Assembly: GCF_900111005.1 (NCBI RefSeq)
Contig: NZ_FOFV01000023.1
Span: 62,001 to 126,000, forward strand
Source of the DNA: Lentzea albida
GTDB lineage: Bacteria > Actinomycetota > Actinomycetes > Mycobacteriales > Pseudonocardiaceae
DNA length: 64,000 bases
Reading direction: 5' to 3'
Shown: positions 1-64,000 of the stretch, one piece after another
How positions within the stretch are numbered: the stretch's first letter is position 1
Layout of the letters: every line of letters begins with the position of its first letter
Notes under the pieces: generated by a model
Databases searched by the model: none
Told to the model about the DNA's origin: nothing
Seen by the model: only the letters and a program-made list of their open reading frames with translations
Made by a program: the position numbers and the translations under genes

Positions 1-80
1 AGGCGGAGTGGACACCCGCCGTGCTGGAGACCAGGCAGAAGGAACTGCTGCGCACGCTCAGCGAAGGCTGGGACCTGTGA
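1..80 (+). CDS. C-terminal end of an unidentified protein (partial)
   Basis: Only the last 25 codons are in the window, ending at TGA 78-80. The readable tail (AEWTPAVLETRQKELLRTL, then SEGWDL) has a W-x(6)-R-x(12)-W spacing. That spacing resembles the C-terminal helix of DUF1524/DUF262 (GmrSD-type HNH) proteins, but 25 residues are too few to assign a family. It runs convergently into the small membrane gene at 81-206, with no space between the two stop codons. Confidence 0.45.
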   Translation, partial: AEWTPAVLETRQKELLRTLSEGWDL

Positions 81-206
81 TCAGGGCTTGCGGCGCTTGA
101 CCGCGACCACGATCACCGCCACCAGCGCCAGCAACCCGGCCACGCCCAGCGCCAGGTCTCCGATCGCCAGGTCGTCGGCTTGGGCGAGCACCAGGGCCAG
201 TCGCAT
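81..206 (-). CDS. Small single-pass membrane protein, 41 aa
   Basis: ATG at 206, stop TGA at 81-83. The protein starts MRLALVLAQADDLAIGDLAL, continues with one long hydrophobic stretch (about residues 20-36, Gly/Ala/Leu/Val-rich) and ends in the basic tail KRRKP. This is the layout of a single-pass protein with a cytoplasmic positive C-terminus. No family is recognised and no function is inferred. The stop codon abuts the stop of the convergent upstream gene. Being a real gene is supported by the clean hydrophobic-then-basic pattern and high third-position GC, not by homology. Confidence 0.45.
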   Translation of the reverse strand: MRLALVLAQADDLAIGDLALGVAGLLALVAVIVVAVKRRKP

Positions 207-266
207 GAGACCAACCTAATCCTTGGACCACCGCCGCGCCGAGGATTGTGTGGGACCGTATGAGGT

Positions 267-950
267 GTGCTGCAAGCCTGTCTGAACGGCTCCCGCACAG
301 CCGAGGAGCACCCGGCCCTGCCGCTGTCCCCCGAACGCCTCGCCGAGGACGCGGCCGACGTCGCCGCGCTCGGCGTCACGTCGGTGCACATCCACCCGCG
401 TGACGTCATCGGCGGGCTCACGCTCGTCGGGCCCGAGGTGGCCACGACGATCGCCACCGTCCGCGCGGCCGTGCCCGGCATCGAGATCAGCGTGTCCACC
501 ACCGTGCCCGGCCGCCGGGAGCACCTGATCGCCAGCTGGGCGGCGCTCGCGGCGGGGCGGCCCGACGTCGCCGGCGTGCACGTCGCGGAACCGGGCTGGC
601 GCGACCTCGCCCGGGCCCTGCACCGGGTGGGTGTCGGGGTGGAGCTCGTCGTCGCCACTCCGGCGCAGCTAGGAGACCTGCCCGAAGGCGTCAGCCGGAT
701 CACCGTCGTGGCGACGAGGGAGACGGCCGAGAGCCTGCTCGGCCACGTGGAGCCGCTCGGTCTGCCGGTGCTGCTGCACGGCCGCGACAGCGACGCCTGG
801 CCCGTCCTCGACTACGCCGCGGTCCTCGAACACGACGTGCGCATGGGCCTGGAGGACACGCTGCACCTGCCCGACGGCCGCCTGGCCAGGAACAACGCGG
901 AACTCGTAGCACTGGCCAGGAGACGCCAGCGCACCAGGGCGCCGAGCTAG
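267..950 (+). CDS. BKACE family (DUF849) beta-keto acid cleavage enzyme
   Basis: The 227-aa product has the N-terminal pattern of the beta-keto acid cleavage enzymes: ACLNGSR near the start, HPALPLSPERLAEDA, then VTSVHIHPRD (metal-binding HxH at about residues 48-50) and ISVSTT. Family members are zinc- or metal-dependent TIM-barrel enzymes that condense a beta-keto acid with acetyl-CoA and split the product. The substrate cannot be read from sequence. At 227 residues it is shorter than the usual 270-310, so the barrel may be trimmed at the C-terminus. The GTG start at 267 is the only possible one, because an in-frame TGA sits at 261; there is no spaced Shine-Dalgarno, so translation may be leaderless. 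Confidence 0.75.
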   Translation: MLQACLNGSRTAEEHPALPLSPERLAEDAADVAALGVTSVHIHPRDVIGGLTLVGPEVATTIATVRAAVPGIEISVSTTVPGRREHLIASWAALAAGRPDVAGVHVAEPGWRDLARALHRVGVGVELVVATPAQLGDLPEGVSRITVVATRETAESLLGHVEPLGLPVLLHGRDSDAWPVLDYAAVLEHDVRMGLEDTLHLPDGRLARNNAELVALARRRQRTRAPS

Positions 951-976
951 TCGCCGGAGCCCCGAACACCACCGCC

Positions 977-1645
977 CTAGTCGGGGAGCACCACCGCGAC
1001 GATGCCCGCCAGGTGCGCCAATCTGGCCACCTCGGCCGCACGGAACATCGGGCCCCCGGGCCGTCCCACGACGAGCACGCGGTCCGGCTTGCCCAGCGGC
1101 GTCGCGGCCAGTTCGGTGCCCAGCTCGCGCCAGGTCTCCGGCACCCACTCCTCCTCGCCGTCGAGCACGGTCGCGCGCTCCAGCGGGAACCACGGCACGT
1201 CGAGCATGCGGGTCTCGGGCGCGGCCGACGACGCGGTCAGCCGGTGGATGCCGGTGCCGTTCGGGCCGACCACGACGGCCCAGCCGGCGCGGATGATCTT
1301 CGGGACGCCCTCGGTGAAGATCTCGAGGCCCTTGCGCGGTTCCTCGGCGATCTCCTCGACCAGTTCCAGCTCGCGGTGCGTGTCCAGAATGCCCGCGTAC
1401 GGGCGCACGGCGTCGACCTCGACGCCCTCGATGGACTCGGCCGCGGTGATCAGGGTGTCCGGCAGGCGGCCGGAGGGGAGCTCCACCACGAGGTCGTCGA
1501 TGGCGAGGCCGGAACCGCGTTCCACCACGTCGACGCTGAGTATGTCCGCCCCGATCTCGCCCAATGCCGTTGCGACCGCGCCGAGGGTGCCGGGACGGTC
1601 CGGGAGCTGGACCCGGATCAGGAACGACAAGGTGAACGCCTCCAT
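977..1645 (-). CDS. ACT domain-containing protein
   Basis: The 222-aa protein begins MEAFTLSFLIRVQLPDRPG, the start of an ACT fold (beta-alpha-beta-beta-alpha-beta, residues about 6-75) ending near the DAVRP region. The remainder (about 90-222) contains the strands GWAVVVGPNGTGIHRLTASS and DRVLVVGRPGGPMF and resembles a GAF-like ligand domain. ACT domains usually bind amino acids as allosteric ligands; no enzyme domain is attached. It lies divergent from gatC, the position held in mycobacteria by Rv3013, which is also an ACT protein. A role in sensing amino acids next to the amidotransferase operon is an inference. No Shine-Dalgarno is visible before the ATG at 1645. Confidence 0.75.
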   Translation of the reverse strand: MEAFTLSFLIRVQLPDRPGTLGAVATALGEIGADILSVDVVERGSGLAIDDLVVELPSGRLPDTLITAAESIEGVEVDAVRPYAGILDTHRELELVEEIAEEPRKGLEIFTEGVPKIIRAGWAVVVGPNGTGIHRLTASSAAPETRMLDVPWFPLERATVLDGEEEWVPETWRELGTELAATPLGKPDRVLVVGRPGGPMFRAAEVARLAHLAGIVAVVLPD

Positions 1646-1747
1646 AGCTCGTGCGAGAGACCCCGCGTCCCGCGCCGTTGCCGGTCGGTGATTCTCGCAG
1701 ACGCATCGTCAACGCATGACCTGCTGTCCGCGTTGCGAACCGGTTAA

Positions 1748-1814
1748 GTTGACGTGCCAGTCAACCGTAGTGGCGGTAACCCGTTCGAAGGCGCGCCTGA
1801 CCAGCCCATAGACT
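1748..1814 (+). promoter_or_regulatory. Possible gatC promoter/operator region
   Basis: TTGACG (1749-1754) is a good -35 match. It lies inside an 18-bp inverted repeat, GTTGAC (1748-1753) with GTCAAC (1760-1765). A -10-like TAACCC (1777-1782) and a second candidate TAGACT (1809-1814) follow. The IR could be an operator in the space between the divergent ACT gene and gatC. Assignment is by consensus only. Confidence 0.3.
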
Positions 1815-1860
1815 CACGGGGTTCCCGATTCGTATCCCGACCCTACGGGGGTTGACAGGA

Positions 1861-2160
1861 GTGCCCAGCATCTCCCGCGACGAGGTCGCGCACCTGGCGA
1901 AGCTCGCCAGGCTGGCTGTTACCGAGGACGAGCTCGACTTGTTCGCCGGCCAGCTCGACGTGATCCTCCAGTCGGTGGCTTCCGTTGGCGACATCGCCAC
2001 GGCCGACATCCCGCCGACGTCGCACGCCGTTCCGCTGACCAACGTCTTCCGCGAGGACGTGGTCCGTCCGAGCCTCGGTCAGCAGCAGGCGCTCTCCGGC
2101 GCTCCTGAGGCCGAGGACGGCCGGTTCCGCGTGCCCCGCATCCTGGGTGAGGAAGCATGA
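1861..2160 (+). CDS. gatC: Asp-tRNA(Asn)/Glu-tRNA(Gln) amidotransferase subunit C
   Basis: The 99-aa GatC begins [20 protein letters not shown] and ends VPRILGEEA, both typical of the family. GatC is the small helper that wraps GatA and GatB in the heterotrimeric amidotransferase, which converts misacylated Glu-tRNA(Gln) (and Asp-tRNA(Asn)) to the correct amide form. The GTG at 1861 is chosen because related proteins start with M-P-x-I-x-R-E/D-E-V; an in-frame TTG at 1852 would add three residues. It is the first gene of the gat operon and overlaps gatA by 4 nt (ATGA), which implies coupled translation. Confidence 0.93.
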
Positions 2161-3641
2161 CCAACGACCTGATCCACGCCACCGCGGCCGAGCTCGCCGC
2201 GAAGATCCACAGCGGTGAGGTCACCTCCGTCGAGGTCACGCAGGCCCACCTGGACCGCATCGCCGAGACCGACGGGAAGGTCAACGCCTTCCTGCACGTC
2301 GACACCCAGGGCGCGCTCGCGCAGGCCCGCAGGGTCGACGAGGCCGTCAAGGCCGGTGAGCAGGTCTCCCCGCTCGCCGGTGTGCCGTTGGCGCTCAAGG
2401 ACGTCATGACGACCGAGGGCGTGCCGACCACGGTCGGTTCGAAGATCCTCGAAGGCTGGCTGCCGCCCTACGACGCGACGGTGACGCGCAAGCTCAAGGA
2501 AGCCGGCGTCGTCATCCTCGGCAAGACGAACATGGACGAGTTCGCCATGGGTTCGTCCACCGAGAACTCGGCGTACGGCCCCACGCACAACCCGTGGGAC
2601 CTCGACCGCATCCCCGGCGGCTCCGGCGGTGGCTCGTCCGCCGCGCTGGCCGCCCTGCAGGCGCCGCTCGCGATCGGCACCGACACCGGTGGCTCGATCC
2701 GCCAGCCCGGCGCCGTCACCGGCACCGTCGGCGTGAAGCCCACCTACGGCGGTGTCAGCCGCTACGGCCTCGTGGCGTTCTCGTCCAGCCTCGACCAGGC
2801 CGGTCCGTGTGCGCGCACGGTGCTCGACGCCGCGCTGCTGCACGAGGTCATCGCGGGCTACGACCACATGGACTCCACGTCCATCAACGCGCCCGTGCCG
2901 CCCGTCGTCGCCGCCGCCCGCGAGGGCCTGAGCGGTGACCTGTCCGGTCTGCGCATCGGTGTCGTCACGCAGTTCAGCGGTGAGGGCTACCAGCAGGGCG
3001 TGCTGCGCAGCTTCGAGGCCGCCGTGTCGCAGCTCAAGGAGCTCGGCGCGGAGATCGCGGACGTGTCGTGCCCGAGCTTCGACTACGCGCTTCCGGCGTA
3101 CTACCTCATCGCGCCGAGCGAGTGCTCGTCGAACCTCGCCCGGTTCGACGCCATGCGCTACGGCCTGCGCGTCGGCGACGACGGCACGCGCAGCACCGAG
3201 GAGGTCATGTCGCTGACCCGCGAGGCCGGCTTCGGCCCGGAGGTCAAGCGCCGCATCATGATCGGCACGTACGCGCTGTCGTCCGGCTATTACGACGCGT
3301 ACTACGGCTCGGCCCAGAAGGTCCGCACGCTGATCACGCAGGACTTCGCGAAGGCGTTCGAGAACTTCGACGTGCTCATCTCCCCGACCACGCCCACCAC
3401 GGCGTTCAAGATCGGCGAGCGCGCGAACGACCCGATGGCCATGTACAAGGCCGACCTCTGCACCATCCCCGCGAACCTCGCGGGCACCCCGGCCATGAGC
3501 GTGCCGAGCGGTCTGTCCGATGAGGACGGTCTGCCGGTCGGTCTGCAGATCATGGCTCCCGCACTGCAGGACCACCGCATGTACCGCGTCGCCGCGGCGT
3601 ACGAGGCGGCGCGCGGCGCGTTTGGAGGCCCGTCGCTGTGA
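2157..3641 (+). CDS. gatA: Asp-tRNA(Asn)/Glu-tRNA(Gln) amidotransferase subunit A
   Basis: The 494-aa amidase-signature enzyme hydrolyses glutamine and channels ammonia to GatB. The complete catalytic Ser-cisSer-Lys triad is present: K81 (in VPLALKDV), S156 (in [11 protein letters not shown]) and nucleophile S180 (in [11 protein letters not shown]). Length is normal for GatA. The start ATG at 2157 overlaps the gatC stop, and the end overlaps the GTG of the next small gene by 4 nt (GTGA), so the whole operon looks translationally coupled. Confidence 0.96.
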
Positions 3642-3835
3642 ACATCAAGAAGGCAAGGGGAATCCTCGGCCTCGCCGGTGCCGTCGCGGGAGCGGCGGGA
3701 GCGTTCTCCGGCTTCCGCAACGCCCGTGCGAAGAACGACAAGCTGGCACTGGCGAACGCGATCGCCAGCATCGCGGTGGCGCTCACCGGTGCTGCGCTGG
3801 CTGTTCGTGCTCTGCGGAAGGACGACTTGGCATGA
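3638..3835 (+). CDS. Small membrane protein encoded inside the gatCAB operon
   Basis: A 65-aa protein starting at GTG 3638, overlapping gatA by 4 nt and gatB by 4 nt (ATGA at 3832). It is rich in Ala and Gly with two hydrophobic stretches (about residues 8-24 and 38-58), split by a polar link [12 protein letters not shown] and ending in the basic RALRKDD. Two short transmembrane helices are likely. I recognise no family. The perfect double overlap argues that it is a real, co-translated gene and not a spacer. A link to amidotransferase function is not known. Confidence 0.7.
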
Positions 3836-5334
3836 CCTCCCTGGTTGAGCTGATGGACTACGACGAGGTCGTCGAGAAGTACGACCCCGTCCTGGGCCTG
3901 GAAGTGCACGTCGAGCTGCACACCAACACGAAGATGTTCTGCGGCTGTGCCAACGAGTTCGGTGGCGAGCCGAACACGCACACCTGCCCGACGTGCCTGG
4001 GCCTGCCGGGCTCGCTGCCGGTGGTGAACGCCAAGGCCGTCGAGTCCGCGATCCGCATCGGCCTCGCGCTGAACTGTGAGATCGCCGAGTGGTGCCGGTT
4101 CGCGCGGAAGAACTACTTCTACCCGGACATGCCGAAGAACTTCCAGACGTCGCAGTACGACGAGCCGATCGCCTTCAACGGCTGGCTCGACGTGACGCTG
4201 GACGACGGCGAGGTCATCCGCGTCGAGATCGAGCGCGCGCACATGGAGGAGGACACGGGCAAGTCGCTGCACGTCGGCGGCGCGACCGGTCGCATCCACG
4301 GCGCCGAGCACTCGCTGCTCGACTACAACCGCGCCGGCGTGCCGCTGATCGAGATCGTCACGAAGATGATCCCGGGCACCGGCCGCCGCGCCCCCGAGGT
4401 CGCCCGCGCGTACGTCACGGCGCTGCGCGACCTGCTGAAGGCGCTCGACGTGTCCGACGTCCGCATGGACCAGGGCTCGCTGCGCTGCGACGCGAACGTG
4501 TCGCTCAGCCCGAAGGCGACCGGCGCCCTGGGCACCCGCACCGAGACCAAGAACGTCAACTCGCTGCGCAGCGTCGAACGCGCCGTCCGCTTCGAGATGA
4601 CGCGCCAGGCGGCCGTGCTCGAGTCCGGCGGCGAGGTCGTCCAGGAGACCCGTCACTTCGACGAGTCGTCCGGCAGCACCTCCCCGGGCCGCAAGAAGGA
4701 GACGGCGGAGGACTACCGCTACTTCCCGGAGCCCGACCTGGTCCCGATCGCGCCGTCGCGCGAGTGGGTCGAGGAGCTCCGCGGCACCCTGCCCGAGCTC
4801 CCCTGGGAGCGCCGCGCGCGCATCCAGAAGGACTGGAACCTCACCGACGAGGTCCTCCGCGACCTGGTCAACGCGGGCGCCCTGGACCTCATCATCGCGA
4901 CCGTCGAGGCGGGCGCGAAGCCGGACGAGGCCCGCCCCTGGTGGGTGTCGTACCTCGCGCAGCAGGCGAACACGCGCGGCGTGGAGCTGTCGGCCCTGCC
5001 CATCACGCCGGCCGACGTGGCGCGCGTGATCGAGCTGGTCAACACCGGCGCCCTGACCAACAAGCTCGCCCGCGAGGCCGTCAACGGCGTCCTGGAGGGC
5101 GAGGGCACGCCGGACGAGGTCGTCGAGAAGCGCGGCCTCAAGGTCGTCTCGGACGACTCGGCGCTCGAGAAGGCCGTCGACGAGGCCCTCGCGGCCCAGC
5201 CGGACGTGGCCCAGAAGATCCGCGACGGCAAGGTCCAGGCGGCCGGTGCCATCGTCGGCGCGGTCATGAAGGCCACCAAGGGCCAGGCGGACGCGGCCCG
5301 GGTTCGCGAGATCGTGCTCGCTCGCTGCTCCTAG
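3832..5334 (+). CDS. gatB: Asp-tRNA(Asn)/Glu-tRNA(Gln) amidotransferase subunit B
   Basis: The 500-aa GatB activates the tRNA-bound Glu or Asp with ATP and transfers ammonia. Signature parts are [20 protein letters not shown], a zinc site from C37, C39, C52 and C55 (CGC ... CPTC), the catalytic core including [14 protein letters not shown], and the C-terminal helical/YqeY tail that contacts tRNA. ATG 3832 overlaps the stop of the preceding small gene, which fixes the start; the reading frame is open further upstream, but that part lies in gatA. It is the last gene of the operon, followed by a strong terminator. No glnS is visible here, in line with use of the transamidation route. Confidence 0.96.
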
Positions 5335-5353
5335 ATACATATAGGACATAAAA

Positions 5354-5395
5354 ATCACAAAGGGTCACCTGTTTGTGCAGGTGGCCCTTTGTGAT
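5354..5395 (+). terminator. Intrinsic terminator of the gat operon
   Basis: An 18-bp stem (5354-5371 with 5378-5395, one G-T pair) with a 6-nt loop, 20 nt after gatB. The stem end is A/T-rich (ATCACAAAGGG ... CCCTTTGTGAT), so it can act on either strand. Confidence 0.85.
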
Positions 5396-5518
5396 CTTAG
5401 GCCGTCTGAGTGGCTGTTAGCTAAATGAGACGTATGTGTGTAGCCGTGTGTGCGACTCTTTCGGGGCAATCCATCTGGGGGGATGGATGGTAATAGTCCA
5501 AACGAGGGGGGAAACCTC

Positions 5519-5743
5519 ATGAGTGGCCAGCACGAAGGTTTGTTCACAAACATCGTCGACAAGTTCAAGGACGTCCTGGACGGCGACGACGACCGCAAGG
5601 ACAAGACCCCGGAGCCGGAAGACCCGCCGCTGGAGACGCAGTGCTGCGGCCGTCCTCCGGGTCAGACGCTCGTCGCCTGGGGGCACAAGGCGGACTGCCC
5701 GAACCACCCGGACAACCTGGCCACCACGGAAAAGGTCGGCTAG
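5519..5743 (+). CDS. Small acidic protein with a Cys/His-rich tail, 74 aa
   Basis: ATG 5519 follows an excellent Shine-Dalgarno (GAGGGGGG, 5504-5511, 7-nt spacing). The N-terminal half (MSGQHEGLFTNIVDKFKDVL) could form one amphipathic helix, the middle is highly charged (DGDDDRKDKTPEPEDPP), and the C-terminal part has two adjacent cysteines, a third cysteine and two histidines (CCGRPPGQ ... HKADCPNHP) that could bind a metal. I do not recognise the family. It lies 83 nt before the CHAT protease gene on the same strand, so co-transcription is possible and it is a candidate partner or substrate, though nothing in the sequence proves this. Confidence 0.65.
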   Translation: MSGQHEGLFTNIVDKFKDVLDGDDDRKDKTPEPEDPPLETQCCGRPPGQTLVAWGHKADCPNHPDNLATTEKVG

Positions 5744-5826
5744 GTCACCCTCCGCGTTGTCCGCTGACCTGGCCTGCGCCTGGTTGGCGGACAGCGCCGT
5801 TCGGGCGCATGTGGTGTGATGATCAC

Positions 5827-8400
5827 ATGCCCGCTCGTGCCTTGGACAGAGCGCGCGAGTTGTACATGAGCGGATGGAACGAGCAGGAGAACTACCGAGC
5901 TCCCGCTGCCATCCGGTTGTTCAACCGAGCACTCGCGCACGCTGACCGAGCACCCGACAGTCCTGATCGGACAGAACTGCGGGTGCGCGTCCTCTACAAC
6001 CTGGGTCGCAGTGTTGGCGAGACCAGCGGAATGGCCGCGGCCGTCGCGACGTTCGACGCGGCCCGCCGAGAAGCCGACCTGCTCGAGGACCTCAAGCTGC
6101 GCGCCTTGCTCCACGGCTGCATCGACCACAGTCAAGGCATGATCGTCCTTCGCCTGGGACAGCCCGAACAGGCTGTGCAGTGGTTCGGCCCGATGATCTC
6201 GTTCGTCGAGCAGGAGATGTCCTCGGCACAGGAGCCGGTCACCTCGGACCTGGTGCGCCGCCTCGCTTCCTCGCTGATCGCCCGCGCATTCGCCAATGCC
6301 GCGATCCGGAGGGCCGAGCTGGCGATCGCAGATCTCGAACGTGCCAACGCCCTCTCGCGCGAATACGAACTGCAAGATCTTTACCCCTACACGTTGCACG
6401 CGATCGCCAATGCCTACAAACAGAGCGGCGACCTTGCGGAGGCACTGCGGCGCTACGAGGACGTGAGTCGCTTCTTGAGCAGGCAGGAGCAGGCTTCCCT
6501 GCTCAGCGGCGTGCAGCTGGACCACGCCGAGGCCATGCTGATGGTCGGTCTGTCCGATGAGGCAGGGCGGGCGCTCGACGAGGCGCTGCCGGTGATGCGC
6601 AAGGAGAAGGTCCACCAGGACGTCGCCGAGGTCGAGATGTTCCGCGCGTCGGCCGCGTTGCTCGACGACCAGTTGGATCTGGCCCGCCGGATGGCCAAGC
6701 GGTCCCAGCGCAAACTGGAGAAGCGCGGCAGCACCTGGTGGATGATGGCGGCGTTGATCGAACTCTGGGCGCACGCCCTGCAGGCCAAGCGCGTCACCAA
6801 CCTGCTGGTGCAGAAGGCGCTGACGCTGTCCGAACAGCTCGCGGCCAACCACCTCGTGGACGAGGCCCGGCTGGCCAAGTTGCTGGCGGCCCGCCTGGAG
6901 GTGCGTCGGCACAGGCTCGTCGAGGGGGAGGAACTGCTGCGGCAGCTCCCCAGCCCGCGTGCTGTGACCCCGATCGACCACCGCATGCAGCGCAGACTCG
7001 TGCTCGCCGAACTCGCCTTGGCGAAGGGCAATCGCCGGTCGGCGCTGCTGCACGCGCGCAAGGGTCTGGACGAGCTGGGGAGCGTGCGCGACCAGCTCGG
7101 AGGGCTCGAGCTGGTGTCCGCCACCGCCGTGCACGGCCGGGAGCTCGGCGTGCTCGCGATCCGGCTCGTGCAGGAGAGCAACGACGCGCGGCAGCTGTTC
7201 ACGTGGCTGGAGCGCACGCGAGCGCAGACCTACCGGTACGAGCCGCTGGAACACGTCGAGAACCCGGAGCTGGCCGAACGGATCGCGGAGGTGCGCGGGC
7301 TCGGGCGCGACCTGATGCGCGCGGGCCTCGACGGCAGGCCCACCGCGGAGCTGCGGTCCAAGCTGGCCAGGGCGCAGCGGGAGGCCAACCGGCTCGGCTG
7401 GAACGCGCAGCGCTGGGGGCGGCCCCGGCCGATGGCCGGGCTCAGGGACGTGATCGCGGAGCTGGGCGAGCGGGCCATGGTGAGCTTCGTCGTGTCCGGT
7501 GGCGACATGGCGGCGGTGGTCGTCGCCGGCGCCAAGGTCCGGCTGGTGCGGCTCGGTGACGCGACTGAGGTGCTGGAGAGCGCGCAGAAGCTGCACTTCG
7601 ACCTCAACGCGTTGGCGCCTGACCACCTGCCGCCGCCGTTGGTGCAGGTGATCGGGGCCTCGGCTCGCAAGCAGGCGGACGCGCTCGACGCGAAGCTGAT
7701 CAAGCCGCTGGTCCACCTCATCGGTGAGCGCGAACTGGTCGTGGTGCCGACGGGCACGCTGTACGCGGTGCCCTGGGGCGTGATCCCGAGCCTGCACGGC
7801 AGGCCCGTCGTCACGGCGCCGAGCGCCACGGCGTGGCTGGCCGCGAGTCAGGCGGAGCGGCCCGCGACCGACAAGGTGTTGCTGGTGCGCGGGCCCAACC
7901 TGGGGTTCGCGGACGGGGAGCTCGACCGGCTCGCCGCGCACCACGAGAAGGCCACGGTGCTGTCGGGGGAGGACGCCACGGCGGCGAAGGTCCTCGAGCA
8001 CCTCGACGGTGCGGACCTCGTGCACGTCGCGGCGCACGGTGAGCACGAGAACGAGAACGCGCTGTTCTCGCGGCTGGAGCTCGACGACGGGCCGTTGTTC
8101 GCCCACGAGCTCGGGCGGCTGCGCACCCCGCCCGCCCACGTCGTGCTGGCCGCCTGCTCGCTGGCACTCAACCGGATCCGGCCCGGTGACGAGGCGCTCG
8201 GGTTCGCCGGCGCGATGCTGGCGGGTGGGACGCGGACCGTCGTGGCGGCGGCCAGCAAGGTCGGGGACGAGGTCAGTGCCGCGGCCATGGCCGACTACCA
8301 CCGGGCGTTGGTGGCCGGGGCGGCGCCCGCGGTGGCGTTGGCCGAGGCGATGGCCAAGGACCCGTTCCGGCGGCCGTTCCTCTGCCTGGGATCGGGCTAG
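5827..8400 (+). CDS. TPR-CHAT caspase-like protease
   Basis: The 857-aa protein has an N-terminal helical region with TPR-like repeats (about residues 10-480: RVLYNLGRSVGE, YTLHAIANAYKQSGDLAEAL, EVEMFRASAALLDDQLDLA and others) and a C-terminal CHAT domain (about 560-857). The catalytic dyad is readable as H737 (HVAAHGEH) and C777 (VLAACSLAL). CHAT domains are caspase/separase-clan cysteine peptidases. Several bacterial TPR-CHAT proteins act in antiphage immunity, cutting a partner after a trigger, while others have unknown roles. No signal peptide, so it is cytosolic. No gasdermin, CRISPR or NLR gene is nearby. The start could instead be the in-frame ATG at 5809. The upstream 74-aa gene is the only obvious partner candidate. 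Confidence 0.85.
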   Translation: MPARALDRARELYMSGWNEQENYRAPAAIRLFNRALAHADRAPDSPDRTELRVRVLYNLGRSVGETSGMAAAVATFDAARREADLLEDLKLRALLHGCIDHSQGMIVLRLGQPEQAVQWFGPMISFVEQEMSSAQEPVTSDLVRRLASSLIARAFANAAIRRAELAIADLERANALSREYELQDLYPYTLHAIANAYKQSGDLAEALRRYEDVSRFLSRQEQASLLSGVQLDHAEAMLMVGLSDEAGRALDEALPVMRKEKVHQDVAEVEMFRASAALLDDQLDLARRMAKRSQRKLEKRGSTWWMMAALIELWAHALQAKRVTNLLVQKALTLSEQLAANHLVDEARLAKLLAARLEVRRHRLVEGEELLRQLPSPRAVTPIDHRMQRRLVLAELALAKGNRRSALLHARKGLDELGSVRDQLGGLELVSATAVHGRELGVLAIRLVQESNDARQLFTWLERTRAQTYRYEPLEHVENPELAERIAEVRGLGRDLMRAGLDGRPTAELRSKLARAQREANRLGWNAQRWGRPRPMAGLRDVIAELGERAMVSFVVSGGDMAAVVVAGAKVRLVRLGDATEVLESAQKLHFDLNALAPDHLPPPLVQVIGASARKQADALDAKLIKPLVHLIGERELVVVPTGTLYAVPWGVIPSLHGRPVVTAPSATAWLAASQAERPATDKVLLVRGPNLGFADGELDRLAAHHEKATVLSGEDATAAKVLEHLDGADLVHVAAHGEHENENALFSRLELDDGPLFAHELGRLRTPPAHVVLAACSLALNRIRPGDEALGFAGAMLAGGTRTVVAAASKVGDEVSAAAMADYHRALVAGAAPAVALAEAMAKDPFRRPFLCLGSG

Positions 8401-8520
8401 TCCGAACGAGTGGTTCGCCGGCTCGAAGTCGCTGGTCGGCGGTGACTTCTGTGCCGTCGGTGAAGGCGGTTGGTGAACTTCTCGCGGGGCTGTGCCATGG
8501 TGGAAGTGGACCGAGGGAAG

Positions 8521-8562
8521 CAACGGCCCGCCTATCGGCTCTAGCCGGTGAGCGGGCCGTTG
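8521..8562 (+). promoter_or_regulatory. Strong hairpin in the leader of the M14 peptidase gene
   Basis: CAACGGCCCGC (8521-8531) pairs perfectly with GCGGGCCGTTG (8552-8562), and an inner CGGCT/AGCCG stem extends it. There is no T-run, so a simple terminator for the CHAT gene is less likely than a leader structure. A 15-codon ORF (ATG 8497, stop 8542-8544) runs through its left arm, which could tie folding to translation. Start codon of the peptidase is 17 nt downstream. Confidence 0.4.
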
Positions 8563-8578
8563 TGCGAGAAACGTCCGC

Positions 8579-11065
8579 ATGCGCAGAACTCTGCTCGCCG
8601 TTCTCCTGGCGGCTGCCGCGGTCGTGGCGGCACCCGTCAACGGAACGGCGCAACCGTCGAGCACGGACCGGGAGCCCGGGAACGGGCCTGAGCGCAACGA
8701 GACCGCCACGCTGGACAGCGCTTTCCAAGCGCGTGCACTCACGGCCCAGGGGGAGAACCGGGCCGACAGACACCAGGGTTATCCGCGCCGGACGACGCTG
8801 CGGACGTATCCCGAGAACGCGGCCGACAAGTCCATCAAGCTCGGTCTGGCGCCGTACCACTCGCTGGCGCCGCGGCTGAACGCGTTGCAGCAGAAGAGCA
8901 ACAGGGTCTCCGTCGAGGTCGTCGGCCAGTCGGGGCTCGGCCGGGATCTCTACCTGGTCACGCTGACGGCGCCGGAGAGCCCGGTCGAGACCCGGTTGCA
9001 GGAGCGGTTCCGCGGCGCCATCGAAGAAGGGCGCACCGTCCCGCAGAGCCTCTACAAGGCGCCGATCTGGATCAACAACAACATCCACGGCGACGAGTGG
9101 GAGGGCACGGACGGCGCGTTGCGCGTCATCGAGCACCTCGCCACGAGCAACGACAAGGACACGCGGACCCTGTTGCAGCGCAGCAGGGTCTACTTCAACC
9201 TCACGGCGAACCCGGACGGCCGGGTCGCCGGTACGCGTGCGAACAACGCGGGTTTCGACCTCAACCGCGACTTCGTCACGAGCTCGCAGCCCGAGAACCG
9301 GGCCATGCAGGACATCGTGGAACGCACGCAGCCGCTCATGATGTTGGACCAGCACGGTTACGTGACCAACACGCTGATCGAGCCGACCACGCCGCCGCAC
9401 GGCCAGAACTACGACTTCGACCTGTACATCAAGCACGGCTACGCGAACGGCCTGCTGATGGAGAAGGCCGTGCAGGCGCTCGGGCACCCCGAGGCGGCGA
9501 AGCCCGAGATCCCGTTCCGCGACTACCCGGTCGGTGAGTGGGACGGCTGGGCGCCGATCTACACCGCGCAGTACGCGATGTACCACGGCGCCGTCTCGTA
9601 CACGATCGAGATCCCGATGCGCGTCAACCGGTCCGACTACGAGAACCAGCCCGCGGCGGAGCTGCAGCGGCGTTCGAAGATCAACACGGATGTCGTCGAG
9701 GCCACCATCAAGACCACGCTCGACTACGTGGACGACAACCGGCGCAGCCTCATCGCGAACCAGACCGAGATGTTCCGCCGCGGCGCCAACGGCGAGAAGC
9801 AGCGGTACATCCCCGACGGGTTCGTGCCCGGCTTCGGCCCGGAGGACCGCTTCACCACGGAGTTCCCGCGCGCCTACGTGATCACCGACGACCGGTCGGC
9901 CCCCGCCGCCGCGCGGCTCGTCGACCAGCTCGTCCGGCACGACGTCCGCGTCGAACGGGCGGAGCGGGCGTTCACGCTGGGCGGCAAGCGGTATCCGGCC
10001 GGGTCGTACGTCGTGGACATGCACCAGCCCAAGCGCGGCCTCGCGAACGTCATGCTGGAGCAGGGCAGCGACATCTCCGACAAGGCGCCGGTCATGTACG
10101 ACATCTCCGGCTGGAGCCACCGCCTGCTCTGGGGCGCGTCGGTCGACGTCCTCCGGAGCGGCCAGTTCCGGTTCGACGGCAAGCCCGTCACCGCCGCCTC
10201 GCCGACCGGAGCGCTCGACGCCGCACCCGGCGCCGACCTCGCGCTCACCCTGACCGACCAGAAGGACGTCAGCGCGGTCAACGACCTGCTGTCGCGCGGC
10301 CTGGAGCTGCGCCGCCAGGACGACGGCACGATCGTCGTCCCCGCCAGGGAGAGGGCCGCTGCGAAGGAGGTCGCCGACCGCTACGGCGTGCGCTTCTCGA
10401 CCGCGAGGCCCGGTGGCGTCGCGTTGCAGCGCAAGGTGGTCGCGGCCGCGGTGTCCGCCGACGAGCTGCAGGTGCTGCGCGAGTCCGGCTTCGAGATCCG
10501 GACGATCTCCACGGCCGTGCTGAACGCGGGCTTCGACTGGTCGCGCGTCGACGCGCTGTACGTGGGCGCGGGCCTGAACTACGGCCAGCTCAACGCCACC
10601 GCCAAGGCCGCGCTCGACGAGTTCCTCAAGCGCGGTGGTGTGGTCACGCGCGGGGCGACGGGCAGCAGGTTCAACACCGACGCCAAGCTCCTGCAGGCCA
10701 CCCCGGTCGCCGGCTGGGAGGACGCCAACGGCGTGGTGAACGTCGTCAACGGCACCGGCCCGATCGGCACGGGAGCACTCCCGCACTCGTTCGTCTACTC
10801 ACCGCAGTGGTTCACGAACCTGGGCACGGGCGTGACGGTCGAACAGCGCTACGGCAGCACGGTGATCGCCGCAGGCCACTGGCACGCACGCGACAACGGC
10901 ACAGGAGGCCAGGACGCGGCCGCGGGGCAGGCGGCGGTCGTTTCGGGCACGGCGGCGAACGGGGCGAAGGTGGTGCTGTTCGGCACCGAGCCGATGTTCC
11001 GCGACCACCCGAAGGGCCTGTACGCGCAGGTCGCGAAGGCCCTCTTCTGGACCGGCACGCGCTAG
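8579..11065 (+). CDS. Secreted M14 family zinc carboxypeptidase
   Basis: The 828-aa protein starts with a Sec signal peptide (MRRTLLAVLLAAAAVVAAPV, cleavage expected near residues 24-25). The M14 catalytic domain follows (about 95-380) with zinc ligands H170 and E173 (NIHGDEWEG) and H259 (DQHGY). It also has the substrate-binding NPDGR and LNRDF motifs and a probable general-base Glu in YTIEIPM. The C-terminal half (about 380-828) contains strand-rich material and a GAT-like region (GAGLNYGQLNATAKAALDEF) seen in large actinomycete M14 proteins. It should be exported and act on extracellular peptides. Strong terminator 8 nt downstream, so it is probably monocistronic. Confidence 0.88.
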   Translation: MRRTLLAVLLAAAAVVAAPVNGTAQPSSTDREPGNGPERNETATLDSAFQARALTAQGENRADRHQGYPRRTTLRTYPENAADKSIKLGLAPYHSLAPRLNALQQKSNRVSVEVVGQSGLGRDLYLVTLTAPESPVETRLQERFRGAIEEGRTVPQSLYKAPIWINNNIHGDEWEGTDGALRVIEHLATSNDKDTRTLLQRSRVYFNLTANPDGRVAGTRANNAGFDLNRDFVTSSQPENRAMQDIVERTQPLMMLDQHGYVTNTLIEPTTPPHGQNYDFDLYIKHGYANGLLMEKAVQALGHPEAAKPEIPFRDYPVGEWDGWAPIYTAQYAMYHGAVSYTIEIPMRVNRSDYENQPAAELQRRSKINTDVVEATIKTTLDYVDDNRRSLIANQTEMFRRGANGEKQRYIPDGFVPGFGPEDRFTTEFPRAYVITDDRSAPAAARLVDQLVRHDVRVERAERAFTLGGKRYPAGSYVVDMHQPKRGLANVMLEQGSDISDKAPVMYDISGWSHRLLWGASVDVLRSGQFRFDGKPVTAASPTGALDAAPGADLALTLTDQKDVSAVNDLLSRGLELRRQDDGTIVVPARERAAAKEVADRYGVRFSTARPGGVALQRKVVAAAVSADELQVLRESGFEIRTISTAVLNAGFDWSRVDALYVGAGLNYGQLNATAKAALDEFLKRGGVVTRGATGSRFNTDAKLLQATPVAGWEDANGVVNVVNGTGPIGTGALPHSFVYSPQWFTNLGTGVTVEQRYGSTVIAAGHWHARDNGTGGQDAAAGQAAVVSGTAANGAKVVLFGTEPMFRDHPKGLYAQVAKALFWTGTR

Positions 11066-11072
11066 ACGGGAA

Positions 11073-11108
11073 AGGGGCTGGGAGGCCCCGACAGCCTTCC
11101 CAGCCCCT
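11073..11108. terminator. Bidirectional terminator between M14 peptidase and VOC gene
   Basis: The stem AGGGGCTGGGAGGC (11073-11086) pairs with GCCTTCCCAGCCCCT (11094-11108) with one bulged base and a 7-nt loop. It lies between two convergent genes and can serve both. Confidence 0.75.
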
Positions 11109-11142
11109 CCAGTACCCCACAGAGGGGTTCCCGCTCAGCGAT

Positions 11143-11526
11143 CTACGAAACCCCCGGTGAGGCCTCCGCGGCTCCCGGCGGCAGGAAGCCGTGCGCCGAC
11201 AGGTCGAACCAGTTGCCCTCCGGATCGATCGCCCGGTACTCGGCGAACGGCCTGTCCCCGCCGCGCAGGGCGGGCCGCGGTTCCAGCGACTCGAGGTACG
11301 GGGCGACGTCGTCGACCTGGAACCCGAAGTGGTTGAAGCCGGTCGGCACGTCCCCGTCCAACCGCTGCTGGATCAACGCCAGGTTCACGTACCCGTCGGT
11401 GACGAAGTGGCTGCCGTCGGGATCGGTGTGGAACAACGACATCCCGAACCGCGAGGTGTAGAAGTCGGCCATCTCCTTCGCGTCCTGCACGACGAAAGCG
11501 ATGTGCCGCAACCGTGGCCTGCTCAT
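11143..11526 (-). CDS. VOC (glyoxalase/bleomycin-resistance fold) protein
   Basis: The 127-aa protein starts MSRPRLRHIAFVVQDAKEMA and contains the paired beta-alpha-beta-beta-beta units of the vicinal oxygen chelate fold: HIAFVV ... FYTSRFGM, then GFNHFGFQVDDV and YRAIDPEGNWFDLSAHGF. Metal ligands usual to the fold are represented by H8, H47 or H79, and the Glu/Asp near the end. Substrate unknown. ATG 11526 overlaps the stop of the upstream NTF2-like gene (ATGA, 4 nt), so it is third in a coupled three-gene operon; a longer frame would add 15 residues lying in that gene. It might act on the same small molecule as its NTF2-like neighbour (inference). Confidence 0.8.
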   Translation of the reverse strand: MSRPRLRHIAFVVQDAKEMADFYTSRFGMSLFHTDPDGSHFVTDGYVNLALIQQRLDGDVPTGFNHFGFQVDDVAPYLESLEPRPALRGGDRPFAEYRAIDPEGNWFDLSAHGFLPPGAAEASPGVS

Positions 11527-11891
11527 GACCGTCCCTTCGGGATCATGTTGTGGAAGGCGGCGACCTCCCACCCGTCCGCGCGCCGCACGACGACGGCCTG
11601 CGCGTGGGTGGTGATGCCCGCCGGGGCGATGGACGACGTGACGTGCACGACCGAGATGGCGTCGGTCAACGGCCTGACCAGGCTGATCTCGGCGGTGAGC
11701 TTGGTGTCGCGGTACGGCCCCGCGAAGAGTTCGGCGTGCCCGCGGGCCACGGCCTGCCGCCCGAACAGCTCCTCACCGCGCACCGTCACGAAGTCGACGT
11801 CCTCGGCGAAGACGGAGGCGAATGCCGTGGCGTCCCCGACGGCCCAGCCCTGCTCCATGCGCTGCCACAGCGCGTAGATCTCTTCGGTCAT
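11523..11891 (-). CDS. NTF2-like (SnoaL/SgcJ-type) protein
   Basis: The 122-aa protein starts MTEEIYALWQRMEQGWAVGD and has the cone-shaped NTF2-fold pattern of SgcJ/EcaC/SnoaL-like proteins: long N-terminal helix, FAEDVDFVTVRGEELFG, then HAELFAGPYRDTKLT and the final strands HAQAVVVRRADGWEVAAFHN. Members include polyketide cyclases and small hydrolases or isomerases, but many have no known activity. It is the middle gene of a coupled operon, overlapping both the JAMM-like gene and the VOC gene by 4 nt. Confidence 0.8.
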   Translation of the reverse strand: MTEEIYALWQRMEQGWAVGDATAFASVFAEDVDFVTVRGEELFGRQAVARGHAELFAGPYRDTKLTAEISLVRPLTDAISVVHVTSSIAPAGITTHAQAVVVRRADGWEVAAFHNMIPKGRS

Positions 11892-12505
11892 GAGTGGTTC
11901 GTCCTCAACGGCAGGCGCAGGCACTGGGCGTCCCACGCGGCGAGCGAGTAGTAGAGGCCGCCGTGGCGGCGTTCGAGGTAGCAGACGACGTTCACGGGCC
12001 ACCCCGCGTTGCGGAACATGTGCTCGTCCATCGGTGTGGGGCTGTCGCTCAACGGCCGGTCGCGCTCGCACTCGGGGCCGAGCCGGTGCCAGTCCGGGTG
12101 CAGGTGGATCGAGCCGAGCACGTCCAGGCCACGCGCGTCCGCGGCACGGGTGATCGCCAGCAGGTCGGCGGGGTCGAGCCACCACGCCCGCACCGGGTTC
12201 TCGTACGCCGTGCCGAAACGCGGCACGATCGCCGTCGCGAACTCCTCCCGCGCCGACAGGTCGGTCAGCCGCGCGTTGCGGCCGAACGCCACCTCCGACA
12301 CCACGGCCTCGGCGCCGGCGGACCGGCCGAGCAGCACCGCGAAACACGGTCTCGGTTCGTCCTCGGTGATGAACGAGTATTCGGCGGACGCGGCCTCCAG
12401 AAACGTTTTCACAGCGCGGTGCGAAAACAGCACCGCGTCGGTGCGCGCCGGGCGCTCGGCCAATTCCATCACGCGGGCGAACGTATCGATACCGCGACGT
12501 CTCAC
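11888..12505 (-). CDS. JAMM/Mov34 (MPN)-like metallopeptidase homolog
   Basis: The 205-aa protein has features of a bacterial JAB/JAMM domain: an early glutamate (VVSEVAFGRN), the core LGSIHLHPDWHRL giving the H-x-H-P signature, and a downstream Ser/Asp (SDSPTPMDEHMF). The usual spacing H-x-H-x(7)-S-x(2)-D is stretched, with extra residues between the histidines and the S/D pair, so zinc binding is plausible but not certain. JAMM enzymes cut isopeptide bonds or free C-terminal Gly of ubiquitin-like sulfur carriers; no such carrier gene is near. GTG start at 12505 (an internal ATG at 12468 is possible). It is the first gene of the operon and divergent from a LysR gene, which probably controls it. 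Confidence 0.55.
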   Translation of the reverse strand: MRRRGIDTFARVMELAERPARTDAVLFSHRAVKTFLEAASAEYSFITEDEPRPCFAVLLGRSAGAEAVVSEVAFGRNARLTDLSAREEFATAIVPRFGTAYENPVRAWWLDPADLLAITRAADARGLDVLGSIHLHPDWHRLGPECERDRPLSDSPTPMDEHMFRNAGWPVNVVCYLERRHGGLYYSLAAWDAQCLRLPLRTNHS

Positions 12506-12558
12506 GCGAGATTCCGGAAGGTATTGGCCCTATTACATTGAGCGATAACATCGGTCGC

Positions 12559-13506
12559 ATGCGTCTGGAAGTGCGACACCTCGAACTGGTCGTGGCGATC
12601 GCCGACTGCGGCAGCCTGCGCAAGGCCGCCGCGCGGCTGCACCTCACTCAGCCCGCGGTGACGACGCAGCTCAAGCGCATCGAGAGCCACCTGGGCGGCG
12701 CGTTGTTCCTCCGCGTGCCCGACGGCGTCACCCTCACCCCGACAGGTCAGGACTTCGTGCAGGAAGCCCGATCGATGCTCGCCCAGCTCGTCGCCCTGGA
12801 ACGCGTAACGCGCCGTAACGCGCAAAGTCCCAGCGCCCCGACCAGGCTCGCCGGAATCCCCGCATATCACTTCGGATTACTGGTGAGCGCGTTGAAGGAC
12901 AACGTCACGAGTCGCACCGTCAAGGAGACCGGGACGCTCACCGCGTTGCTCACGACCGGCGAACTCGACATCGCCGTCATGCGTCGATTTCCCGGTACTC
13001 CGCTCACCTTTCCGCCGAACGTCGGACACCGTCTGCTCACCCGCGAGCCGCTGTTCGTCGGAGTGCCCGGCCACCACCCGCACGCCCAGGACGGGGAGAT
13101 CGCCCTCGAAGCGCTCGCCGGCGACAGCTGGGTCATGCCAGAGCCCGACGACAGCGGCATGAACGCCCACTTCGCCCGCGAGTGCGCGGCCAGGGGGTTC
13201 GAACAGCGGATCGCGCACTTCAGCAGCGAGGCGCACGTGGCGTTGACGCTGATCAGGGAGTCCGGCGCGGTCTGCCCGCTCTACCCGGTCGGCGGCACCC
13301 CGCCCGGCGTCGCCCGCCTGACGGTCGCCGGGAACCCGCTGGTCCGCGAGGTCGTGCTGGCCTGGCGGACGGACGCACCGGTGGCCGAGGAGGTCGACGA
13401 CCTGTGCGAGCAGGTCGCCGCGGGTTACCTGAAGCTGGTGGAGGAGAGCGAGGTCTACGCGCGGTGGTGGCGCGATGGAGGAGAGGCGTTCGCGCTCACC
13501 CCCTGA
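12559..13506 (+). CDS. LysR family transcriptional regulator
   Basis: The 315-aa protein has the LysR N-terminal winged helix: MRLEVRHLELVVAIADCGSL, with recognition helix LTQPAVTTQLKRIESHLGG (about residues 32-50), followed by a co-inducer domain (about 88-300). ATG 12559 gives the standard LysR start; an in-frame TTG at 12538 adds 7 residues. It is divergent from the JAMM/NTF2/VOC operon with about 53 nt between starts, the classical LysR arrangement, so it likely regulates that operon and itself in response to an unknown small molecule. Confidence 0.9.
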   Translation: MRLEVRHLELVVAIADCGSLRKAAARLHLTQPAVTTQLKRIESHLGGALFLRVPDGVTLTPTGQDFVQEARSMLAQLVALERVTRRNAQSPSAPTRLAGIPAYHFGLLVSALKDNVTSRTVKETGTLTALLTTGELDIAVMRRFPGTPLTFPPNVGHRLLTREPLFVGVPGHHPHAQDGEIALEALAGDSWVMPEPDDSGMNAHFARECAARGFEQRIAHFSSEAHVALTLIRESGAVCPLYPVGGTPPGVARLTVAGNPLVREVVLAWRTDAPVAEEVDDLCEQVAAGYLKLVEESEVYARWWRDGGEAFALTP

Positions 13507-13510
13507 GACC

Positions 13511-14671
13511 TCAGTCCTTCGTACCGCCGCCGTTGTTCGGCCGCACGATGATCGCGACCCGGTCGTCGGACGAGACCGGCTGGCCGCCGTTCTTGTTGAC
13601 CGTGCCGACCAGCGCCGCCGACTCGTTCAGCATCTCCATCGGCCCGAGCAGGCCGAAGCCGTCCTCGGCCATCACGATCTCCGGCTTGCCGGTGAACGCG
13701 CCGGTGGCGTTCATCGACAGCGACTGGTAGCCGGGCGACTTGGACGTCGTCACGTTGAGCTCGTCCGAGTACGACGCGCAGCCCATCACGCCCGGCCGGT
13801 CCGGCCACGTCCACGCGGCCTCGCCGAGCTTGCCCGGCGCGACGCGGTAGACGACGTCGGCGTTCGCGGCCCAGTCCGTCACCCAGATCTTCTGCGTGTC
13901 CGCGGAGACGCACAGGCCGCCGGGCAGGCGCAGGCCCGACGACACCACCGCGGTGCCGGCGGTCGGGTTGCCCTGGGCGGGCTGGCCGGAGCCGTCGATG
14001 CGGAGCACCTTGCCGGCGAGCGAGTTCGGGTCGGCGGCCAGCGCGGGGTTCCCGGCGTCCCCGGTCGCGACCAGGATCGCGCCCTTGCGGTCGCTCGCCA
14101 GCACGCCGCGGTTGCCCGACGGGCCCTTCGGGATGCCGGTGAGGATCGGCTTGGGCGTGTCGCCGGGGGCGATGCGCAGCACCCGGTTGTCCGTCGCCGT
14201 CGTCACGTAGACGTACGCGAGCTGGTCCTCGGCGAACGTCGCCGACAGCGCGAGGCCCGTCAGGCCGCCGTCGGTCGACGCGTCGACCTGGAGCTGGGCG
14301 ATCACGACCGGGTCGACGTCCTTGGTGACCTTGAGCAGACGCCCGCCGCGTTCGGTCGCGTACGCGGCCACACCGCCCTGCGCGTCCCCGCCGATCGGGG
14401 CGACACCCGTGACGGTGTTGAGGCACGTGGCCACGACGGCCGGGTGGTAGTCCTTGCAGCCCTGCGGCGGCGGCACGCTCTGCGGCGCCGGGTTGCGGCC
14501 CTGCTCACCGGGCGCGGGCTGGTACTCGCCGGGCAGCTCGGGACGGGGACCCGCCTGCGGGGTCAGCTGCGGTTGCGCGCTCCACTGCGTCGGCGCCGGC
14601 TCGTCGGGAAAGCTCGCGCAGCCCCCTGCCAGCAGGCAGGCGGCGGTCAGCAACGCAACGGAACGAACCAC
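13511..14671 (-). CDS. LppZ-like lipoprotein, sugar dehydrogenase-type beta-propeller
   Basis: The 386-aa protein has a lipoprotein signal with lipobox LLAGGC (lipidated C18), a Pro/Gln-rich linker (about 19-70), then a six-bladed propeller region of the glucose/sorbosone dehydrogenase type (TGLALSATFAEDQLAYVYVT, RGVLASDRKGAILVATGDAG, PNSLAGKVLRID). Soluble enzymes of this family use PQQ; whether this lipoprotein is an active dehydrogenase or only a propeller scaffold cannot be told. It should be anchored on the outer face of the membrane. Mycobacterial LppZ (Rv3006) occupies the matching place between gatB and doxX. GTG start. Confidence 0.75.
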   Translation of the reverse strand: MVRSVALLTAACLLAGGCASFPDEPAPTQWSAQPQLTPQAGPRPELPGEYQPAPGEQGRNPAPQSVPPPQGCKDYHPAVVATCLNTVTGVAPIGGDAQGGVAAYATERGGRLLKVTKDVDPVVIAQLQVDASTDGGLTGLALSATFAEDQLAYVYVTTATDNRVLRIAPGDTPKPILTGIPKGPSGNRGVLASDRKGAILVATGDAGNPALAADPNSLAGKVLRIDGSGQPAQGNPTAGTAVVSSGLRLPGGLCVSADTQKIWVTDWAANADVVYRVAPGKLGEAAWTWPDRPGVMGCASYSDELNVTTSKSPGYQSLSMNATGAFTGKPEIVMAEDGFGLLGPMEMLNESAALVGTVNKNGGQPVSSDDRVAIIVRPNNGGGTKD

Positions 14672-14706
14672 GACCCCAGGTTAGGGGCGCGACCGTGAAC
14701 CCGAAG

Positions 14707-15585
14707 TCAACTTCTCCCCGACGTGGCGAAGTCGACCGAACGCACCCGGTCGAGCAGCAGGTCGAGCTCGTCGCTGACCACCTCGGGCGCCTCCAGCGGC
14801 AGGTAGTGGCTGCACGGCAGCACCCGCAGCCTGGCCTGCGGCAACGCCGAGACGGGCCCGGCCATGCTCTCCGTCGTCGCCAGCACGTCGTCCCGGCCGG
14901 CCAGCAGTGTGATGGGGCACACGATCGGGGAGAGGTCCTGGCGCGGCGTCTCGCCCAACGCGAGGGCGAGGGTGAAGTACCAGCGCCAGTCGTGCTGCAG
15001 GAACCGGCTGACAGCGTGGCCGACGTCCTTCGGGTCGCTCGACGGCTTGATCACGCCGCTGTGCCGCAACAGGAACGTTGTCGCGTCCGTCACCGGCAGC
15101 CGGTGCAGCACCCTGTCGAGTACGGGACCGGCCTGCTGCAGCAGCTTCGTGCCGGTCAGGCCGACGATCCGGCGCACGTTCCTCGGCACCAGCGGCAGCA
15201 TGGCGTCGAACGAGTCACCCGGCGCGCCCGCGACGAGCAGCAGGCCCGCCACGCGTTCCGGATGGCGCAACGCCAGCTCGGCCGCGACCGTCACGCCCAT
15301 CGACCAGCCCATGACGACGCACCGCTCGACGCCCGCGTCGTCCAGCGTGGAGATCGCGTCCGACACGTGGTCGTCCAGCGAGATGTTGCGCTCGTCGACG
15401 GGCCGGTCAGACCCCATCGTGCCGCGCATGTACCAGCTGAGCAGGCCTGCGCGCCCGGTCAGCGACGGCCACGACTCGGGGCCGGAGCCCACGCCGGGGC
15501 ACAGCAGCACCGGTGTCCCCTCGCCGGGGACCTGCCACGTCCGGATCTTCGTGCCGTCCCAGGCGATGATGTCGTGCTCCCGCAT
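14707..15585 (-). CDS. Alpha/beta hydrolase
   Basis: The 292-aa protein has the alpha/beta-hydrolase fold: oxyanion strand TPVLLCPGVGSGPESW, nucleophile elbow GWSMGV (Ser about residue 105), acid in LLAGRDDVLA and catalytic His in LPCSHYLPLEAPE near the end. All three triad residues are present, so it should be an active esterase/lipase-like enzyme of unknown substrate. No signal peptide. ATG 15585 is preferred; another in-frame ATG at 15594 would overlap the promoter of the divergent dehydrogenase gene. The two divergent starts are only 28 nt apart. Confidence 0.8.
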   Translation of the reverse strand: MREHDIIAWDGTKIRTWQVPGEGTPVLLCPGVGSGPESWPSLTGRAGLLSWYMRGTMGSDRPVDERNISLDDHVSDAISTLDDAGVERCVVMGWSMGVTVAAELALRHPERVAGLLLVAGAPGDSFDAMLPLVPRNVRRIVGLTGTKLLQQAGPVLDRVLHRLPVTDATTFLLRHSGVIKPSSDPKDVGHAVSRFLQHDWRWYFTLALALGETPRQDLSPIVCPITLLAGRDDVLATTESMAGPVSALPQARLRVLPCSHYLPLEAPEVVSDELDLLLDRVRSVDFATSGRS

Positions 15586-15601
15586 GGCGGACATTCTGAC
15601 G

Positions 15602-15607
15602 TACTTT
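15602..15607 (+). promoter_or_regulatory. -10 box TACTTT for leaderless dehydrogenase gene
   Basis: TACTTT ends 6 nt before the GTG at 15614, so transcription should start at or next to the start codon. This fixes the start choice over the in-frame ATG at 15584, which lies upstream of the -10 box. Confidence 0.55.
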
Positions 15608-15613
15608 GACCCG

Positions 15614-16528
15614 GTGACGCTCACCGTGCTCGTGCCAGATGACTTCGGAGTCCAAGCGCTGTCCCAGGTGGACGGTGTCCGGCCGGTTCGCTACGTGCCG
15701 GGGGAGCCGTTGCCGTCCGGCGGGATGGATGCCGAGGTCCTGATCCCCAGGTTCCTCGCCGGCACCGACCCGCGCGAGGTGTTCGCGCAGCTGCCGAACC
15801 TCAAGCTCGTGCAACTGCTCAGCGCCGGCGCCGAGAACTTCGTCGGCAAGGTGCCGGACGGCGTGCTGCTCTCCACCTGCCGCGGCGCGCACGGCGGCAG
15901 CACGGCGGAGTGGGCGATCGGCGCCCTGCTGGCCATCTACCGAGACCTCCTCGTCTTCGAACGCGCCCGCGCCGAGGGCCGCTGGGACTACCACCTCACG
16001 GACACGTTGCAGGACAAGAAGGTCCTGGTCATCGGCGCAGGTGACCTGGGCGAGCAGCTGCGCAGGCGCCTGGAGCCGTTCGACGCCACCGCGACGCTGG
16101 TCGGCCGCACCGCCCGCGACGGCGTGCACGGCAGGGACGAGCTGCCGGAGCTGTTGCCGCACTTCGACGCCGTCGTCGTCTTCACGCCCATGACCGAGGA
16201 GACCCGCCACCTCGTCGACGCCAAGTTCCTGGCCGCGATGAAGGACGGCGCGATCCTGGTCAACGGTGCCCGCGGCCCCGTCGTCGACACGGACGCATTG
16301 CTCACCGAACTGAATTCCGGGCGACTGCGCGCGGCCCTCGACGTGACCGATCCCGAGCCGCTGCCCGACAACCATCCACTGTGGACGGCGCCGGGCCTGC
16401 TGCTCACCCCGCACGTGGCCGGTTCCTGCGAGGGGCACACGCGGCGCGCCTACGCCGTGGCCGTCGCGGAGATCTCCCGGTTCGCCGCGGGGGAGGAGCC
16501 CCGCAACCTCGTGCGCGGTGACTACTAG
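15614..16528 (+). CDS. D-isomer specific 2-hydroxyacid dehydrogenase
   Basis: The 304-aa enzyme of the D-2-hydroxyacid dehydrogenase family reduces 2-oxo acids with NAD(P)H or the reverse. It has the nucleotide-binding VLVIGAGDLGEQL (GxGxxG, about residues 138-150), catalytic Arg in NGARGPV, Glu/Asp in VTDPEPLPDNHPLW and catalytic His in LTPHVAGSC. The substrate is not readable; similarity is closer to the glyoxylate/phosphoglycerate-type group than to lactate dehydrogenase. It is leaderless by the promoter position and divergent from the hydrolase. Confidence 0.85.
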   Translation: MTLTVLVPDDFGVQALSQVDGVRPVRYVPGEPLPSGGMDAEVLIPRFLAGTDPREVFAQLPNLKLVQLLSAGAENFVGKVPDGVLLSTCRGAHGGSTAEWAIGALLAIYRDLLVFERARAEGRWDYHLTDTLQDKKVLVIGAGDLGEQLRRRLEPFDATATLVGRTARDGVHGRDELPELLPHFDAVVVFTPMTEETRHLVDAKFLAAMKDGAILVNGARGPVVDTDALLTELNSGRLRAALDVTDPEPLPDNHPLWTAPGLLLTPHVAGSCEGHTRRAYAVAVAEISRFAAGEEPRNLVRGDY

Positions 16529-16553
16529 GGCCGGGTGTGCGCACCCGGCTCGG

Positions 16554-16853
16554 TCAGACGGGATCGGTGAACGAGACCGGCTTGCCGGTGGCGCGGGCGT
16601 AGGCGATCTCCCTGCGCGTGGACTCGCCGACGTACCCACCGGGGTTGACCACCAGGACCCGGTCGGCCAGGTCGATCTTGCGCAGGTGGAGTGCGTCCAG
16701 CGCGGCCTTCTGCTCGCCGGTGACCGGCCCGTCCGCCTCGCCCGGCGCGACGACGATGACACCCGCGAAGGTCAGCTCGCGGTTCGCCGCGCGCATCTCG
16801 TCCGCGAACCGGGTGGAACCGCAGATGCAGACGATCTCGGGTCGGTCGGGCAC
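16554..16853 (-). CDS. Small nucleoside 2-deoxyribosyltransferase-like protein
   Basis: The 99-aa protein contains CICGSTRFADEM at the N-terminus and KIDLADRVLVVNPGGYVGES then TRREIAYA near the C-terminus, the hallmark parts of the nucleoside 2-deoxyribosyltransferase/DUF4406 Rossmann-like fold. Such short versions are widespread in actinobacteria and phages and may bind or cut nucleotides or nucleosides. The exact activity is unknown. GTG start at 16853. It converges on the dehydrogenase gene. Confidence 0.65.
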   Translation of the reverse strand: MPDRPEIVCICGSTRFADEMRAANRELTFAGVIVVAPGEADGPVTGEQKAALDALHLRKIDLADRVLVVNPGGYVGESTRREIAYARATGKPVSFTDPV

Positions 16854-16936
16854 GACTCGGAGACTAGTCCATCCGGGTGAAACTGGGCTGCCGTTCGGCT
16901 CTCGCGCGCCCGCACGCGTGCCCCTAGCGTGCGGGC

Positions 16937-17665
16937 GTGGCCACTCACGACAAGGGCTCGACCAGCTCGAGCGCCTTCTCCGAAGACTCGTTCTACTCGG
17001 GCAGCGGAGGGGGAGTTCACCACTTCGACGACAGCACCGCGAGAGTCGGCGGAGACACCGTGCAGTCCTACGACTCGACGACGAAGTCGTTCGACAACAC
17101 GGGCTACACCCCGCTGGACACGTCCACTGTGGACGACCGGGACGACGACCCGTTCAGCGACGACCGCAGGAAGTTCGGCTGGACGGCCGGCCCGGACATC
17201 GGCCTGCTCGGCCTGCGCGCCGTGCTCGGCGGCATCTTCGTGCTGCACGGCCTGCAGAAGGTCTTCGGCCTGTTCGGCGGGCCCGGCATCAACGGGTTCG
17301 CGCAGTCGCTCGAGAAGATGGGCTACCGCGAGTCCGTGGTCCTCGCCTGGGTCACCGGCATCACCGAACTGGCGGGCGGCGGCCTGCTCGTGCTCGGCCT
17401 CTTCACGCCACTGGCCGCGGCGGGCCTGCTCGCTGTGATGGCCAACGTCATCGCGTTGCAGTACAAGGGCGGCTTCTTCGGCCCCAACGGCGTGGAGCTC
17501 GAACTGGCGCTCGCCGGCATGGCGTTCACGGCGCTGTTCGCGGGCCCCGGCCGGGCCGCGCTCGACTACAACCGCAGCTGGTTCCGCCACCCGCTGGCGG
17601 CCGGGTTCATCGCGCTGGTGATCGGAGCCGGCGGCGCGGCCGTCACGTACTTCGTCTTCCGGTAG
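16937..17665 (+). CDS. DoxX family membrane protein
   Basis: The 242-aa protein starts with about 70 polar residues rich in Ser, Asp and Gly (no signal peptide), then a DoxX four-helix membrane domain (about 85-240): LGLRAVLGGIFVLHGLQKVF, VLAWVTGITELAGGGLLVLG, LAAAGLLAVMANVIALQY and a final helix before VTYFVFR. In mycobacteria the DoxX protein Rv3005c joins superoxide dismutase and a thiosulfate sulfurtransferase in a membrane redox complex; its position next to lppZ and ilvB matches here. The long acidic N-terminal tail may serve as docking segment (inference). GTG start. Confidence 0.85.
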   Translation: MATHDKGSTSSSAFSEDSFYSGSGGGVHHFDDSTARVGGDTVQSYDSTTKSFDNTGYTPLDTSTVDDRDDDPFSDDRRKFGWTAGPDIGLLGLRAVLGGIFVLHGLQKVFGLFGGPGINGFAQSLEKMGYRESVVLAWVTGITELAGGGLLVLGLFTPLAAAGLLAVMANVIALQYKGGFFGPNGVELELALAGMAFTALFAGPGRAALDYNRSWFRHPLAAGFIALVIGAGGAAVTYFVFR

Positions 17666-17674
17666 AAAAGCCCC

Positions 17675-17917
17675 GTGCCGAAGAACGTGACGGGAGCCGT
17701 GCTCCAGCTCGCTCTCGTGGTGGTCGGGATCCCGGTCGTCTACCTGGTGGCGTTCCCGTTCGGGCTCACCGCGCGGTCGCTGCTGCCGCCGATCGGCCTG
17801 CTCGCGGGCCTGGTCGTCGCCGGCGTCATGGTCAAGAAGACGAACCAGCCCGTCAGCGGACCGCTGACGGGCTGGCTGGTCTTCGGCGCCTGTCTGGCGC
17901 TCGCCTTCGCTCTTTAG
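17675..17917 (+). CDS. Small three-helix membrane protein
   Basis: The 80-aa protein begins [20 protein letters not shown] (GTG start) and consists of three hydrophobic segments (about 7-27, 33-52, 62-80) with a KKTNQP turn. It lies 9 nt after doxX, so they are probably co-transcribed. No family recognised. Its stop codon overlaps the convergent ilvD stop. Confidence 0.6.
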
Positions 17918-19758
17918 CGGCTGGGGTCGCGAACCGCGCCCGTGGACGCGTCCGTCGCCATGCGCGCGTACGCCCGCAGCGCGCCCGTGACCGGGCGGAC
18001 GCGGTCGACCGGCTGCCACGGCCGTTCCGACGCCTCCATCTTGGCGCGGCGCTCGGCCAGCACCTCGTCGTCCACCAGCAGTTCGAGCCGGCGCTCGTGG
18101 ACGTCGATCAGGATGCGGTCGCCGTTCTCGACGAGGCCGATCGTGCCGCCGCCCGCCGCCTCCGGCGAGATGTGGCCGATCGACAGGCCCGACGAACCGC
18201 CGGAGAACCGGCCGTCCGTGATCAGCGCGCACTTCTTGCCGAGGCCCGAGCCCTTGAGGAACGCGGTCGGGTGCAGCATCTCCTGCATGCCGGGGCCGCC
18301 GGACGGGCCCTCGTAGCGCACGACCAGGACCTCGCCCGCCTGGATCTCCTTCTTGAGGATCACCGAGACGGCCTCCTCCTGGGACTCGACGACGCGCGCC
18401 GGGCCCTCGAAGTGCCACAGCTCCTCGTCGATGCCCGCGGCCTTGATGATCGCGCCGCGCTCGGCCAGGTTGCCGCGCAGCACCGCGAGGCCGCCGTCCT
18501 TGGTGTAGGCGTGCTCGAAGTCGCGGATGCAGCCGCCGGCGGCATCGGTGTCCAAAGAGGACCAGCGGTTCGACGTCGAGAACGCCTCGGTCGTCCGCAC
18601 GCCACCGGGGGCCGCGTGGAAGAGCTCCAAGGCCTCCTCGGACGGGTTCTCCGCCCGGATGTCCCACTTGCCGAGCCACTCCGCGAGGGTCGGCGTGTGC
18701 ACCGACGTCACGTCGTCGTTCAGCAGGCCCGCGCGGTAGAGCTCGCCCAGCAGCGCGGGGATTCCGCCGGCCCGGTGGACGTCCTCCATGTGGTAGTCGG
18801 AGTTCGGCGACACCTTCGACAGGCACGGCACGCGGCGGGACAGGTCGTCGATGTCCTGCAGCGTGAAGTCGATCTCGCCCTCCTGCGCGGCGGCGAGGAT
18901 GTGCAGCACGGTGTTCGTCGAGCCGCCCATGGCCATGTCGAGCGCCATCGCGTTCTCGAACGCCTTGCGGTTCGCGATCGAGCGCGGCAGCGCCGACTCG
19001 TCGTCCTCGCCGTACCAGCGCTTGCACAGCTCCACGACGACGCGGCCGGCCTCGGAGAACAGCTCGCGGCGCGCGGCGTGCGTGGCGAGCGTCGAGCCGT
19101 TGCCCGGCAGCGACAGGCCCAGCGCCTCGGTGAGGCAGTTCATGGAGTTCGCGGTGAACATGCCGGAGCAGGAGCCGCACGTCGGGCACGCGGAGCGCTC
19201 GACCTCGGAGAGGCCGTCCTCGCTCACGGCGGGGGAGGCCGACGCGGAGATCGCGGTGATCAGGTCCGTCGGCGCGACGGCGACGCCCTCGACGACGACG
19301 GCCTTGCCGGCCTCCATCGGGCCGCCGGACACGAACACGACGGGGATGTTGAGGCGCATGGCCGCGTTGAGCATGCCGGGCGTGATCTTGTCGCAGTTCG
19401 AGATGCAGACGATCGCGTCGGCCTGGTGCGCGTTGACCATGTACTCGACGGAGTCGGCGATGATCTCGCGGCTGGGCAGCGAGTAGAGCATCCCGCTGTG
19501 GCCCATGGCGATGCCGTCGTCGACCGCGATGGTGTGGAACTCGCGCGGCACGCCACCCGCTTCTCGCACGGCCTCGGCCACGATGTCGCCGAGATCGCGC
19601 AGGTGCACGTGGCCCGGCACGAACTGCGTGTAGGAGTTGGCGATCGCGATGATGGGCTTGCCGAAGTCGCTGTCCGTCATGCCGGTCGCACGCCAGAGGG
19701 CGCGGGCTCCGGCGGCGTTGCGACCGTGCGTGGTGGTGCGAGAGCGGAGCTGAGGCAC
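17914..19758 (-). CDS. ilvD: Dihydroxy-acid dehydratase
   Basis: The 614-aa IlvD removes water from 2,3-dihydroxy-isovalerate and 2,3-dihydroxy-3-methylvalerate to give the 2-oxo acids for valine/leucine and isoleucine. Visible motifs: [13 protein letters not shown] and [19 protein letters not shown] (Fe-S cluster cysteines), and near the C-terminus the [19 protein letters not shown] motif. Length fits the long (E. coli-like) form. The start ATG at 19758 follows a purine-rich stretch. It stands on the opposite strand to ilvBNC and is separated from it by the VKOR and PH genes, so it is not under the ilvB attenuator. Confidence 0.96.
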
Positions 19759-19835
19759 TGCTCCTCCAGATTCAGTTCAAGAAAAAAGCGCGCGGGACGC
19801 GGGGGTGAGGCGTCCACCAGTCTGGGAGCGGTGCC

Positions 19836-20261
19836 TCAAAGGTTACTTGTGCGCAGACTCGACGAGACCAGCAGATACGCCAGTGCGAGCGTGATCACGT
19901 GCACAGCGGTGCACCACAGGCAGATCTTGCCGATGATGAGGAACTCCGCCGCGACCAGGTAGACCACCATCAGCACGCCGATCCCGACGGCCGCGAGGCG
20001 TACCCACTTCAGGGCCTCGACCCGCCACGCGAACGGGAGGCAGATCACGGTCAGGAACGCGAAGAAGGCCAGTCCGAGGAACGCCACGGGGATGCCGAAC
20101 AGCTCCGACTGCTCGCTCGTGGTCACCGTCTCGCAGTCGACGACGGCGTCCGCGGAGCACAGCAGCGCGCTCGCGTTGAAGTGCGTGTACGTCAGGTAAG
20201 CCGAGGTCAGCAGGCCTGCGATGGACAGCAGCAGGCTCAGCAGCGGAACCCGTTTGATCAC
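19836..20261 (-). CDS. Vitamin K epoxide reductase (VKOR) family protein
   Basis: The 141-aa protein has four predicted membrane helices and the VKOR cysteines: loop pair C35 and C43 and redox motif C114-L-W-C117. Bacterial VKORs reoxidise periplasmic DsbA-like thiol oxidases and pass electrons to quinones, so the likely role is disulfide bond formation in exported proteins, of which this window has several. No fused thioredoxin domain. ATG 20261 overlaps the upstream PH-domain gene by 4 nt, so the two are co-translated. Confidence 0.88.
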   Translation of the reverse strand: MIKRVPLLSLLLSIAGLLTSAYLTYTHFNASALLCSADAVVDCETVTTSEQSELFGIPVAFLGLAFFAFLTVICLPFAWRVEALKWVRLAAVGIGVLMVVYLVAAEFLIIGKICLWCTAVHVITLALAYLLVSSSLRTSNL

Positions 20262-20698
20262 TTCTCAGACTGTACGGACTTCTCCTCCGCCACTTTCGGG
20301 GCATCCTCGGTGGGCTCCTCGACCGGCACGGGAACGGTGGTGTCGGGGACGCGCCCACCGCTGATCACCGACAGCGCAGGCAGGTGCATGAACCGCACCG
20401 CGGGCAGCGTCACCTCGGAGTCGTCGGCCTTGACCGCCCGCAGCCACCCCTTCCGCACCAGCCGGATCGACTTCACGTCGGACCAGTTGAGCGTCGTCGT
20501 GCCGAACACCCCGCGCGCGACGATCTCCTCCTCGGTGACCGTCGTGCGGTTGCGCAGCACCCAGTAGGCGTAGGCGAGCGGCAGGACGTAGAGCGCTTGC
20601 AGCCCCGGAGCGAGCCACGCCACAGGGGTGACGCAGATGACGATCAAAGCCGCTGCGAGCAGGGCCGTTGCCGGGATGCGAAAGACCAGCTTCTTCAC
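20258..20698 (-). CDS. PH-domain membrane protein (CFP6-like)
   Basis: The 146-aa protein starts MKKLVFRIPATALLAAALIV (GTG 20698). It has two membrane helices (about 7-27 and 30-46) followed by a bacterial PH domain (about 50-120: RNRTTVTEEEIVARGVFGTT, NWSDVKSIRLVRKGWLRAVK) and an acidic C-terminal tail (EEPTEDAPKVAEEK). Longer frames exist upstream but would run through the ilvB leader. CFP6/Rv3004 of M. tuberculosis is also a PH protein adjacent to ilvB1. Function unknown. Confidence 0.75.
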   Translation of the reverse strand: MKKLVFRIPATALLAAALIVICVTPVAWLAPGLQALYVLPLAYAYWVLRNRTTVTEEEIVARGVFGTTTLNWSDVKSIRLVRKGWLRAVKADDSEVTLPAVRFMHLPALSVISGGRVPDTTVPVPVEEPTEDAPKVAEEKSVQSEK

Positions 20699-20746
20699 CC
20701 GGTCGATTGTTCCACGTCCACGATCCGGGAATTCCGTCTCGCAGAG

Positions 20747-20776
20747 TTGACGCCCTCTTGCCAGAGGCGATAACGT
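20747..20776 (+). promoter_or_regulatory. Promoter of the ilvBNC leader transcript
   Basis: -35 TTGACG (20747-20752), 18-nt spacer, -10 TAACGT (20771-20776). The leader peptide ATG begins 8 nt after the -10 box, so the leader ORF should be leaderless. Confidence 0.75.
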
Positions 20777-20783
20777 CCCGGCC

Positions 20784-20831
20784 ATGCAGCGCACGCTCGT
20801 TCTCGTACTTCTCAGGCGCGTCGACGCCTGA
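20784..20831 (+). CDS. ilvBNC leader peptide, 15 aa (Leu/Val-rich)
   Basis: The ORF encodes MQRTLVLVLLRRVDA with six consecutive branched-chain codons (Leu-Val-Leu-Val-Leu-Leu, 20796-20813). They end 2 nt before the first attenuator stem. This is the normal design of a translation-controlled attenuator: shortage of charged tRNA-Leu or tRNA-Val stalls the ribosome on these codons. There is no Ile codon, so isoleucine should not be sensed. Too short for gene finders, but the promoter, the run of control codons and the terminator all agree. Confidence 0.85.
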   Translation: MQRTLVLVLLRRVDA

Positions 20832-20896
20832 GCCGAACAGCCTGCGTCGACGCGCGACCCTCGCACGACCCTTCTCCGGGTTGTCGAGGGTTTTTT
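20816..20896 (+). promoter_or_regulatory. Transcription attenuator upstream of ilvB
   Basis: A perfect 12-bp inverted repeat, GCGCGTCGACGC (20816-20827) with GCGTCGACGCGC (20844-20855), overlaps the end of the leader ORF. It is followed by an intrinsic terminator, 20858-20871 with 20878-20890 (one bulge, one G-T) and TTTTTT (20891-20896). A ribosome stalled on the Leu/Val codons would cover the first arm and change the folding. The exact antiterminator pairing could not be settled by eye. Confidence 0.8.
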
Positions 20897-20930
20897 CGTG
20901 TCCGGACCCCGATACCCACGAGGCAATGAG

Positions 20931-22762
20931 ATGACCAGCGCACCATCGCGACAGGCTTCCGAGCCCACGTCGCCACGTCCAGGTCCGCGGCCCAAACCGG
21001 CCCCGCCGACGGGCGCACCGATCCGTGTAACCGGTGCTCAGTCGCTCGTCCGCTCCCTTGAGGCGGTCGGCTGCGAAGTGGTCTTCGGCATTCCCGGCGG
21101 AACGATCCTCCCCGCTTACGACCCGCTGCTGGACTCCACGAAGGTCCGGCACATCCTCGTCCGCCACGAGCAGGGCGCGGGACACGCGGCGACCGGATAC
21201 GCGCAGGCCACCGGCAAGGTCGGGGTCTGCATGGCGACCTCGGGACCGGGTGCGACGAACCTCGTCACCCCGCTCGCGGACGCGAACATGGACTCCGTGC
21301 CCGTCGTCGCGATCACCGGCCAGCAGTCGCGGCCGCTGATCGGCACGGACGCCTTCCAGGAGGCGGACATCTGCGGCATCACGATGCCGATCACCAAGCA
21401 CAACGTCCTCGTGACCGACGCCGCGGAGATCCCGCGGGCGATCGCGGAGGCGTTCCACATCGCGGCGACCGGCCGACCCGGCCCGGTCCTCGTCGACATC
21501 CCGAAGGACGTGCTGCAGGAGCAGACCAGCTTCTCGTGGCCGCCCGAGATGCGCCTGCCCGGTTACCGGCCGACGACCCGGCCGCACGGCAAGCAGGTGC
21601 GCGAAGCCGCCAAGCTGATCGTCAGCGCCCGCAAGCCCGTCCTGTACGTGGGCGGCGGCGTGATCAAGGCGGACGCGCACGCCGAGCTGCTGCGCCTGGC
21701 GGAGGACACCGGCATCCCGGTCGTCACGACGCTGATGGCGCGCGGCGCGTTCCCCGACTCGCACGAGCAGCACCTGGGCATGCCGGGCATGCACGGCACC
21801 GTCGCGGCCGTCGCGGCGATGCAGAAGTCGGACCTGCTGATCGCGTTGGGCGCCCGTTTCGACGACCGCGTCACGGGCCAGCTCGGCTCGTTCGCCCCCG
21901 ACGCGCAGGTCATCCACGCCGACATCGACCCGGCCGAGATCTCCAAGAACCGCCGCGCGGACGTCCCGATCGTGGGCGACTGCAAGGAGATCATCACCGA
22001 GCTGATCGACGCCGTGCGCGCCGAGCGCGAGACGGCCAAGGCCGTCGACCTCGCGCCGTGGTGGACCACGCTGAACTCGCTGCGCGAGACGTTCCCGCTG
22101 GGCTACGACTGGCCCGAGGACGGCACGCTGTCGCCGCAGTACGTCATCGAGCGCATCGGCTCGCTGTCGCCGGCCGACACGATCTACACCGCGGGCGTCG
22201 GCCAGCACCAGATGTGGGCCGCGCAGTTCGTGAAGTACGAGCACCCGCGCACGTGGATCAACTCCGGCGGCCTCGGCACGATGGGCTTCGCCGTTCCCGC
22301 CGCCATGGGCATCAAGGCCGGTGAGCCGGACCGCACGGTGTGGGCCATCGACGGCGACGGCTGCTTCCAGATGACCAACCAGGAGCTCGCCACCTGCGCC
22401 ATCGAGGGCCTGCCGGTGAAGATCGCCGTGATCAACAACGGCAACCTGGGCATGGTCCGCCAGTGGCAGACGCTGTTCTACGGCGAGCGGTACTCCAACA
22501 CGGATCTGGGCACGCACAAGCACCGCATCCCAGACTTCAAGCTCCTGGCGGAAGCCCTCGGCTGCGTGGGCCTGCGCGCCGAGTCGCGCGAGGAGGTGGA
22601 CGAGGTGATCGCGAAGGCCCTGGAGATCAACGACAGGCCTGTCGTGATCGACTTCGTCGTCGGCAAGGACGCGCAGGTCTGGCCCATGGTCGCGGCCGGC
22701 ACCGGCAACTCCGAGATCATGGCCGCCCGCGGCATCCGCCCCCTGTTCGACGAGGACATCTG

Positions 22763-22763
<1 letters not shown>
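20931..22763 (+). CDS. ilvB: Acetolactate synthase large subunit
   Basis: The 610-aa ThDP enzyme joins two pyruvates (or pyruvate and 2-oxobutyrate) in the first shared step of branched-chain synthesis. Domains: N-terminal ThDP-binding part with [16 protein letters not shown] and the catalytic Glu in [16 protein letters not shown]; central FAD-related domain; C-terminal ThDP domain with [19 protein letters not shown] and [12 protein letters not shown]. The first 35 residues are Pro/Arg-rich and unconserved. ATG 20931 has a Shine-Dalgarno (GAGG, 20920-20923). It directly follows the attenuator and overlaps ilvN by 1 nt. Confidence 0.96.
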
Positions 22764-24305
<1,542 letters not shown>

Positions 24306-24323
24306 CGCCAGTCTTCTCCCAGG

Positions 24324-24358
24324 AAGGGCCCGCCGAGCGCACGCTCAGCGGGCCTTTC
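24324..24358 (+). terminator. Terminator of ilvBNC
   Basis: AAGGGCCCGCCGAGCG pairs with CGCTCAGCGGGCCTTT around a short loop, 18 nt after ilvC. The next gene starts shortly after. Confidence 0.75.
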
Positions 24359-24395
24359 CGCTTTTCGTTCGCTTCCATCCGCTAACTTCATGCGC

Positions 24396-24659
24396 ATGAC
24401 CGACAGCGCGCCGATCTACGACGACAAGGCCCACGTGCGCGGCAAGCTCGACCTCCGCAACGCGCAGTGGAAGCGCCCGCCGGAGCCCGAACCGGAAGAC
24501 GGCCACGTCGAGATCGCGTTCATCGAGCACACCGACGGCGCCACCTACGTCGCGATGCGCAACTCCAAGCAGCTCGAACCGGTCCTGACCTTCACGATGG
24601 CGGAGTGGGACGCATTCGTCCTGGGAGCCAAGGACGGGGAGTTCGACGAGCCCTGGTGA
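24396..24659 (+). CDS. DUF397-type protein
   Basis: The 87-aa protein ends with the DUF397 pattern: TYVAMRNSKQLEPVLTFTMA followed by EWDAFVLGAKDGEFDEPW. DUF397 proteins are small actinobacterial proteins usually paired with a helix-turn-helix regulator; none is adjacent here, so this one is an orphan. -10 TAACTT (24383-24388) lies 7 nt before ATG 24396, suggesting leaderless translation; ATG 24390 would add two residues. Its 3' end overlaps the convergent kinase-like gene by 68 bp. Confidence 0.75.
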   Translation: MTDSAPIYDDKAHVRGKLDLRNAQWKRPPEPEPEDGHVEIAFIEHTDGATYVAMRNSKQLEPVLTFTMAEWDAFVLGAKDGEFDEPW

Positions 24660-25158
24660 CCGCCTCGACGACCTCCGCGAGCGGCAGCGTGCCGTCCACG
24701 ATCACGGCACCGAGATCCCGGTAGCGGACCTCGATCCGTTCGTTGTGCCACAACGAGGCCGCCAGCTCCTCGGGGTGCTTCCCGAACGAGTTGCTGGTCC
24801 TGGTGGCCAGCCGCTCCTTCAAGGTCTCGTCGTCGATCACCAGGCACACGATCACGTCGAAGAGGTCACGTACCTCGTCTTCGTTCTCGACACCCCCGAA
24901 CAGGTACGCGGTCCGGTCACGCGACGCGGCGGCGAGGGCCTCGACCCGTTCCCGGCTGATCAGCCACCCGTACCGGTCGAGCCACCCGGCGGGCACCGGG
25001 TCCGGCGGGTCGACGACGACCTCTCCGCTCTCCCGGTGCACCCAGCGGTTGTAGCCCTCCCAGTCGGTGTCGACCGCCACCTCTCCTCGCTGCGCTAGCA
25101 GCTCGCAGACCGTCGACTTGCCCGACCCGGAAACCCCGGTCACCCACACCAGCGGCAT
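24592..25158 (-). CDS. P-loop NTPase, small-molecule kinase-like
   Basis: The 188-aa protein begins MPLVWVTGVSGSGKSTVCEL with a Walker A loop (GVSGSGKST). It then has VDTDWEGYNRW, a possible DxD-type substrate or Mg site, FDVIVCLVIDDETLKERLAT and a lid-like Arg-rich stretch, ending GAVIVDGTLPLAEVV. The layout is that of shikimate/adenylate-type kinases (AAA_18/AAA_33), acceptor unknown. ATG 25158 is chosen because the family starts right before the P-loop; the open frame further upstream runs through repeat DNA. Overlaps the DUF397 gene by 68 bp tail to tail. Confidence 0.7.
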   Translation of the reverse strand: MPLVWVTGVSGSGKSTVCELLAQRGEVAVDTDWEGYNRWVHRESGEVVVDPPDPVPAGWLDRYGWLISRERVEALAAASRDRTAYLFGGVENEDEVRDLFDVIVCLVIDDETLKERLATRTSNSFGKHPEELAASLWHNERIEVRYRDLGAVIVDGTLPLAEVVEAVTRARRTPRPWLPGRMRPTPPS

Positions 25159-25179
25159 GGGGCGGAGCGTCGCACGGAC

Positions 25180-25395
25180 CTCGCACGCGGGGCGAGCGAA
25201 TTGGGCGACCCGGCGCGCGGTGCCAACCGGCGCCGGCCTACGCACACAGGCTTGGCGCGTGGTGCCAACCGGACAGCCGCATGCACAAAGCCGCCTACGC
25301 ACGCAGCCTGGTGTGGCGGTGCGCAGCGAGCCGTCCGAACCTTCACGCATCGGGAGCCGGTGCACAATCGCACCCCAACACTCGTCAAGACCCAC
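25180..25395 (-). repeat. Dispersed repeat, copy A
   Basis: Read on the minus strand, this part matches the DNA at 35662-36131 (copy B). Both share GGGTCTTGACGAGTGTTGGG and the continuing GTGCGATTG (25365-25393 here), then TGCACCGGCTCCC and a 'GACGGCTCGCT' block. Both then have 2-5 degenerate units built around GGCACCGCGCGCCAGGCCTG. Copy A has about two to three such units. The rest of the gap from 25159 to the serA gene (25671) holds no gene I can support. Confidence 0.7.
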
Positions 25396-25671
25396 GCAAC
25401 CAGGCCACACCAGCCGACCCGCGCAGAAACCAGCAACACTCCACCAGGTCCCAACCACCGGACGTCACCCTGACGAGTGAACGGCACGTCCAGCCCCACC
25501 CATCCCATACTCCAAGACGCGGGCAGTGACCTGAGCCACCCGGCGGAATCCCCTCGCAAGCCCCCTGTCTATGCTCGTTAACAGTCCGGACACATTGCGG
25601 TGCTCCGGTCGGCGCGGGCCAGCCGCCCCCGACCACGCCCGCGCCCCACGATCCGACCCTTCCTGGGAGCG

Positions 25672-27267
25672 ATGTCCGTGAGCAACACGAGCCGACCTGT
25701 TGTCCTCATCGCCGAGAAGCTCGCGCCGTCCGTTCTGGACGCTCTCGGTGACGGCGTCGAAGTGCGCCACGTCGACGGCACCGACCGCGAAGCCCTCCTG
25801 AGCGCCGTCGCAGACGCGGACGCCCTGCTCGTCCGTTCCGCCACCCAGGTGAACGCCGAGGTCTTCGCGGCCACGCGCAAGCTGAAGGTCGTGGCCCGCG
25901 CGGGTGTCGGCCTGGACAACGTCGAGGTCCCGGCCGCCACGCAGAACGGCGTGATGGTCGTCAACGCCCCGACGTCCAACATCGTCAGCGCCGCCGAGCA
26001 CGCCGTGGCCCTCCTCCTCAGCGTCGCGCGCCAGATCCCGGCCGCCCACGAGACGCTGCAGAACCACGAGTGGAAGCGCTCCAAGTTCAACGGCGTCGAG
26101 ATCAACGGCAAGACGGTCGGCGTCGTCGGCCTCGGCAAGATCGGCCAGCTGTTCGCGCAGCGCGTCGCCGCGTTCGGTGTCGAGCTCATCGCCTACGACC
26201 CGTACGTCAGCGCCGCCCGCGCCGCGCAGCTCGGCATCGAGCTCGTCAGCCTCGAGGAGCTCCTCGAGCGCGCCGACGCGATCTCCATCCACCTGCCGAA
26301 GACGCCGGAGACCAAGGGTCTGATCGGCGCCGAGCAGCTGGCCAAGGCCAAGCGCGGCGTCATCATCGTCAACGCCGCGCGCGGTGGCCTCATCGACGAG
26401 GAAGCCCTCGCCGAGGCGGTCAAGGAGGGCCAGGTCGGCGGCGCCGGCATCGACGTCTTCTCCACCGAGCCCACGACCGAGAGCCCGCTCTTCAACGTGC
26501 CGGGCATCGTCGTCACGCCGCACCTCGGCGCGTCCACGGCCGAGGCGCAGGACCGCGCGGGCACCGACGTCGCGAAGAGCGTCATCCTCGCGCTCGCCGG
26601 CGAGTTCGTGCCGGACGCCGTCAACGTCCAGGGCGGCGCGGTCGGCGAGGAGGTGCGCCCGTACCTGCCGCTCGTGCAGAAGCTGGGCACCGTCCTCAGT
26701 GCACTCACGCCCAAGGCGCCGACCACGGTCACCGTCGAGGTCCGCGGCGAACTGTCCACTGAGGACGTCGCGATCCTGCCGCTCGCCGCGCTGCGCGGGG
26801 TGTTCTCCAAGGTCGTCGAGTCGCAGGTGACGTTCGTGAACGCGCCGAGCCTCGCCGCCGACCTGGGCGTCACGGTCGAGCTCACCAAGGAGACCGAGAG
26901 CCCGAACCACCGCAGCCTCGTCACGGTCAAGGCCGTGCAGGCGGACGGCTCGACCAACAGCGTGTCCGGCACGATCAGCGGCATCGCGCAGGTCGAGAAG
27001 CTGGTGAACATCAACGGCCGCAACTTCGACCTCCGCGCCGAGGGCACCGTGCTGCTGCTCGAGTACCCGGACCGCCCCGGCGTCATGGGCACCGTCGGCA
27101 CGCTGCTCGGCGAGGCCGGCGTGAACATCGAGGCCGCGCAGATCAGCCAGACCGGCAGCGACGCCGTCATGGTGCTGCGCGTCGACCGCCCGGTCGACAC
27201 GCAGGTGCTCGACCCGATCGGTGCCGCCGTGGGCGCGCGCACGGTCCGCTCTGTCGACTTCGGATAG
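25672..27267 (+). CDS. serA: D-3-phosphoglycerate dehydrogenase
   Basis: The 531-aa SerA oxidises 3-phosphoglycerate in the first step of serine synthesis. Parts in order: substrate-binding half (PVVLIAEKLAPSVLDALGDG), Rossmann domain with VGVVGLGKIGQLFAQRV (about 145-165), catalytic Arg (NAARGGLIDEEAL), Glu, and His in VTPHLGASTAEAQ. Then come the intervening domain of actinobacterial/type I enzymes and a C-terminal ACT domain (LLLEYPDRPGVMGTVGTLLG) for serine inhibition. The start could also be GTG 25678, which has the better distance to GGGAG at 25664-25668. Monocistronic, with a terminator behind. Confidence 0.95.
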   Translation: MSVSNTSRPVVLIAEKLAPSVLDALGDGVEVRHVDGTDREALLSAVADADALLVRSATQVNAEVFAATRKLKVVARAGVGLDNVEVPAATQNGVMVVNAPTSNIVSAAEHAVALLLSVARQIPAAHETLQNHEWKRSKFNGVEINGKTVGVVGLGKIGQLFAQRVAAFGVELIAYDPYVSAARAAQLGIELVSLEELLERADAISIHLPKTPETKGLIGAEQLAKAKRGVIIVNAARGGLIDEEALAEAVKEGQVGGAGIDVFSTEPTTESPLFNVPGIVVTPHLGASTAEAQDRAGTDVAKSVILALAGEFVPDAVNVQGGAVGEEVRPYLPLVQKLGTVLSALTPKAPTTVTVEVRGELSTEDVAILPLAALRGVFSKVVESQVTFVNAPSLAADLGVTVELTKETESPNHRSLVTVKAVQADGSTNSVSGTISGIAQVEKLVNINGRNFDLRAEGTVLLLEYPDRPGVMGTVGTLLGEAGVNIEAAQISQTGSDAVMVLRVDRPVDTQVLDPIGAAVGARTVRSVDFG

Positions 27268-27276
27268 TCACGACAA

Positions 27277-27309
27277 ACGGGAAGGGGACGGTCAAAGTCC
27301 CCTTCCCGT
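27277..27309 (+). terminator. Terminator of serA
   Basis: ACGGGAAGGGGAC (27277-27289) pairs perfectly with GTCCCCTTCCCGT (27297-27309), loop of 7 nt. Confidence 0.85.
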
Positions 27310-27490
27310 GTCTATCGCCATTCACAACGAAGTCGTAACAGGCAACTATCCGTAGACAACATTCATACTTTCGGGGCAGTCGCAGACACACGGTCAGCGA
27401 TTAGCGTCCCCCCGAGGTTGACCCGGTGCCGTAGAGGGCACGGCACTGCACGCAACGGGTCGAAACACACACCTCGGTTGGGGCAACGTT

Positions 27491-30400
27491 GTGAAAAGAC
27501 GATCGAGTCTGGTGGTGTTCTCTGCCATCACCACACTGCTGATCGCACCCGCCACCGCACAGGCGCAGGGCGAACCGCTCGCGCAGCCGGTCAAGGGTGC
27601 ACAGGGACTGGACGCGAAAGCGTTGCAGCTCAAGGTTTCTCCCAGGCTGAACGCCGCGGGCTCCGTCACCGCGTTCGTCGCGCTGGACCGCAAGCCGGCC
27701 GTCGACGCGTTCGAGGAGAAGAAGAGCCAGGGCAAAGAGGTCGCGAAGCAGGCCGCCAAGCAGGCCAAGAACGACACCTCCGCCACCGCGGACCAGGTCG
27801 TCGGCCAGCTCAAGAGCGCCGACACGCAGACCAAGGAGCTCTACCGCACCTCCAACGGCGTTCCCGGCGTCGTCGTGCAGGCCGACGCGCAGAAGGTCCG
27901 CGACCTCGCGCAGCGCGCGGACGTCCTCGCGGTCTACCCGGTCGTGCCGAAGAAGCGCCAGAACTCGAACGCCGTCCAGCTCACCAGGACGCTCAACGTC
28001 TGGCAGCAGTACGGCAAGCTCGGTGACGACATCCGCGTCGGCATCATCGACACCGGCGTCGACTACACGCACGCGAACTTCGGCGGCCCCGGCACAGTCG
28101 AGGCGTTCAAGGCCGTCGACCCGACCAAGGCCGACCCGAACTTCCCGACCGCGAAGGTCGTCGGCGGCTACGACTTCGTCGGCGAGGACTACGACGGCGA
28201 GAGCACCGACCCGGCGATCAACACGCCGAAGCCCGACCCCAACCCGATCGACTGCAACGGCCACGGCTCGCACGTCGCGGGCACCACGGCCGGTTTCGGT
28301 GAGAACGCCGACGGCAGCACGTTCAAGGGCGACTACACCAAGCTCGACGCCGCGAAGCTCAACGAGATGAAGATCGGGCCCGGCACCGCGCCTAAGGCCC
28401 AGGTCTACGCGCTCAAGGTGTTCGGCTGCGAGGGCTCGACCAACGTCACCTCGCAGGCCCTCGACTGGTCGCTCGACCCCGACGGCGACGGCGACTTCTC
28501 CGACCACCTCGACGTGGTCAACCTGTCGCTCGGCTCCGACTACGGTGCCCCGGACGACCCCGACAGCCTGTTCGTCAAGAAGCTGTACCGCGTCGGCGTC
28601 ATGCCGGTCTTCTCCGCGGGCAACGGCGGCGACCTCTACGACATCGGCGGCTCGCCGGGCAACACGCCGGAGGCGCTGACCGTCGCGTCCACGCGCGACT
28701 CCTACGTGCTGCGCGACGGCGCCGAGGTCAAGGGCCAGGGCCTCAAGCCCGGTCAGTACAGCCAGAACTTCACCGGCTACCTGGGTTACAACAAGGAACT
28801 GCCGGTCGCGAAGCTGACGCAGGCGGGCAACCTCGACGGCTGCCAGCCGATCACCGACGCCGTCGCCGGCAAGTTCGTCTGGCTGGAGTGGGACGACAAC
28901 GACGCCACGCGCCGTTGTGGTTCGGCCGCCCGCGCGAACAACGTGCAGGCCGCCGGCGGTCAGGGCGTGCTCCTGTCGTCCACCCTGGAGAACTTCGCGG
29001 CGGGCATCGCGGGCAACGCGGCCATCCCGATGTTCCAGTTCACCGGTTCGGCCACCGCGGCGATCCGCCCGGCGCTCGACGCCGGCACGCTGGTCGTCCG
29101 CCTCGCGGGTGACCTGCGCACCTCGACCGCGACGTACGACCAGTCCATTTCGGACACCCCGAGCGCGTTCACGAGCCGCGGCACCCGCGGCCAGTCCATC
29201 AAGCCGGACGTCGCCGCCCCCGGTGACACGATCTCGTCGACCGCCGTCGGTTCCGGCAACGACCGCCTCGTGATCTCCGGTACGTCGATGGCCTCCCCGC
29301 ACGTCGCGGGCGTCGCCGCCCTGGTCCGCCAGGCGCACCCGGACTGGACGCTGGAAGAGGTCAAGGCCTCGATCATGAACACCGCCGGCGCGGACGTGAA
29401 GGAGAACGGCAAGACCTTCGCGCCCAACCGGGTCGGCACCGGCCGCGTGGACGGCAAGTCCGCGATCGACAACCAGGTCCTCGCGTACGTCGAGGAGGAC
29501 AACGGCTACGTCAGCGCGAACTTCGGCGTCGTCGAGGTCTCGAAGCCGGTCTCGCTGTCCAAGACCATCAAGGTCGTCAACAAGTCCACGAAGCCCGTGG
29601 AGTACAAGGTCGGCTACAGCGCGGCCACGACGATCCCCGGCGTGAGCTACGTGCTCTCGCAGGACAAGGTGAAGCTGAGCCCGCGCGGTGTCGCGCGCGT
29701 CAAGGTCACCCTGAAGATCACCGACCCGAAGGCCCTGCGCAAGACGGTCGACTCGACGGTCGAGCCGCTGCAGCTCGACGTGCCGCGGCAGTTCCTCGCG
29801 GACGCCTCCGGGCGCGTGACCTTCACGCCGACCTCCGGCGCCACCGTGCCGCTGCGCCTGTCGGTGTACTCGGCGCCGAAGCCGGTGGCCGACATCAACA
29901 CGGCCGACAGCATCAAGTTCCGCGGCAACGACAAGCAGGCCGTGCTGAACCTGACCGGCAGGGGCGTCGACCAGGGCTCCGGCTCGCAGGCCTACCGCTC
30001 GCTGGTCAGCGTCCTCGAGCTGCAGGCCCAGTCGCCGAAGCTGCGCGACTGCCGCCGCAACGTCACCGAGAACTGCGCGCTCAACGACACCGCCAAGGGC
30101 GGCGACCTGCGGTACGTCGGCGCGGCCTCCACGGCCCCGCTGGCCAAGGCGCAGGGCAAGCCCGAGGAGGCGCTGCTCGCGTTCGGTGTCGCGACGTGGG
30201 GCAACTGGTACAACCTGGGCAAGAACACCATCCCGTTCGTCGACATCGACACCAACGGTGACGGCACGGCGGACTTCGAGGTGTACGCGACCCGCCTGAC
30301 CGACACCGACCTGCTGGTCGCGTCCACCGTGGACCTGAAGACGGGCGAGACCGTCGACATCCAGGGCGTGAACGGCCTGTTCGGCGACGTCGACGCGAAC

Positions 30401-30784
30401 GTCCAGGACACCAACGTTGTCGTCCTGCCGGTGCTGCTGAGCGCACTGGGCATCGACGCGACGAAGGACACGGCGCGCCTGTCGTACGTCGTGGGTACCA
30501 CGGGCTACTACCCGGCGCCGGGCAACGCGAACAGGCTGATCGACGTGATCGACCGCAACCTGTCCTTCGACCCGCTCAAGCCGGGTCTGTGGGCGCAGGG
30601 CGGCGGCGACGCGGCGCTCTCGTACTTCGCTAAGCCGGGCACCGCGCTCGTGGTGAACAAGGACGAGGCCGCGCTCAAGGCCGACAAGTCCGAGGGCCTG
30701 CTGGTCCTCAACCACCACAACGCCAACGGTGACCGCGCGTCGGTCGTCACGGTGAAGTCGAGCGGCCGCGGTGGCGCTTCCTGA
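27491..30784 (+). CDS. Large secreted subtilisin-like serine protease (S8)
   Basis: The 1097-aa protein has a Sec signal peptide (residues 1 to about 26, ending TAQAQ) and an I9-like propeptide region (about 40-160). The S8 domain has catalytic D187 (IIDTGVDYTH), H258 (NGHGSHVAGT) and S599 (SGTSMASPHVAG). A protease-associated (PA) insert (about 430-540, LDGCQPITDAVAGKFVWLEW) sits between His and Ser. The C-terminal 450 residues contain Fn3-like strands (about 680-800) and a Dockerin/Ca-loop-like DIDTNGDGTADFE. It should be an extracellular protease. GTG start. Flanked by terminators, so it is a single-gene unit inserted between serA and leuB. Confidence 0.93.
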   Translation: MKRRSSLVVFSAITTLLIAPATAQAQGEPLAQPVKGAQGLDAKALQLKVSPRLNAAGSVTAFVALDRKPAVDAFEEKKSQGKEVAKQAAKQAKNDTSATADQVVGQLKSADTQTKELYRTSNGVPGVVVQADAQKVRDLAQRADVLAVYPVVPKKRQNSNAVQLTRTLNVWQQYGKLGDDIRVGIIDTGVDYTHANFGGPGTVEAFKAVDPTKADPNFPTAKVVGGYDFVGEDYDGESTDPAINTPKPDPNPIDCNGHGSHVAGTTAGFGENADGSTFKGDYTKLDAAKLNEMKIGPGTAPKAQVYALKVFGCEGSTNVTSQALDWSLDPDGDGDFSDHLDVVNLSLGSDYGAPDDPDSLFVKKLYRVGVMPVFSAGNGGDLYDIGGSPGNTPEALTVASTRDSYVLRDGAEVKGQGLKPGQYSQNFTGYLGYNKELPVAKLTQAGNLDGCQPITDAVAGKFVWLEWDDNDATRRCGSAARANNVQAAGGQGVLLSSTLENFAAGIAGNAAIPMFQFTGSATAAIRPALDAGTLVVRLAGDLRTSTATYDQSISDTPSAFTSRGTRGQSIKPDVAAPGDTISSTAVGSGNDRLVISGTSMASPHVAGVAALVRQAHPDWTLEEVKASIMNTAGADVKENGKTFAPNRVGTGRVDGKSAIDNQVLAYVEEDNGYVSANFGVVEVSKPVSLSKTIKVVNKSTKPVEYKVGYSAATTIPGVSYVLSQDKVKLSPRGVARVKVTLKITDPKALRKTVDSTVEPLQLDVPRQFLADASGRVTFTPTSGATVPLRLSVYSAPKPVADINTADSIKFRGNDKQAVLNLTGRGVDQGSGSQAYRSLVSVLELQAQSPKLRDCRRNVTENCALNDTAKGGDLRYVGAASTAPLAKAQGKPEEALLAFGVATWGNWYNLGKNTIPFVDIDTNGDGTADFEVYATRLTDTDLLVASTVDLKTGETVDIQGVNGLFGDVDANVQDTNVVVLPVLLSALGIDATKDTARLSYVVGTTGYYPAPGNANRLIDVIDRNLSFDPLKPGLWAQGGGDAALSYFAKPGTALVVNKDEAALKADKSEGLLVLNHHNANGDRASVVTVKSSGRGGAS

Positions 30785-30808
30785 GCGCTGCTAGGTCGGA
30801 TGTCTGAC

Positions 30809-30846
30809 GAGAGGCCCGGTTTCTCCAGCGGAGAGCCGGGCCTCTC
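30809..30846 (+). terminator. Terminator of the subtilase gene
   Basis: GAGAGGCCCGG (30809-30819) pairs perfectly with CCGGGCCTCTC (30836-30846). The 11-bp stem stands 25 nt after the stop. Confidence 0.8.
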
Positions 30847-30964
30847 GGCACGTCACGGTCCGGAACTGCCTGCCGTCACCCCTTGACGCGACCCCGTTCC
30901 TGCGGTCGAGTGACACCCGAAAGCGCGGTATAGGCCGTGTGGGTGTCCCGCAGTACGGGAGATA

Positions 30965-31053
30965 ACACCCCGATGGGGTGTCCGGCATGCGGCGGGCGGC
31001 CGCGATGCCGGTAGCCTTTCGCGTGAGGAAAATAGTCCCACCAATTGGGGACT
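30965..31053 (+). promoter_or_regulatory. Inverted repeats in the leuB upstream region
   Basis: Two short palindromes precede leuB: ACACCCC-GAT-GGGGTGT (30965-30981) and AGTCCC-N8-GGGACT (31034-31053). The second lies 20 nt before the start codon, close to the Shine-Dalgarno. They may be operators or RNA hairpins. No promoter with good -35/-10 spacing could be settled. Confidence 0.35.
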
Positions 31054-31073
31054 GACACCTGGGAGGTGTGTGG

Positions 31074-32111
31074 ATGCGGCTCGCAGTGATCCCAGGAGAC
31101 GGGATCGGGCCCGAGGTCATCGCTGAGGCCCTGAAGGTCCTCAACGAGGTCGTTCCGGCGGCCGAGATCACTCGCTACGACCTCGGCGCGGCGCGCTGGC
31201 ACGCCACGGGAGAGTTGTTGCCCGAGTCGGTGCTGGGAGAGCTTCGCCAGCACGACGCGATCCTGCTCGGCGCGGTCGGCGACCCGTCGGTGCCGAGCGG
31301 AATCCTGGAGCGGGGCCTGTTGCTCAGGCTGCGCTTCGAACTCGACCACCACGTGAACCTCCGCCCTGCTCGTCTCTACCCCGGTGTCCGCAGCCCGCTC
31401 GCGGACCCGCCGGAGATCGACATGGTGGTGGTGCGCGAGGGCACCGAGGGCCCGTACGCGGGCAACGGCGGCCTGCTCCGCAAGGACACGCCGCACGAGA
31501 TCGCCACCGAGGTCTCGCTGAACACCTCGTTCGGCGTCGAGCGGGTGGTCAGGGACGCGTTCGCGCGCGCCTCGAACCGCCAGCGCCGGCACCTGACGCT
31601 GGTGCACAAGACGAACGTCCTCACGCACGCCGGCTCGTTGTGGTCGCGCGTCGTGGAGGAGGTCTCGCTGCAGCACCCGGACGTCACCGTCGCCTACCAG
31701 CACGTGGACGCGGCGACCATCCACATGGTCACCGACCCGGCGCGCTACGACGTGATCGTCACGGACAACCTGTTCGGCGACATCCTGACCGACCTCGCCG
31801 CCGCCGTCACGGGCGGCATCGGCCTGGCCGCGTCGGGGAACATGGACGTCACCAGGCGCAACCCGTCGATGTTCGAGCCGGTGCACGGTTCGGCGCCGGA
31901 CATCGCGGGCCAGGGCATCGCCGACCCGACGGCCGCCGTGCTGTCGGTCGCGCTGCTGCTCGACCACCTCGGCGAGCACGAGGCGTCCCGCCGGATCGAG
32001 GCCTCCGTGGCGTTCGACCTGGCGACGCGCGACCACCAGTCGCCGGGCGCGACCTACGCGATCGGCGACAGGCTCGCCGCTCTCGTGTCGTCGAACGTGC
32101 GCACGGGCTGA
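31074..32111 (+). CDS. leuB: 3-isopropylmalate dehydrogenase
   Basis: The 345-aa enzyme oxidatively decarboxylates 3-isopropylmalate; with citramalate-derived beta-methylmalate it also serves the cimA route to isoleucine. Motifs: [15 protein letters not shown] start, substrate arginines in [36 protein letters not shown], catalytic Lys in LVHKTNVL, Mg-binding [13 protein letters not shown] and the NAD site [23 protein letters not shown] 31074 has GGGAGG at 31061-31066. It stands alone, away from leuCD, as in mycobacteria. Confidence 0.95.
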
Positions 32112-32130
32112 GTTCTTCTCAGACGTTCTG

Positions 32131-32161
32131 AAGCCCGGCCGGACGTGTTCCGGCCGGGCTT
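32131..32161. terminator. Bidirectional terminator between leuB and YCII gene
   Basis: AAGCCCGGCCGGA (32131-32143) and TCCGGCCGGGCTT (32149-32161) form a perfect 13-bp stem with A/T ends, between convergent genes. Confidence 0.85.
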
Positions 32162-32180
32162 CGGCGTTTCCGGGCGCGGG

Positions 32181-32600
32181 TCAGAGCTGGCCGTGGGCCT
32201 CACGCCACGCGCGCTCCTTCTTGATCCACTCGTTGTCCTGCGGGAACTCGTCGATCGTCGGCACGCGGCGGATCTCGGTCTTGAAGCCCGGTCCGGCCAT
32301 CGGCATGCGCTTCGCCCACTCGACCGCCTCCTGGATCGAGGAGACGTTCAGCAGGTAGAAGCCGTTGAAGAGCTCCTTGGTCTCGCCGTACGGGCCGTCC
32401 GTGACGACCGGCGGTTCCTGCGAGTAGTCGACGACGACGCCCTCGGACGGCTCGGAGAGACCCTCGGCGGCCAGCAGCACGCCGGCGCGGATCAGCTCGT
32501 CGTTGAACGCCCCGACCGTCTCCAGCATCTGGTCGAAGTCGAACTCGCCCATGTTCGCGAAGGCCTCGTCGGTGGCGCGCATGATCAGCATGTACTTCAC
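32181..32600 (-). CDS. YCII/DGPF-domain protein
   Basis: The 139-aa protein starts MKYMLIMRATDEAFANMGEF and carries the YCII-type pattern EGVVVDYSQEPPVVTDGPYG with the DGPF/Y motif, then KELFNGFYLLNVSSIQEAVE. Ferredoxin-like YCII proteins include small dehydrochlorinase-like enzymes and proteins fused to or encoded beside ECF sigma factors; none is adjacent here. Function unknown. Divergent from the cobalamin riboswitch operon. Confidence 0.8.
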   Translation of the reverse strand: MKYMLIMRATDEAFANMGEFDFDQMLETVGAFNDELIRAGVLLAAEGLSEPSEGVVVDYSQEPPVVTDGPYGETKELFNGFYLLNVSSIQEAVEWAKRMPMAGPGFKTEIRRVPTIDEFPQDNEWIKKERAWREAHGQL

Positions 32601-32689
32601 GGTGTGTCTCCCTGTGCCGGGCGGTTCGTTGACGTCCAGAGGTCGAACGGGGGCGGTGCCGGATCGACATCACACCCCGGAAATTTTCG

Positions 32690-32850
32690 AACTTCCTGTT
32701 TTCGCAGGTAGGGTCACCGAAGTCGTGCGTGGGGGAAGACCGGTCGAAGTCCGGCGCTGACCCGCAACGGTAGGTCCCCTCGGAAGTGGGGACGAGCCCG
32801 AACACCCGTGCACGGTGGACCGAGGAACCAACTCCTGCCGTGGACTGCGG
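32690..32850 (+). promoter_or_regulatory. Cobalamin (B12) riboswitch
   Basis: The B12 box GCTGACCCGCAACGGT (32756-32771) is present. The preceding GGGGGAAGACCGG/CCGGC arm, the following GGTCCCC/GGGGAC hairpin and GAGCCCGAACACC complete the conserved core. It ends just before the Shine-Dalgarno GGAAGGG of the permease gene, so control is probably at translation initiation, with import shut off when cobalamin is plentiful. Boundaries are approximate. Confidence 0.92.
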
Positions 32851-32861
32851 GAAGGGCATCA

Positions 32862-33884
32862 GTGATCTCCAAGATCAGCGCGCTCGTCGGCGTGCTCGTC
32901 GTCAGCATCGTCGCGGGTGTGGCCCTCGGGCCCGTCTCCGTTCCGTTCGGCGTGACGCTCGACCTGTTGTGGGCGGCGTTGAGCGGCGGCACCGTCCCCG
33001 CCGACCTCGCCGGGCAGTACCACATCGTCTGGGACATCCGGTTGCCCCGAGTCCTGCTCGCCGCGGTCGTCGGCGCGGGCCTGAGCGCGGTCGGGGTGGC
33101 GATCCAGGCGATGGTCCGCAACGCCCTGGCCGACCCGTACGTGCTCGGCATCTCCTCAGGCGCGAGCGTGGGCGCGACGGCCGTGGCGACGATGGGCGTC
33201 CTGTCCGGCCTCGGCGTCTACGCGCTGTCGGTCGGCGCGTTCGTCACCGGTCTCGGCGCCACGGCACTGGTCTACATCACCGCACGCACGAGCCGAGGGC
33301 TCACACCGTTGCGGCTGGTCCTGACCGGAACCGCGCTGGCGTACGGGTTCTCCGCCGTGGCGATGCTGCTGGTGTTCCAGGCACCGCACGGCGAGGCGGC
33401 GCGGTCGGCCATGTTCTGGTTGCTCGGCAGCCTGGGCGGCGCGACCTGGACCGCGTTGCCGATCGCCGCCGCCGTGACGGTGCTGGGCATCGCGTACCTG
33501 ATGACCAGGGCCCGGCAGCTGAACGCGCTGGCGATGGGGGACGAGACCGCGACGACGCTCGGCGTGCCGGTCAACCGGTTCCGCACGCACCTCTTCGTCG
33601 TCACCGCCGGCATCACGGGCGTGCTCGTGGCGGTCAGCGGCGCGGTGGGGTTCGTCGGGCTGATGCTGCCGCACCTCACCCGCATGGTCGTGGGCGCGGA
33701 CCACCGCAAGGTCCTCCCGCTCGCACCCCTCGCCGGAGCGTCGTTCCTGGTGTGGGTCGACGTGGCCGCGCGGATGCTCGCGGCGCCCGAGGAGCTCCCG
33801 CTCGGCGTCATCACGGCCGCGATCGGCGTGCCGTGCTTCATCTTCCTCATGCGCCGCAAGAGCTACGTGTTCGGAGGACGTTGA
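32862..33884 (+). CDS. ABC importer permease, FecCD/BtuC family (corrinoid)
   Basis: The 340-aa permease has about 9-10 membrane helices and the FecCD/BtuC family signatures: RLPRVLLAAVVGAGLSAVGV, AMVRNALADPYVLGISSGAS near the N-terminal third, GLMLPHLTRMVVGADHRKVL and the C-terminal LPLGVITAAIGVPCFIFL. It forms the membrane channel of a type II ABC importer. The B12 riboswitch directly upstream makes a corrinoid the most likely cargo; FecCD systems for siderophores look alike, so the riboswitch decides the call. GTG 32862 has a good Shine-Dalgarno and overlaps the ATPase gene by 1 nt at its end. Confidence 0.88.
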   Translation: MISKISALVGVLVVSIVAGVALGPVSVPFGVTLDLLWAALSGGTVPADLAGQYHIVWDIRLPRVLLAAVVGAGLSAVGVAIQAMVRNALADPYVLGISSGASVGATAVATMGVLSGLGVYALSVGAFVTGLGATALVYITARTSRGLTPLRLVLTGTALAYGFSAVAMLLVFQAPHGEAARSAMFWLLGSLGGATWTALPIAAAVTVLGIAYLMTRARQLNALAMGDETATTLGVPVNRFRTHLFVVTAGITGVLVAVSGAVGFVGLMLPHLTRMVVGADHRKVLPLAPLAGASFLVWVDVAARMLAAPEELPLGVITAAIGVPCFIFLMRRKSYVFGGR

Positions 33885-34624
33885 TGCGCGTCGACATCGA
33901 GCAGGTCACCGTCCGCGGCATCATCACGGACATCACGCTGCACGCTTCGAACGAGGTCGTCGGGATCGTCGGTCCGAACGGCAGCGGCAAGTCCACGACG
34001 CTGCGCTGCGTCTACCGCGCGCTGAAACCGGACTCGGGTGCGGTGCTGATCGACGGCGTCGGGGTCCACAAGCGACAGCACATCGCCCGCGACCTCGCCG
34101 CCCTGTCGCAGGAGTCGCAGGTCGAGTTCGACTTCACGGTCGCCGAGGTCGTGGAGATGGGCCGCCTGCCGCACGAACGCGACCCCGCCCGCGACCGCCG
34201 CGTGGTGGCCGAGGCACTGGACACAGTGGACGTCGCGCACCTGTCCGGACGCAGCTTCCTGAGCCTGTCGGGCGGTGAACGCCAGCGCGTGCTCATCGCC
34301 CGCGCCCTCGCCCAGGAACCCCGCGTCCTCGTGCTGGACGAACCCACCAACCACCTCGACATCCGCCACCAGCTCGAGGTGCTCGCGCTGGCGCGGAGCC
34401 TGGGCGTCACCGTGCTCACCGTCCTGCACGACCTGAACCTCGCCGCGTCCTACTGCGACCGCCTGCACGTGCTCGACGAGGGACGCCTGGTCGCCTCCGG
34501 CACCCCGGCGGAAGTCCTCGTGCCCGAGCTGATCGCCAAGGTTTTCCACGTCACCGCGCACGTCGTGCGGCACCCGACAACAGGGGTCCCCCAGCTCCTG
34601 TTCGACCAGGAGGTCACCCCTTGA
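33884..34624 (+). CDS. ABC importer ATP-binding protein (corrinoid)
   Basis: The 246-aa ATPase has Walker A GPNGSGKS (30-37), Q-loop near LAALSQESQV, signature LSGGE (128-132), Walker B VLVLDEP (148-154) and H-loop VLHDLNLAAS. It powers uptake through the permease encoded just upstream (TGATG overlap). The final 30 residues after VPELIAKVFHV match FepC/BtuD-type importers. Overlaps the binding protein gene by 4 nt. Confidence 0.92.
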   Translation: MRVDIEQVTVRGIITDITLHASNEVVGIVGPNGSGKSTTLRCVYRALKPDSGAVLIDGVGVHKRQHIARDLAALSQESQVEFDFTVAEVVEMGRLPHERDPARDRRVVAEALDTVDVAHLSGRSFLSLSGGERQRVLIARALAQEPRVLVLDEPTNHLDIRHQLEVLALARSLGVTVLTVLHDLNLAASYCDRLHVLDEGRLVASGTPAEVLVPELIAKVFHVTAHVVRHPTTGVPQLLFDQEVTP

Positions 34625-35601
34625 GAACCGCACTCGCCACAGCCGCCCTGCTGCTCGTCTCCGGCTGTGGCGCCACGGTCGCGAAGGACCCCTCCGCGTC
34701 CGATCCGGTGACGGTCACGAACTGCGGCCAGCAGGTCACCTTCGACCGCGTACCGTCCAAAGTGGTCACCAACGACACCGGCATCACCGAGATGATGTTC
34801 GCGCTGGGCCTGAAGGACCGCATGGCGGGCTACGTGGTCAACGGCCTCAAGACGGTGGACGTGCAGAGCTCGCCGTGGAAGGCCGACTTCGAGAGCTCGA
34901 AGCACCTGGCGGACAAGATCTCCAAGGAAGTCGTCCAGGGCGCCAACGCGGATCTCGTGTTCGCCGGCTGGAACTACGGCTTCAGCGAGAGCACCGGCTT
35001 CACCCCGGACGCGCTGAAGGAGCTCGGCATCGGCACGTACCTCCTGACCGAGGCGTGCCGCAACGGCGTGGGCAAGCAACGCGGCATCATGCCGGCGCTG
35101 GACGCGCTCTACACGGACCTGCGCAACCTCGGGAAGATCTTCCGCGTCGAGGCGAAGGCGGAGGAGCTGATCAAGGGGTACTCCGAGCAGATCGCTGCCG
35201 CCGGGCGGCTGATGGAGGGCAAGCCGCGGCCGAAGGTGTTCCTGTACGACAGCGGGCAGGACCAGCCGTTCACGTCCGGCAAGAACGCGGCACCGCAGGA
35301 CGTGATCTCGAAGGCCGGCGGGGACAACATCTTCGGGGACCTGAACGACAGCTGGACCACCGTGAACTGGGAGGCGGTGGTGCAGCGGAACCCGGACGTC
35401 GTGCTGATCGTGGATTATGCGGACGGTGAGGCGAACACGCCTGAGGAGAAGCAGCGGTTCCTGGAGGGGTACGCGCCGCTGGCCAACTCGCCTGCTGTTC
35501 GGGGGAAGCGGTTCTTCTCGCTGCCTTATGCGGCGTTGGTGGAGGGGCCTCGGAACGCTGCCTCGATCGAGGCGTTCGCGAAGTTCCTGGCCGGGGCCTG
35601 A
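34621..35601 (+). CDS. ABC importer substrate-binding lipoprotein (corrinoid)
   Basis: The 326-aa protein (TTG start, 4-nt overlap with the ATPase) has a lipobox LLVSGC with lipidated C16, then a type III periplasmic-binding (BtuF/FhuD-like) fold: VTNCGQQVTFDRVPSKVVTN, TGITEMMFALGLKDRMAGYV, long linking helix around LYTDLRNLGKIFRVEAKAEE, and the C-terminal lobe NPDVVLIVDY. Corrinoid is inferred from the riboswitch. Related actinobacterial cassettes have been proposed to import F420-0 or siderophores, so the ligand is not proved. A large palindrome about 85 nt downstream may end transcription. Confidence 0.82.
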   Translation: MRTALATAALLLVSGCGATVAKDPSASDPVTVTNCGQQVTFDRVPSKVVTNDTGITEMMFALGLKDRMAGYVVNGLKTVDVQSSPWKADFESSKHLADKISKEVVQGANADLVFAGWNYGFSESTGFTPDALKELGIGTYLLTEACRNGVGKQRGIMPALDALYTDLRNLGKIFRVEAKAEELIKGYSEQIAAAGRLMEGKPRPKVFLYDSGQDQPFTSGKNAAPQDVISKAGGDNIFGDLNDSWTTVNWEAVVQRNPDVVLIVDYADGEANTPEEKQRFLEGYAPLANSPAVRGKRFFSLPYAALVEGPRNAASIEAFAKFLAGA

Positions 35602-35685
35602 GTTCTCGCTCGGTGCGGGTCGCGTTTGGTTGGTCGGGTCGCCTTACGAGGGTGGTCCTGCGGGTCTTGACGAGTGTTGGGGTGC

Positions 35686-35808
35686 GATTGGGGCTTGACC
35701 TTGAGCCTCTGGCGGGGTGCTGTGACGGCCGGTAAAGGGCCGGGCTGAAAAGCGCCCGGCCGTGCCCAGAGGGGTAGCACCCCGCCCCCTCAAGGTAAAG
35801 CCCCAATC
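35686..35808. repeat. 123-bp near-perfect palindrome inside copy B
   Basis: Outer arms GATTGGGGCTTGACCTTGAG (35686-35705) and CTCAAGGTAAAGCCCCAATC (35789-35808) match at 19 of 20 positions. Middle arms GGCGGGGTGCT (35711-35721) and AGCACCCCGCC (35776-35786) match perfectly, and the inner GGCCGGGC/GCCCGGCC (35738-35745, 35754-35761) closes an 8-nt loop. It is absent from copy A at the matching point, so it looks inserted. It could act as a terminator for the ABC operon. Confidence 0.75.
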
Positions 35809-35862
35809 GCCAATGCGGGTGTGCACCGGCTCCCAATGACGCACAGTTCAGACGGCTCGCTT

Positions 35863-36131
35863 CGCATCGCCACGCCAGGCTGCGTGCCTGGTCGGCCTTG
35901 TGCGTGCGGCTGTCCGGATGGCACCGCGCGCCAGGCCTGCGTGCATGGTTGTGTTCGGGTGGCGAGTGCGGTTGGTACCGCGCGCCGGGCTTGCGTGCAG
36001 GTCGCTTTGCGTGGGCGAGTGCGGTTGGCACCGCACGCCAGGCCTGCGTGCGTGGTTGCTTTGTGCGGGCGAGTGCGAGTGGCACCACGCGCCAGGCCTG
36101 CGTGCGTGGGCGCGTTGGGTGAGCGAGTGCG
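35863..36131 (+). repeat. Tandem array of 53-54-bp degenerate units
   Basis: About five head-to-tail units; the four clearest start at 35917, 35971, 36024 and 36078. Each contains GGCACCGCGCGCCAGGCCTG or a close variant and ends in GCGAGTGCG. Units are directly adjacent without spacers, so this is not a CRISPR array. The 54-bp period keeps a reading frame open, but the product is low-complexity Arg/Ala/Cys/Val. Confidence 0.8.
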
Positions 36132-36234
36132 GTCGGCCCCGGCGCCCTGTCCGGGCCGCCTCGCCCACCACCGCCCGCGCCCCCGTCACAGGCGTGAACC
36201 CGTGACCAGATAGTGGGAGATTTCCTCCCGTCGC

Positions 36235-36264
36235 TTGGTACGCCACCAAGACCTGTGGCAGCAT
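36235..36264 (+). promoter_or_regulatory. Probable promoter of the cimA leader
   Basis: -35 TTGGTA (36235-36240), 18-nt spacer, weak -10 CAGCAT (36259-36264), then 7 nt to the leader ATG. The same geometry is seen before the ilvB leader. Confidence 0.45.
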
Positions 36265-36271
36265 CCCCGAC

Positions 36272-36316
36272 ATGGCTCAGTTCACCGCCATCATTATTGA
36301 CGAGCGCGTCGGGTAG
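36272..36316 (+). CDS. cimA leader peptide, 14 aa (Ile-Ile-Ile)
   Basis: The ORF encodes MAQFTAIIIDERVG, with three consecutive Ile codons (36290-36298) ending 5 nt before the first stem of a hairpin/terminator pair. This fits ribosome-mediated attenuation by isoleucyl-tRNA, the end product of the citramalate route encoded just downstream. No Shine-Dalgarno, hence probably leaderless. Confidence 0.8.
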   Translation: MAQFTAIIIDERVG

Positions 36317-36372
36317 TTGCCGCCCCTGGCATCCGACGCGCAGACCTCTCGCATCCCGCGGGGGGTCTTTTT
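36304..36372 (+). promoter_or_regulatory. Transcription attenuator upstream of cimA
   Basis: Stem GCGCGTCGG (36304-36312) with CCGACGCGC (36333-36341), followed by a terminator, AGACCTCTC (36342-36350) with GGGGGGTCT (36360-36368) and TTTTT (36368-36372). Layout copies the ilvB attenuator: control codons, first hairpin overlapping the end of the leader ORF, then a terminator 18-28 nt before the structural gene. Confidence 0.78.
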
Positions 36373-36399
36373 GTTTGTCCTGATGAGGAGATGACCCCG

Positions 36400-37983
36400 A
36401 TGGCCGGCCCTTCCGACGAGTTCCACGTCTACGACACGACGTTGCGCGACGGCGCACAGCGTGAGGGCATCTCGTACTCCGTCACGGACAAGCTCGCCGT
36501 CGCGCGGCTGCTGGACGGGCTCGGCGTCGGGTTCATCGAGGGCGGCTGGCCCGGCGCGTTGCCCAAGGACACGGAGTTCTTCGCGCGGGCGGCGGCCGGT
36601 GATCTGGAACTGAAGCACGCCAAGCTGGTCGCGTTCGGGGCGACGCGCAAGGCCGGGGTCAAGGTCGAGGAGGACCCGCAGGTCAAGGCGCTGCTGGACT
36701 CGCAGGCGCCGGTGGTGACGCTGGTGGCCAAGTCGGACCTGCGGCACATCGAGCGGGCGTTGCGGACGGACACCGGCGAGAACCTGAAGATGGTGTACGA
36801 CACCGTGCGCTACCTGAAGGATCACGGCAGGCGCGTGTTCCTCGACGCCGAGCACTTCTTCGACGGGTACGCGTTCTCCCCGGACACCAGCCTCAGGGTG
36901 CTGGAGTCCGCTGTGGAGGGTGGCGCGGACGTCGTGGTGCTGTGCGACACCAACGGCGGGCAGCTGCCGCTCGGTCTCGCCGACACGGTCGCGGAGATCG
37001 TCGAGAAGACGGGCTTCCGCGTCGGAATCCACTGCCAGGACGACACGTCCTGCGCGGTGGCGAACACCCTCGCGGCCGTTCAGGCGGGCGCGACGCACGT
37101 TCAGTGCACCGCCAATGGTTATGGCGAGCGGGCAGGCAACGCGGACCTGTTCGCCGTCGTGGGAAACCTCGTGACCAAGCTCGGCATGGAGGTGCTCCCG
37201 ACCGGGGCACTGGCCGAGCTCACCCGTGTCTCCCATGCGTTGGCCGAGATCGCGAACATCGCACCCGACACCCACCAGGCTTATGTCGGGTCGTCAGCAT
37301 TCGCCCACAAGGCGGGTCTGCACGCGAGCGCGATCAAGGTGGATCCGGAGCTGTACAACCACATCGATCCGGACATCGTCGGCAACGACATGCGGGTGCT
37401 GGTCACCGAGATGGCCGGTCGGGCGAGCATCGAACTCAAGGGACGTGAGTTCGGGCTCGACCTGGCCGGCCGGTCAACCGAGGTCGGGAGCGCTCTCAAG
37501 CGCGTGAAGGAGCTGGAGGCGAAGGGGTGGTCGTTCGAGGCCGCCGACGCCTCGATGGAACTCCTGCTGCGCGACGAGCTGTCCCAACTGGACACTCCGC
37601 CGTTCTCGCTCGAGTCCTACCGGGTGGTGCTCGACCACCGGTCGGACGGCGAGATCGTGTCCGAGGCCACGGTCAAGGTGCACGTGGCGGGGGAGCGGGT
37701 CATCGCCACCGCCGAGGGCAACGGGCCCGTGCACGCCCTGGACGCGGCGCTGCGCAAGGCGTTGCTGCCGCACCTGTCCTGGTTGGACACCGTCGAGCTG
37801 GCCGACTACAAGGTGCGCATCCTCACCGAGCACCCCGGCACGGACGCCGTGACGCGCGTGCTCGTGGAGTCCACGGACGGTGAGCGCGAGTGGACGACCG
37901 TCGGGGTGCACGGGAACATCGTCGAGGCGAGCTGGCTCGCCCTGTGCGACGCGCTCGTGCACAAGTCGATGCGCTCCAGCTGA
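36400..37983 (+). CDS. cimA: Citramalate synthase
   Basis: The 527-aa DRE-TIM enzyme joins pyruvate and acetyl-CoA to citramalate, opening the threonine-independent path to 2-oxobutyrate and isoleucine. It has YDTTLRDGAQREGISYSVTD (metal and catalytic Arg/Asp), FIEGGWPG, NTLAAVQAGATHVQCTANGYG(E)RAGNADL with the HxH metal site further on (FAHKAGLHASAI), and a C-terminal LeuA-dimer regulatory domain (about 385-520). FIEGGWPG and the overall length fit CimA better than isopropylmalate synthase. ATG 36400 is preferred because AGGAG (36386-36390) is 9 nt upstream; ATG 36391 would touch it. The Ile leader supports the call. Confidence 0.92.
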   Translation: MAGPSDEFHVYDTTLRDGAQREGISYSVTDKLAVARLLDGLGVGFIEGGWPGALPKDTEFFARAAAGDLELKHAKLVAFGATRKAGVKVEEDPQVKALLDSQAPVVTLVAKSDLRHIERALRTDTGENLKMVYDTVRYLKDHGRRVFLDAEHFFDGYAFSPDTSLRVLESAVEGGADVVVLCDTNGGQLPLGLADTVAEIVEKTGFRVGIHCQDDTSCAVANTLAAVQAGATHVQCTANGYGERAGNADLFAVVGNLVTKLGMEVLPTGALAELTRVSHALAEIANIAPDTHQAYVGSSAFAHKAGLHASAIKVDPELYNHIDPDIVGNDMRVLVTEMAGRASIELKGREFGLDLAGRSTEVGSALKRVKELEAKGWSFEAADASMELLLRDELSQLDTPPFSLESYRVVLDHRSDGEIVSEATVKVHVAGERVIATAEGNGPVHALDAALRKALLPHLSWLDTVELADYKVRILTEHPGTDAVTRVLVESTDGEREWTTVGVHGNIVEASWLALCDALVHKSMRSS

Positions 37984-37988
37984 CCTCG

Positions 37989-37994
37989 TAAGCT
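37989..37994 (+). promoter_or_regulatory. -10 box TAAGCT for leaderless FAH-family gene
   Basis: TAAGCT ends 6 nt before GTG 38001, so the mRNA should begin at the start codon. Confidence 0.5.
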
Positions 37995-38000
37995 GGGGTC

Positions 38001-38759
38001 GTGCGCATTGCCCGAATTGCTCATCCCGCAGGTGTGGCTTTCGTCGAGGTCCAGGGCGACGAAGCCGCAGAGATCGCCGAACACCCCTTCGGCACGCCCA
38101 CGTTCACCGGCCGCAAGTGGCCGCTGGCCGACGTGCGGCTGCTCGCGCCCATCCTGCCGACCAAGATCATCGGCGTGGGGCGGAACTACGCGGACCACGC
38201 GAAGGAGCTCGGCAACGAGGTCCCCGCGGAGCCGTTGCTGTTCTTCAAGCCCAACACGTCGGTGATCGGCCCGAACGTGGAGATCAAGCTCCCGGCCGTG
38301 TCCGAGCGCGTCGACTTCGAGGGCGAGGTGGCCGTCATCATCGGCCAGCCGTGCCGCGACGTGCCGCGGGCCAAGGCCACCAGCGTGATCATGGGTTACA
38401 CGATCGCCAACGACGTGACGGCGCGCGACCTGCAGAAGAAGGACGTGCAGTTCACGCGTGCCAAGGGTTTTGACACGTTCTGCCCGCTGGGTCCGTTCAT
38501 CGAGACCCAGTTCGACCCGTCGGACGTGCGCGTCGTCACCGAGGTCGACGGTGAGGTCAAACAAGACGGACGTACTTCGTTGATGGTGCACGACATTCCG
38601 TCGCTCGTGGAGTACGTGTCGGGAATCATGACGCTGTTGCCGGGCGACCTGATCCTGACGGGAACTCCGGCCGGTGTCGGGCCGCTGGCGGCCGGACAGA
38701 CGGTGTCCGTGACTGTGGACGGCCTCGGCACGCTCACCAATCCGGTCGCAAATAGGTAG
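38001..38759 (+). CDS. Fumarylacetoacetate hydrolase family protein
   Basis: The 252-aa protein has the FAH C-terminal fold: KIIGVGRNYADHAKELGNEV, FFKPNTSVIGP, the metal-binding acidic residues in VDFEGEVAVII and TIANDVTARDLQ, and LTGTPAGVGPLAAGQ. Members cleave or decarboxylate 2-oxo acids in aromatic breakdown or act as oxaloacetate decarboxylases; the substrate here is open. Rv2993c sits at the same relative place in mycobacteria, next to gltX. No Shine-Dalgarno; leaderless GTG. Confidence 0.85.
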   Translation: MRIARIAHPAGVAFVEVQGDEAAEIAEHPFGTPTFTGRKWPLADVRLLAPILPTKIIGVGRNYADHAKELGNEVPAEPLLFFKPNTSVIGPNVEIKLPAVSERVDFEGEVAVIIGQPCRDVPRAKATSVIMGYTIANDVTARDLQKKDVQFTRAKGFDTFCPLGPFIETQFDPSDVRVVTEVDGEVKQDGRTSLMVHDIPSLVEYVSGIMTLLPGDLILTGTPAGVGPLAAGQTVSVTVDGLGTLTNPVANR

Positions 38760-38826
38760 CCGTACGGAGCAATCCGGCACCTGGCGGCTTACGCACCCGG
38801 GTACCCGCGAGTAACTTCCCGGTGTC

Positions 38827-39486
38827 ATGACGGACCAGGCGTCCACCCGTGTGTTGCTGGTCGACGGTTCGCAGCTCATCACCGAGGGGCTGCGGATCTC
38901 GCTGCACCGCACGCACTGCTTCCGCGTTGTGGGTATCGCTCACACCGTGGCCGACGCTGCGCGCAGTCTGCGCGGCACGTTGGTGGACCTGGTCGTCACG
39001 GACTTCGACGTGCCGGGCGCCGGGCCGCTGCGCACCGTGCGGGACACGGCGCAGTACCGGCCGGGCGCCCGAGTCGTCGTGTTGTCCAATGCGGACAGTC
39101 CGAGCTGGGCCCGCGCGGCGCTCGACGCCGGCGCGGTGGCCTACCTGCTGAAGACCTCTCCGGTGGCCGAGCTGCTGCCGTTGATCGCGGCCGCCGTGCG
39201 CGGTGCTCCCGCCACGATCGACGCGCGGGTGGGGTCGCTGGCGCGTCTGCCTGCGCGGATGCCCCCGCCCGCCGCGCTCGGCCGGCTGTCGGCGCGCGAG
39301 TTCGACGTGCTGGCCGAGATGGCGAAGGGCATGGACAACGCGCGCATCGCCCAGCGGCTCTTCATCAGCAACGACACCGTGAAGACCCACGTGAAGGCGA
39401 TCCTGCGCAAGCTGGGTGCCCGTGACCGCGCCCACGCCGTGGCGATGGTGCTCGGCGAGTCCGCCGAGGCGTTCGTCACGACCTGA
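38827..39486 (+). CDS. NarL/LuxR-type response regulator (orphan)
   Basis: The 219-aa regulator has a receiver domain (about 8-125: RVLLVDGSQLITEGLRISLH, VVTDFDVPG with probable phospho-acceptor D59, and Lys in AYLLKTSPV) and a LuxR helix-turn-helix (about 150-210: LSAREFDVLAEMAKGMDNAR, NDTVKTHVKAILRKLGARDR). The usual N-terminal acid pair is D-G instead of D-D, so metal binding and phosphorylation may be weakened. No sensor kinase gene is adjacent. Its 3' end overlaps the convergent monooxygenase gene by 11 nt. Confidence 0.87.
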   Translation: MTDQASTRVLLVDGSQLITEGLRISLHRTHCFRVVGIAHTVADAARSLRGTLVDLVVTDFDVPGAGPLRTVRDTAQYRPGARVVVLSNADSPSWARAALDAGAVAYLLKTSPVAELLPLIAAAVRGAPATIDARVGSLARLPARMPPPAALGRLSAREFDVLAEMAKGMDNARIAQRLFISNDTVKTHVKAILRKLGARDRAHAVAMVLGESAEAFVTT

Positions 39487-40732
39487 CGACGGTCTGCGGG
39501 TCCCTCCGCGCGAAGTCCGGCGCGTGCTCGGGGCGCGGGCCGATCGCGACCACGTAGGCCGGAACCGCCTGCAGGAACGGCAGCTTCTGCGCGAGCTTGA
39601 GCGGCAGCGGCATGCCCGTGCTGGAGACCGTCTCGGTGCTGTTGAGCTTCCGCCCGAGGAACAGCCGGTGGATCACCCGCTGCACGGTCTGGATCAGCAC
39701 GGTCGGGAAGAGCCTGCGCCCGCGCACCTTCGCGAGCACCGCGGGCGTGACCCGGCCCTCCCGCAACGGCTTCGCCAGAAGCGTTGCCGCCGCGACCGCG
39801 TCCTGGACGGCCAGGTTGATGCCCACCCCGCCAACCGGCGACATCGCGTGCGCCGCGTCACCGATGCACAACAGTCCGTCGACGTGCCACTGGCGCAACC
39901 GGTCCAGCTTCACGTCGAGCAGCTTCACCTCGTCGAGGTCCTCGAGGTGGCCGACCCTGTCCGCGAGCCACGGGACGAGCGTGACGACGCGTTCGCGGAA
40001 CTTCTCGACGCCCTCGGCGCGCACCGCCTGGTCCGTCCCCTTGCGAATGAGGAACGCGCACTGGAAGTACTCGCCGCGTGGAATGAGGACGAGCCCGCTG
40101 CCGGAGCTGAACCTGCCGGCGCCGCCCTTCACGTCGTCGGTCTCCTTGCGCGGCAGGCGGAACCACCACACGTCCATCGGCGCGCCGAAGCTGTAGACCG
40201 GGAGTTGCACGGCGGCGCGCAGGATCGAGCTCCGCCCGTCCGCCGCGACGACCAGGTCGGCCGCGAACTCACCCTCGTGCCCGTCGACGCGGTCCCGGTA
40301 CTTCACGCCCGTGACCCTGTTGCCGCTCTTGGTGATCTCGGTGACCTCGGTGTTCATCCGCAACGTGAACGACGGCTCCGCCCTGCCCGCGTCCGCCAGC
40401 AGGTCGAGGAAGTCCCACTGCGGCACCATCGCGATGCGCTTGTTCGGGCCGGGCAGCCGCGACAGGTCGGCGATCGTGGCCTTGGCGCCGCCGTCGAGCA
40501 GCGCCTCGATCTTGTCGACGTCCTGGTGCGGCACCTGCGCGAAAGCCGGACCGAGCCCCAGTTCGTCCAGCAGCGTAAGAGTCGACGCGTGCACCGTGTC
40601 GCCGCGGAAGTCGCGCAGGAAGTCGCCGTGCTTCTCCAGCACCGTGACCTCGACGCCGCCGCGCGCCAGCAGCAGCCCCAGCACCATCCCGGCAGGCCCG
40701 CCGCCGACGACGAGACAGGTTGTCCTCTCCAT
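39476..40732 (-). CDS. FAD-dependent monooxygenase (PHBH-like)
   Basis: The 418-aa flavoprotein has the N-terminal dinucleotide fold CLVVGGGPAGMVLGLLLARG, the middle DG-type motif LVVAADGRSSILR and the second FAD motif CIGDAAHAMSPVGGVGINLA. This is the set of p-hydroxybenzoate hydroxylase-type monooxygenases, which hydroxylate aromatic or polyketide rings with NAD(P)H and oxygen. Substrate unknown. A 16-bp palindrome just upstream (40747-40762) may be the operator of an unlinked repressor. Confidence 0.88.
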   Translation of the reverse strand: MERTTCLVVGGGPAGMVLGLLLARGGVEVTVLEKHGDFLRDFRGDTVHASTLTLLDELGLGPAFAQVPHQDVDKIEALLDGGAKATIADLSRLPGPNKRIAMVPQWDFLDLLADAGRAEPSFTLRMNTEVTEITKSGNRVTGVKYRDRVDGHEGEFAADLVVAADGRSSILRAAVQLPVYSFGAPMDVWWFRLPRKETDDVKGGAGRFSSGSGLVLIPRGEYFQCAFLIRKGTDQAVRAEGVEKFRERVVTLVPWLADRVGHLEDLDEVKLLDVKLDRLRQWHVDGLLCIGDAAHAMSPVGGVGINLAVQDAVAAATLLAKPLREGRVTPAVLAKVRGRRLFPTVLIQTVQRVIHRLFLGRKLNSTETVSSTGMPLPLKLAQKLPFLQAVPAYVVAIGPRPEHAPDFARRDPQTVVRS

Positions 40733-40746
40733 GGTGATCCCCTCTT

Positions 40747-40762
40747 TTCAACTCATGTTGAA
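40747..40762. promoter_or_regulatory. Palindromic operator candidate upstream of the monooxygenase
   Basis: TTCAAC-TCAT-GTTGAA lies 15 nt before the monooxygenase start (its minus-strand leader) in an A/T-richer patch. The form fits a MarR/TetR-type site. No such regulator gene is next to it. Confidence 0.45.
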
Positions 40763-41114
40763 TTAAGGCCAGCATGCTCCTGATCGCCAAGTGCGTCAAG
40801 CTGTGTTCGCGGTGGCCTGGCTCTCGTTCCAGCGTCGGTCCACTGTGGACTGTCTGGTGGGCCAGGCCTCGAAAAGGTTGCGGCTGGTGCGAAATGTCGT
40901 TGTGCGAGCTACGGTGTCGCGCCCGCGGAACGCCCGGCTGGAGCGGCGCTCGTCACGTAGTCGAACAACACTCGACCGGGTGATTGCATCCGGCGCTCGG
41001 ACCAGTCTGACTGGTTCGTTCGGGGCCTCAAGGTCGGCTTGATCGTGCAAGGACCTATAGGAATCACCTCGTTAGCCGAATCGGACGAGGGCCCCTCGCA
41101 CCTAACCTTCCGGG
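40763..41114. other. Intergenic region without a supported gene
   Basis: About 350 nt between the monooxygenase and HAD genes. Several overlapping short frames exist on both strands, but none has a ribosome site, recognisable domain or clear codon bias. The last part contains the -10 box TAACCT (41103-41108) for the HAD gene. Base composition is less GC-rich than the neighbours. Confidence 0.5.
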
Positions 41115-41852
41115 GTGACAACTGCGTCCCCGACTTTCACGCGTAAGAGAACCGGCGAGATCCGCGCTGTGTGCCTGGACGTCGACGACACACTTGTCGA
41201 CTACAGCTCTTCTTCGCGAGCCGCGTTGGCCTCGATGGTCGGTAACGCCGACGCCTGGTCGTTGTGGCAGCGGATCACCGACGACCACGTCTCCCGCCAG
41301 CTCGCCGGCGAGCTGCAGTACGAGCAGATGCGCAACATCCGCACCCAGGCGTTCTTCGCCGCGCTCGGCGAGGACCTGTCCCTCGGCGAGGCCACCCGCC
41401 GCGAGCTGGGCCGCCAGGAGGTCCTGTCGTCGAGCTGGTGCCTGTTCCCGGACGCCATCCCGATGCTCGACTGGCTGCGCGCCACGGGCCTCCCGATCGC
41501 CGCGATCAGCAACGCGTCGGGCCGCCACCAGCGCATGAAGATCGCCCAGCTCGGCCTCGCCGAGTACTTCGACGCCGTGCTGATCGCCGGCGAGGTGGGC
41601 TGCGCCAAGCCGGACCGCGTGATCTTCCACACCGCGTGCCTCGCCCTGGGCGTACCGCCCGGCGACACCGTCCACGTGGGCGACCGCCTGCACGCCGACG
41701 CCATCGGCGCGCGCGACGCGGGAATGCACGGCGTCTGGATCAACCGCGTGGGCCCGACCGGCGGCACGCTGCCCGCGGGCCTGTCGTCCATCGAGACCCT
41801 GGCGGAACTGCCGGAGCTCCTCGTGTGCGAGCTCTCCACGGCCCACGCCTGA
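41115..41852 (+). CDS. HAD family hydrolase
   Basis: The 245-aa protein has HAD motif I CLDVDDTLVDY (nucleophile D22, acid D24), motif II AAISNAS, motif III Lys in GCAKPDRVIF and motif IV HVGDRLHADAIGARDAGM, so it should be an active phosphatase or dehalogenase-type hydrolase. A C1 helical cap lies between motifs I and II (about 30-110). -10 TAACCT (41103-41108) ends 6 nt before GTG 41115, so it is probably leaderless. It precedes the tRNA pair on the same strand. Confidence 0.88.
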   Translation: MTTASPTFTRKRTGEIRAVCLDVDDTLVDYSSSSRAALASMVGNADAWSLWQRITDDHVSRQLAGELQYEQMRNIRTQAFFAALGEDLSLGEATRRELGRQEVLSSSWCLFPDAIPMLDWLRATGLPIAAISNASGRHQRMKIAQLGLAEYFDAVLIAGEVGCAKPDRVIFHTACLALGVPPGDTVHVGDRLHADAIGARDAGMHGVWINRVGPTGGTLPAGLSSIETLAELPELLVCELSTAHA

Positions 41853-42003
41853 GACGAGCCCGGAGACCGGCCCTCACCTGCGCGTTTGCGCTTAGGTGGG
41901 GGCCGATTTCACTTCTGGCGGGGACGTGGTCTAGTATTTCTCACGGCAGCAACGAGGACCTCGGAACTCCCTGCGGGACAACGAAGTCGATCGTGAAAGC
42001 CAA

Positions 42004-42075
42004 TGGGGTATGGTGTAATTGGCAGCACGACTGATTCTGGTTCAGTTAGTCTAGGTTCGAGTCCTGGTACCCCAG
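42004..42075 (+). tRNA. tRNA-Gln (anticodon CTG)
   Basis: Acceptor TGGGGTA (42004-42010) pairs with TACCCCA (42068-42074), discriminator G. The anticodon arm is ACTGA-TTCTGGT-TCAGT with CTG in the loop, and the T-arm contains GGTTCGAGTCC. CCA is not encoded. This tRNA is a substrate for the GatCAB pathway at the start of the window if no GlnRS exists. Confidence 0.95.
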
Positions 42076-42217
42076 CTGCAACGGAAGAACTGCCCTCGGG
42101 TAAGCTTCCGGAGCTGCTGAAAATGTAAGACCCGCAGTGCGTAAGAAAAGAACTGAATAGCCGGATTTGGACCGGACAGAGAGATCTGATAAGGTTCACT
42201 CCAGCAAGAAGTTCTAG

Positions 42218-42290
42218 GGCCCCGTCGTCTAGCGGCCTAGGACGCCGCCCTCTCAAGGCGGTAGCGAGGGTTCGAATCCCTTCGGGGCTA
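42218..42290 (+). tRNA. tRNA-Glu (anticodon CTC)
   Basis: Acceptor GGCCCCG (42218-42224) pairs with CGGGGCT (42283-42289), discriminator A. The anticodon loop CTCTCAA gives CTC, and the T-loop is GGTTCGAATCC. It has the usual tRNA-Glu start with TC at positions 8-9. It is 142 nt after tRNA-Gln, as in mycobacteria and Streptomyces. Confidence 0.95.
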
Positions 42291-42300
42291 CAGAGGTGTG

Positions 42301-42335
42301 AGAGGCCTGTCAGCGGAAAGCGCTGACAGGCCTCT
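42301..42335 (+). terminator. Terminator after tRNA-Glu
   Basis: AGAGGCCTGTCAGCG (42301-42315) pairs perfectly with CGCTGACAGGCCTCT (42321-42335), followed by a short T-run. Confidence 0.9.
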
Positions 42336-43486
42336 TTCGCTTTGTCCTCTGGGGGCCGAGCCCCCAGACCCCCAGCCGGCGGGCTGCCGCCCCCGGACCC
42401 CCGGCGTGGGTGTTGCCCTTCGCTTCGCTCGGTGGGGTGGGGCATTGTTGAGGTCGCTTATGTGATGCTCGCCTCTTAAGGCATTTGAGCCTGCTTCGGC
42501 TTCGCCTCAGCGGTCCCAATCTTTGTGGCGCCGGTCTCGCTTTTGTTGGGCTTCCGCTGCGCTGGCTCTTCCGGTGCGGCCTTCTTTTGCTCGGCCATCC
42601 CGTCGTGCTCTCACGCAACGCGCCCCTGGCCCTGCGCCCGCCAGATTTCGCTCCGCCTCCTTCCTGCTCCGCCCACTGCTGTGCGGCGCGCCTCACCGTG
42701 CATCACTCCCTGGCTCGCTCGCCCTGCCCTTCCGGCTGCGCTCCACCTCCCAACTCCGCCTGCTTCCCTACTCGCTCGTCCTGTCCAGCCCCGTCCGGCC
42801 CGCCCTCCTGCCCGCTCGCCCTCCCGCTCTTTTCCACTTCGCCTTCCCTCCGGCCCCGCCTTTCCGACTTCCCCCGGCTCGGCCCGCTTCTGCCCCCGCC
42901 GCGCCTACGCCAACTTCTGCCCCGCCGCGCCTACGCCAACTTCTGCCCCAGCCCGTCCTGCCCCGCCCTGCCGCGGCCTGCCCGCCTCGCCGCGGCCTGC
43001 CCGCCTCGCCGCGGCCTGCCCGGCCGCCCTGCCCGGCCGCCCTGCCCGCGCCGGCCTGTCCGCGCCGGCCTGTCCGCGCCGGCCTGTCCCGCCGCCTCTC
43101 ACTTCTCCGCCCTCTGCGCCTCGCCACACCCGCCTCGGCCTGCCCCGCCCCGGTCTGCCCTGCCCCTCCGCGCCTCGCCACACCTCGCCTCGCCTGCCAC
43201 ACCCGGCCCCGGCATGCCTTGCCCCGCTGCGCCTCACCCCCGCGCCCACCCCACCTCGCTTCACCCACCTCGCTTCACCCACCGCGCCTCACCCACCGCG
43301 CCTCACCCACCGCGCCTCACCCACCGCGCCAACTTCCTTCCGCCCCGGCCCGTCTCACCTCCATCTGCGGTGGCCGTTCCGTCCCTCTGTTCGTCGCCAC
43401 TCACCTCCCTCCCCGGTGGTCACCTGTTGAGACGCGGGGTGCGTGTCGGGCGTTGGTGGGCGGCGTGTCGGGGGTGGGAAGCAGAA
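42336..43486. repeat. 1.1-kb non-coding, strongly C-skewed repetitive region
   Basis: The + strand is almost purely pyrimidine-rich between about 42490 and 43430, with few G and very high C. Local repeats include a 23-bp segment (42901-42923) repeated at 42927-42949, several CCTGTCCGCGCCGG units near 43050-43090, and six or so 14-bp units CCTCACCCACCGCG or similar at about 43251-43330. The start (42345-42400) has the GGGGGCCGAGCCCCCAGACC type of G/C hairpin often seen between actinomycete genes. Open frames of up to 350 codons occur in all forward frames, which is a result of the low A/T content; none looks like a protein. Confidence 0.7.
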
Positions 43487-43516
43487 CGGCCGCCCTCCCT
43501 TTGGGGAAGGCGGCCG
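43487..43516 (-). terminator. Terminator of the IclR regulator gene
   Basis: CGGCCGCC (43487-43494) pairs with GGCGGCCG (43509-43516), 17 nt beyond the minus-strand stop of the IclR gene. Confidence 0.65.
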
Positions 43517-43533
43517 GGTGTGGCGTTGGTGCT

Positions 43534-44235
43534 TTAGAGGCGGCTTTGCAGGGCCTCGGCTGCTGCCAGTAGGTCTGCTGCCCAGCGGGCGCCTGGGCGG
43601 CGGCCCATGCGGTCGATGGGGCCTGAGACTGAGACTGCTGCCACTACTGCGCCTGTGGAGTCGCGTACCGGGGCGGAGACCGAGGCGACGCCCGGCTCTC
43701 GTTCCGCCACGCTTTGTGCCCAGCCTCGGCGGCGCACTTCGAGGAGGGTGCGTTCGCCGTAGACGGCGTCGGCCAGGACGGCGCGTTGGGTGCCTGGGTC
43801 TGACCACGCGGCAAGGACTTTGGCGCCCGAGCCCGCTGTCATGGGGAGCCTCGCGCCGATGGGAACCGTGTCGCGCAGGCCCGATGGGGGTTCTGCCGAG
43901 GAGACGCAGACCCTTTGCATGCCGTCGCGGCGGTAGAGCTGCACGCTTTCGCCGGTGATGTCGCGCAGGCGTGGCAGGACCGAGGAGGCCGCGTCCAGCA
44001 ACGGGTCCGTGGCGCCGCCGGCGAGTTCCGCGAGAGCGGCGCCGGGGCGCCAGCGGCCGTCGGAGCCTCGGCGCAGCAACCTGTGCACCTCCAGGCCTAC
44101 GGCGAGGCGGTGCGCTGTCGCTCGGGGGAGGCCGGTGCGGTTGCACAACTCGGCCAAGCCACAAGGATCTTTTGCTACGGCGTTCAACACGGCCACTGCC
44201 TTGTCCAGCACGCCGATCCCGCTATGCTGTCCCAC
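43534..44235 (-). CDS. IclR family regulator, NdgR-like
   Basis: The 233-aa protein has an N-terminal winged helix (about 5-65: GVLDKAVAVLNAVAKDPCGL, AELCNRTGLPRATAHRLAVG) and a C-terminal ligand domain (about 75-230). IclR proteins divergent from leuCD are conserved in actinobacteria; the Streptomyces member NdgR and mycobacterial Rv2989 regulate leuCD and other amino acid genes. The same arrangement here supports that role. GTG start at 44235. Confidence 0.88.
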   Translation of the reverse strand: MGQHSGIGVLDKAVAVLNAVAKDPCGLAELCNRTGLPRATAHRLAVGLEVHRLLRRGSDGRWRPGAALAELAGGATDPLLDAASSVLPRLRDITGESVQLYRRDGMQRVCVSSAEPPSGLRDTVPIGARLPMTAGSGAKVLAAWSDPGTQRAVLADAVYGERTLLEVRRRGWAQSVAEREPGVASVSAPVRDSTGAVVAAVSVSGPIDRMGRRPGARWAADLLAAAEALQSRL

Positions 44236-44247
44236 AAGCCGATACTA

Positions 44248-44292
44248 ACTTCCCAAGCAGTGAGAAGTCCAGATCTGTCGGCGCGTCCATAC
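44248..44292 (+). promoter_or_regulatory. leuCD promoter/IclR operator region
   Basis: A short inverted repeat ACTTC (44248-44252) with GAAGT (44264-44268) lies between the divergent starts, and a -10-like CATACT (44287-44292) is placed before the leuC Shine-Dalgarno GGGAG (44296-44300). Consensus-based and weak. Confidence 0.35.
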
Positions 44293-44308
44293 TGTGGGAG
44301 ATGTCGCG

Positions 44309-45715
44309 ATGAGCCGCACGCTCGCGGAGAAGGTGTGGGAGGCACACGTTGTGCGCCACGGAAGTGGTGCGGAGCCGGACCTGCTCTACATCGACCTCCA
44401 CCTGCTCCACGAAGTCACCAGCCCCCAGGCGTTCGACGGGCTCCGCCTTGCCAACCGCAAGCTGCGCAGGCCCGATCTGACGATCGCCACCGAGGATCAC
44501 AACGTTCCGACCGTCGACATCGACAAGCCGATCGCCGACCTCGTGTCGCGCACGCAGGTCGAGACGCTCCGCCGCAACTGCGCGGAGTTCGGGGTGCGGC
44601 TGCACCCGATGGGCGACTTCGAGCAGGGCATCGTCCACGTCGTGGGCCCGCAGCTCGGCCTCACGCAGCCCGGTATGACCGTGGTGTGCGGCGACAGCCA
44701 CACGAGCACCCACGGTGCGTTCGGCGCGCTGGCCTTCGGCATCGGCACGTCCGAGGTGGAGCACGTCATGGCGACGCAGACGTTGCCCTTGCGCCCGTTC
44801 AAGACGATGGCCATCAACGTCACCGGCTCGCTCGGCGAGGGCGTCACGGCGAAGGACATCATCCTCGCGGTCATCGCGAAGATCGGCACCGGCGGCGGGC
44901 AGGGCTACGTGCTCGAGTACCGCGGCGAGGCCATCGAGGCGCTGTCGATGGAAGCGCGCATGACGGTCTGCAACATGTCGATCGAGGCGGGTGCCCGCGC
45001 GGGCATGATCGCACCGGACGACACGACTTTCGACTACATCTCGGGGCGTGACCACGCTCCGTCCGGCGCGGACTGGGACAAGGCCGTCGAGTACTGGAAG
45101 ACGCTGCGCACCGACGACGACGCGACCTTCGACGCCGAGGTGACGATCGACGCCGACGAGCTCACGCCGTTCGTCACGTGGGGCACGAACCCCGGCCAGG
45201 GCCTGCCTCTGGGGGCGAACGTCCCCGACCCCGGGAAGATCGCGGACGAGAACGAGCGCGTGGCCGCCGAGAAGGCGCTGACGTACATGGGCCTCGAGCC
45301 CGGCACGCCGCTGCGCGACATCCGCGTGGACACGGTGTTCCTCGGCTCCTGCACCAACGGGCGCATCGAGGACCTGCGCGCCGCGGCGGACGTCATCAAG
45401 GGCAAGCACGTCGCTTCAGGAGTACGGATGCTGGTCGTCCCCGGTTCGATGCGGGTGCGCAAGCAGGCCGAGGACGAGGGCCTGGACAAGGTGTTCCTCG
45501 ACGCGGGCGCTGAGTGGCGGCAGGCCGGCTGCTCGATGTGCCTTGGCATGAACCCGGATCAGCTCGCCCCCGGCGAGCGCAGCGCCTCGACCTCCAACCG
45601 CAACTTCGAGGGCAGGCAGGGCAAGGGCGGCAGGACCCACCTCGTGTCCCCGCTCGTCGCCGCCGCCACGGCCGTGCGCGGCACCCTGTCGGCCCCCGCA
45701 GACCTGGAGAACTGA
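44309..45715 (+). CDS. leuC: 3-isopropylmalate dehydratase large subunit
   Basis: The 468-aa aconitase-type protein isomerises 2- to 3-isopropylmalate (and citramalate to beta-methylmalate). The [4Fe-4S] ligands are C348 (GSCTNGR), C408 and C411 ([10 protein letters not shown]). Other motifs include [20 protein letters not shown] and [13 protein letters not shown] near the N-terminus. ATG 44309 has GGGAG 8 nt upstream. It is followed after 2 nt by leuD and controlled most likely by the divergent IclR. Confidence 0.96.
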
Positions 45716-45717
45716 CC

Positions 45718-46320
45718 ATGGAAGCCTTCACCACCCACACCGGTGTCGGTGTGCCGCTGCGCAGGTCCAACGTGGACACCGACCAGATCATCCCGGCCGT
45801 CTACCTCAAGCGCGTGACCCGCAGCGGGTTCGAGGACGGGCTCTTCGCCGCCTGGCGCGGTGACGAGCACTTCATCCTCAACCAGGAGCCCTTCAGGGCG
45901 GGCAGCGTCCTCGTCGCGGGCCCCGACTTCGGCACCGGGTCCTCTCGGGAACACGCCGTCTGGGCGTTGATGGACTACGGCTTCCGCGTCGTCGTCTCGT
46001 CCCGGTTCGCGGACATCTTCCGGGGCAACGCGGGCAAGCAGGGTCTCGTCGCGGCGCAGTGCAGCCAGTCCGATGTCGAGCTGCTGTGGAAACTGCTGGA
46101 GTCCGAGCCCGGCACGCCGGTCACCGTCGACCTCACCGACAAGACCGTTCGCGCCAAGGACTTGGTAGCCCCCTTCGAGATCGACGACTACACCCGCTGG
46201 CGCCTTCTCGAAGGCCTCGACGACATCGCTTTGACGCTGCGCCACGAGGCCGAGATCAGCGATTTCGAGGGCAATCGCCAGACTTGGCTGCCCACAACGG
46301 ATCCGCTTCCGGCGGTCTGA
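45718..46320 (+). CDS. leuD: 3-isopropylmalate dehydratase small subunit
   Basis: The 200-aa swivelling subunit completes the LeuCD enzyme. Motifs: [19 protein letters not shown] at the N-terminus, [17 protein letters not shown] (substrate-contacting loop) and [12 protein letters not shown]. Length standard. It begins 2 nt after leuC and ends before a terminator. Confidence 0.96.
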
Positions 46321-46327
46321 GAGGGGG

Positions 46328-46359
46328 CCGGATTCTCCCCTTGAGAGGGGCGAATCCGG
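46328..46359 (+). terminator. Terminator of leuCD
   Basis: CCGGATTCTCCCC (46328-46340) with GGGGCGAATCCGG (46347-46359), one mismatch, loop 6 nt, 8 nt after leuD. Confidence 0.75.
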
Positions 46360-46421
46360 CGCCTCCTGTCCCTCGAAGGGGCGCAATTAGCCACGCCACA
46401 ACGAAAATTTTGGCGTGGCGA

Positions 46422-46451
46422 TTGGTATTTCTCGCGATTTGGGCCTACCGT
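46422..46451 (+). promoter_or_regulatory. Probable hupB promoter
   Basis: TTGGTA (46422-46427), 18-nt spacer, TACCGT (46446-46451), in the A/T-richest stretch of this neighbourhood and about 55 nt before the hupB start. Confidence 0.45.
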
Positions 46452-46505
46452 TGCGTTCTAGTCGGCCCGACGCTAGGGCCGTGAGCGTCCTGGGAGGGAC
46501 TGAAG

Positions 46506-47195
46506 GTGAACAAGGCCCAGCTCATCGAGGCGCTCGCCGAGCGCCTGGGAGACAAGAAGACCGCGGGTGCTGCTGTTGACGGCATCGTCGATGTCATCGT
46601 GCGGAGCGTCAACAAGGGCGAGAAGGTCAACATCACGGGCTTCGGCGTCTTCGAGAAGCGTGCCCGTGCGGCTCGCACCGCGCGCAACCCGCGCACGGGC
46701 GAGACCGTGAAGGTCAAGAAGACCAACGTGCCCGCGTTCCGCCCCGGCTCGACGTTCAAGGACGTCATCAGCGGTGCGAAGAAGCTGCCGAAGGCCGTTG
46801 CCGCCAAGGCCGCCGCCAAGCCCGCCGCCGCTGCCGCCGCGAAGCCCGCGGCCACCAAGGCTCCGGCGACGAAGGCCGCGACGACCCGCGCGACCACGAC
46901 GCGCACCCGCACGGCCGCGGCCGCCACCAAGGCGCCCGCGACCCGTCGCACCACCACCACGGCCGCCGCGACGAAGACCGCTGCTGCCAAGGCGCCCGCG
47001 AAGGCGACCGCCACCAAGGCCGCCGCCACCAAGACGGCTGCCGCGAAGGCTCCTGCCAAGCGCGCCACGGCCGCTGCCAAGCCGGCTGCTGCCAAGACGA
47101 CGGCCGCCGCCAAGACGACCGCCGCTGCCAAGCCCGCCGCGAAGACCGCGGCTGCGAAGCCGGCTGCTCGCAAGACGGCTGCCAAGAAGAAGTGA
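46506..47195 (+). CDS. hupB: HU-family nucleoid protein with long Lys/Ala tail
   Basis: The 229-aa protein has a normal HU domain (1-90: [40 protein letters not shown] with the DNA-binding arm [12 protein letters not shown], then [12 protein letters not shown]). A tail of about 135 residues follows, made almost only of Ala, Lys, Thr, Pro and Arg (KKTAAAK- and KAPAK-like units), like the histone-H1-like tail of mycobacterial HupB and Streptomyces HupS. The tail adds DNA condensation and is a target for acetylation in mycobacteria. GTG 46506 after GGGAGGG. Position behind leuCD matches Mtb and Streptomyces. Confidence 0.94.
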
Positions 47196-47242
47196 GACGG
47201 GCCTCCTGAGGGAGGCTGCGTCACTTCAGAACCACGCGGAAG

Positions 47243-47269
47243 GCCCCGGTGTGCGCACACCGGGGCTTT
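47243..47269 (+). terminator. Terminator of hupB
   Basis: GCCCCGGTGTG (47243-47253) pairs perfectly with CACACCGGGGC (47256-47266) followed by TTT. A further small hairpin GCCTCC/GGAGGC precedes it near 47202. No gene is seen from 47270 to 47493. Confidence 0.85.
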
Positions 47270-47493
47270 CGTGTTTGTTGGCCGCTGCTCCACAGCGGCG
47301 GCGAGTTCGCCGGGGAAGTCGGTCGTCCGTTGCCCCAATAGAAATAACGCAAGCGCGCCTGCGAATAGCCCCTGCCCGGCTCGGAACAACGCCCGGCACA
47401 AGCGAAACCGCCGCCTTCCCGGCCGATTTGGTTGCCAGAGGCGAACTTTCATCGGGGCCGGGAGACGGCGGCGGAGAACGGCGGTGGAGAGCC

Positions 47494-48414
47494 TCAGGGA
47501 CGGGGGAGTGCCGAGGCCAGGTAATGCGCCGACACCAGCGTTGGCCAGCGCGAAGGCGAGTCCGAAGTGGACCACGTGCCGAACGGCCTGGTGAAGGCCA
47601 GCACCCACGTGCTGCCCTTCTTGCAGGGGATCTCGTCGAGCCTCAGCCCGCCCATTTCGGCCAGCGACTGCACGACGGACGGGATCACGCCGCCCTGCGA
47701 GGAGACGACGGCACGGCCTTCGAGAGCGGCCACCTCCAGCAGGCGCACGAGACCGGCGTCCGGGTCGGGCCAGTAGCCCTCCTCCGACAGCCGGTGCTCC
47801 TGGACGACGTCCACGCCCAGGTCCTCGGCCACGCCCCGCACGGTGTCCACACAACGCACCCTGGGCGCCGTGTGGACGCGCACGGGTGCCCACAGGGGCA
47901 GCAGGGCGCGCAGCGCCGCGGCCTGGCGCCAGCCGGCGTCCGAGAGCGGGCGCAGGTCATCGTCGTCGTCCCACTCGGAACGTTTACCCGCCTTCGCGTG
48001 CCGCACCAGCAGGACCAGCAGCAGGTCCGCGGGCAGGCGGGCGAACTCGTCGAGCACCTCGCGGTCCGGTGCGTAGGTGAGCAGGGCCGACGCCTCGGTG
48101 ACCGGCAGCCACCGCAGTTCGTCGACCTCCTCGTTGGCCGCGAAAGAACCGGAAACGGCTTCGGCGGCGTAGTAGTCGACGGTCTTCGGCACGCCCTTCA
48201 CCGAATAGGAGACCTGGCTCAGGTGGCGGCCGAGAACGCACGAGAAGCCTGTTTCCTCCTCGATCTCGCGCACCGCGCAGGCGGGAATCGTCTCGCCCTG
48301 GTCGAGTTTGCCCTTCGGCAGGGACCAGTCGTCATAACGCTGGCGGTGCACGACCGCGACTTCGACGTTTCCGCCGGCATCACGCCAGAGCACCGCCCCA
48401 GCAGCTTTGATCAC
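47494..48414 (-). CDS. mutT1: MutT1-type Nudix hydrolase with C-terminal histidine phosphatase domain
   Basis: The 306-aa protein is a fusion. The N-terminal Nudix domain (about 1-140) has the box [20 protein letters not shown] plus TGF. The C-terminal histidine phosphatase domain (about 155-306) starts [11 protein letters not shown] (RHG-type, here RHA) and has [19 protein letters not shown]. Mycobacterial MutT1 (Rv2985) has the same two-domain form and hydrolyses 8-oxo-(d)GTP and diadenosine polyphosphates. GTG 48414 overlaps the ppk stop by 4 nt (GTGA), so the two are co-translated. Confidence 0.9.
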
Positions 48415-50705
48415 CCAAGAGCTCCGTGCTTGTGCAGCAGTTCCATCTGATGGTCCCGCACGGACGTGCCGTCCGAGGGCGAGGGTTCCCATTCTCCGTC
48501 AGAACGCAGCACCCAGCAGCGCGTGTGCGGGTCGAGCGCGGAGTCGAACATGTCGCCCAGCTGCTTGGTCAGGCGCGGGTCGGCCACGCGCACGGCCACC
48601 TCGACGCGGCGGTCCAGGTTGCGGTGCATCATGTCCGCGCTGCCGATCCAGTACTCGCCGGACGCGACGAAGTGGAAGACCCGCGAGTGCTCCAGGAACC
48701 GGCCGAGGATCGACCGGACCCGGATGTTCTCCGACAGCCCCTTGATGCCCGGCTTCAGACCGCAGATGCCGCGCACGACCACGTCCACGGGCACGCCCGC
48801 CTGCGACGCCCGGTACAGCGCGTCGATGACCTGCTCGTCGACGAGCGAGTTCACCTTGATCCGCACACCCGAGGGCTCACCCGCCTGCGCGCGCTCGATC
48901 TCGTCGTTGATCCGGTCCACGATGCCCTTGCGGACGCCGTAGGGGGCGACGAGGAGCGAGCGGTACTCGTCCTGGCGCGCGTAGCCCGTGAGGACGTTGA
49001 AGAGGTCCGTGAGGTCCGCGCCGATCGTCGGTTCGGCGGTGAGGATGCCGACGTCCTCGTAGAGCCGCGCGGTCTTCGGGTTGTAGTTGCCGGTGCCGAT
49101 GTGGCAGTAGCGCCGGATCGTCGAACCCTCCTGGCGCACCACCAACGACGTCTTGCAGTGCGTCTTCAGGCCCACCAGGCCGTAGACGACGTGCACGCCC
49201 GCCTTCTCCAGCGTGCGCGCCCACTTGATGTTCGCCTGCTCGTCGAACCGGGCCTTGATCTCCACCAGCGCCACGACCTGCTTGCCGGCCTCGGCCGCGT
49301 CGATCAGCGCGTCCACGATGGGCGAGTCACCGGAGGTGCGGTACAGCGTCTGCTTGATGGCGAGCACGTGCGGGTCGGCCGCGGCCTGTTCGATGAAGCG
49401 CTGCACCGACGTGGAGAACGAGTCGTACGGGTGGTGCACGAGGACGTCGCCCTCGCGCAGCGTCGCGAACACGCTCTTCGGCGTCTCGCGCTCCCCGAAC
49501 GCCGGGTGCGTCGCCGGCACGAACGCCGGGTCCTTCAACGTCTTGCGGTCGATGCCGTAGAGCTGCCACAGGCACGACAGGTCGAGCAGGCCGGGCACCG
49601 TCACGACGTCGTGCGGGTCGACGTCCATCTCCCGCAACAACAGTTCGAGCATGTGCTCGGTCATGTCGTCGGCGACCTCCAGGCGCACCGGCGGACCGAA
49701 CCGGCGCCGCGCGAGCTCGCGTTCGAGCGCCTGCAACAGGTCCTCGTCGCGGTCCTCCTCGACCTCGAGGTCCGCGTTGCGCGTGACGCGGAACGCGTGG
49801 CACTCGATGACCTCCATGCCGGTGAACAGCTCGCCGAGGTGCGCGGCGATGAGTTCCTCCAGCGGCAGGAAGGTCGCGGACGAGGACGACCGGTCCGCCT
49901 CCACGCGAACCAGGCGCGGCACGTTGTCCGGCACCTTCACGCGGGCGAAGCGCTCGCCGCCGCCCTCGGGGTCCCGCACGGTCACCGCGAGGTTCAGCGA
50001 CAGCCCCGAGATGTACGGGAACGGGTGCGCCGGGTCGACCGCGAGCGGCGTGAGGACCGGGAAGACCTGCTCGCTGAAGTAGTTGGAGAGCCTCAGCCGG
50101 TCGTAGTCCGTGAGGTCGCCCCACGTCACGATGCTGATCCGGTGCTCTTCCAGGCCGGGCCTGATGTGGTCGAGGAACGCGCGGGCGTGCTGCTCCACGA
50201 GTTCCTGCGAGCGCTTGGAGATCGCCACGAGCTGCTCGAGCGGCGTGAGCCCGTCCGCGCTGCGCACCGTGAGCCCGGTCTCCGCGCGCCGCTTCAGGCC
50301 GGCGACCCGGACCATGTAGAACTCGTCGAGGTTCGAGGCGAAGATCGCGAGGAACTTCGCGCGCTCCAGCAACGGCTGCGAGGAGTCCTCGGCCAGGGCG
50401 AGCACGCGGGCGTTGAAGTCCAACCAGGACAGTTCACGGTTGAAGTACCGGTCGTCCGGGAGGTCCGTGGGCAGCGGACTCGGCGTCACCGCGGGCGGGG
50501 CCGAGGGCACCCCTCGCGTGGGAGCGGCGACCGGCCCCTGGGGTGGCTCCGCCTTCCTCCGCGGGTTGGACGCTCGCCTGGTCGCCGCTCGGGGCTGCCT
50601 CTTCGGCGTCGCCGCACGCGGGGTGGCCGCTGCCTTGCCGCCCGTCGAGCGGCGTCGGGAGGGGGTCGCCTTGCCGTCGTTGTCGTCCGTGCTCACGTCA
50701 CGCAT
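48411..50705 (-). CDS. ppk: Polyphosphate kinase 1
   Basis: The 764-aa PPK1 makes polyphosphate from ATP. After a basic, Arg/Pro/Ala-rich N-terminal extension of about 80 residues come the N domain ([20 protein letters not shown]), head domain, and the two catalytic PLD-like domains with the autophosphorylated H535 in [20 protein letters not shown] and ARVFHF-like [20 protein letters not shown]. Extension is unusual in length against E. coli PPK but common in actinomycetes. ATG 50705; GTG 50696 is possible. First gene of the ppk-mutT1 unit. Confidence 0.95.
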
Positions 50706-50764
50706 TGTGTCTCAGAATCGGCGCGGGCGCCCCCAACCAGAACGACCGTCTGGTGAACTCCTCG

Positions 50765-50956
50765 TCACAGAACAGGCATGCGAAGAGCCGTAACGGCTCC
50801 GTCAGGACTACGTTCGAGGGTCACCCGCTGGCCCGGACGCAGCATTCGCCAGCCACCCGCCGTGACGGCCTCCGCGCTCACGTCGACGAGGACGCCGTCA
50901 TCTCGGAGGACGGTCGCGGAACCGTCGCTGTTAAAAGTAGACACAGTCGCCTGCAC
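50765..50956 (-). CDS. Small cold-shock-like (OB-fold) protein, 63 aa
   Basis: The protein runs MQATVSTFNSDGSATVLRDD to ALRMPVL with the strand pattern of a short OB fold: ATVSTF, SATVLRDDGV, LVDVSAEAV, MLRPGQRVTLERSPDGAV. Similar small proteins are found before ppk in Streptomyces-type genomes. RNP motifs of true cold-shock proteins are not clear, so nucleic acid binding is uncertain. GTG 50956 is chosen; the -10-like TAGGCT lies 8 nt before it, suggesting a leaderless mRNA. It is 59 nt before ppk on the same strand. Confidence 0.65.
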   Translation of the reverse strand: MQATVSTFNSDGSATVLRDDGVLVDVSAEAVTAGGWRMLRPGQRVTLERSPDGAVTALRMPVL

Positions 50957-51135
50957 GGAGCAGAAGCCTAGTGCTGCGGCAGCTGGCCTTCGCCCCCGTG
51001 TTCGGCGTTCAGACGGTCGCGAGGTGGCCCGCTGAGCGTCGAACACGCGGCGAAGGCCGGCTGCCGCGGCACGGGTGCCCGGCATCAGACGTTCGGGCCT
51101 ACACGGTTCTCCGGGCGCACTGCCAGGGTCGATCC

Positions 51136-52668
51136 ATGAAGGTTATTGCCACGATCACCGCGGCGACCCTGTTGGCCTTCACCACGGCAGGCCTGGCTTC
51201 GGCGGCTTCCGCCGAACCCACGACTCCGAAGGTGGACAAACCACGACTGCAGGCGGCGGCCAAGAACGTCCGGCTGAAAGCCTCACTTCCCGGTACCGAA
51301 CGAGCCATCTCGATCGCGTTCGCCCAGTACGGCAAGCGCGACGTGGCGTTCGTGAGCATGGAGACCGGGTTGAAGACGTTCGACGTCACCGATCTCGACA
51401 GGCCCAAGCTCCTCGACCACCTCACGAAGGAGGAGATGGCGCTGCCGGGCGACGACCCGACCAAGCGCTTCTGGGAGAACGAGGACATCAACGTCGACCC
51501 CAAGCGCAAGCTCGCGTTCCTGGCGCGCGAGGTCAACTCGTTCGGCCGCGCGCTGCCCGGCGACCGCCCGACCGGCAACTACATCGTGTCCGCTGTGGAC
51601 CCCGCCGACCTCAAAATCCTCAGCTTCCACAGGCAGAACACCGGTCACACCAGCACCTGCGTCAACGACTGCCAGTTCCTCTGGACGGCCGGGCTCGACC
51701 GGTCGGACGCCAAGACCGGGCGGATCTTCGTCACGGACATCCGCGATCCGAAGACGCCCAGGGAACTGCCGCACGACGTGGACGTCCGCGGCAAGGCGGG
51801 CGAAGGCAAGATCACGCACGACGTCCAGGTCGACGCCCAGGGCATCGCCTGGGTGGCGGGCGACGACGGCACCCGCGGCTACTGGACGCAGGGCTGGCAC
51901 CGGGACCCGTTGACCGGGAAGTACCGCGAGGCCAAGGCGTGGGACCCCGTCCCGTACGCGGGCGGCGCGGTGCCGAAGGCCGACATGCCGACCTCGTTCA
52001 CGCACAACTCGTTCCGCCCGGTCGGCCGCACGCTGCTCGACGGCCCGCTGCCCACGCGGGAGAACCCGCCGGGAAGCCTGCTCCTGCACACCGAGGAGGC
52101 GTTCGGCTCGCCCACCTGCAAGACCGAGGGCCGGTTCGTCATCTCGTCGTTGCAGGGCACGCACGGCGGTGAGGGCTGGGGTGAGACGCCGAAGGAGATG
52201 AAGACCGTCGGCATCTGGAGCCCCGACGACCAGGAGGGCACGATCCCCGGCGACGTCACGTGCTCCGCGCACTACTTCGACGTGCAGAAGAGGATCGTGG
52301 CCTACTCCTGGTACAACCAGGGCACCCGCTTCCTCGACATCTCCAACCCCGCCAGGCCGATCCAGATCGGGTACTGGCGGCCGGACACCGCTACTTCGTG
52401 GGCGCCGTACTGGCACCGCGGCACGGTGTTCGTGGCGGACATCTCGCGCGGCGTCGAGATCCTGCAGCTGGAGCGGGGCGCCTACGAGGCGCAGGCGAGC
52501 GGCACTCCCGTGACGCTCACCGCGCACCACGCGAGGGAACTGGCCAGGGAGAGCGACCGGGAACCCGTGCCGCTCGCCCCGAACCCGTTCTACGGCTGGG
52601 CCTGCCCGATGGTCGCGAGCCGCGACGACTCGGACTGCGGCGCAGGAGCCTGCGGCGCACCCTGCTGA
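51136..52668 (+). CDS. Secreted LVIVD-type beta-propeller protein
   Basis: The 510-aa protein has a Sec signal peptide (MKVIATITAATLLAFTTAGL, cleavage after ASA-ASA near residue 26) and a propeller of LVIVD-like repeats: VAFVSMETGLKTFDVTDLDR, IFVTDIRDPKTPREL, ISNPARPIQIGYW and VFVADISRGVEILQLE. It has several cysteines, including a Cys-rich end (CGAGACGAPC), so disulfides outside the cell are likely (a VKOR is encoded in this window). No enzyme motif. The 3' end overlaps the convergent acyltransferase gene by 79 bp. Confidence 0.8.
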   Translation: MKVIATITAATLLAFTTAGLASAASAEPTTPKVDKPRLQAAAKNVRLKASLPGTERAISIAFAQYGKRDVAFVSMETGLKTFDVTDLDRPKLLDHLTKEEMALPGDDPTKRFWENEDINVDPKRKLAFLAREVNSFGRALPGDRPTGNYIVSAVDPADLKILSFHRQNTGHTSTCVNDCQFLWTAGLDRSDAKTGRIFVTDIRDPKTPRELPHDVDVRGKAGEGKITHDVQVDAQGIAWVAGDDGTRGYWTQGWHRDPLTGKYREAKAWDPVPYAGGAVPKADMPTSFTHNSFRPVGRTLLDGPLPTRENPPGSLLLHTEEAFGSPTCKTEGRFVISSLQGTHGGEGWGETPKEMKTVGIWSPDDQEGTIPGDVTCSAHYFDVQKRIVAYSWYNQGTRFLDISNPARPIQIGYWRPDTATSWAPYWHRGTVFVADISRGVEILQLERGAYEAQASGTPVTLTAHHARELARESDREPVPLAPNPFYGWACPMVASRDDSDCGAGACGAPC

Positions 52669-53756
52669 GCGACGGCCGCCTTGACGGCGGCCTTCGCGCG
52701 CTGGCGGGTGACCACGCGCCGGCCGAGGTCGATCATCGGGATCTCCACGGTCGCGTAGAGGACGCTCGCCAGCACCAGTCCCGCCGCCGTGACCACCACG
52801 GACTGACCGAGACCGGACAGGGCGGGCCAGAAGAACGCGATGATCGTCGCGGCGATCGTCTGCACCAGGTACAGCGAGTAGGACCGCTCGCCGACGAACT
52901 GCATCGGCTTCGTGGACAGCAACGTCGTGGCCGGTCCCGGTGCGACCATCGCGGTCAGCAGCACCGCCGTCGCGAGCGCGTACACCGGGATGACCAGGAC
53001 GTGACCGGGCATTCCGCCGATCCCGTCCAGGAAGTCGGCGATCGGCTTCACGCTCAGGTGGACACCGGTGAACCCGAGCGCGACGGCGATCTGCGCGACC
53101 CGGTTCGTGAGGGGGCGCAGCAACGCGAACCCGCGCGGGCTGTGCAACACGATCGCGAGCACGACACCGGTCAGGATCGAGAAGTAGTGCAACGGCCAGC
53201 CGGGGTTGCTGTGCTCCGTCGTGAAGTTCACGAGGCCGAGCGCGAGCAGCATGCCGAGGGCGGCGGCACCGGCGCGGCGGCGCAGCACGACGGTGCCCAG
53301 CGCGATCGCCACCAGGGGCCAGACCAGGTAGAACTTCTGCTCGATGCCCAGCGACCACGACTGCCCGTACGGGCTGGCACCGGCGAACTCGTTGGTGAAC
53401 GTGAGGAAGTACTTCAGCGCGGGGCCGATGCCGTTGCTGACGAACGTCCCGTAGAGCGCGGACGCCACGACCGTGACGAGCAGGACCACGAAGTACACGG
53501 GGAGGATCCGGAAGGCCCGGCGCAGGTAGAACTCACCGAGCGCGATGCGGCCCGTCCTGCGTTCCTCGCGCAGCATCAGCGTGGTGATCAGGAATCCGCT
53601 GAGGACGAAGAACATCTGGACACCGACCCAGCCCTGAAGCCGGTCGGGACCGCCGTAGTGGAAGAAGACGACCAGTACCGCGGCGATGGCGCGCAGGCCG
53701 TCGAGTGCGGGAAAGCGGCGCAACGCCAGGTAGTCGGCGTGCGTCAATGAACTCAT
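52590..53756 (-). CDS. Acyltransferase family 3 (membrane O-acyltransferase)
   Basis: The 388-aa protein has about ten membrane helices and the family motif set: RRFPALDGLRAIAAVLVVFF with HY, GWVGVQMFFVLSGFLITTLM, FYLRRAFRILPVYFVVLLV and GQSWSLGIEQKFYLVWPL. Such proteins transfer acyl groups to sugars, peptidoglycan or lipids at the outer surface. ATG 53756 is chosen since the conserved part begins right after; the frame stays open upstream. The C-terminal tail is Ala/Gln/Pro-rich and lies in the 79-bp overlap with the propeller gene. Confidence 0.88.
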   Translation of the reverse strand: MSSLTHADYLALRRFPALDGLRAIAAVLVVFFHYGGPDRLQGWVGVQMFFVLSGFLITTLMLREERRTGRIALGEFYLRRAFRILPVYFVVLLVTVVASALYGTFVSNGIGPALKYFLTFTNEFAGASPYGQSWSLGIEQKFYLVWPLVAIALGTVVLRRRAGAAALGMLLALGLVNFTTEHSNPGWPLHYFSILTGVVLAIVLHSPRGFALLRPLTNRVAQIAVALGFTGVHLSVKPIADFLDGIGGMPGHVLVIPVYALATAVLLTAMVAPGPATTLLSTKPMQFVGERSYSLYLVQTIAATIIAFFWPALSGLGQSVVVTAAGLVLASVLYATVEIPMIDLGRRVVTRQRAKAAVKAAVAQQGAPQAPAPQSESSRLATIGQAQP

Positions 53757-53927
53757 GCAGGTACACCTCAGGGCAACGCGTCGGGGAGACGACGTCGGGG
53801 ATGCGTCGTCTGGCGTAGGGGGATACGGATGTAAAGGTGCCGGGGTTCCCCTGTGCGTTGCCCAAACCAACATTTTCGTGGCGTTCGTCACTGAACCGCG
53901 GAGCGGGTGGGAACGAAGGGGAGCGCG

Positions 53928-54902
53928 TCAGCAGGCGGGCAACGCCGAGAGTTCCGCCAGCGGGGCCGCGGCCGCGACGCGCCACCCCTGCTGCGTCAAC
54001 GCCCCGCCGTGCACCTCCAGCCAGTACGAGCCTTCGGTCGTGTGGACGGTCGCGCGGCTGCGGACGTCCGTGATGTGCGAGGACCCCGACTGCCACGACA
54101 CGAAGTCACCGCTGACCCGCGGGAACACGATGCCCTCGTTCTTCGGCGAGGTCCTGATCCCCGCCAGCTCACGCGGTTCGGGCCAGCCCTCGCGCCAGGC
54201 GCGCAGCTTCTCGCCCTGCGCCCACACGACCGTGCGCCCGTCGGACGCCACGCCGTCACCGGGTTTCGCGTCCTTCAACGGATCGGGCAGCGCGCCCTCG
54301 GCGCGGAACCTCCCGTCCTGCTGCCAGAGCACCGCGTCACCGAGGAAAACCGGCCTCTTGCCGGGGCCGACGACCCTGTCCTTCTTCTTCGCCAGGTCGT
54401 AGACGTGCACGCCGAGGCTGTCGGACCAGGCGGCCCTGCCGTTGTGCACCACGGCACCGCTGTCGCCGATCTGCACGGGCGCGCCGTCGTCGCGCGAGTC
54501 CCACGCGTAGGTCGTGGTGGTGTGGTCCGCCGGGCCCGGTGTCGTGGAGAAGGTGACCCAGCGGCCGTCGAACTCGACGCCGAAGAGCTGCCCGTTGTTC
54601 TGCACGGCCATCACCTGCTGCCGCTTGCCGTGGTCGTGCAGCACCAGTTCGGTGGTCCTGTTGCGCGTGGTCTTCACCAGCGTCGTGCCGGCGTCGGAGT
54701 CCGCCGCGACGACGACCACCTTCTCGTGCGAGCCGACCTCGGTCCTGTTGCGGGACAGCCGGTCCTTCCAGTCCTGGGGCAACGCCACCTGGCACGTGCC
54801 GAGGTTGCTCTCGGCCGTGTAGTCGGACGGACGGTCGATCGGATAGGCGGCGACACAGCCCGCGATGGCCGTGACAGCCGCCAGCGCGATGAGCGCTCGC
54901 AT
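53928..54902 (-). CDS. Lipoprotein with beta-propeller-like repeats
   Basis: The 324-aa protein has lipobox AIAGC (lipidated C16) followed by strand-rich repeats: VQNNGQLFGVEFDGRWVTFS, AVVHNGRAAWSDSLGVHVYD, VFLGDAVLWQQDGRF, DGVASDGRTVVWAQGEKLRA and VSGDFVSWQSG. The 'D-G-x-x-V-x-W' pattern recurs about every 45 residues, as in TolB/WD-like propellers. No catalytic motif, no family recognised. Expected on the outer face of the membrane. Confidence 0.7.
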   Translation of the reverse strand: MRALIALAAVTAIAGCVAAYPIDRPSDYTAESNLGTCQVALPQDWKDRLSRNRTEVGSHEKVVVVAADSDAGTTLVKTTRNRTTELVLHDHGKRQQVMAVQNNGQLFGVEFDGRWVTFSTTPGPADHTTTTYAWDSRDDGAPVQIGDSGAVVHNGRAAWSDSLGVHVYDLAKKKDRVVGPGKRPVFLGDAVLWQQDGRFRAEGALPDPLKDAKPGDGVASDGRTVVWAQGEKLRAWREGWPEPRELAGIRTSPKNEGIVFPRVSGDFVSWQSGSSHITDVRSRATVHTTEGSYWLEVHGGALTQQGWRVAAAAPLAELSALPAC

Positions 54903-54946
54903 CAGTCTCCCAAGTCGTGATCACCCGGTAGACGTGTGGCGACGGC

Positions 54947-55585
54947 TCAGGTTGTCCAGGCGGGCAGGGCGTTCGCGGTGCGGGGGCCGAGGCCGAGCGC
55001 GTTCGCCAGCCGCAGGTCTTCTTCCGTGTCCACGTCGCAGCGCAGCGACGGCCACGGACCGAGCAGCGCGACGGCACCGGAGAGCCGGTGGTGCCCGGCC
55101 GACCCGATGCCGAACCTCGGGTGGAGCTCGCCGCCGGGTGCCGCGAGGAGCAGCGTCGTGCCCGTGCCCTGGCGGTCCGGGACGAACGCCCGGCGCCCGG
55201 CCGCGGCTTCCAGCGCGGCCTGCAACTCGTCGGGCTTCAAAGCGGGCAGGTCGGCCTGCAGCGCGCCGATGCGGGACGAACGGAGCGTGCGCGCGCCGTG
55301 CCGCAGCGCCGCGTTGAGGCCGGGCTCGGCGGGTTCGGGGACCGACTCGACGCCCAGCGCGGCCATCTCGGACGCGACGGCCGGGTCGGATGTGATCGTC
55401 ACCACGCGGCGGACGCCGGGGGTCGCGAGGGCCGCGCTCACCGTGTCGAGGGCGAGCGCGAGCGCCAGCGCCGCGTGTGACACCGGATCGCCACCGGTCG
55501 CGCTGGTCAGCCTGGTCTTGGCCCGGTCGAGCGTCTTGACCGGGACCACTAGTTCCACTTCATCCCGCACCTCGTCATAGTCCAC
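54947..55585 (-). CDS. fbiD: Phosphoenolpyruvate guanylyltransferase (F420 biosynthesis)
   Basis: The 212-aa nucleotidyltransferase has VELVVPVKTLDRAKTRLTSA at the N-terminus, RRVVTITSDPAVASEMAALG, the LQADLPALKPDEL metal/nucleotide loop and GTGTTLLLAAPGGELHPRFG with a GSAGHH turn. These are CofC/FbiD marks. FbiD couples GTP to phosphoenolpyruvate to start the F420 side chain. Mycobacterial fbiD (Rv2983) is also next to ppk and gpsA. No other F420 genes are in the window. GTG 55585 fits a leaderless start; GTG 55570 is an alternative. Confidence 0.88.
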   Translation of the reverse strand: MDYDEVRDEVELVVPVKTLDRAKTRLTSATGGDPVSHAALALALALDTVSAALATPGVRRVVTITSDPAVASEMAALGVESVPEPAEPGLNAALRHGARTLRSSRIGALQADLPALKPDELQAALEAAAGRRAFVPDRQGTGTTLLLAAPGGELHPRFGIGSAGHHRLSGAVALLGPWPSLRCDVDTEEDLRLANALGLGPRTANALPAWTT

Positions 55586-55648
55586 GATCCGGCGACTACT
55601 GTGCTCAGGGCGCAGGTGAGTGCAGGTCCGGGAGTGAGGAGAGGCCAC

Positions 55649-56353
55649 GTGGCCAAGGAGAAGGGCGGCTTCTGGGTGGGGGTCGCGGCGGCGATCGTCT
55701 ACCCCATGTCGTTCGTGCTGGGCAGGCACCGGATCCTGCACGGGGACCGGATCCCCCGCCAGGGCGCGGCGCTGCTGGTCATGAACCACATCTCGCACCT
55801 CGACCCGTGCTACGACGCCGTGTTCGTGCACCGCAACGACCGGGTCCCGCACTTCCTCGCGAAGCACAGCCTCTGGAACGTGCCGGTCATGGGCCGCATC
55901 CTCAAGGGCGCGAAGCAGATCCCGGTCTACCGGGGCACCACGGACGCCCAGCAGAGCCTGCGCGAGGCGCACAAGGCGCTGGCGACCGGCCAGGTCGTGG
56001 TGATCTACCCGGAGGGCACGATCACCAAGGACCCCGACGGCTGGCCCGCGAACTCGCGCACCGGAGTCGCCCGCCTCGCCCTGCAGCACGACGGCCCCGT
56101 GATCCCGGTCGCCCGCTGGGGCACCCTGGACCTCTACAACCACTACCAGAAGAAGTTCCGGCCGTTCCCGCGCAAGACGATCACGCACCTCGTCGGGGAG
56201 CCGGTCGACCTCTCCGCCTACCGGGGCAAGGAGGAGACGCTGCCGCTGCTGCGCGAGGTCACCGACCTGCTGATGGGCGCGGTCAAGGCGAACCTGGCCG
56301 AGATCCGGCAGCAGGAGGCGCCAGAAGGCTTCTACGGACCGAGGAAGGCCTGA
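55649..56353 (+). CDS. plsC: 1-acyl-sn-glycerol-3-phosphate acyltransferase
   Basis: The 234-aa acyltransferase adds a second fatty acyl chain to lysophosphatidic acid. It has the catalytic NHISHLD (HX4D motif), the IPVYRGTTDAQQSLREA loop, the substrate motif YPEGTITKDPDGWPANSRTG, and one membrane-associated stretch near the N-terminus (about 8-26). GTG 55649 follows GAGGAGAGG. It precedes gpsA by 3 nt, joining two steps of phospholipid backbone synthesis in one transcript. Confidence 0.92.
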   Translation: MAKEKGGFWVGVAAAIVYPMSFVLGRHRILHGDRIPRQGAALLVMNHISHLDPCYDAVFVHRNDRVPHFLAKHSLWNVPVMGRILKGAKQIPVYRGTTDAQQSLREAHKALATGQVVVIYPEGTITKDPDGWPANSRTGVARLALQHDGPVIPVARWGTLDLYNHYQKKFRPFPRKTITHLVGEPVDLSAYRGKEETLPLLREVTDLLMGAVKANLAEIRQQEAPEGFYGPRKA

Positions 56354-56356
56354 ACC

Positions 56357-57367
56357 ATGGCGATCGAACGTGTTGCGGTGCTCGGCTCCGGGTCGTGGGG
56401 GACGGCCTTCGCGAAGGTCGTCGCGGACTCCGGCCCCGAGGTCGTGCTGTGGGCGCGGCGCCAGGAGGTCGCCTCGGAGATCACCGGGACGCGCGTGAAC
56501 TCCGGTTACCTGCCCGGCATCTCGCTGCCCGCCAACCTCTCGGCCACCTCCGACCCGGCCAAGGCGCTCGACGGCGCGGACGCGGTCGTCCTCGCCGTGC
56601 CGTCGCAGACGTTGCGGGCGAACCTGTCCGGCTGGAAGGACCTGCTGCCGCCGGACGCCACCCTCGTCTCGCTGTCCAAGGGCGTCGAGCTCGGCACGCT
56701 CAAGCGGATGAGCGAGGTGATCCGCGAGGTCGCCGGCGTCGACGAGTCGCAGGTCGCCGTGGTGTCCGGGCCGAACCTGGCCAAGGAGATCGCCGTCGGT
56801 CAGCCGACCGCGACGGTCATCGCGTGCACGGACCACGACCGCGCGGTCGACCTGCAGCACGCGTGCTCGAACTCGTACTTCCGCCCGTACACCAACACCG
56901 ACGTCGTCGGCTGCGAGCTGGGCGGGGCGTGCAAGAACGTCATCGCGCTGGCGTGCGGCATGGCGGCGGGCATGGGGTACGGCGACAACACGATGGCCTC
57001 GATCATCACGCGCGGCCTGGCCGAGACGGCACGCCTGGGCGCGGCGCTGGGCGCCGACCCGCTGACGTTCGCGGGTCTCGCCGGGCTGGGCGACCTCGTG
57101 GCGACGTGCGCGTCGCCGTTGTCGCGCAACCGGTCCTTCGGCGAACGGCTCGGCAAGGGCGACACCCTCGCGCAGGCGCAGGAGGCCGCGCACGGGCAGG
57201 TCGCCGAAGGCGTGAAGTCCTGCTCGTCGATCCGCGAGCTGGCGAACGCGCACGGCGTCGACATGCCGATCACCGAAGGCGTCCACCAGGTCTGCCACGA
57301 CGGCCTGAGCGTGCGCGACCTCGGTGCCGCGCTGCTCGGCCGCGACCGGAAGCACGAGCGCCAGTGA
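56357..57367 (+). CDS. gpsA: NAD(P)-dependent glycerol-3-phosphate dehydrogenase
   Basis: The 336-aa enzyme reduces dihydroxyacetone phosphate to sn-glycerol 3-phosphate. Motifs: [20 protein letters not shown] (GxGxxG), [36 protein letters not shown], catalytic Lys in [20 protein letters not shown] and [20 protein letters not shown]. The G-S-C replaced by G-A-C in this last loop is common in actinomycetes. Overlaps the next gene by 4 nt (GTGA). Confidence 0.95.
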
Positions 57368-58434
57368 GCCCCGACGAACTCGGTGACGGCACGCGCGTCG
57401 TCCACGCGGTCCAGGGCGGCCCGGGCGACCCGTTCGGCGCGCAGCCCGTGTTCGCGTCCGCCTTCCACCTCGGCGGGCAGGACACCTACGCCCGTTCCGG
57501 CAACCCGACGTGGCGGTCCCTCGAGACGGCGCTGGGCTCGCTGGAGGGCGGTGAGTGCGTCGTCTTCCCGTCGGGGATGGCGGCGATCTCGACGCTCCTG
57601 CGGACCGTTCTGTCCACTGGGGACACCCTGGTCCTCCCGTCGGACGGGTACTTCCTCAGCCGGAAGTTCGTGTCCGAAATGGACGTGCGGGTCGTCGAGG
57701 CGCCCACGGCCGGGCCGTACCCGTCCTTCGACGGGGTGAAGCTGGTCCTGCTCGAAACGCCGTCGAACCCCGGCCTGGACATCTGCGACATCGCGGAACT
57801 GGCCGCGCGGGCGCACGAGGCGGGCGCGCTGCTGGCCGTGGACAACACGACCGCGACCCCGCTCGGGCAACGGCCGCTGGAGCTGGGTGCCGACGTCGTC
57901 GTGGCGTCGGACACCAAGGCGGTCGCGGGCCACAGCGACGTCCTCTTCGGACACGTCACCGCCGCGTCGCCGGAGCTGGCCACCCGGTTGCGCGACGCGC
58001 GGACGTTGAGCGGCGCGATCCCCGGTCCGTTCGAGACCTGGCTCGTGCTGCGCGGCCTCGGCACGCTCGACCTGCGGCTGGAACGCCAGGCGCGCAACGC
58101 CGCCGCGCTGTACGAGGCGTTGTCCGGCAAGGTCTCCGGGCTGCGCTGGCCGGGCGCCGAGCAGGACCCGGCCTACCTGCTGGCCGCGCAGCAGATGCGG
58201 CGGTTCAACGGGGTGCTGACGTTCGAGCTCTCCGACGCGGCCGCGGTCGAGGCGTTCATCGAGAAGTCCCGGTTCGTGTCGGCGGCGACGTCGTTCGGCG
58301 GCCTGCACTCGACGGCGGACCGGCGCGCGCAGTGGGGCGACCCGGTGCCGGAGGGCCTCGTGCGCTTCTCTGCCGGCTGCGAGGACACGCGCGACCTGGT
58401 CGCGGACGTGTCCCACGCCTTGGGACTGGATTGA
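57364..58434 (+). CDS. Cystathionine gamma-lyase/synthase family PLP enzyme
   Basis: The 356-aa enzyme of the Cys/Met metabolism PLP family has [69 protein letters not shown] and PLP-lysine K185 in [13 protein letters not shown]. It may split or form cystathionine or methionine; lyase action releasing cysteine is attractive because cysteine dioxygenase is encoded right behind it (inference). The shortened 356 residues (usual 380-400) come mostly from the N-terminus. GTG start overlapping gpsA. Confidence 0.88.
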
Positions 58435-58438
58435 CGGG

Positions 58439-58458
58439 GGGTCCCGTTTTCGGGACCC
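58439..58458 (+). terminator. Terminator of the plsC-gpsA-PLP lyase operon
   Basis: GGGTCCCG (58439-58446) pairs perfectly with CGGGACCC (58451-58458) around TTTT, immediately after the lyase stop. It lies inside the proposed promoter of the next unit (-35 TTGACG at 58431-58436). Confidence 0.6.
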
Positions 58459-58466
58459 TTCCCGGC

Positions 58467-58505
58467 ATGTCCTCCAACACGTGTTGCTGTTGTACCTGGC
58501 GATAG
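58467..58505 (+). CDS. Poly-cysteine leader peptide before cysteine dioxygenase, 12 aa
   Basis: The ORF encodes MSSNTCCCCTWR, with four Cys codons in a row (58482-58493), 47 nt before the cysteine dioxygenase start. A consensus -35 TTGACG (58431-58436) stands 18+6+6 nt upstream, the spacing used by other leaderless genes here, though the -10 (ACCCTT) is poor. Poly-Cys upstream ORFs regulating sulfur genes are known in mycobacteria. Just after its stop, GTCCT (58512-58516) can pair with AGGAC (58539-58543), which holds the only Shine-Dalgarno-like AGGA of the dioxygenase. Confidence 0.72.
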   Translation: MSSNTCCCCTWR

Positions 58506-58552
58506 TCCCGCGTCCTCTTTTCGCGCACTCGCCTGGTTAGGACTTCTCCCCG
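58506..58552 (+). promoter_or_regulatory. Possible anti-Shine-Dalgarno element before cysteine dioxygenase
   Basis: GTCCT (58512-58516) starts 7 nt after the leader stop and is complementary to AGGAC (58539-58543), whose AGGA is 10 nt before the ATG. A ribosome ending at the leader stop would cover GTCCT and free the Shine-Dalgarno; one stalled on the Cys codons would not reach it. Seen by pairing only. Confidence 0.4.
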
Positions 58553-59011
58553 ATGTTCGCCGTTCCCGAGAACAGCGTCGTTCTGCCTGAAAACTCCGCG
58601 TTGCTGCACCCCGTCCGGGTGGCTCTGTCGTGGGCGACCGATCGCGACCGCTGGAAGCACCTGCTCCGGTACGACCCGGAGGAGCGCTTCTCGGCGCTGG
58701 TCGACAAGACCGACGACCAGGAGATCTGGCTGATGAGCTGGCTCCCCGGGCAGACCGCGTCGCTGCACGACCACGACCACACCTCCGGCGCGTTCACCGT
58801 CGTCAGCGGCCTGCTGACCGAGGTCGTCACCACGAAGATCCAGGTCGTGCACTCGCTGCACGCCGGTCAGTCGCGGGTGTGGGGCCCTGGTTACGTGCAC
58901 CAGGTGCGCAACGACGGCGTGGATCCGGCCGTGTCGATCCACGTCTACCGCCACGGCACACGCGCCATGACCCCGTACCGCTACGACCCGGTCAACGGCC
59001 CCGTTCGCTGA
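58553..59011 (+). CDS. Cysteine dioxygenase
   Basis: The 152-aa cupin oxidises cysteine to cysteine sulfinate. Iron ligands are placed in the cupin motif HDHDHTSGAFTVVSG (H72, H74 or H76) and H116 in GPGYVHQVRN, and AVSIHVYRHGTRAMTPYRYD is the usual end of actinobacterial CDO. It has no Cys in the Cys-Tyr crosslink position, as in many bacterial enzymes. Preceded by a poly-Cys leader ORF. Its 3' end overlaps the convergent flavin-binding protein gene by 20 nt. Confidence 0.88.
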   Translation: MFAVPENSVVLPENSALLHPVRVALSWATDRDRWKHLLRYDPEERFSALVDKTDDQEIWLMSWLPGQTASLHDHDHTSGAFTVVSGLLTEVVTTKIQVVHSLHAGQSRVWGPGYVHQVRNDGVDPAVSIHVYRHGTRAMTPYRYDPVNGPVR

Positions 59012-59636
59012 CGTGCGGCGGGATCGCCCTGTCCGTCTCGTGCGGCACGGGCGCGCCCCACGTCGTGACGAGCGGCATGTGCCCTGCCCACACGAGGTTC
59101 GCTTCGAGGTCCGAGGGCTCCTCGCCCGGCCCGCCCTCGCGCACCTTCACGCTCGCCTCGGTCAGGTCGATCTCCAGCGCGACCGTCTGCGCGAGCTCCT
59201 TCTTGGAGGGGCTCCGCGCGTAGTCCCAGCTGCCCGGCGTGACGTGCTCGACGATGACCTTCAGCGCGTGCTCCGGGTCTTCGGCGACCTTCGCCGTGCC
59301 GTGGACGATCGCCGACCGGTAGTTCATCGAGTGGTGGAAGACCGACCGCGAGTAGACGACGCCGTCGACGAGCGTGACCGCGACGCACACCGGCTTGCCC
59401 TCGATCATGCTCCGGATGGACCGCGAGCCCGTCGAGCCGTGCAGGAAGATGCGGTTGCCGTCGCGCCCGTACGCGGTGGGGATGAGGAACGGCGCCCCGT
59501 CGACCTCCACGGCGAGGTGGCACACCATGCCCGCGTCGAGGATGTCGTAAAGCACCTGGCGGTCCTGGACGGCTCTCTTCTTGCCGCGGACGACGGTGCT
59601 GCGCGGGGTGGGGGAGAGCTGCACGTCAGTGGTCAT
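58992..59636 (-). CDS. Pyridoxamine 5'-phosphate oxidase-like flavin-binding protein
   Basis: The 214-aa protein has the PNPOx-like split barrel: LYDILDAGMVCHLAVEVDGA, FLIPTAYGRDGNRIFLHGST, SMIEGKPVCVAVTLVDGVVY and MNYRSAIVHGTAKVAEDPEH. Such proteins bind FMN (or F420/heme) and include the Nim-type nitroimidazole reductases. It is divergent from a MocR regulator gene, a common pairing for genes tied to PLP metabolism or FMN reductases, and is probably its target. Confidence 0.82.
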   Translation of the reverse strand: MTTDVQLSPTPRSTVVRGKKRAVQDRQVLYDILDAGMVCHLAVEVDGAPFLIPTAYGRDGNRIFLHGSTGSRSIRSMIEGKPVCVAVTLVDGVVYSRSVFHHSMNYRSAIVHGTAKVAEDPEHALKVIVEHVTPGSWDYARSPSKKELAQTVALEIDLTEASVKVREGGPGEEPSDLEANLVWAGHMPLVTTWGAPVPHETDRAIPPHVSERGR

Positions 59637-59703
59637 GCTTCTACTGTGCTGGCGGAAGTGGCATTATTGAAGCGCCATTTTCCGCCGATTCGAGAAGGCC
59701 ACT
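59637..59703. promoter_or_regulatory. Divergent control region of the PNPOx-like and MocR genes
   Basis: The 67-nt space is A/T-richer than its surroundings. It has AAGTGG near 59654 and the inverse CCACTT near 59699, plus TGGCATT/GCGCCAT around 59659-59680, which are candidate half-sites for MocR. No firm promoter boxes were assigned. Confidence 0.35.
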
Positions 59704-61074
59704 TTGGCTGAGACCGCACTGCCCGTGGCGCTGGACCGCGAGTCCGCCGAACCGCTCGCCGTCCAGCTCGCCGACGCCCTGCGCTCCGCCGCGTCGGAGG
59801 GCCGTCTGCGCGCGGGCGACCGTCTGCCGTCAACGCGCGCGTTGGCCGACTCACTCGGAGTGTCCCGCACGGTCACCGCCGCCGCCTACGAACAGTTGCA
59901 CGCGGAAGGCTGGATCGCCGGTCGGCACGGTTCCGGCACCTACGTCACCACAACGCCTCCCGGCCCGTTGCGCAAACGCTCGCGCACGCCCGTCGCGCCC
60001 GTGATCACCGACTTCGTGGACCTCGGCACCGGGGCCCCGTGGGCGAGCGGGCTCGACCGGGCGGCCTGGCGCAGGGCGTGGCGTGCCGCGGCGGACGCGC
60101 CTCCGCTCTCCCGCGCCGAACGCGCAGGCCTGCCCGAGTACCGCGAGGCCATCGCCGAACACCTGCTGCGCCACCGCGGCCTCGCCGTGAGCGCCGAGCC
60201 GGTGCTGGCGACCGGCGGGACCACGGCCGTGCTGACCGAGATCGCCGTCGCGGTGCTGGCGCGCGGCGACGTGGTGGCCGTCGAGGAACCCGGCTACCAA
60301 CGGGCCGTCGGCGTCTTCAAGGCCAACGGCCTGCACGTGGTCCAGGCGGCCGTCGACGCGGAGGGGTTGCTCCCCGAGGCCGTGCCCGCCGGCGTGAAAG
60401 CCGTCTACTGCTCACCCGCGCACCAGTACCCGCTGGGCGGCCGCATGTCCGCGGCACGACGGGTCGCGCTCGTCGAACGGGCCCGGCGCGACGGCTGGCT
60501 CGTCATCGAGGACGACTACGACGGCGAACTCCGCTACGACGTCGCCCCGCTGCCGTCCCTCGCCGCACTGGCCCCGGACGTCGTGGTCCACCTCGGCACC
60601 ACGAGCAAGATCCTCACCCCGACCCTGGGCGCGGGCTGGATGGTCGCGCCCGAGCACATCGCCACGACCGTCCTCGAACACCGCGACCTGACCGGCACCA
60701 GCCCGGCGGCGGCGGGCCAGCGGGTCGTCGTGGAACTGGCGCGCACCGGCGACCTCGGCCGGCACCTGCGCAAACTGCGCCGGGAGCTGTCCGAACGGCG
60801 TGCGCTCATCATCGACACGTTCGCCGCCGCCGGCATCGAGGTGCTCGGCGACGACGCGGGCGCGCACGTGGTGGTGCTGCTGCCCGGCGCCGAACTGGAA
60901 CGGGACCTGATGAGGCGTGCGCTCGAACGCGGTCTGCGGGTCGACGGGCTGGCCCGGCACTACGTGAACAGGGCCAAGCTGCACGGGCTCGTGATCGGGT
61001 ACAGCGCGTGCTCGCGCGAGCAGTTGGTGGCCGCGCTGCCGGTGCTGACCGAGTTGCTCAGCACGGGCGGCTGA
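59704..61074 (+). CDS. MocR family regulator (GntR helix-turn-helix plus aminotransferase domain)
   Basis: The 456-aa protein has an N-terminal GntR winged helix (about 15-80: EPLAVQLADALRSAASEGRL, RAGDRLPSTRALADSLGVSR) joined to a class I aminotransferase fold (about 110-455) with ATGGTTAVLTEIAVAVLARG, PLP contact DDYDGELRY and PLP-lysine K302 in GTTSKILTP. MocR/PdxR proteins use PLP as effector and mostly activate vitamin B6 or related genes. TTG start. Divergent from the PNPOx-like gene, its probable target; 3' overlap of 17 nt with the GNAT gene. Confidence 0.92.
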   Translation: MAETALPVALDRESAEPLAVQLADALRSAASEGRLRAGDRLPSTRALADSLGVSRTVTAAAYEQLHAEGWIAGRHGSGTYVTTTPPGPLRKRSRTPVAPVITDFVDLGTGAPWASGLDRAAWRRAWRAAADAPPLSRAERAGLPEYREAIAEHLLRHRGLAVSAEPVLATGGTTAVLTEIAVAVLARGDVVAVEEPGYQRAVGVFKANGLHVVQAAVDAEGLLPEAVPAGVKAVYCSPAHQYPLGGRMSAARRVALVERARRDGWLVIEDDYDGELRYDVAPLPSLAALAPDVVVHLGTTSKILTPTLGAGWMVAPEHIATTVLEHRDLTGTSPAAAGQRVVVELARTGDLGRHLRKLRRELSERRALIIDTFAAAGIEVLGDDAGAHVVVLLPGAELERDLMRRALERGLRVDGLARHYVNRAKLHGLVIGYSACSREQLVAALPVLTELLSTGG

Positions 61075-62005
61075 CGACGACCACCTCGCGGTGCGTGACG
61101 AAGCCGAGCCGCTCGTTCACCCGGATCATGTGCGTGTTCGCCGCATCCGTTCCGGTGTCGACGCGTTCGAGTTCGGACCGGTCCGCCCGCAGCCACCGCA
61201 CCATGTGCGCCTTGACGGCCAGGCCGAGGCCCCGGCCGCGATGGGCGGGCGTGACCGCGGTGCTGCCCCAGAACGTGTCGGTGGAGTCGCCGGCGTGGAT
61301 CGGGACGTCGGTCAGCGCCACGACGAGACCGGTGGTCTCCTCGACCGCGACGACGACCCGTTGCTCGACACCGGCCGCACGGGCCTCGGCCTCGTCGGCC
61401 CGGACCTCCTGCGGCGTCCACTCCGGTTCCTGCCGCGCGGAGTCCGTGCCCGGGGAGTCGTGCATCGACTGCCTGGTGGCGGCCACCGACGCCAGCAGGT
61501 GCTCCGGTGTCGTGCCGATCCACTGCTCCAGGCGGTAGCCGGTCGGAGCGGTGGCGTCCGCGGTGGCATCGGTGAGCGTCAACCGCTGCAGGGTCCTGGA
61601 CGCCGCGAGGCGGAACCCGCGCGCCGACGCCCACAGCTCGCCCGCGCTGCCCTTGGTGACGCCCCACCCTTCGAACGCGTCCACGCCGCGGGCGCGCAGC
61701 TCCGGCAGCAACGCCTCCAGCAGGGCGGTGCCGACGCCTTGCCGGCGGTGCTCCGGGTGCACCGTGATCGTGCCCACCGCCAGCCGCGAGTTCATCCCGC
61801 TGAGCAGTCCCGCGGACGTGATGCCCGCACCCGCGCCGTCCCTGCGTGCGACGAGCCGCACCACCTCGCTGAAGTCGGGGTTCGGCTCCCACAGCGACGC
61901 GATGGCCCACGCCCGGTTCGACGTCGGGTCCTCCGCCAGCCGCACGTCCGTGTAAGCGTCGACCGCGGCCTCGTCGTCCAGGTCGAGCGGTTTGATCTCC
62001 AGCAC
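61058..62005 (-). CDS. Double-domain GNAT acetyltransferase
   Basis: The 315-aa protein has two GNAT modules. The first (about 1-150) has VGTITVHPEHRRQGVGTALL, the second (about 160-315) has VTPAHRGRGLGLAVKAHMVR; both have the R/Q-x-x-G-x-G/A acetyl-CoA loop. Layout resembles MshD (mycothiol synthase) and Eis-like tandem GNATs, but no special MshD feature is clear, so the substrate stays open. -10 TAGCCT (minus strand, 62013-62018) lies 7 nt before GTG 62005, so it is leaderless; the reading frame is open much further upstream across ddl. Confidence 0.85.
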   Translation of the reverse strand: MLEIKPLDLDDEAAVDAYTDVRLAEDPTSNRAWAIASLWEPNPDFSEVVRLVARRDGAGAGITSAGLLSGMNSRLAVGTITVHPEHRRQGVGTALLEALLPELRARGVDAFEGWGVTKGSAGELWASARGFRLAASRTLQRLTLTDATADATAPTGYRLEQWIGTTPEHLLASVAATRQSMHDSPGTDSARQEPEWTPQEVRADEAEARAAGVEQRVVVAVEETTGLVVALTDVPIHAGDSTDTFWGSTAVTPAHRGRGLGLAVKAHMVRWLRADRSELERVDTGTDAANTHMIRVNERLGFVTHREVVVVSRPC

Positions 62006-62049
62006 GCGGGCGAGGCTAACTGGCGGGGAAGGACAATCGCCCAAACGGG

Positions 62050-62055
62050 TAGGGT
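62050..62055 (+). promoter_or_regulatory. -10 box TAGGGT for leaderless ddl
   Basis: TAGGGT ends 7 nt before ATG 62063. Together with the GNAT promoter on the other strand this makes a 57-nt divergent region with two leaderless genes. Confidence 0.5.
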
Positions 62056-62062
62056 CCCCGGC

Positions 62063-63112
62063 ATGACGCAGCGCAAGACGAGGGTCGCCGTGGTCTTCGG
62101 CGGCCGCAGCTCCGAGCACGAGGTCTCCTGCCAGTCCGCCAAGAGCGTCCTGCCCTACCTGGACGCGGACCGGTTCGAGGTGGTGCCGGTCGGCATCACG
62201 CCGCAGGGGCAGTGGGCACTCGGCACGGACCCGAACGCGCTGGAGGCCGGCGCGGGCAACCTCCCGACGCTGCGCAACCGGACCGTCGCCGCGGTCGAGC
62301 CGGGCGTGGCGTTGAAGGACGTCGACGTCGTCTTCCCGCTGCTGCACGGCGCGTGGGGCGAGGACGGCACGATCCAGGGCCTGCTCGAACTCGGCGGCCT
62401 GCCCTACGTCGGCCCGGGCGTGTTCGCGTCGGCGGCCGCGATGGACAAGGTCTTCGCCAAGAAGATCCTCCAGGCCGAGGGCCTCAACGTCGGCAAGTTC
62501 GTCGCTCTGGACCGTTCCACGAAGACGCTGACGCTCGACGAGCGCGAGCACCTCGGCCTGCCGGTGTTCGTGAAGCCGTCGCGCGCCGGGTCGTCCGTCG
62601 GCATCTCCAAGATCAGCGACTGGGCCGACCTGGACGCCGCGATCTTCGAGGCGCGGCAGCACGACCCGAAGGTCATCGTCGAGGCCGCCGTCGCGAACCC
62701 CCGCGAGATCGAACTCGCGGTGCTCGAGTTCCCGGACGGCCGGATCGAGGCCTCGCTGCCCGCCGAGCTGCGTCCCACCGGCACGGGCGCCGACTGGTAC
62801 GACTTCGAGGCCAAGTACGTCAACGACTCCTACGAGGCCGACATCCCGGCGAAGCTCGACGACGACGTCACCGCGCGCCTGCGCGAGCTCGCCGTCACGG
62901 CGTTCAAGGCGCTCGACTGCCAGGGACTGTCCAGGGTGGACTTCTTCCTGACCGAGGACGGCGAGCTGATCGTCAACGAGCTCAACACGATGCCCGGCTT
63001 CACGCCGATCTCCATGTACCCCAAGGCGTGGGACGCGACGGGCATCGACTTCTCGACGCTGCTCACCACGCTGATCGAGACGGCGATCGCGCGAGGCTCA
63101 GGCCTCCGCTAG
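62063..63112 (+). CDS. ddl: D-alanine--D-alanine ligase
   Basis: The 349-aa ATP-grasp ligase makes the D-Ala-D-Ala end of the peptidoglycan stem. Motifs: VAVVFGGRSSEHEVSCQSAK, PLLHGAWGEDGTIQGLLELG, PYVGPGVFASAAAMDKVFAK, VFVKPSRAGSSVGISKI and the Mg site FFLTEDGELIVNELNTMPGF. Tyr in the omega loop (ADWYDFEAKY) marks a D-Ala ligase and not the Phe of D-Lac ligases of vancomycin producers, though DDL selectivity is best checked by structure. Position beside DUF3515 matches mycobacterial ddlA. Overlaps the DUF3515 gene end by 4 nt. Confidence 0.95.
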   Translation: MTQRKTRVAVVFGGRSSEHEVSCQSAKSVLPYLDADRFEVVPVGITPQGQWALGTDPNALEAGAGNLPTLRNRTVAAVEPGVALKDVDVVFPLLHGAWGEDGTIQGLLELGGLPYVGPGVFASAAAMDKVFAKKILQAEGLNVGKFVALDRSTKTLTLDEREHLGLPVFVKPSRAGSSVGISKISDWADLDAAIFEARQHDPKVIVEAAVANPREIELAVLEFPDGRIEASLPAELRPTGTGADWYDFEAKYVNDSYEADIPAKLDDDVTARLRELAVTAFKALDCQGLSRVDFFLTEDGELIVNELNTMPGFTPISMYPKAWDATGIDFSTLLTTLIETAIARGSGLR

Positions 63113-63672
63113 GGCGCCGTCTTGACCGGCTGCTTAGGCAGCAGGTCGCGCACCGTCGTGGAGATGTCCTGCAACGGCCCGGTGCCCGCCGCGTCGGGCA
63201 CCGTCAGCGCCACGTACGCCTCGCGGTCCACGATCACCCAGGTGGAGCTGCCCGAGCCGGGCAGCTCGAGCCACTGCACGTCGGAGATCACCCGCAGCTG
63301 CGAGGTCGCCGACAGCTCGGACGGCCGCGGCAGTCCGCACCGCAGAACCACCGGATCGTGTTTGGCGTCACCCCACGCGACCGTGGCCTGGGGAGCGGGC
63401 GAAGCGAGTTCGCGGCGCGACAGCATGTCCTTCCCGGACGGCAGTCCCACCGGCAGCTTCTCGACGAGCGTCGTGCACGCCGGTGAGCCGGCGTCCGGCG
63501 CGTCGATCGAGACCAGCGCGAGGGGACCCGTGCGACCGGGCACGTCCTCTGTCTGGTTCCCCGTGCCCAGCCACAACCCGAGGCCGGCGACACCGATGGC
63601 GAGCACGACGGCGAGCCCGACCGCCGCGATCAGCGGCCGGGACAACGCCGACGTGGTTTCCTGCTGAGTCAC
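63109..63672 (-). CDS. DUF3515 membrane-anchored protein
   Basis: The 187-aa protein has one N-terminal membrane helix (about 13-36), then an outside domain with C-T-T-L-V...LPSGK and VVLRCGLPRPSELSATSQL. Two cysteines in it (about 66 and 112) could form a disulfide. DUF3515 proteins are typical for actinobacteria and encoded beside ddl (Rv2980 in M. tuberculosis), pointing to a cell-envelope role that is not proved. GTG 63672. Confidence 0.85.
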   Translation of the reverse strand: MTQQETTSALSRPLIAAVGLAVVLAIGVAGLGLWLGTGNQTEDVPGRTGPLALVSIDAPDAGSPACTTLVEKLPVGLPSGKDMLSRRELASPAPQATVAWGDAKHDPVVLRCGLPRPSELSATSQLRVISDVQWLELPGSGSSTWVIVDREAYVALTVPDAAGTGPLQDISTTVRDLLPKQPVKTAP

Positions 63673-63691
63673 CCGGTTATGACAACACGGG

Positions 63692-63925
63692 CTAGAGATG
63701 TACCACCGGGCAGGTCAGGGTCCGGGTGATCCCCTCGACGTTCTGGATGCGCGCGACCACGAGCTGACCGAGCTGGTCGACGGTGTCGGCTTCGGCGCGG
63801 ACGATGACGTCGTAAGGACCGGTGACGTCTTCTGCGGTTGCTACCCCGGCGATCCCGGAGATCTCGGAGGCGACTGCGGCGGCCTTGCCGACCTCGGTCT
63901 GGATGAGGATGTATGCATGCACCAC
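63692..63925 (-). CDS. Stand-alone Lrp/AsnC ligand-binding (RAM) domain protein
   Basis: The 77-aa protein MVHAYILIQTEVGKAAAVAS is only the RAM (ACT-like) domain of Lrp/AsnC regulators, without a helix-turn-helix: VTGPYDVIVRAEADTVDQLG and VARIQNVEGITRTLTCPVVH. Such proteins form rings, bind amino acids and may modify full Lrp proteins. GTG 63925 or GTG 63922. No gene is seen in the last 75 nt of the window. Confidence 0.85.
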   Translation of the reverse strand: MVHAYILIQTEVGKAAAVASEISGIAGVATAEDVTGPYDVIVRAEADTVDQLGQLVVARIQNVEGITRTLTCPVVHL

Positions 63926-64000
63926 GGCGTGCCCCTTCGTCGCGACAGGTTGGGTCGAGGTAGGAACGTGTCACGCAACGTACCCCAGTTGGGGTTCCGA

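Follow-up and report, generated by a model that had tools for sequence, protein, structure and literature searches.

Why should the gene of a thiol dioxygenase, an enzyme usually read as cysteine-degrading, be preceded by a short open reading frame (ORF) with a run of cysteine codons, and would such an arrangement switch the gene on when cysteine is scarce or when it is plentiful? We address this question at a locus of Lentzea albida, within a window of 64,000 nucleotides (the whole stretch of DNA that was analysed, contig NZ_FOFV01000023.1), and all positions are counted from the first letter of this window. Control by ribosome stalling, as for cysteine biosynthesis, would be unexpected for a target of this kind. 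The reading that we favour, with a probability of about 0.6, is that the element is a cysteine-responsive translational attenuator, in which a leaderless Cys leader would hide the Shine-Dalgarno (SD) sequence of the next gene and would turn that gene on at low cysteine. The features that raise the question are:

57382..58434, + strand: cystathionine gamma-lyase, the upstream gene (NF005758, E 3.5e-156, above cut-off; start codon provisional)
58467..58505, + strand: leader ORF MSSNTCCCCTWR, 12 codons, ATG at 58467 and TAG at 58503-58505, predicted to be leaderless
58482..58493, + strand: four Cys codons, TGT TGC TGT TGT, by sequence reading
58553..59011, + strand: thiol dioxygenase gene (CDO_I / cupin), 152 aa (Pfam PF05995 CDO_I, E 4.9e-13)

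A cysteine leader conserved in relatives

A preliminary description of this DNA had reported a 12-aa ORF with Cys-Cys-Cys-Cys at 58482-58493, lying 47 nt before the cysteine dioxygenase gene, and direct reading of the sequence bears out both the coordinates and the gap, which runs from the leader TAG to the ATG of the dioxygenase gene. It had also placed a GTCCT 7 nt past the leader stop; the motif is present, at a distance of 6 nt, and a second GTCCT that the description did not mention lies inside the leader at 58469-58473.

The leader is not peculiar to this genome. The dioxygenase gene is present in 251 of the 297 genomes of the window's family, and the expectation that relatives would carry a conserved Cys-codon leader upstream of it is borne out at all 24 same-genus loci and at 64 of 66 loci of other genera. 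The same-genus set is made up of 24 loci, the window included and the paralogue L002 dropped, and the other-genus set of 66 loci of the family, six of them from a homologue search and 60 hand-picked among the places that the search listed, with a bias toward close homologues. Two of the 66 (L046 and L047) have no detectable leader; they count as misses here and were excluded from the covariation and accessibility sets. As a chance baseline we used 4000 random positions of the window, on both strands, and looked for an ATG or GTG ORF of at most 45 codons that ends 20-115 nt upstream, counting Cys in its last nine codons. At least four Cys occur at 0.08% of random positions versus 15 of 24 same-genus and 33 of 66 other-genus loci, at least two at 1.8% versus 24 of 24 and 53 of 66, and at least one at 9.6% versus 64 of 66 other-genus loci.

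Within the genus, 23 of 24 loci (window included) have the short form of the leader seen in the window. Four Cys are encoded at 15 of these (window included) and two Cys at the other 8, and the indel that separates the two versions is in frame. At L025, the same-genus locus that has diverged most, the leader is related but longer; it ends in MIDGRGHIDLRLVCSALCPAW and belongs to a long type characterised by RGHIDLRxVASALC. Leaders of other genera end in CPCCCR, in CRCCR or, in many cases, in RGHIDLRxVASALC plus a few residues. The window's short leader looks like an in-frame shortening of this long type (VSFRA..ALCPAW versus MSFNALCCTWR).

Cys leaders on the dioxygenase gene appear across several actinobacterial groups, and judged from sequence their distribution beyond the window's family is patchy. 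A Cys-rich leader is seen at 17 of the 18 loci opened from probable Streptomyces and at none of the 11 opened loci from other genera examined alongside them. All 11 opened loci of probable Mycobacteriaceae have one, as do six of nine further loci examined alongside these.

Promoter-like elements and predicted leaderless start

Upstream of the leader we find two promoter-like elements:

58431..58436, + strand: -35-like element TTGACG, with TTGACA in its place in several relatives; the element shares letters with the upstream gene's stop codon
58454..58459, + strand: -10-like element GACCCT, weak (2 of 6 positions as in TATAAT)

The arrangement TTGANN-17-GACCCT-7-ATG is kept at 23 of the 24 same-genus loci (with a spacer of 18 in one), and the twenty-fourth, L025, has TTGACC-17-GAGCAT-7-GTG. 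An in-frame promoter-like motif is found at 29 of 88 loci (24 of them same-genus) versus 0 of 1760 dinucleotide shuffles, and a looser version at 39 of 88 (again including the 24) versus 21 of 4400 mononucleotide shuffles. A TTG lies 36 or 37 nt upstream of a possible start codon in 45 of 64 other-genus leaders, the start codons of the other-genus accessibility set having been picked with this motif in mind. A sigma-70 scan of positions 58300-58700 called no promoter. The conserved spacing suggests, as its simplest reading, transcription from A58467 and a leaderless leader mRNA. An inverted repeat, GGGTCCC..GGGACCC, largely coincides with the promoter spacer and the -10 element. We rejected its reading as a terminator of the upstream gene, since a terminator scan was negative and the repeat roughly amounts to the conserved spacer plus -10; a leaderless start at A58467 would also explain the repeat in these terms.

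Predicted pairing of the leader with the Shine-Dalgarno sequence

The elements that could hide the ribosome-binding site of the dioxygenase gene are:

58539..58543, + strand: SD sequence AGGAC of the dioxygenase gene, by sequence reading
58469..58473, + strand: likely anti-SD GTCCT, within codons 1-3 of the leader and 8 nt ahead of its first Cys codon
58494..58537, + strand: inner helix, ACC-N-GGCGA (58494-58502) with TCGCC-N-GGT (58529-58537), nearly invariant
58509-58512 / 58522-58525, + strand: hairpin CGCG, enclosed by the inner helix
58512..58516, + strand: post-stop GTCCT, with G58512 in the CGCG stem and the remainder in the loop

The preliminary description proposed that an anti-SD hides the only SD of the gene, and gave this role to the post-stop GTCCT. 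On this basis it suggested a reverse logic, in which plentiful cysteine would turn the gene on: ribosomes would get past the Cys codons, reach the stop and there cover the post-stop GTCCT, leaving the SD open. We find that the idea of a hidden SD stands, with a partner inside the leader, where the fold predicts it and where the leader tail covaries with the SD in 24 genera. The predicted mRNA, folded to the start codon, has an energy of -23.7 kcal/mol (z -1.94; 7 of 200 shuffles are equally stable, a modest excess). In this pseudoknot-free model, the SD pairs with GTCCT 58469-58473 with a probability of 0.95, and with the post-stop GTCCT with a probability of 0.00. Over 23 same-genus loci (window included), the pairing probability exceeds 0.5 for the leader-start GTCCT in 21 and for the post-stop GTCCT in none. 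When 12, 30 or 60 nt of coding sequence are added, the leader-start GTCCT remains the partner in 19, 20 and 13 of the 23, and the post-stop GTCCT is the partner in 0, 2 and 0, which counts against the reverse logic, as does L025, which lacks the post-stop GTCCT altogether. A pseudoknot between the post-stop TCCT and the SD, which lies outside this kind of fold model, would speak for the reverse logic. RNAalifold recovers both helices, that of the leader-start GTCCT with the SD and the inner helix. Two Rfam matches were obtained, both at chance level (E 4.8 and 8.4).

Covariation had been named as the check to make in relatives. Within the genus it is uninformative, as the pairing columns hardly vary. 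Across 24 genera, with one locus each, we compared the pairing of each leader with its own SD to that of swapped pairs. The last ten leader codons pair better on average with their own SD region (-13.1 kcal/mol) than with those swapped in from other genera (-10.8 kcal/mol), a difference reached in 0 of 20000 permutations, and in at most 3 of 2000 when representatives were redrawn at random 30 times. In these 24 genera neither the 30 nt past the leader stop (19208 of 20000 permutations as good) nor the ten codons ahead of the leader tail (15337 of 20000) covary with the SD. The expected covariation is thus seen for the leader's Cys tail and not for the segment past the stop, again to the detriment of the reverse logic. 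The Cys codons themselves contain the anti-SD in many relatives, for example GTGTCCTTG:CGAGGACAC, TGTCTTCCT:AGGAAGACA and TCCTTCGTG:CACGAAGGA. Across the family, then, the SD partner is within the leader, in the Cys codons or close to them, and in the window it has shifted, by prediction, to the leader's first codons. Codon usage may be touched by this pairing as well: over the final nine codons of 88 leaders, TGT is used for Cys 235 times and TGC 40 times, compared with 0 and 16 times in six genes of the window, and RNA pairing may be a partial cause of this bias. Leader, conservation, promoter-like spacing, predicted pairing and, in relatives, the covariation between SD and leader tail are all computed results.

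Ribosome position and the direction of control

In the mechanism that we propose, transcription would start at A58467 and give a leaderless mRNA, with ribosomes loading on the leader AUG. On an empty leader, GUCCU 58469-58473, together with an inner helix formed from the leader end, would pair with AGGAC 58539-58543 and hide the only SD. When Cys-tRNA is scarce, a ribosome would wait at the first Cys codons, cover GUCCU and free the SD, and the gene would be translated; when cysteine is plentiful, the ribosome would pass, terminate and depart, and the hairpin would re-form. The effects of the ribosome, and with them the direction, are what we infer here, from a fold model that gives the energy needed to open the SD for each position of a ribosome on the leader.

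In the window, folded to the start codon, opening the SD costs 4.6 kcal/mol on a free leader and 4.8 kcal/mol with a ribosome at the stop, and 1.7, 2.6, 3.7 and 3.4 kcal/mol with Cys codons 1-4 in the A site. A ribosome at Cys1 is thus predicted to open the SD and one at the stop is not, which disfavours the reverse logic. Across the four-Cys loci (window included), the cost at Cys1 is below that of the free leader and below that at the stop in 15 of 15 under nine footprints. It stays below that of the free leader in 15, 15 and 14 of the 15 with 12, 30 and 60 nt of coding sequence, and below that at the stop in 15, 2, 15 and 12 with 3, 12, 30 and 60 nt. For the window itself, Cys1 is lower than the stop with 30 nt, about equal with 60 nt and reversed with 12 nt (Cys1 4.0, stop 1.9, free 4.2 kcal/mol). 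The last of these values favours the reverse logic, and the closed SD that the stop-position ribosome leaves with 3 or 30 nt of coding sequence tells against it. The direction is therefore sensitive to the length of coding sequence included in the fold. At the 8 two-Cys loci the opening result varies with both footprint and fold length; in seven of them a possible pairing of ATAGTCC with GGACTGT at the SD accounts for the dependence on footprint. In an earlier accessibility model, with 30 nt of coding sequence and an ill-placed SD window, the cost at Cys1 was above that at the stop in 9 of 23 loci.

Among 64 loci of other genera, SD opening becomes cheaper by 1 kcal/mol or more in 40 (17 of 24 genera) when a ribosome stalls at Cys1, and dearer by 1 kcal/mol or more in 3. 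With the ribosome at the stop the cost drops in 40 of the loci as well (18 of 24 genera), a point in favour of the reverse logic, and with one placed eight codons upstream it drops in 11 of the 64. In one genus, g15, stalling alters SD opening little. It is thus fairly well supported by the fold model that a ribosome on the Cys codons opens the SD; that the SD stays closed with a ribosome at the stop is not well supported. A stalled ribosome dwells longer, and a terminating one stays only briefly, which again speaks against a switch operated from the stop. Taken together with the mycobacterial precedent described below, the longer dwell of a stalled ribosome makes control that is on at low cysteine the better bet, and this is the logic that we predict; the reverse logic, although it would suit a catabolic enzyme, we regard as unlikely.

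More doubtful still is the view that the leader acts at a different level, through transcription-translation coupling or Rho, or does no more than set basal expression, with the SD pairing incidental. It fits the probable Streptomyces loci, where the leader lies ~90-390 nt before the chosen start codon and no SD complement is found in the Cys tract (0 of 13 loci), and it does not fit the covariation of SD and Cys tail across 24 genera. An SD complement in the leader is present at 4 of 9 scored loci of probable Mycobacteriaceae. With so few complements outside the family, the SD mechanism is supported for the window's family only. Arrest by the nascent peptide, for which TnaC is the model, is very improbable: a RGHIDLRxVASALC peptide would stall at high free cysteine or another sulfur metabolite, mask the anti-SD and so induce a degradative enzyme by its substrate, which would reconcile an SD opened by stalling with induction by high cysteine and would account for non-Cys residues conserved in many genera with just one or two Cys codons, but the window's leader lacks the HIDL part and retains the Cys run, and leaders of a similar class also precede three other sulfur loci of the same genome (listed in the last section).

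Relation to known leader systems

Polycysteine-encoding leaderless short ORFs of mycobacteria were reportedly described by Canestrari et al. 2020 (Mol Microbiol). As portrayed in the available parts of papers that cite this work, the SD is hidden by pairing with the leader, and a stalled ribosome is predicted to unmask it (PMC13236596, PMC9094748, PMC9031893). Going by these partial accounts, the mycobacterial elements and the window's predicted leaderless leader have in common a short ORF with a Cys run, close upstream of a sulfur gene. They differ in that the target in the window is a thiol dioxygenase and that the predicted anti-SD is at the leader start rather than in the Cys codons. The window has a Cys-run ORF near a sulfur gene and, by fold and covariation, an SD sequestered by its leader; by analogy, its design matches the mycobacterial leaderless polycysteine short-ORF attenuators as the citing papers describe them.

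The L025 leader matches NCBIfam NF042936 (Ms4527A-family Cys-rich leader peptide) below cut-off (E 3e-4, 20.3 versus 45 bits), and the L071 leader matches NF042934 (putative leader peptide), also below cut-off (E 2.6e-3); the window's own leader matches neither. In the portion of Seliverstov et al. 2005 (PMC1262725) considered here, leader peptides of mycobacterial cys operons have Cys-codon runs near the stop of a short leader, as in the window. Unlike the window's leader, these precede cys operons and cbs, and that portion reports no conserved terminator hairpin and suggests Rho. The same source proposes for the LEU element of leuA in Actinobacteria that the run of regulatory codons pairs with the SD of the next gene, which is the layout predicted here, with the differences that the amino acid is leucine, the target is biosynthetic and the element includes a pseudoknot. 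In the literature that we searched, no Cys leader is described for a cysteine dioxygenase gene, and Canestrari 2020 may list one. What we add to the known design is the thiol dioxygenase target and its spread, an SD partner that covaries in the family, and a corrected element with its probable polarity.

The enzyme and the cysteine paradox

Induction of a cysteine-degrading enzyme by cysteine shortage would be anti-homeostatic, a paradox. Either the role of the enzyme is misread in these bacteria, where it might serve sulfur salvage from other thiols, or the polarity of the circuit is opposite to that of its relatives. H72, H74 and H116 of the dioxygenase, which we take to be the metal ligands, are invariant in 18 aligned rows (HxH..H motif). 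The nearest solved structures by sequence and fold are those of ergothioneine dioxygenase, with 24-28% identity (8qfp at 28%; 8qfl and related), and B. subtilis CDO (19%) and mammalian cysteine dioxygenase rank behind them. We considered ergothioneine as the substrate, and the co-occurrence of EgtD and the dioxygenase does not support it. EgtD is found in 290 of 297 genomes, 44 EgtD-positive genomes lack the dioxygenase (by subtraction), and the dioxygenase is kept in 5 of the 7 genomes without EgtD, which argues against self-made ergothioneine as its sole substrate.

Expression studies in two Streptomyces give mixed hints on the direction, in the parts of the reports that we draw on. In Streptomyces sp. 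SCUT-3 grown on cysteine-rich feather medium, two cdo mRNAs are up 50.2- and 8.3-fold (PMC7181669). This rise agrees with the reverse logic and counts against a gene that is on at low cysteine, though it is a measurement of mRNA. In S. shaoguanensis, cdo mRNAs rise late, at 96 h, alongside sulfate-reduction genes. The paradox would be resolved most simply if the enzyme in truth acted on another thiol and the sulfur of that thiol were recovered as sulfite. Extending this idea, we can tentatively imagine that the leader-controlled enzyme of actinomycetes belongs to a cysteine-starvation response rather than to cysteine disposal, being made with nitrite/sulfite reductase and O-acetylhomoserine sulfhydrylase, and turning the sulfur of the other thiol into sulfite. 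Among the 15 loci inspected of 80, no sulfur gene was recognised by eye as a downstream operon partner of the dioxygenase gene. At one locus, L188, the downstream gene is YbaB-like.

Other cysteine leaders in the genome

Searches of the genome by DNA pattern yielded no further leader of the same kind, either among 30 loci opened of 119 matches to a CCCC leader or among 30 opened of 238 matches to the GGTCACATCGACCT pattern with two mismatches. Most of the weaker matches to the NCBIfam leader models are probably chance, and such matches also occur in 10 and 9 of 14 control genomes (E up to 10). Two leaders elsewhere in the genome score above the cut-off of NF042934. The nitrite/sulfite reductase gene and a DUF4395-rhodanese gene pair have leaders of the same class; the families of these genes, and that of the sulfhydrylase below, were confirmed, with DUF4395 recognised by eye. 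In addition, a Cys leader (..MACRCSR) stands before the O-acetylhomoserine/O-acetylserine sulfhydrylase gene; its Cys codons, together with the next codon, pair with the SD of that gene, so that the same layout is found where low cysteine is expected to raise expression.

Cysteine codons in leaders of dioxygenase genes

Over the last nine codons of the leader ORFs, taken from the window (58482-58493) together with the relatives, cysteine is encoded by TGT far more often than by TGC (235 vs 40), and in six window genes it is encoded by TGC only (TGT 0, TGC 16). Cys-rich leaders also lie 5' of more distant dioxygenase homologues, in 17 of 18 probable Streptomyces loci and all 11 probable Mycobacteriaceae loci. 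Across these two groups (L233-L257 and L261-L271) the leaders are of the types ..RCCCCSC and ..ECCR, and most lack a clear complement to the Shine-Dalgarno.

Within the genus, a sub-clade of eight relatives carries two Cys codons in the leader (L007, L008, L015, L016, L017, L022, L023 and L024). In all of these except L023 (7/8), ATAGTCC at the leader stop is complementary to GGACTGT at the Shine-Dalgarno, and by this complementarity is possibly a third pairing partner, which, if true, could weaken or reverse the response. In another same-genus relative, L003, an inverted motif, GAGACGAGACGTCTCGTCTCGC, is repeated immediately 3' of the dioxygenase gene.

Related loci elsewhere in the genome

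A second dioxygenase paralogue, adjoined by a rhodanese-like ORF (recognised by eye), has no obvious Cys leader within 250 nt 5' of the chosen start codon:
contig C11, 11273-11572, (-), dioxygenase paralogue

Short Cys leaders precede other genes, scored here against NF042934 ("putative leader peptide"):
C31, 34326-34382, (-), before nitrite/sulfite reductase, above cut-off
C23, 267646-267702, (-), before a DUF4395-rhodanese pair, above cut-off
C39, 21255-21305, (-), before O-acetylhomoserine sulfhydrylase, below cut-off
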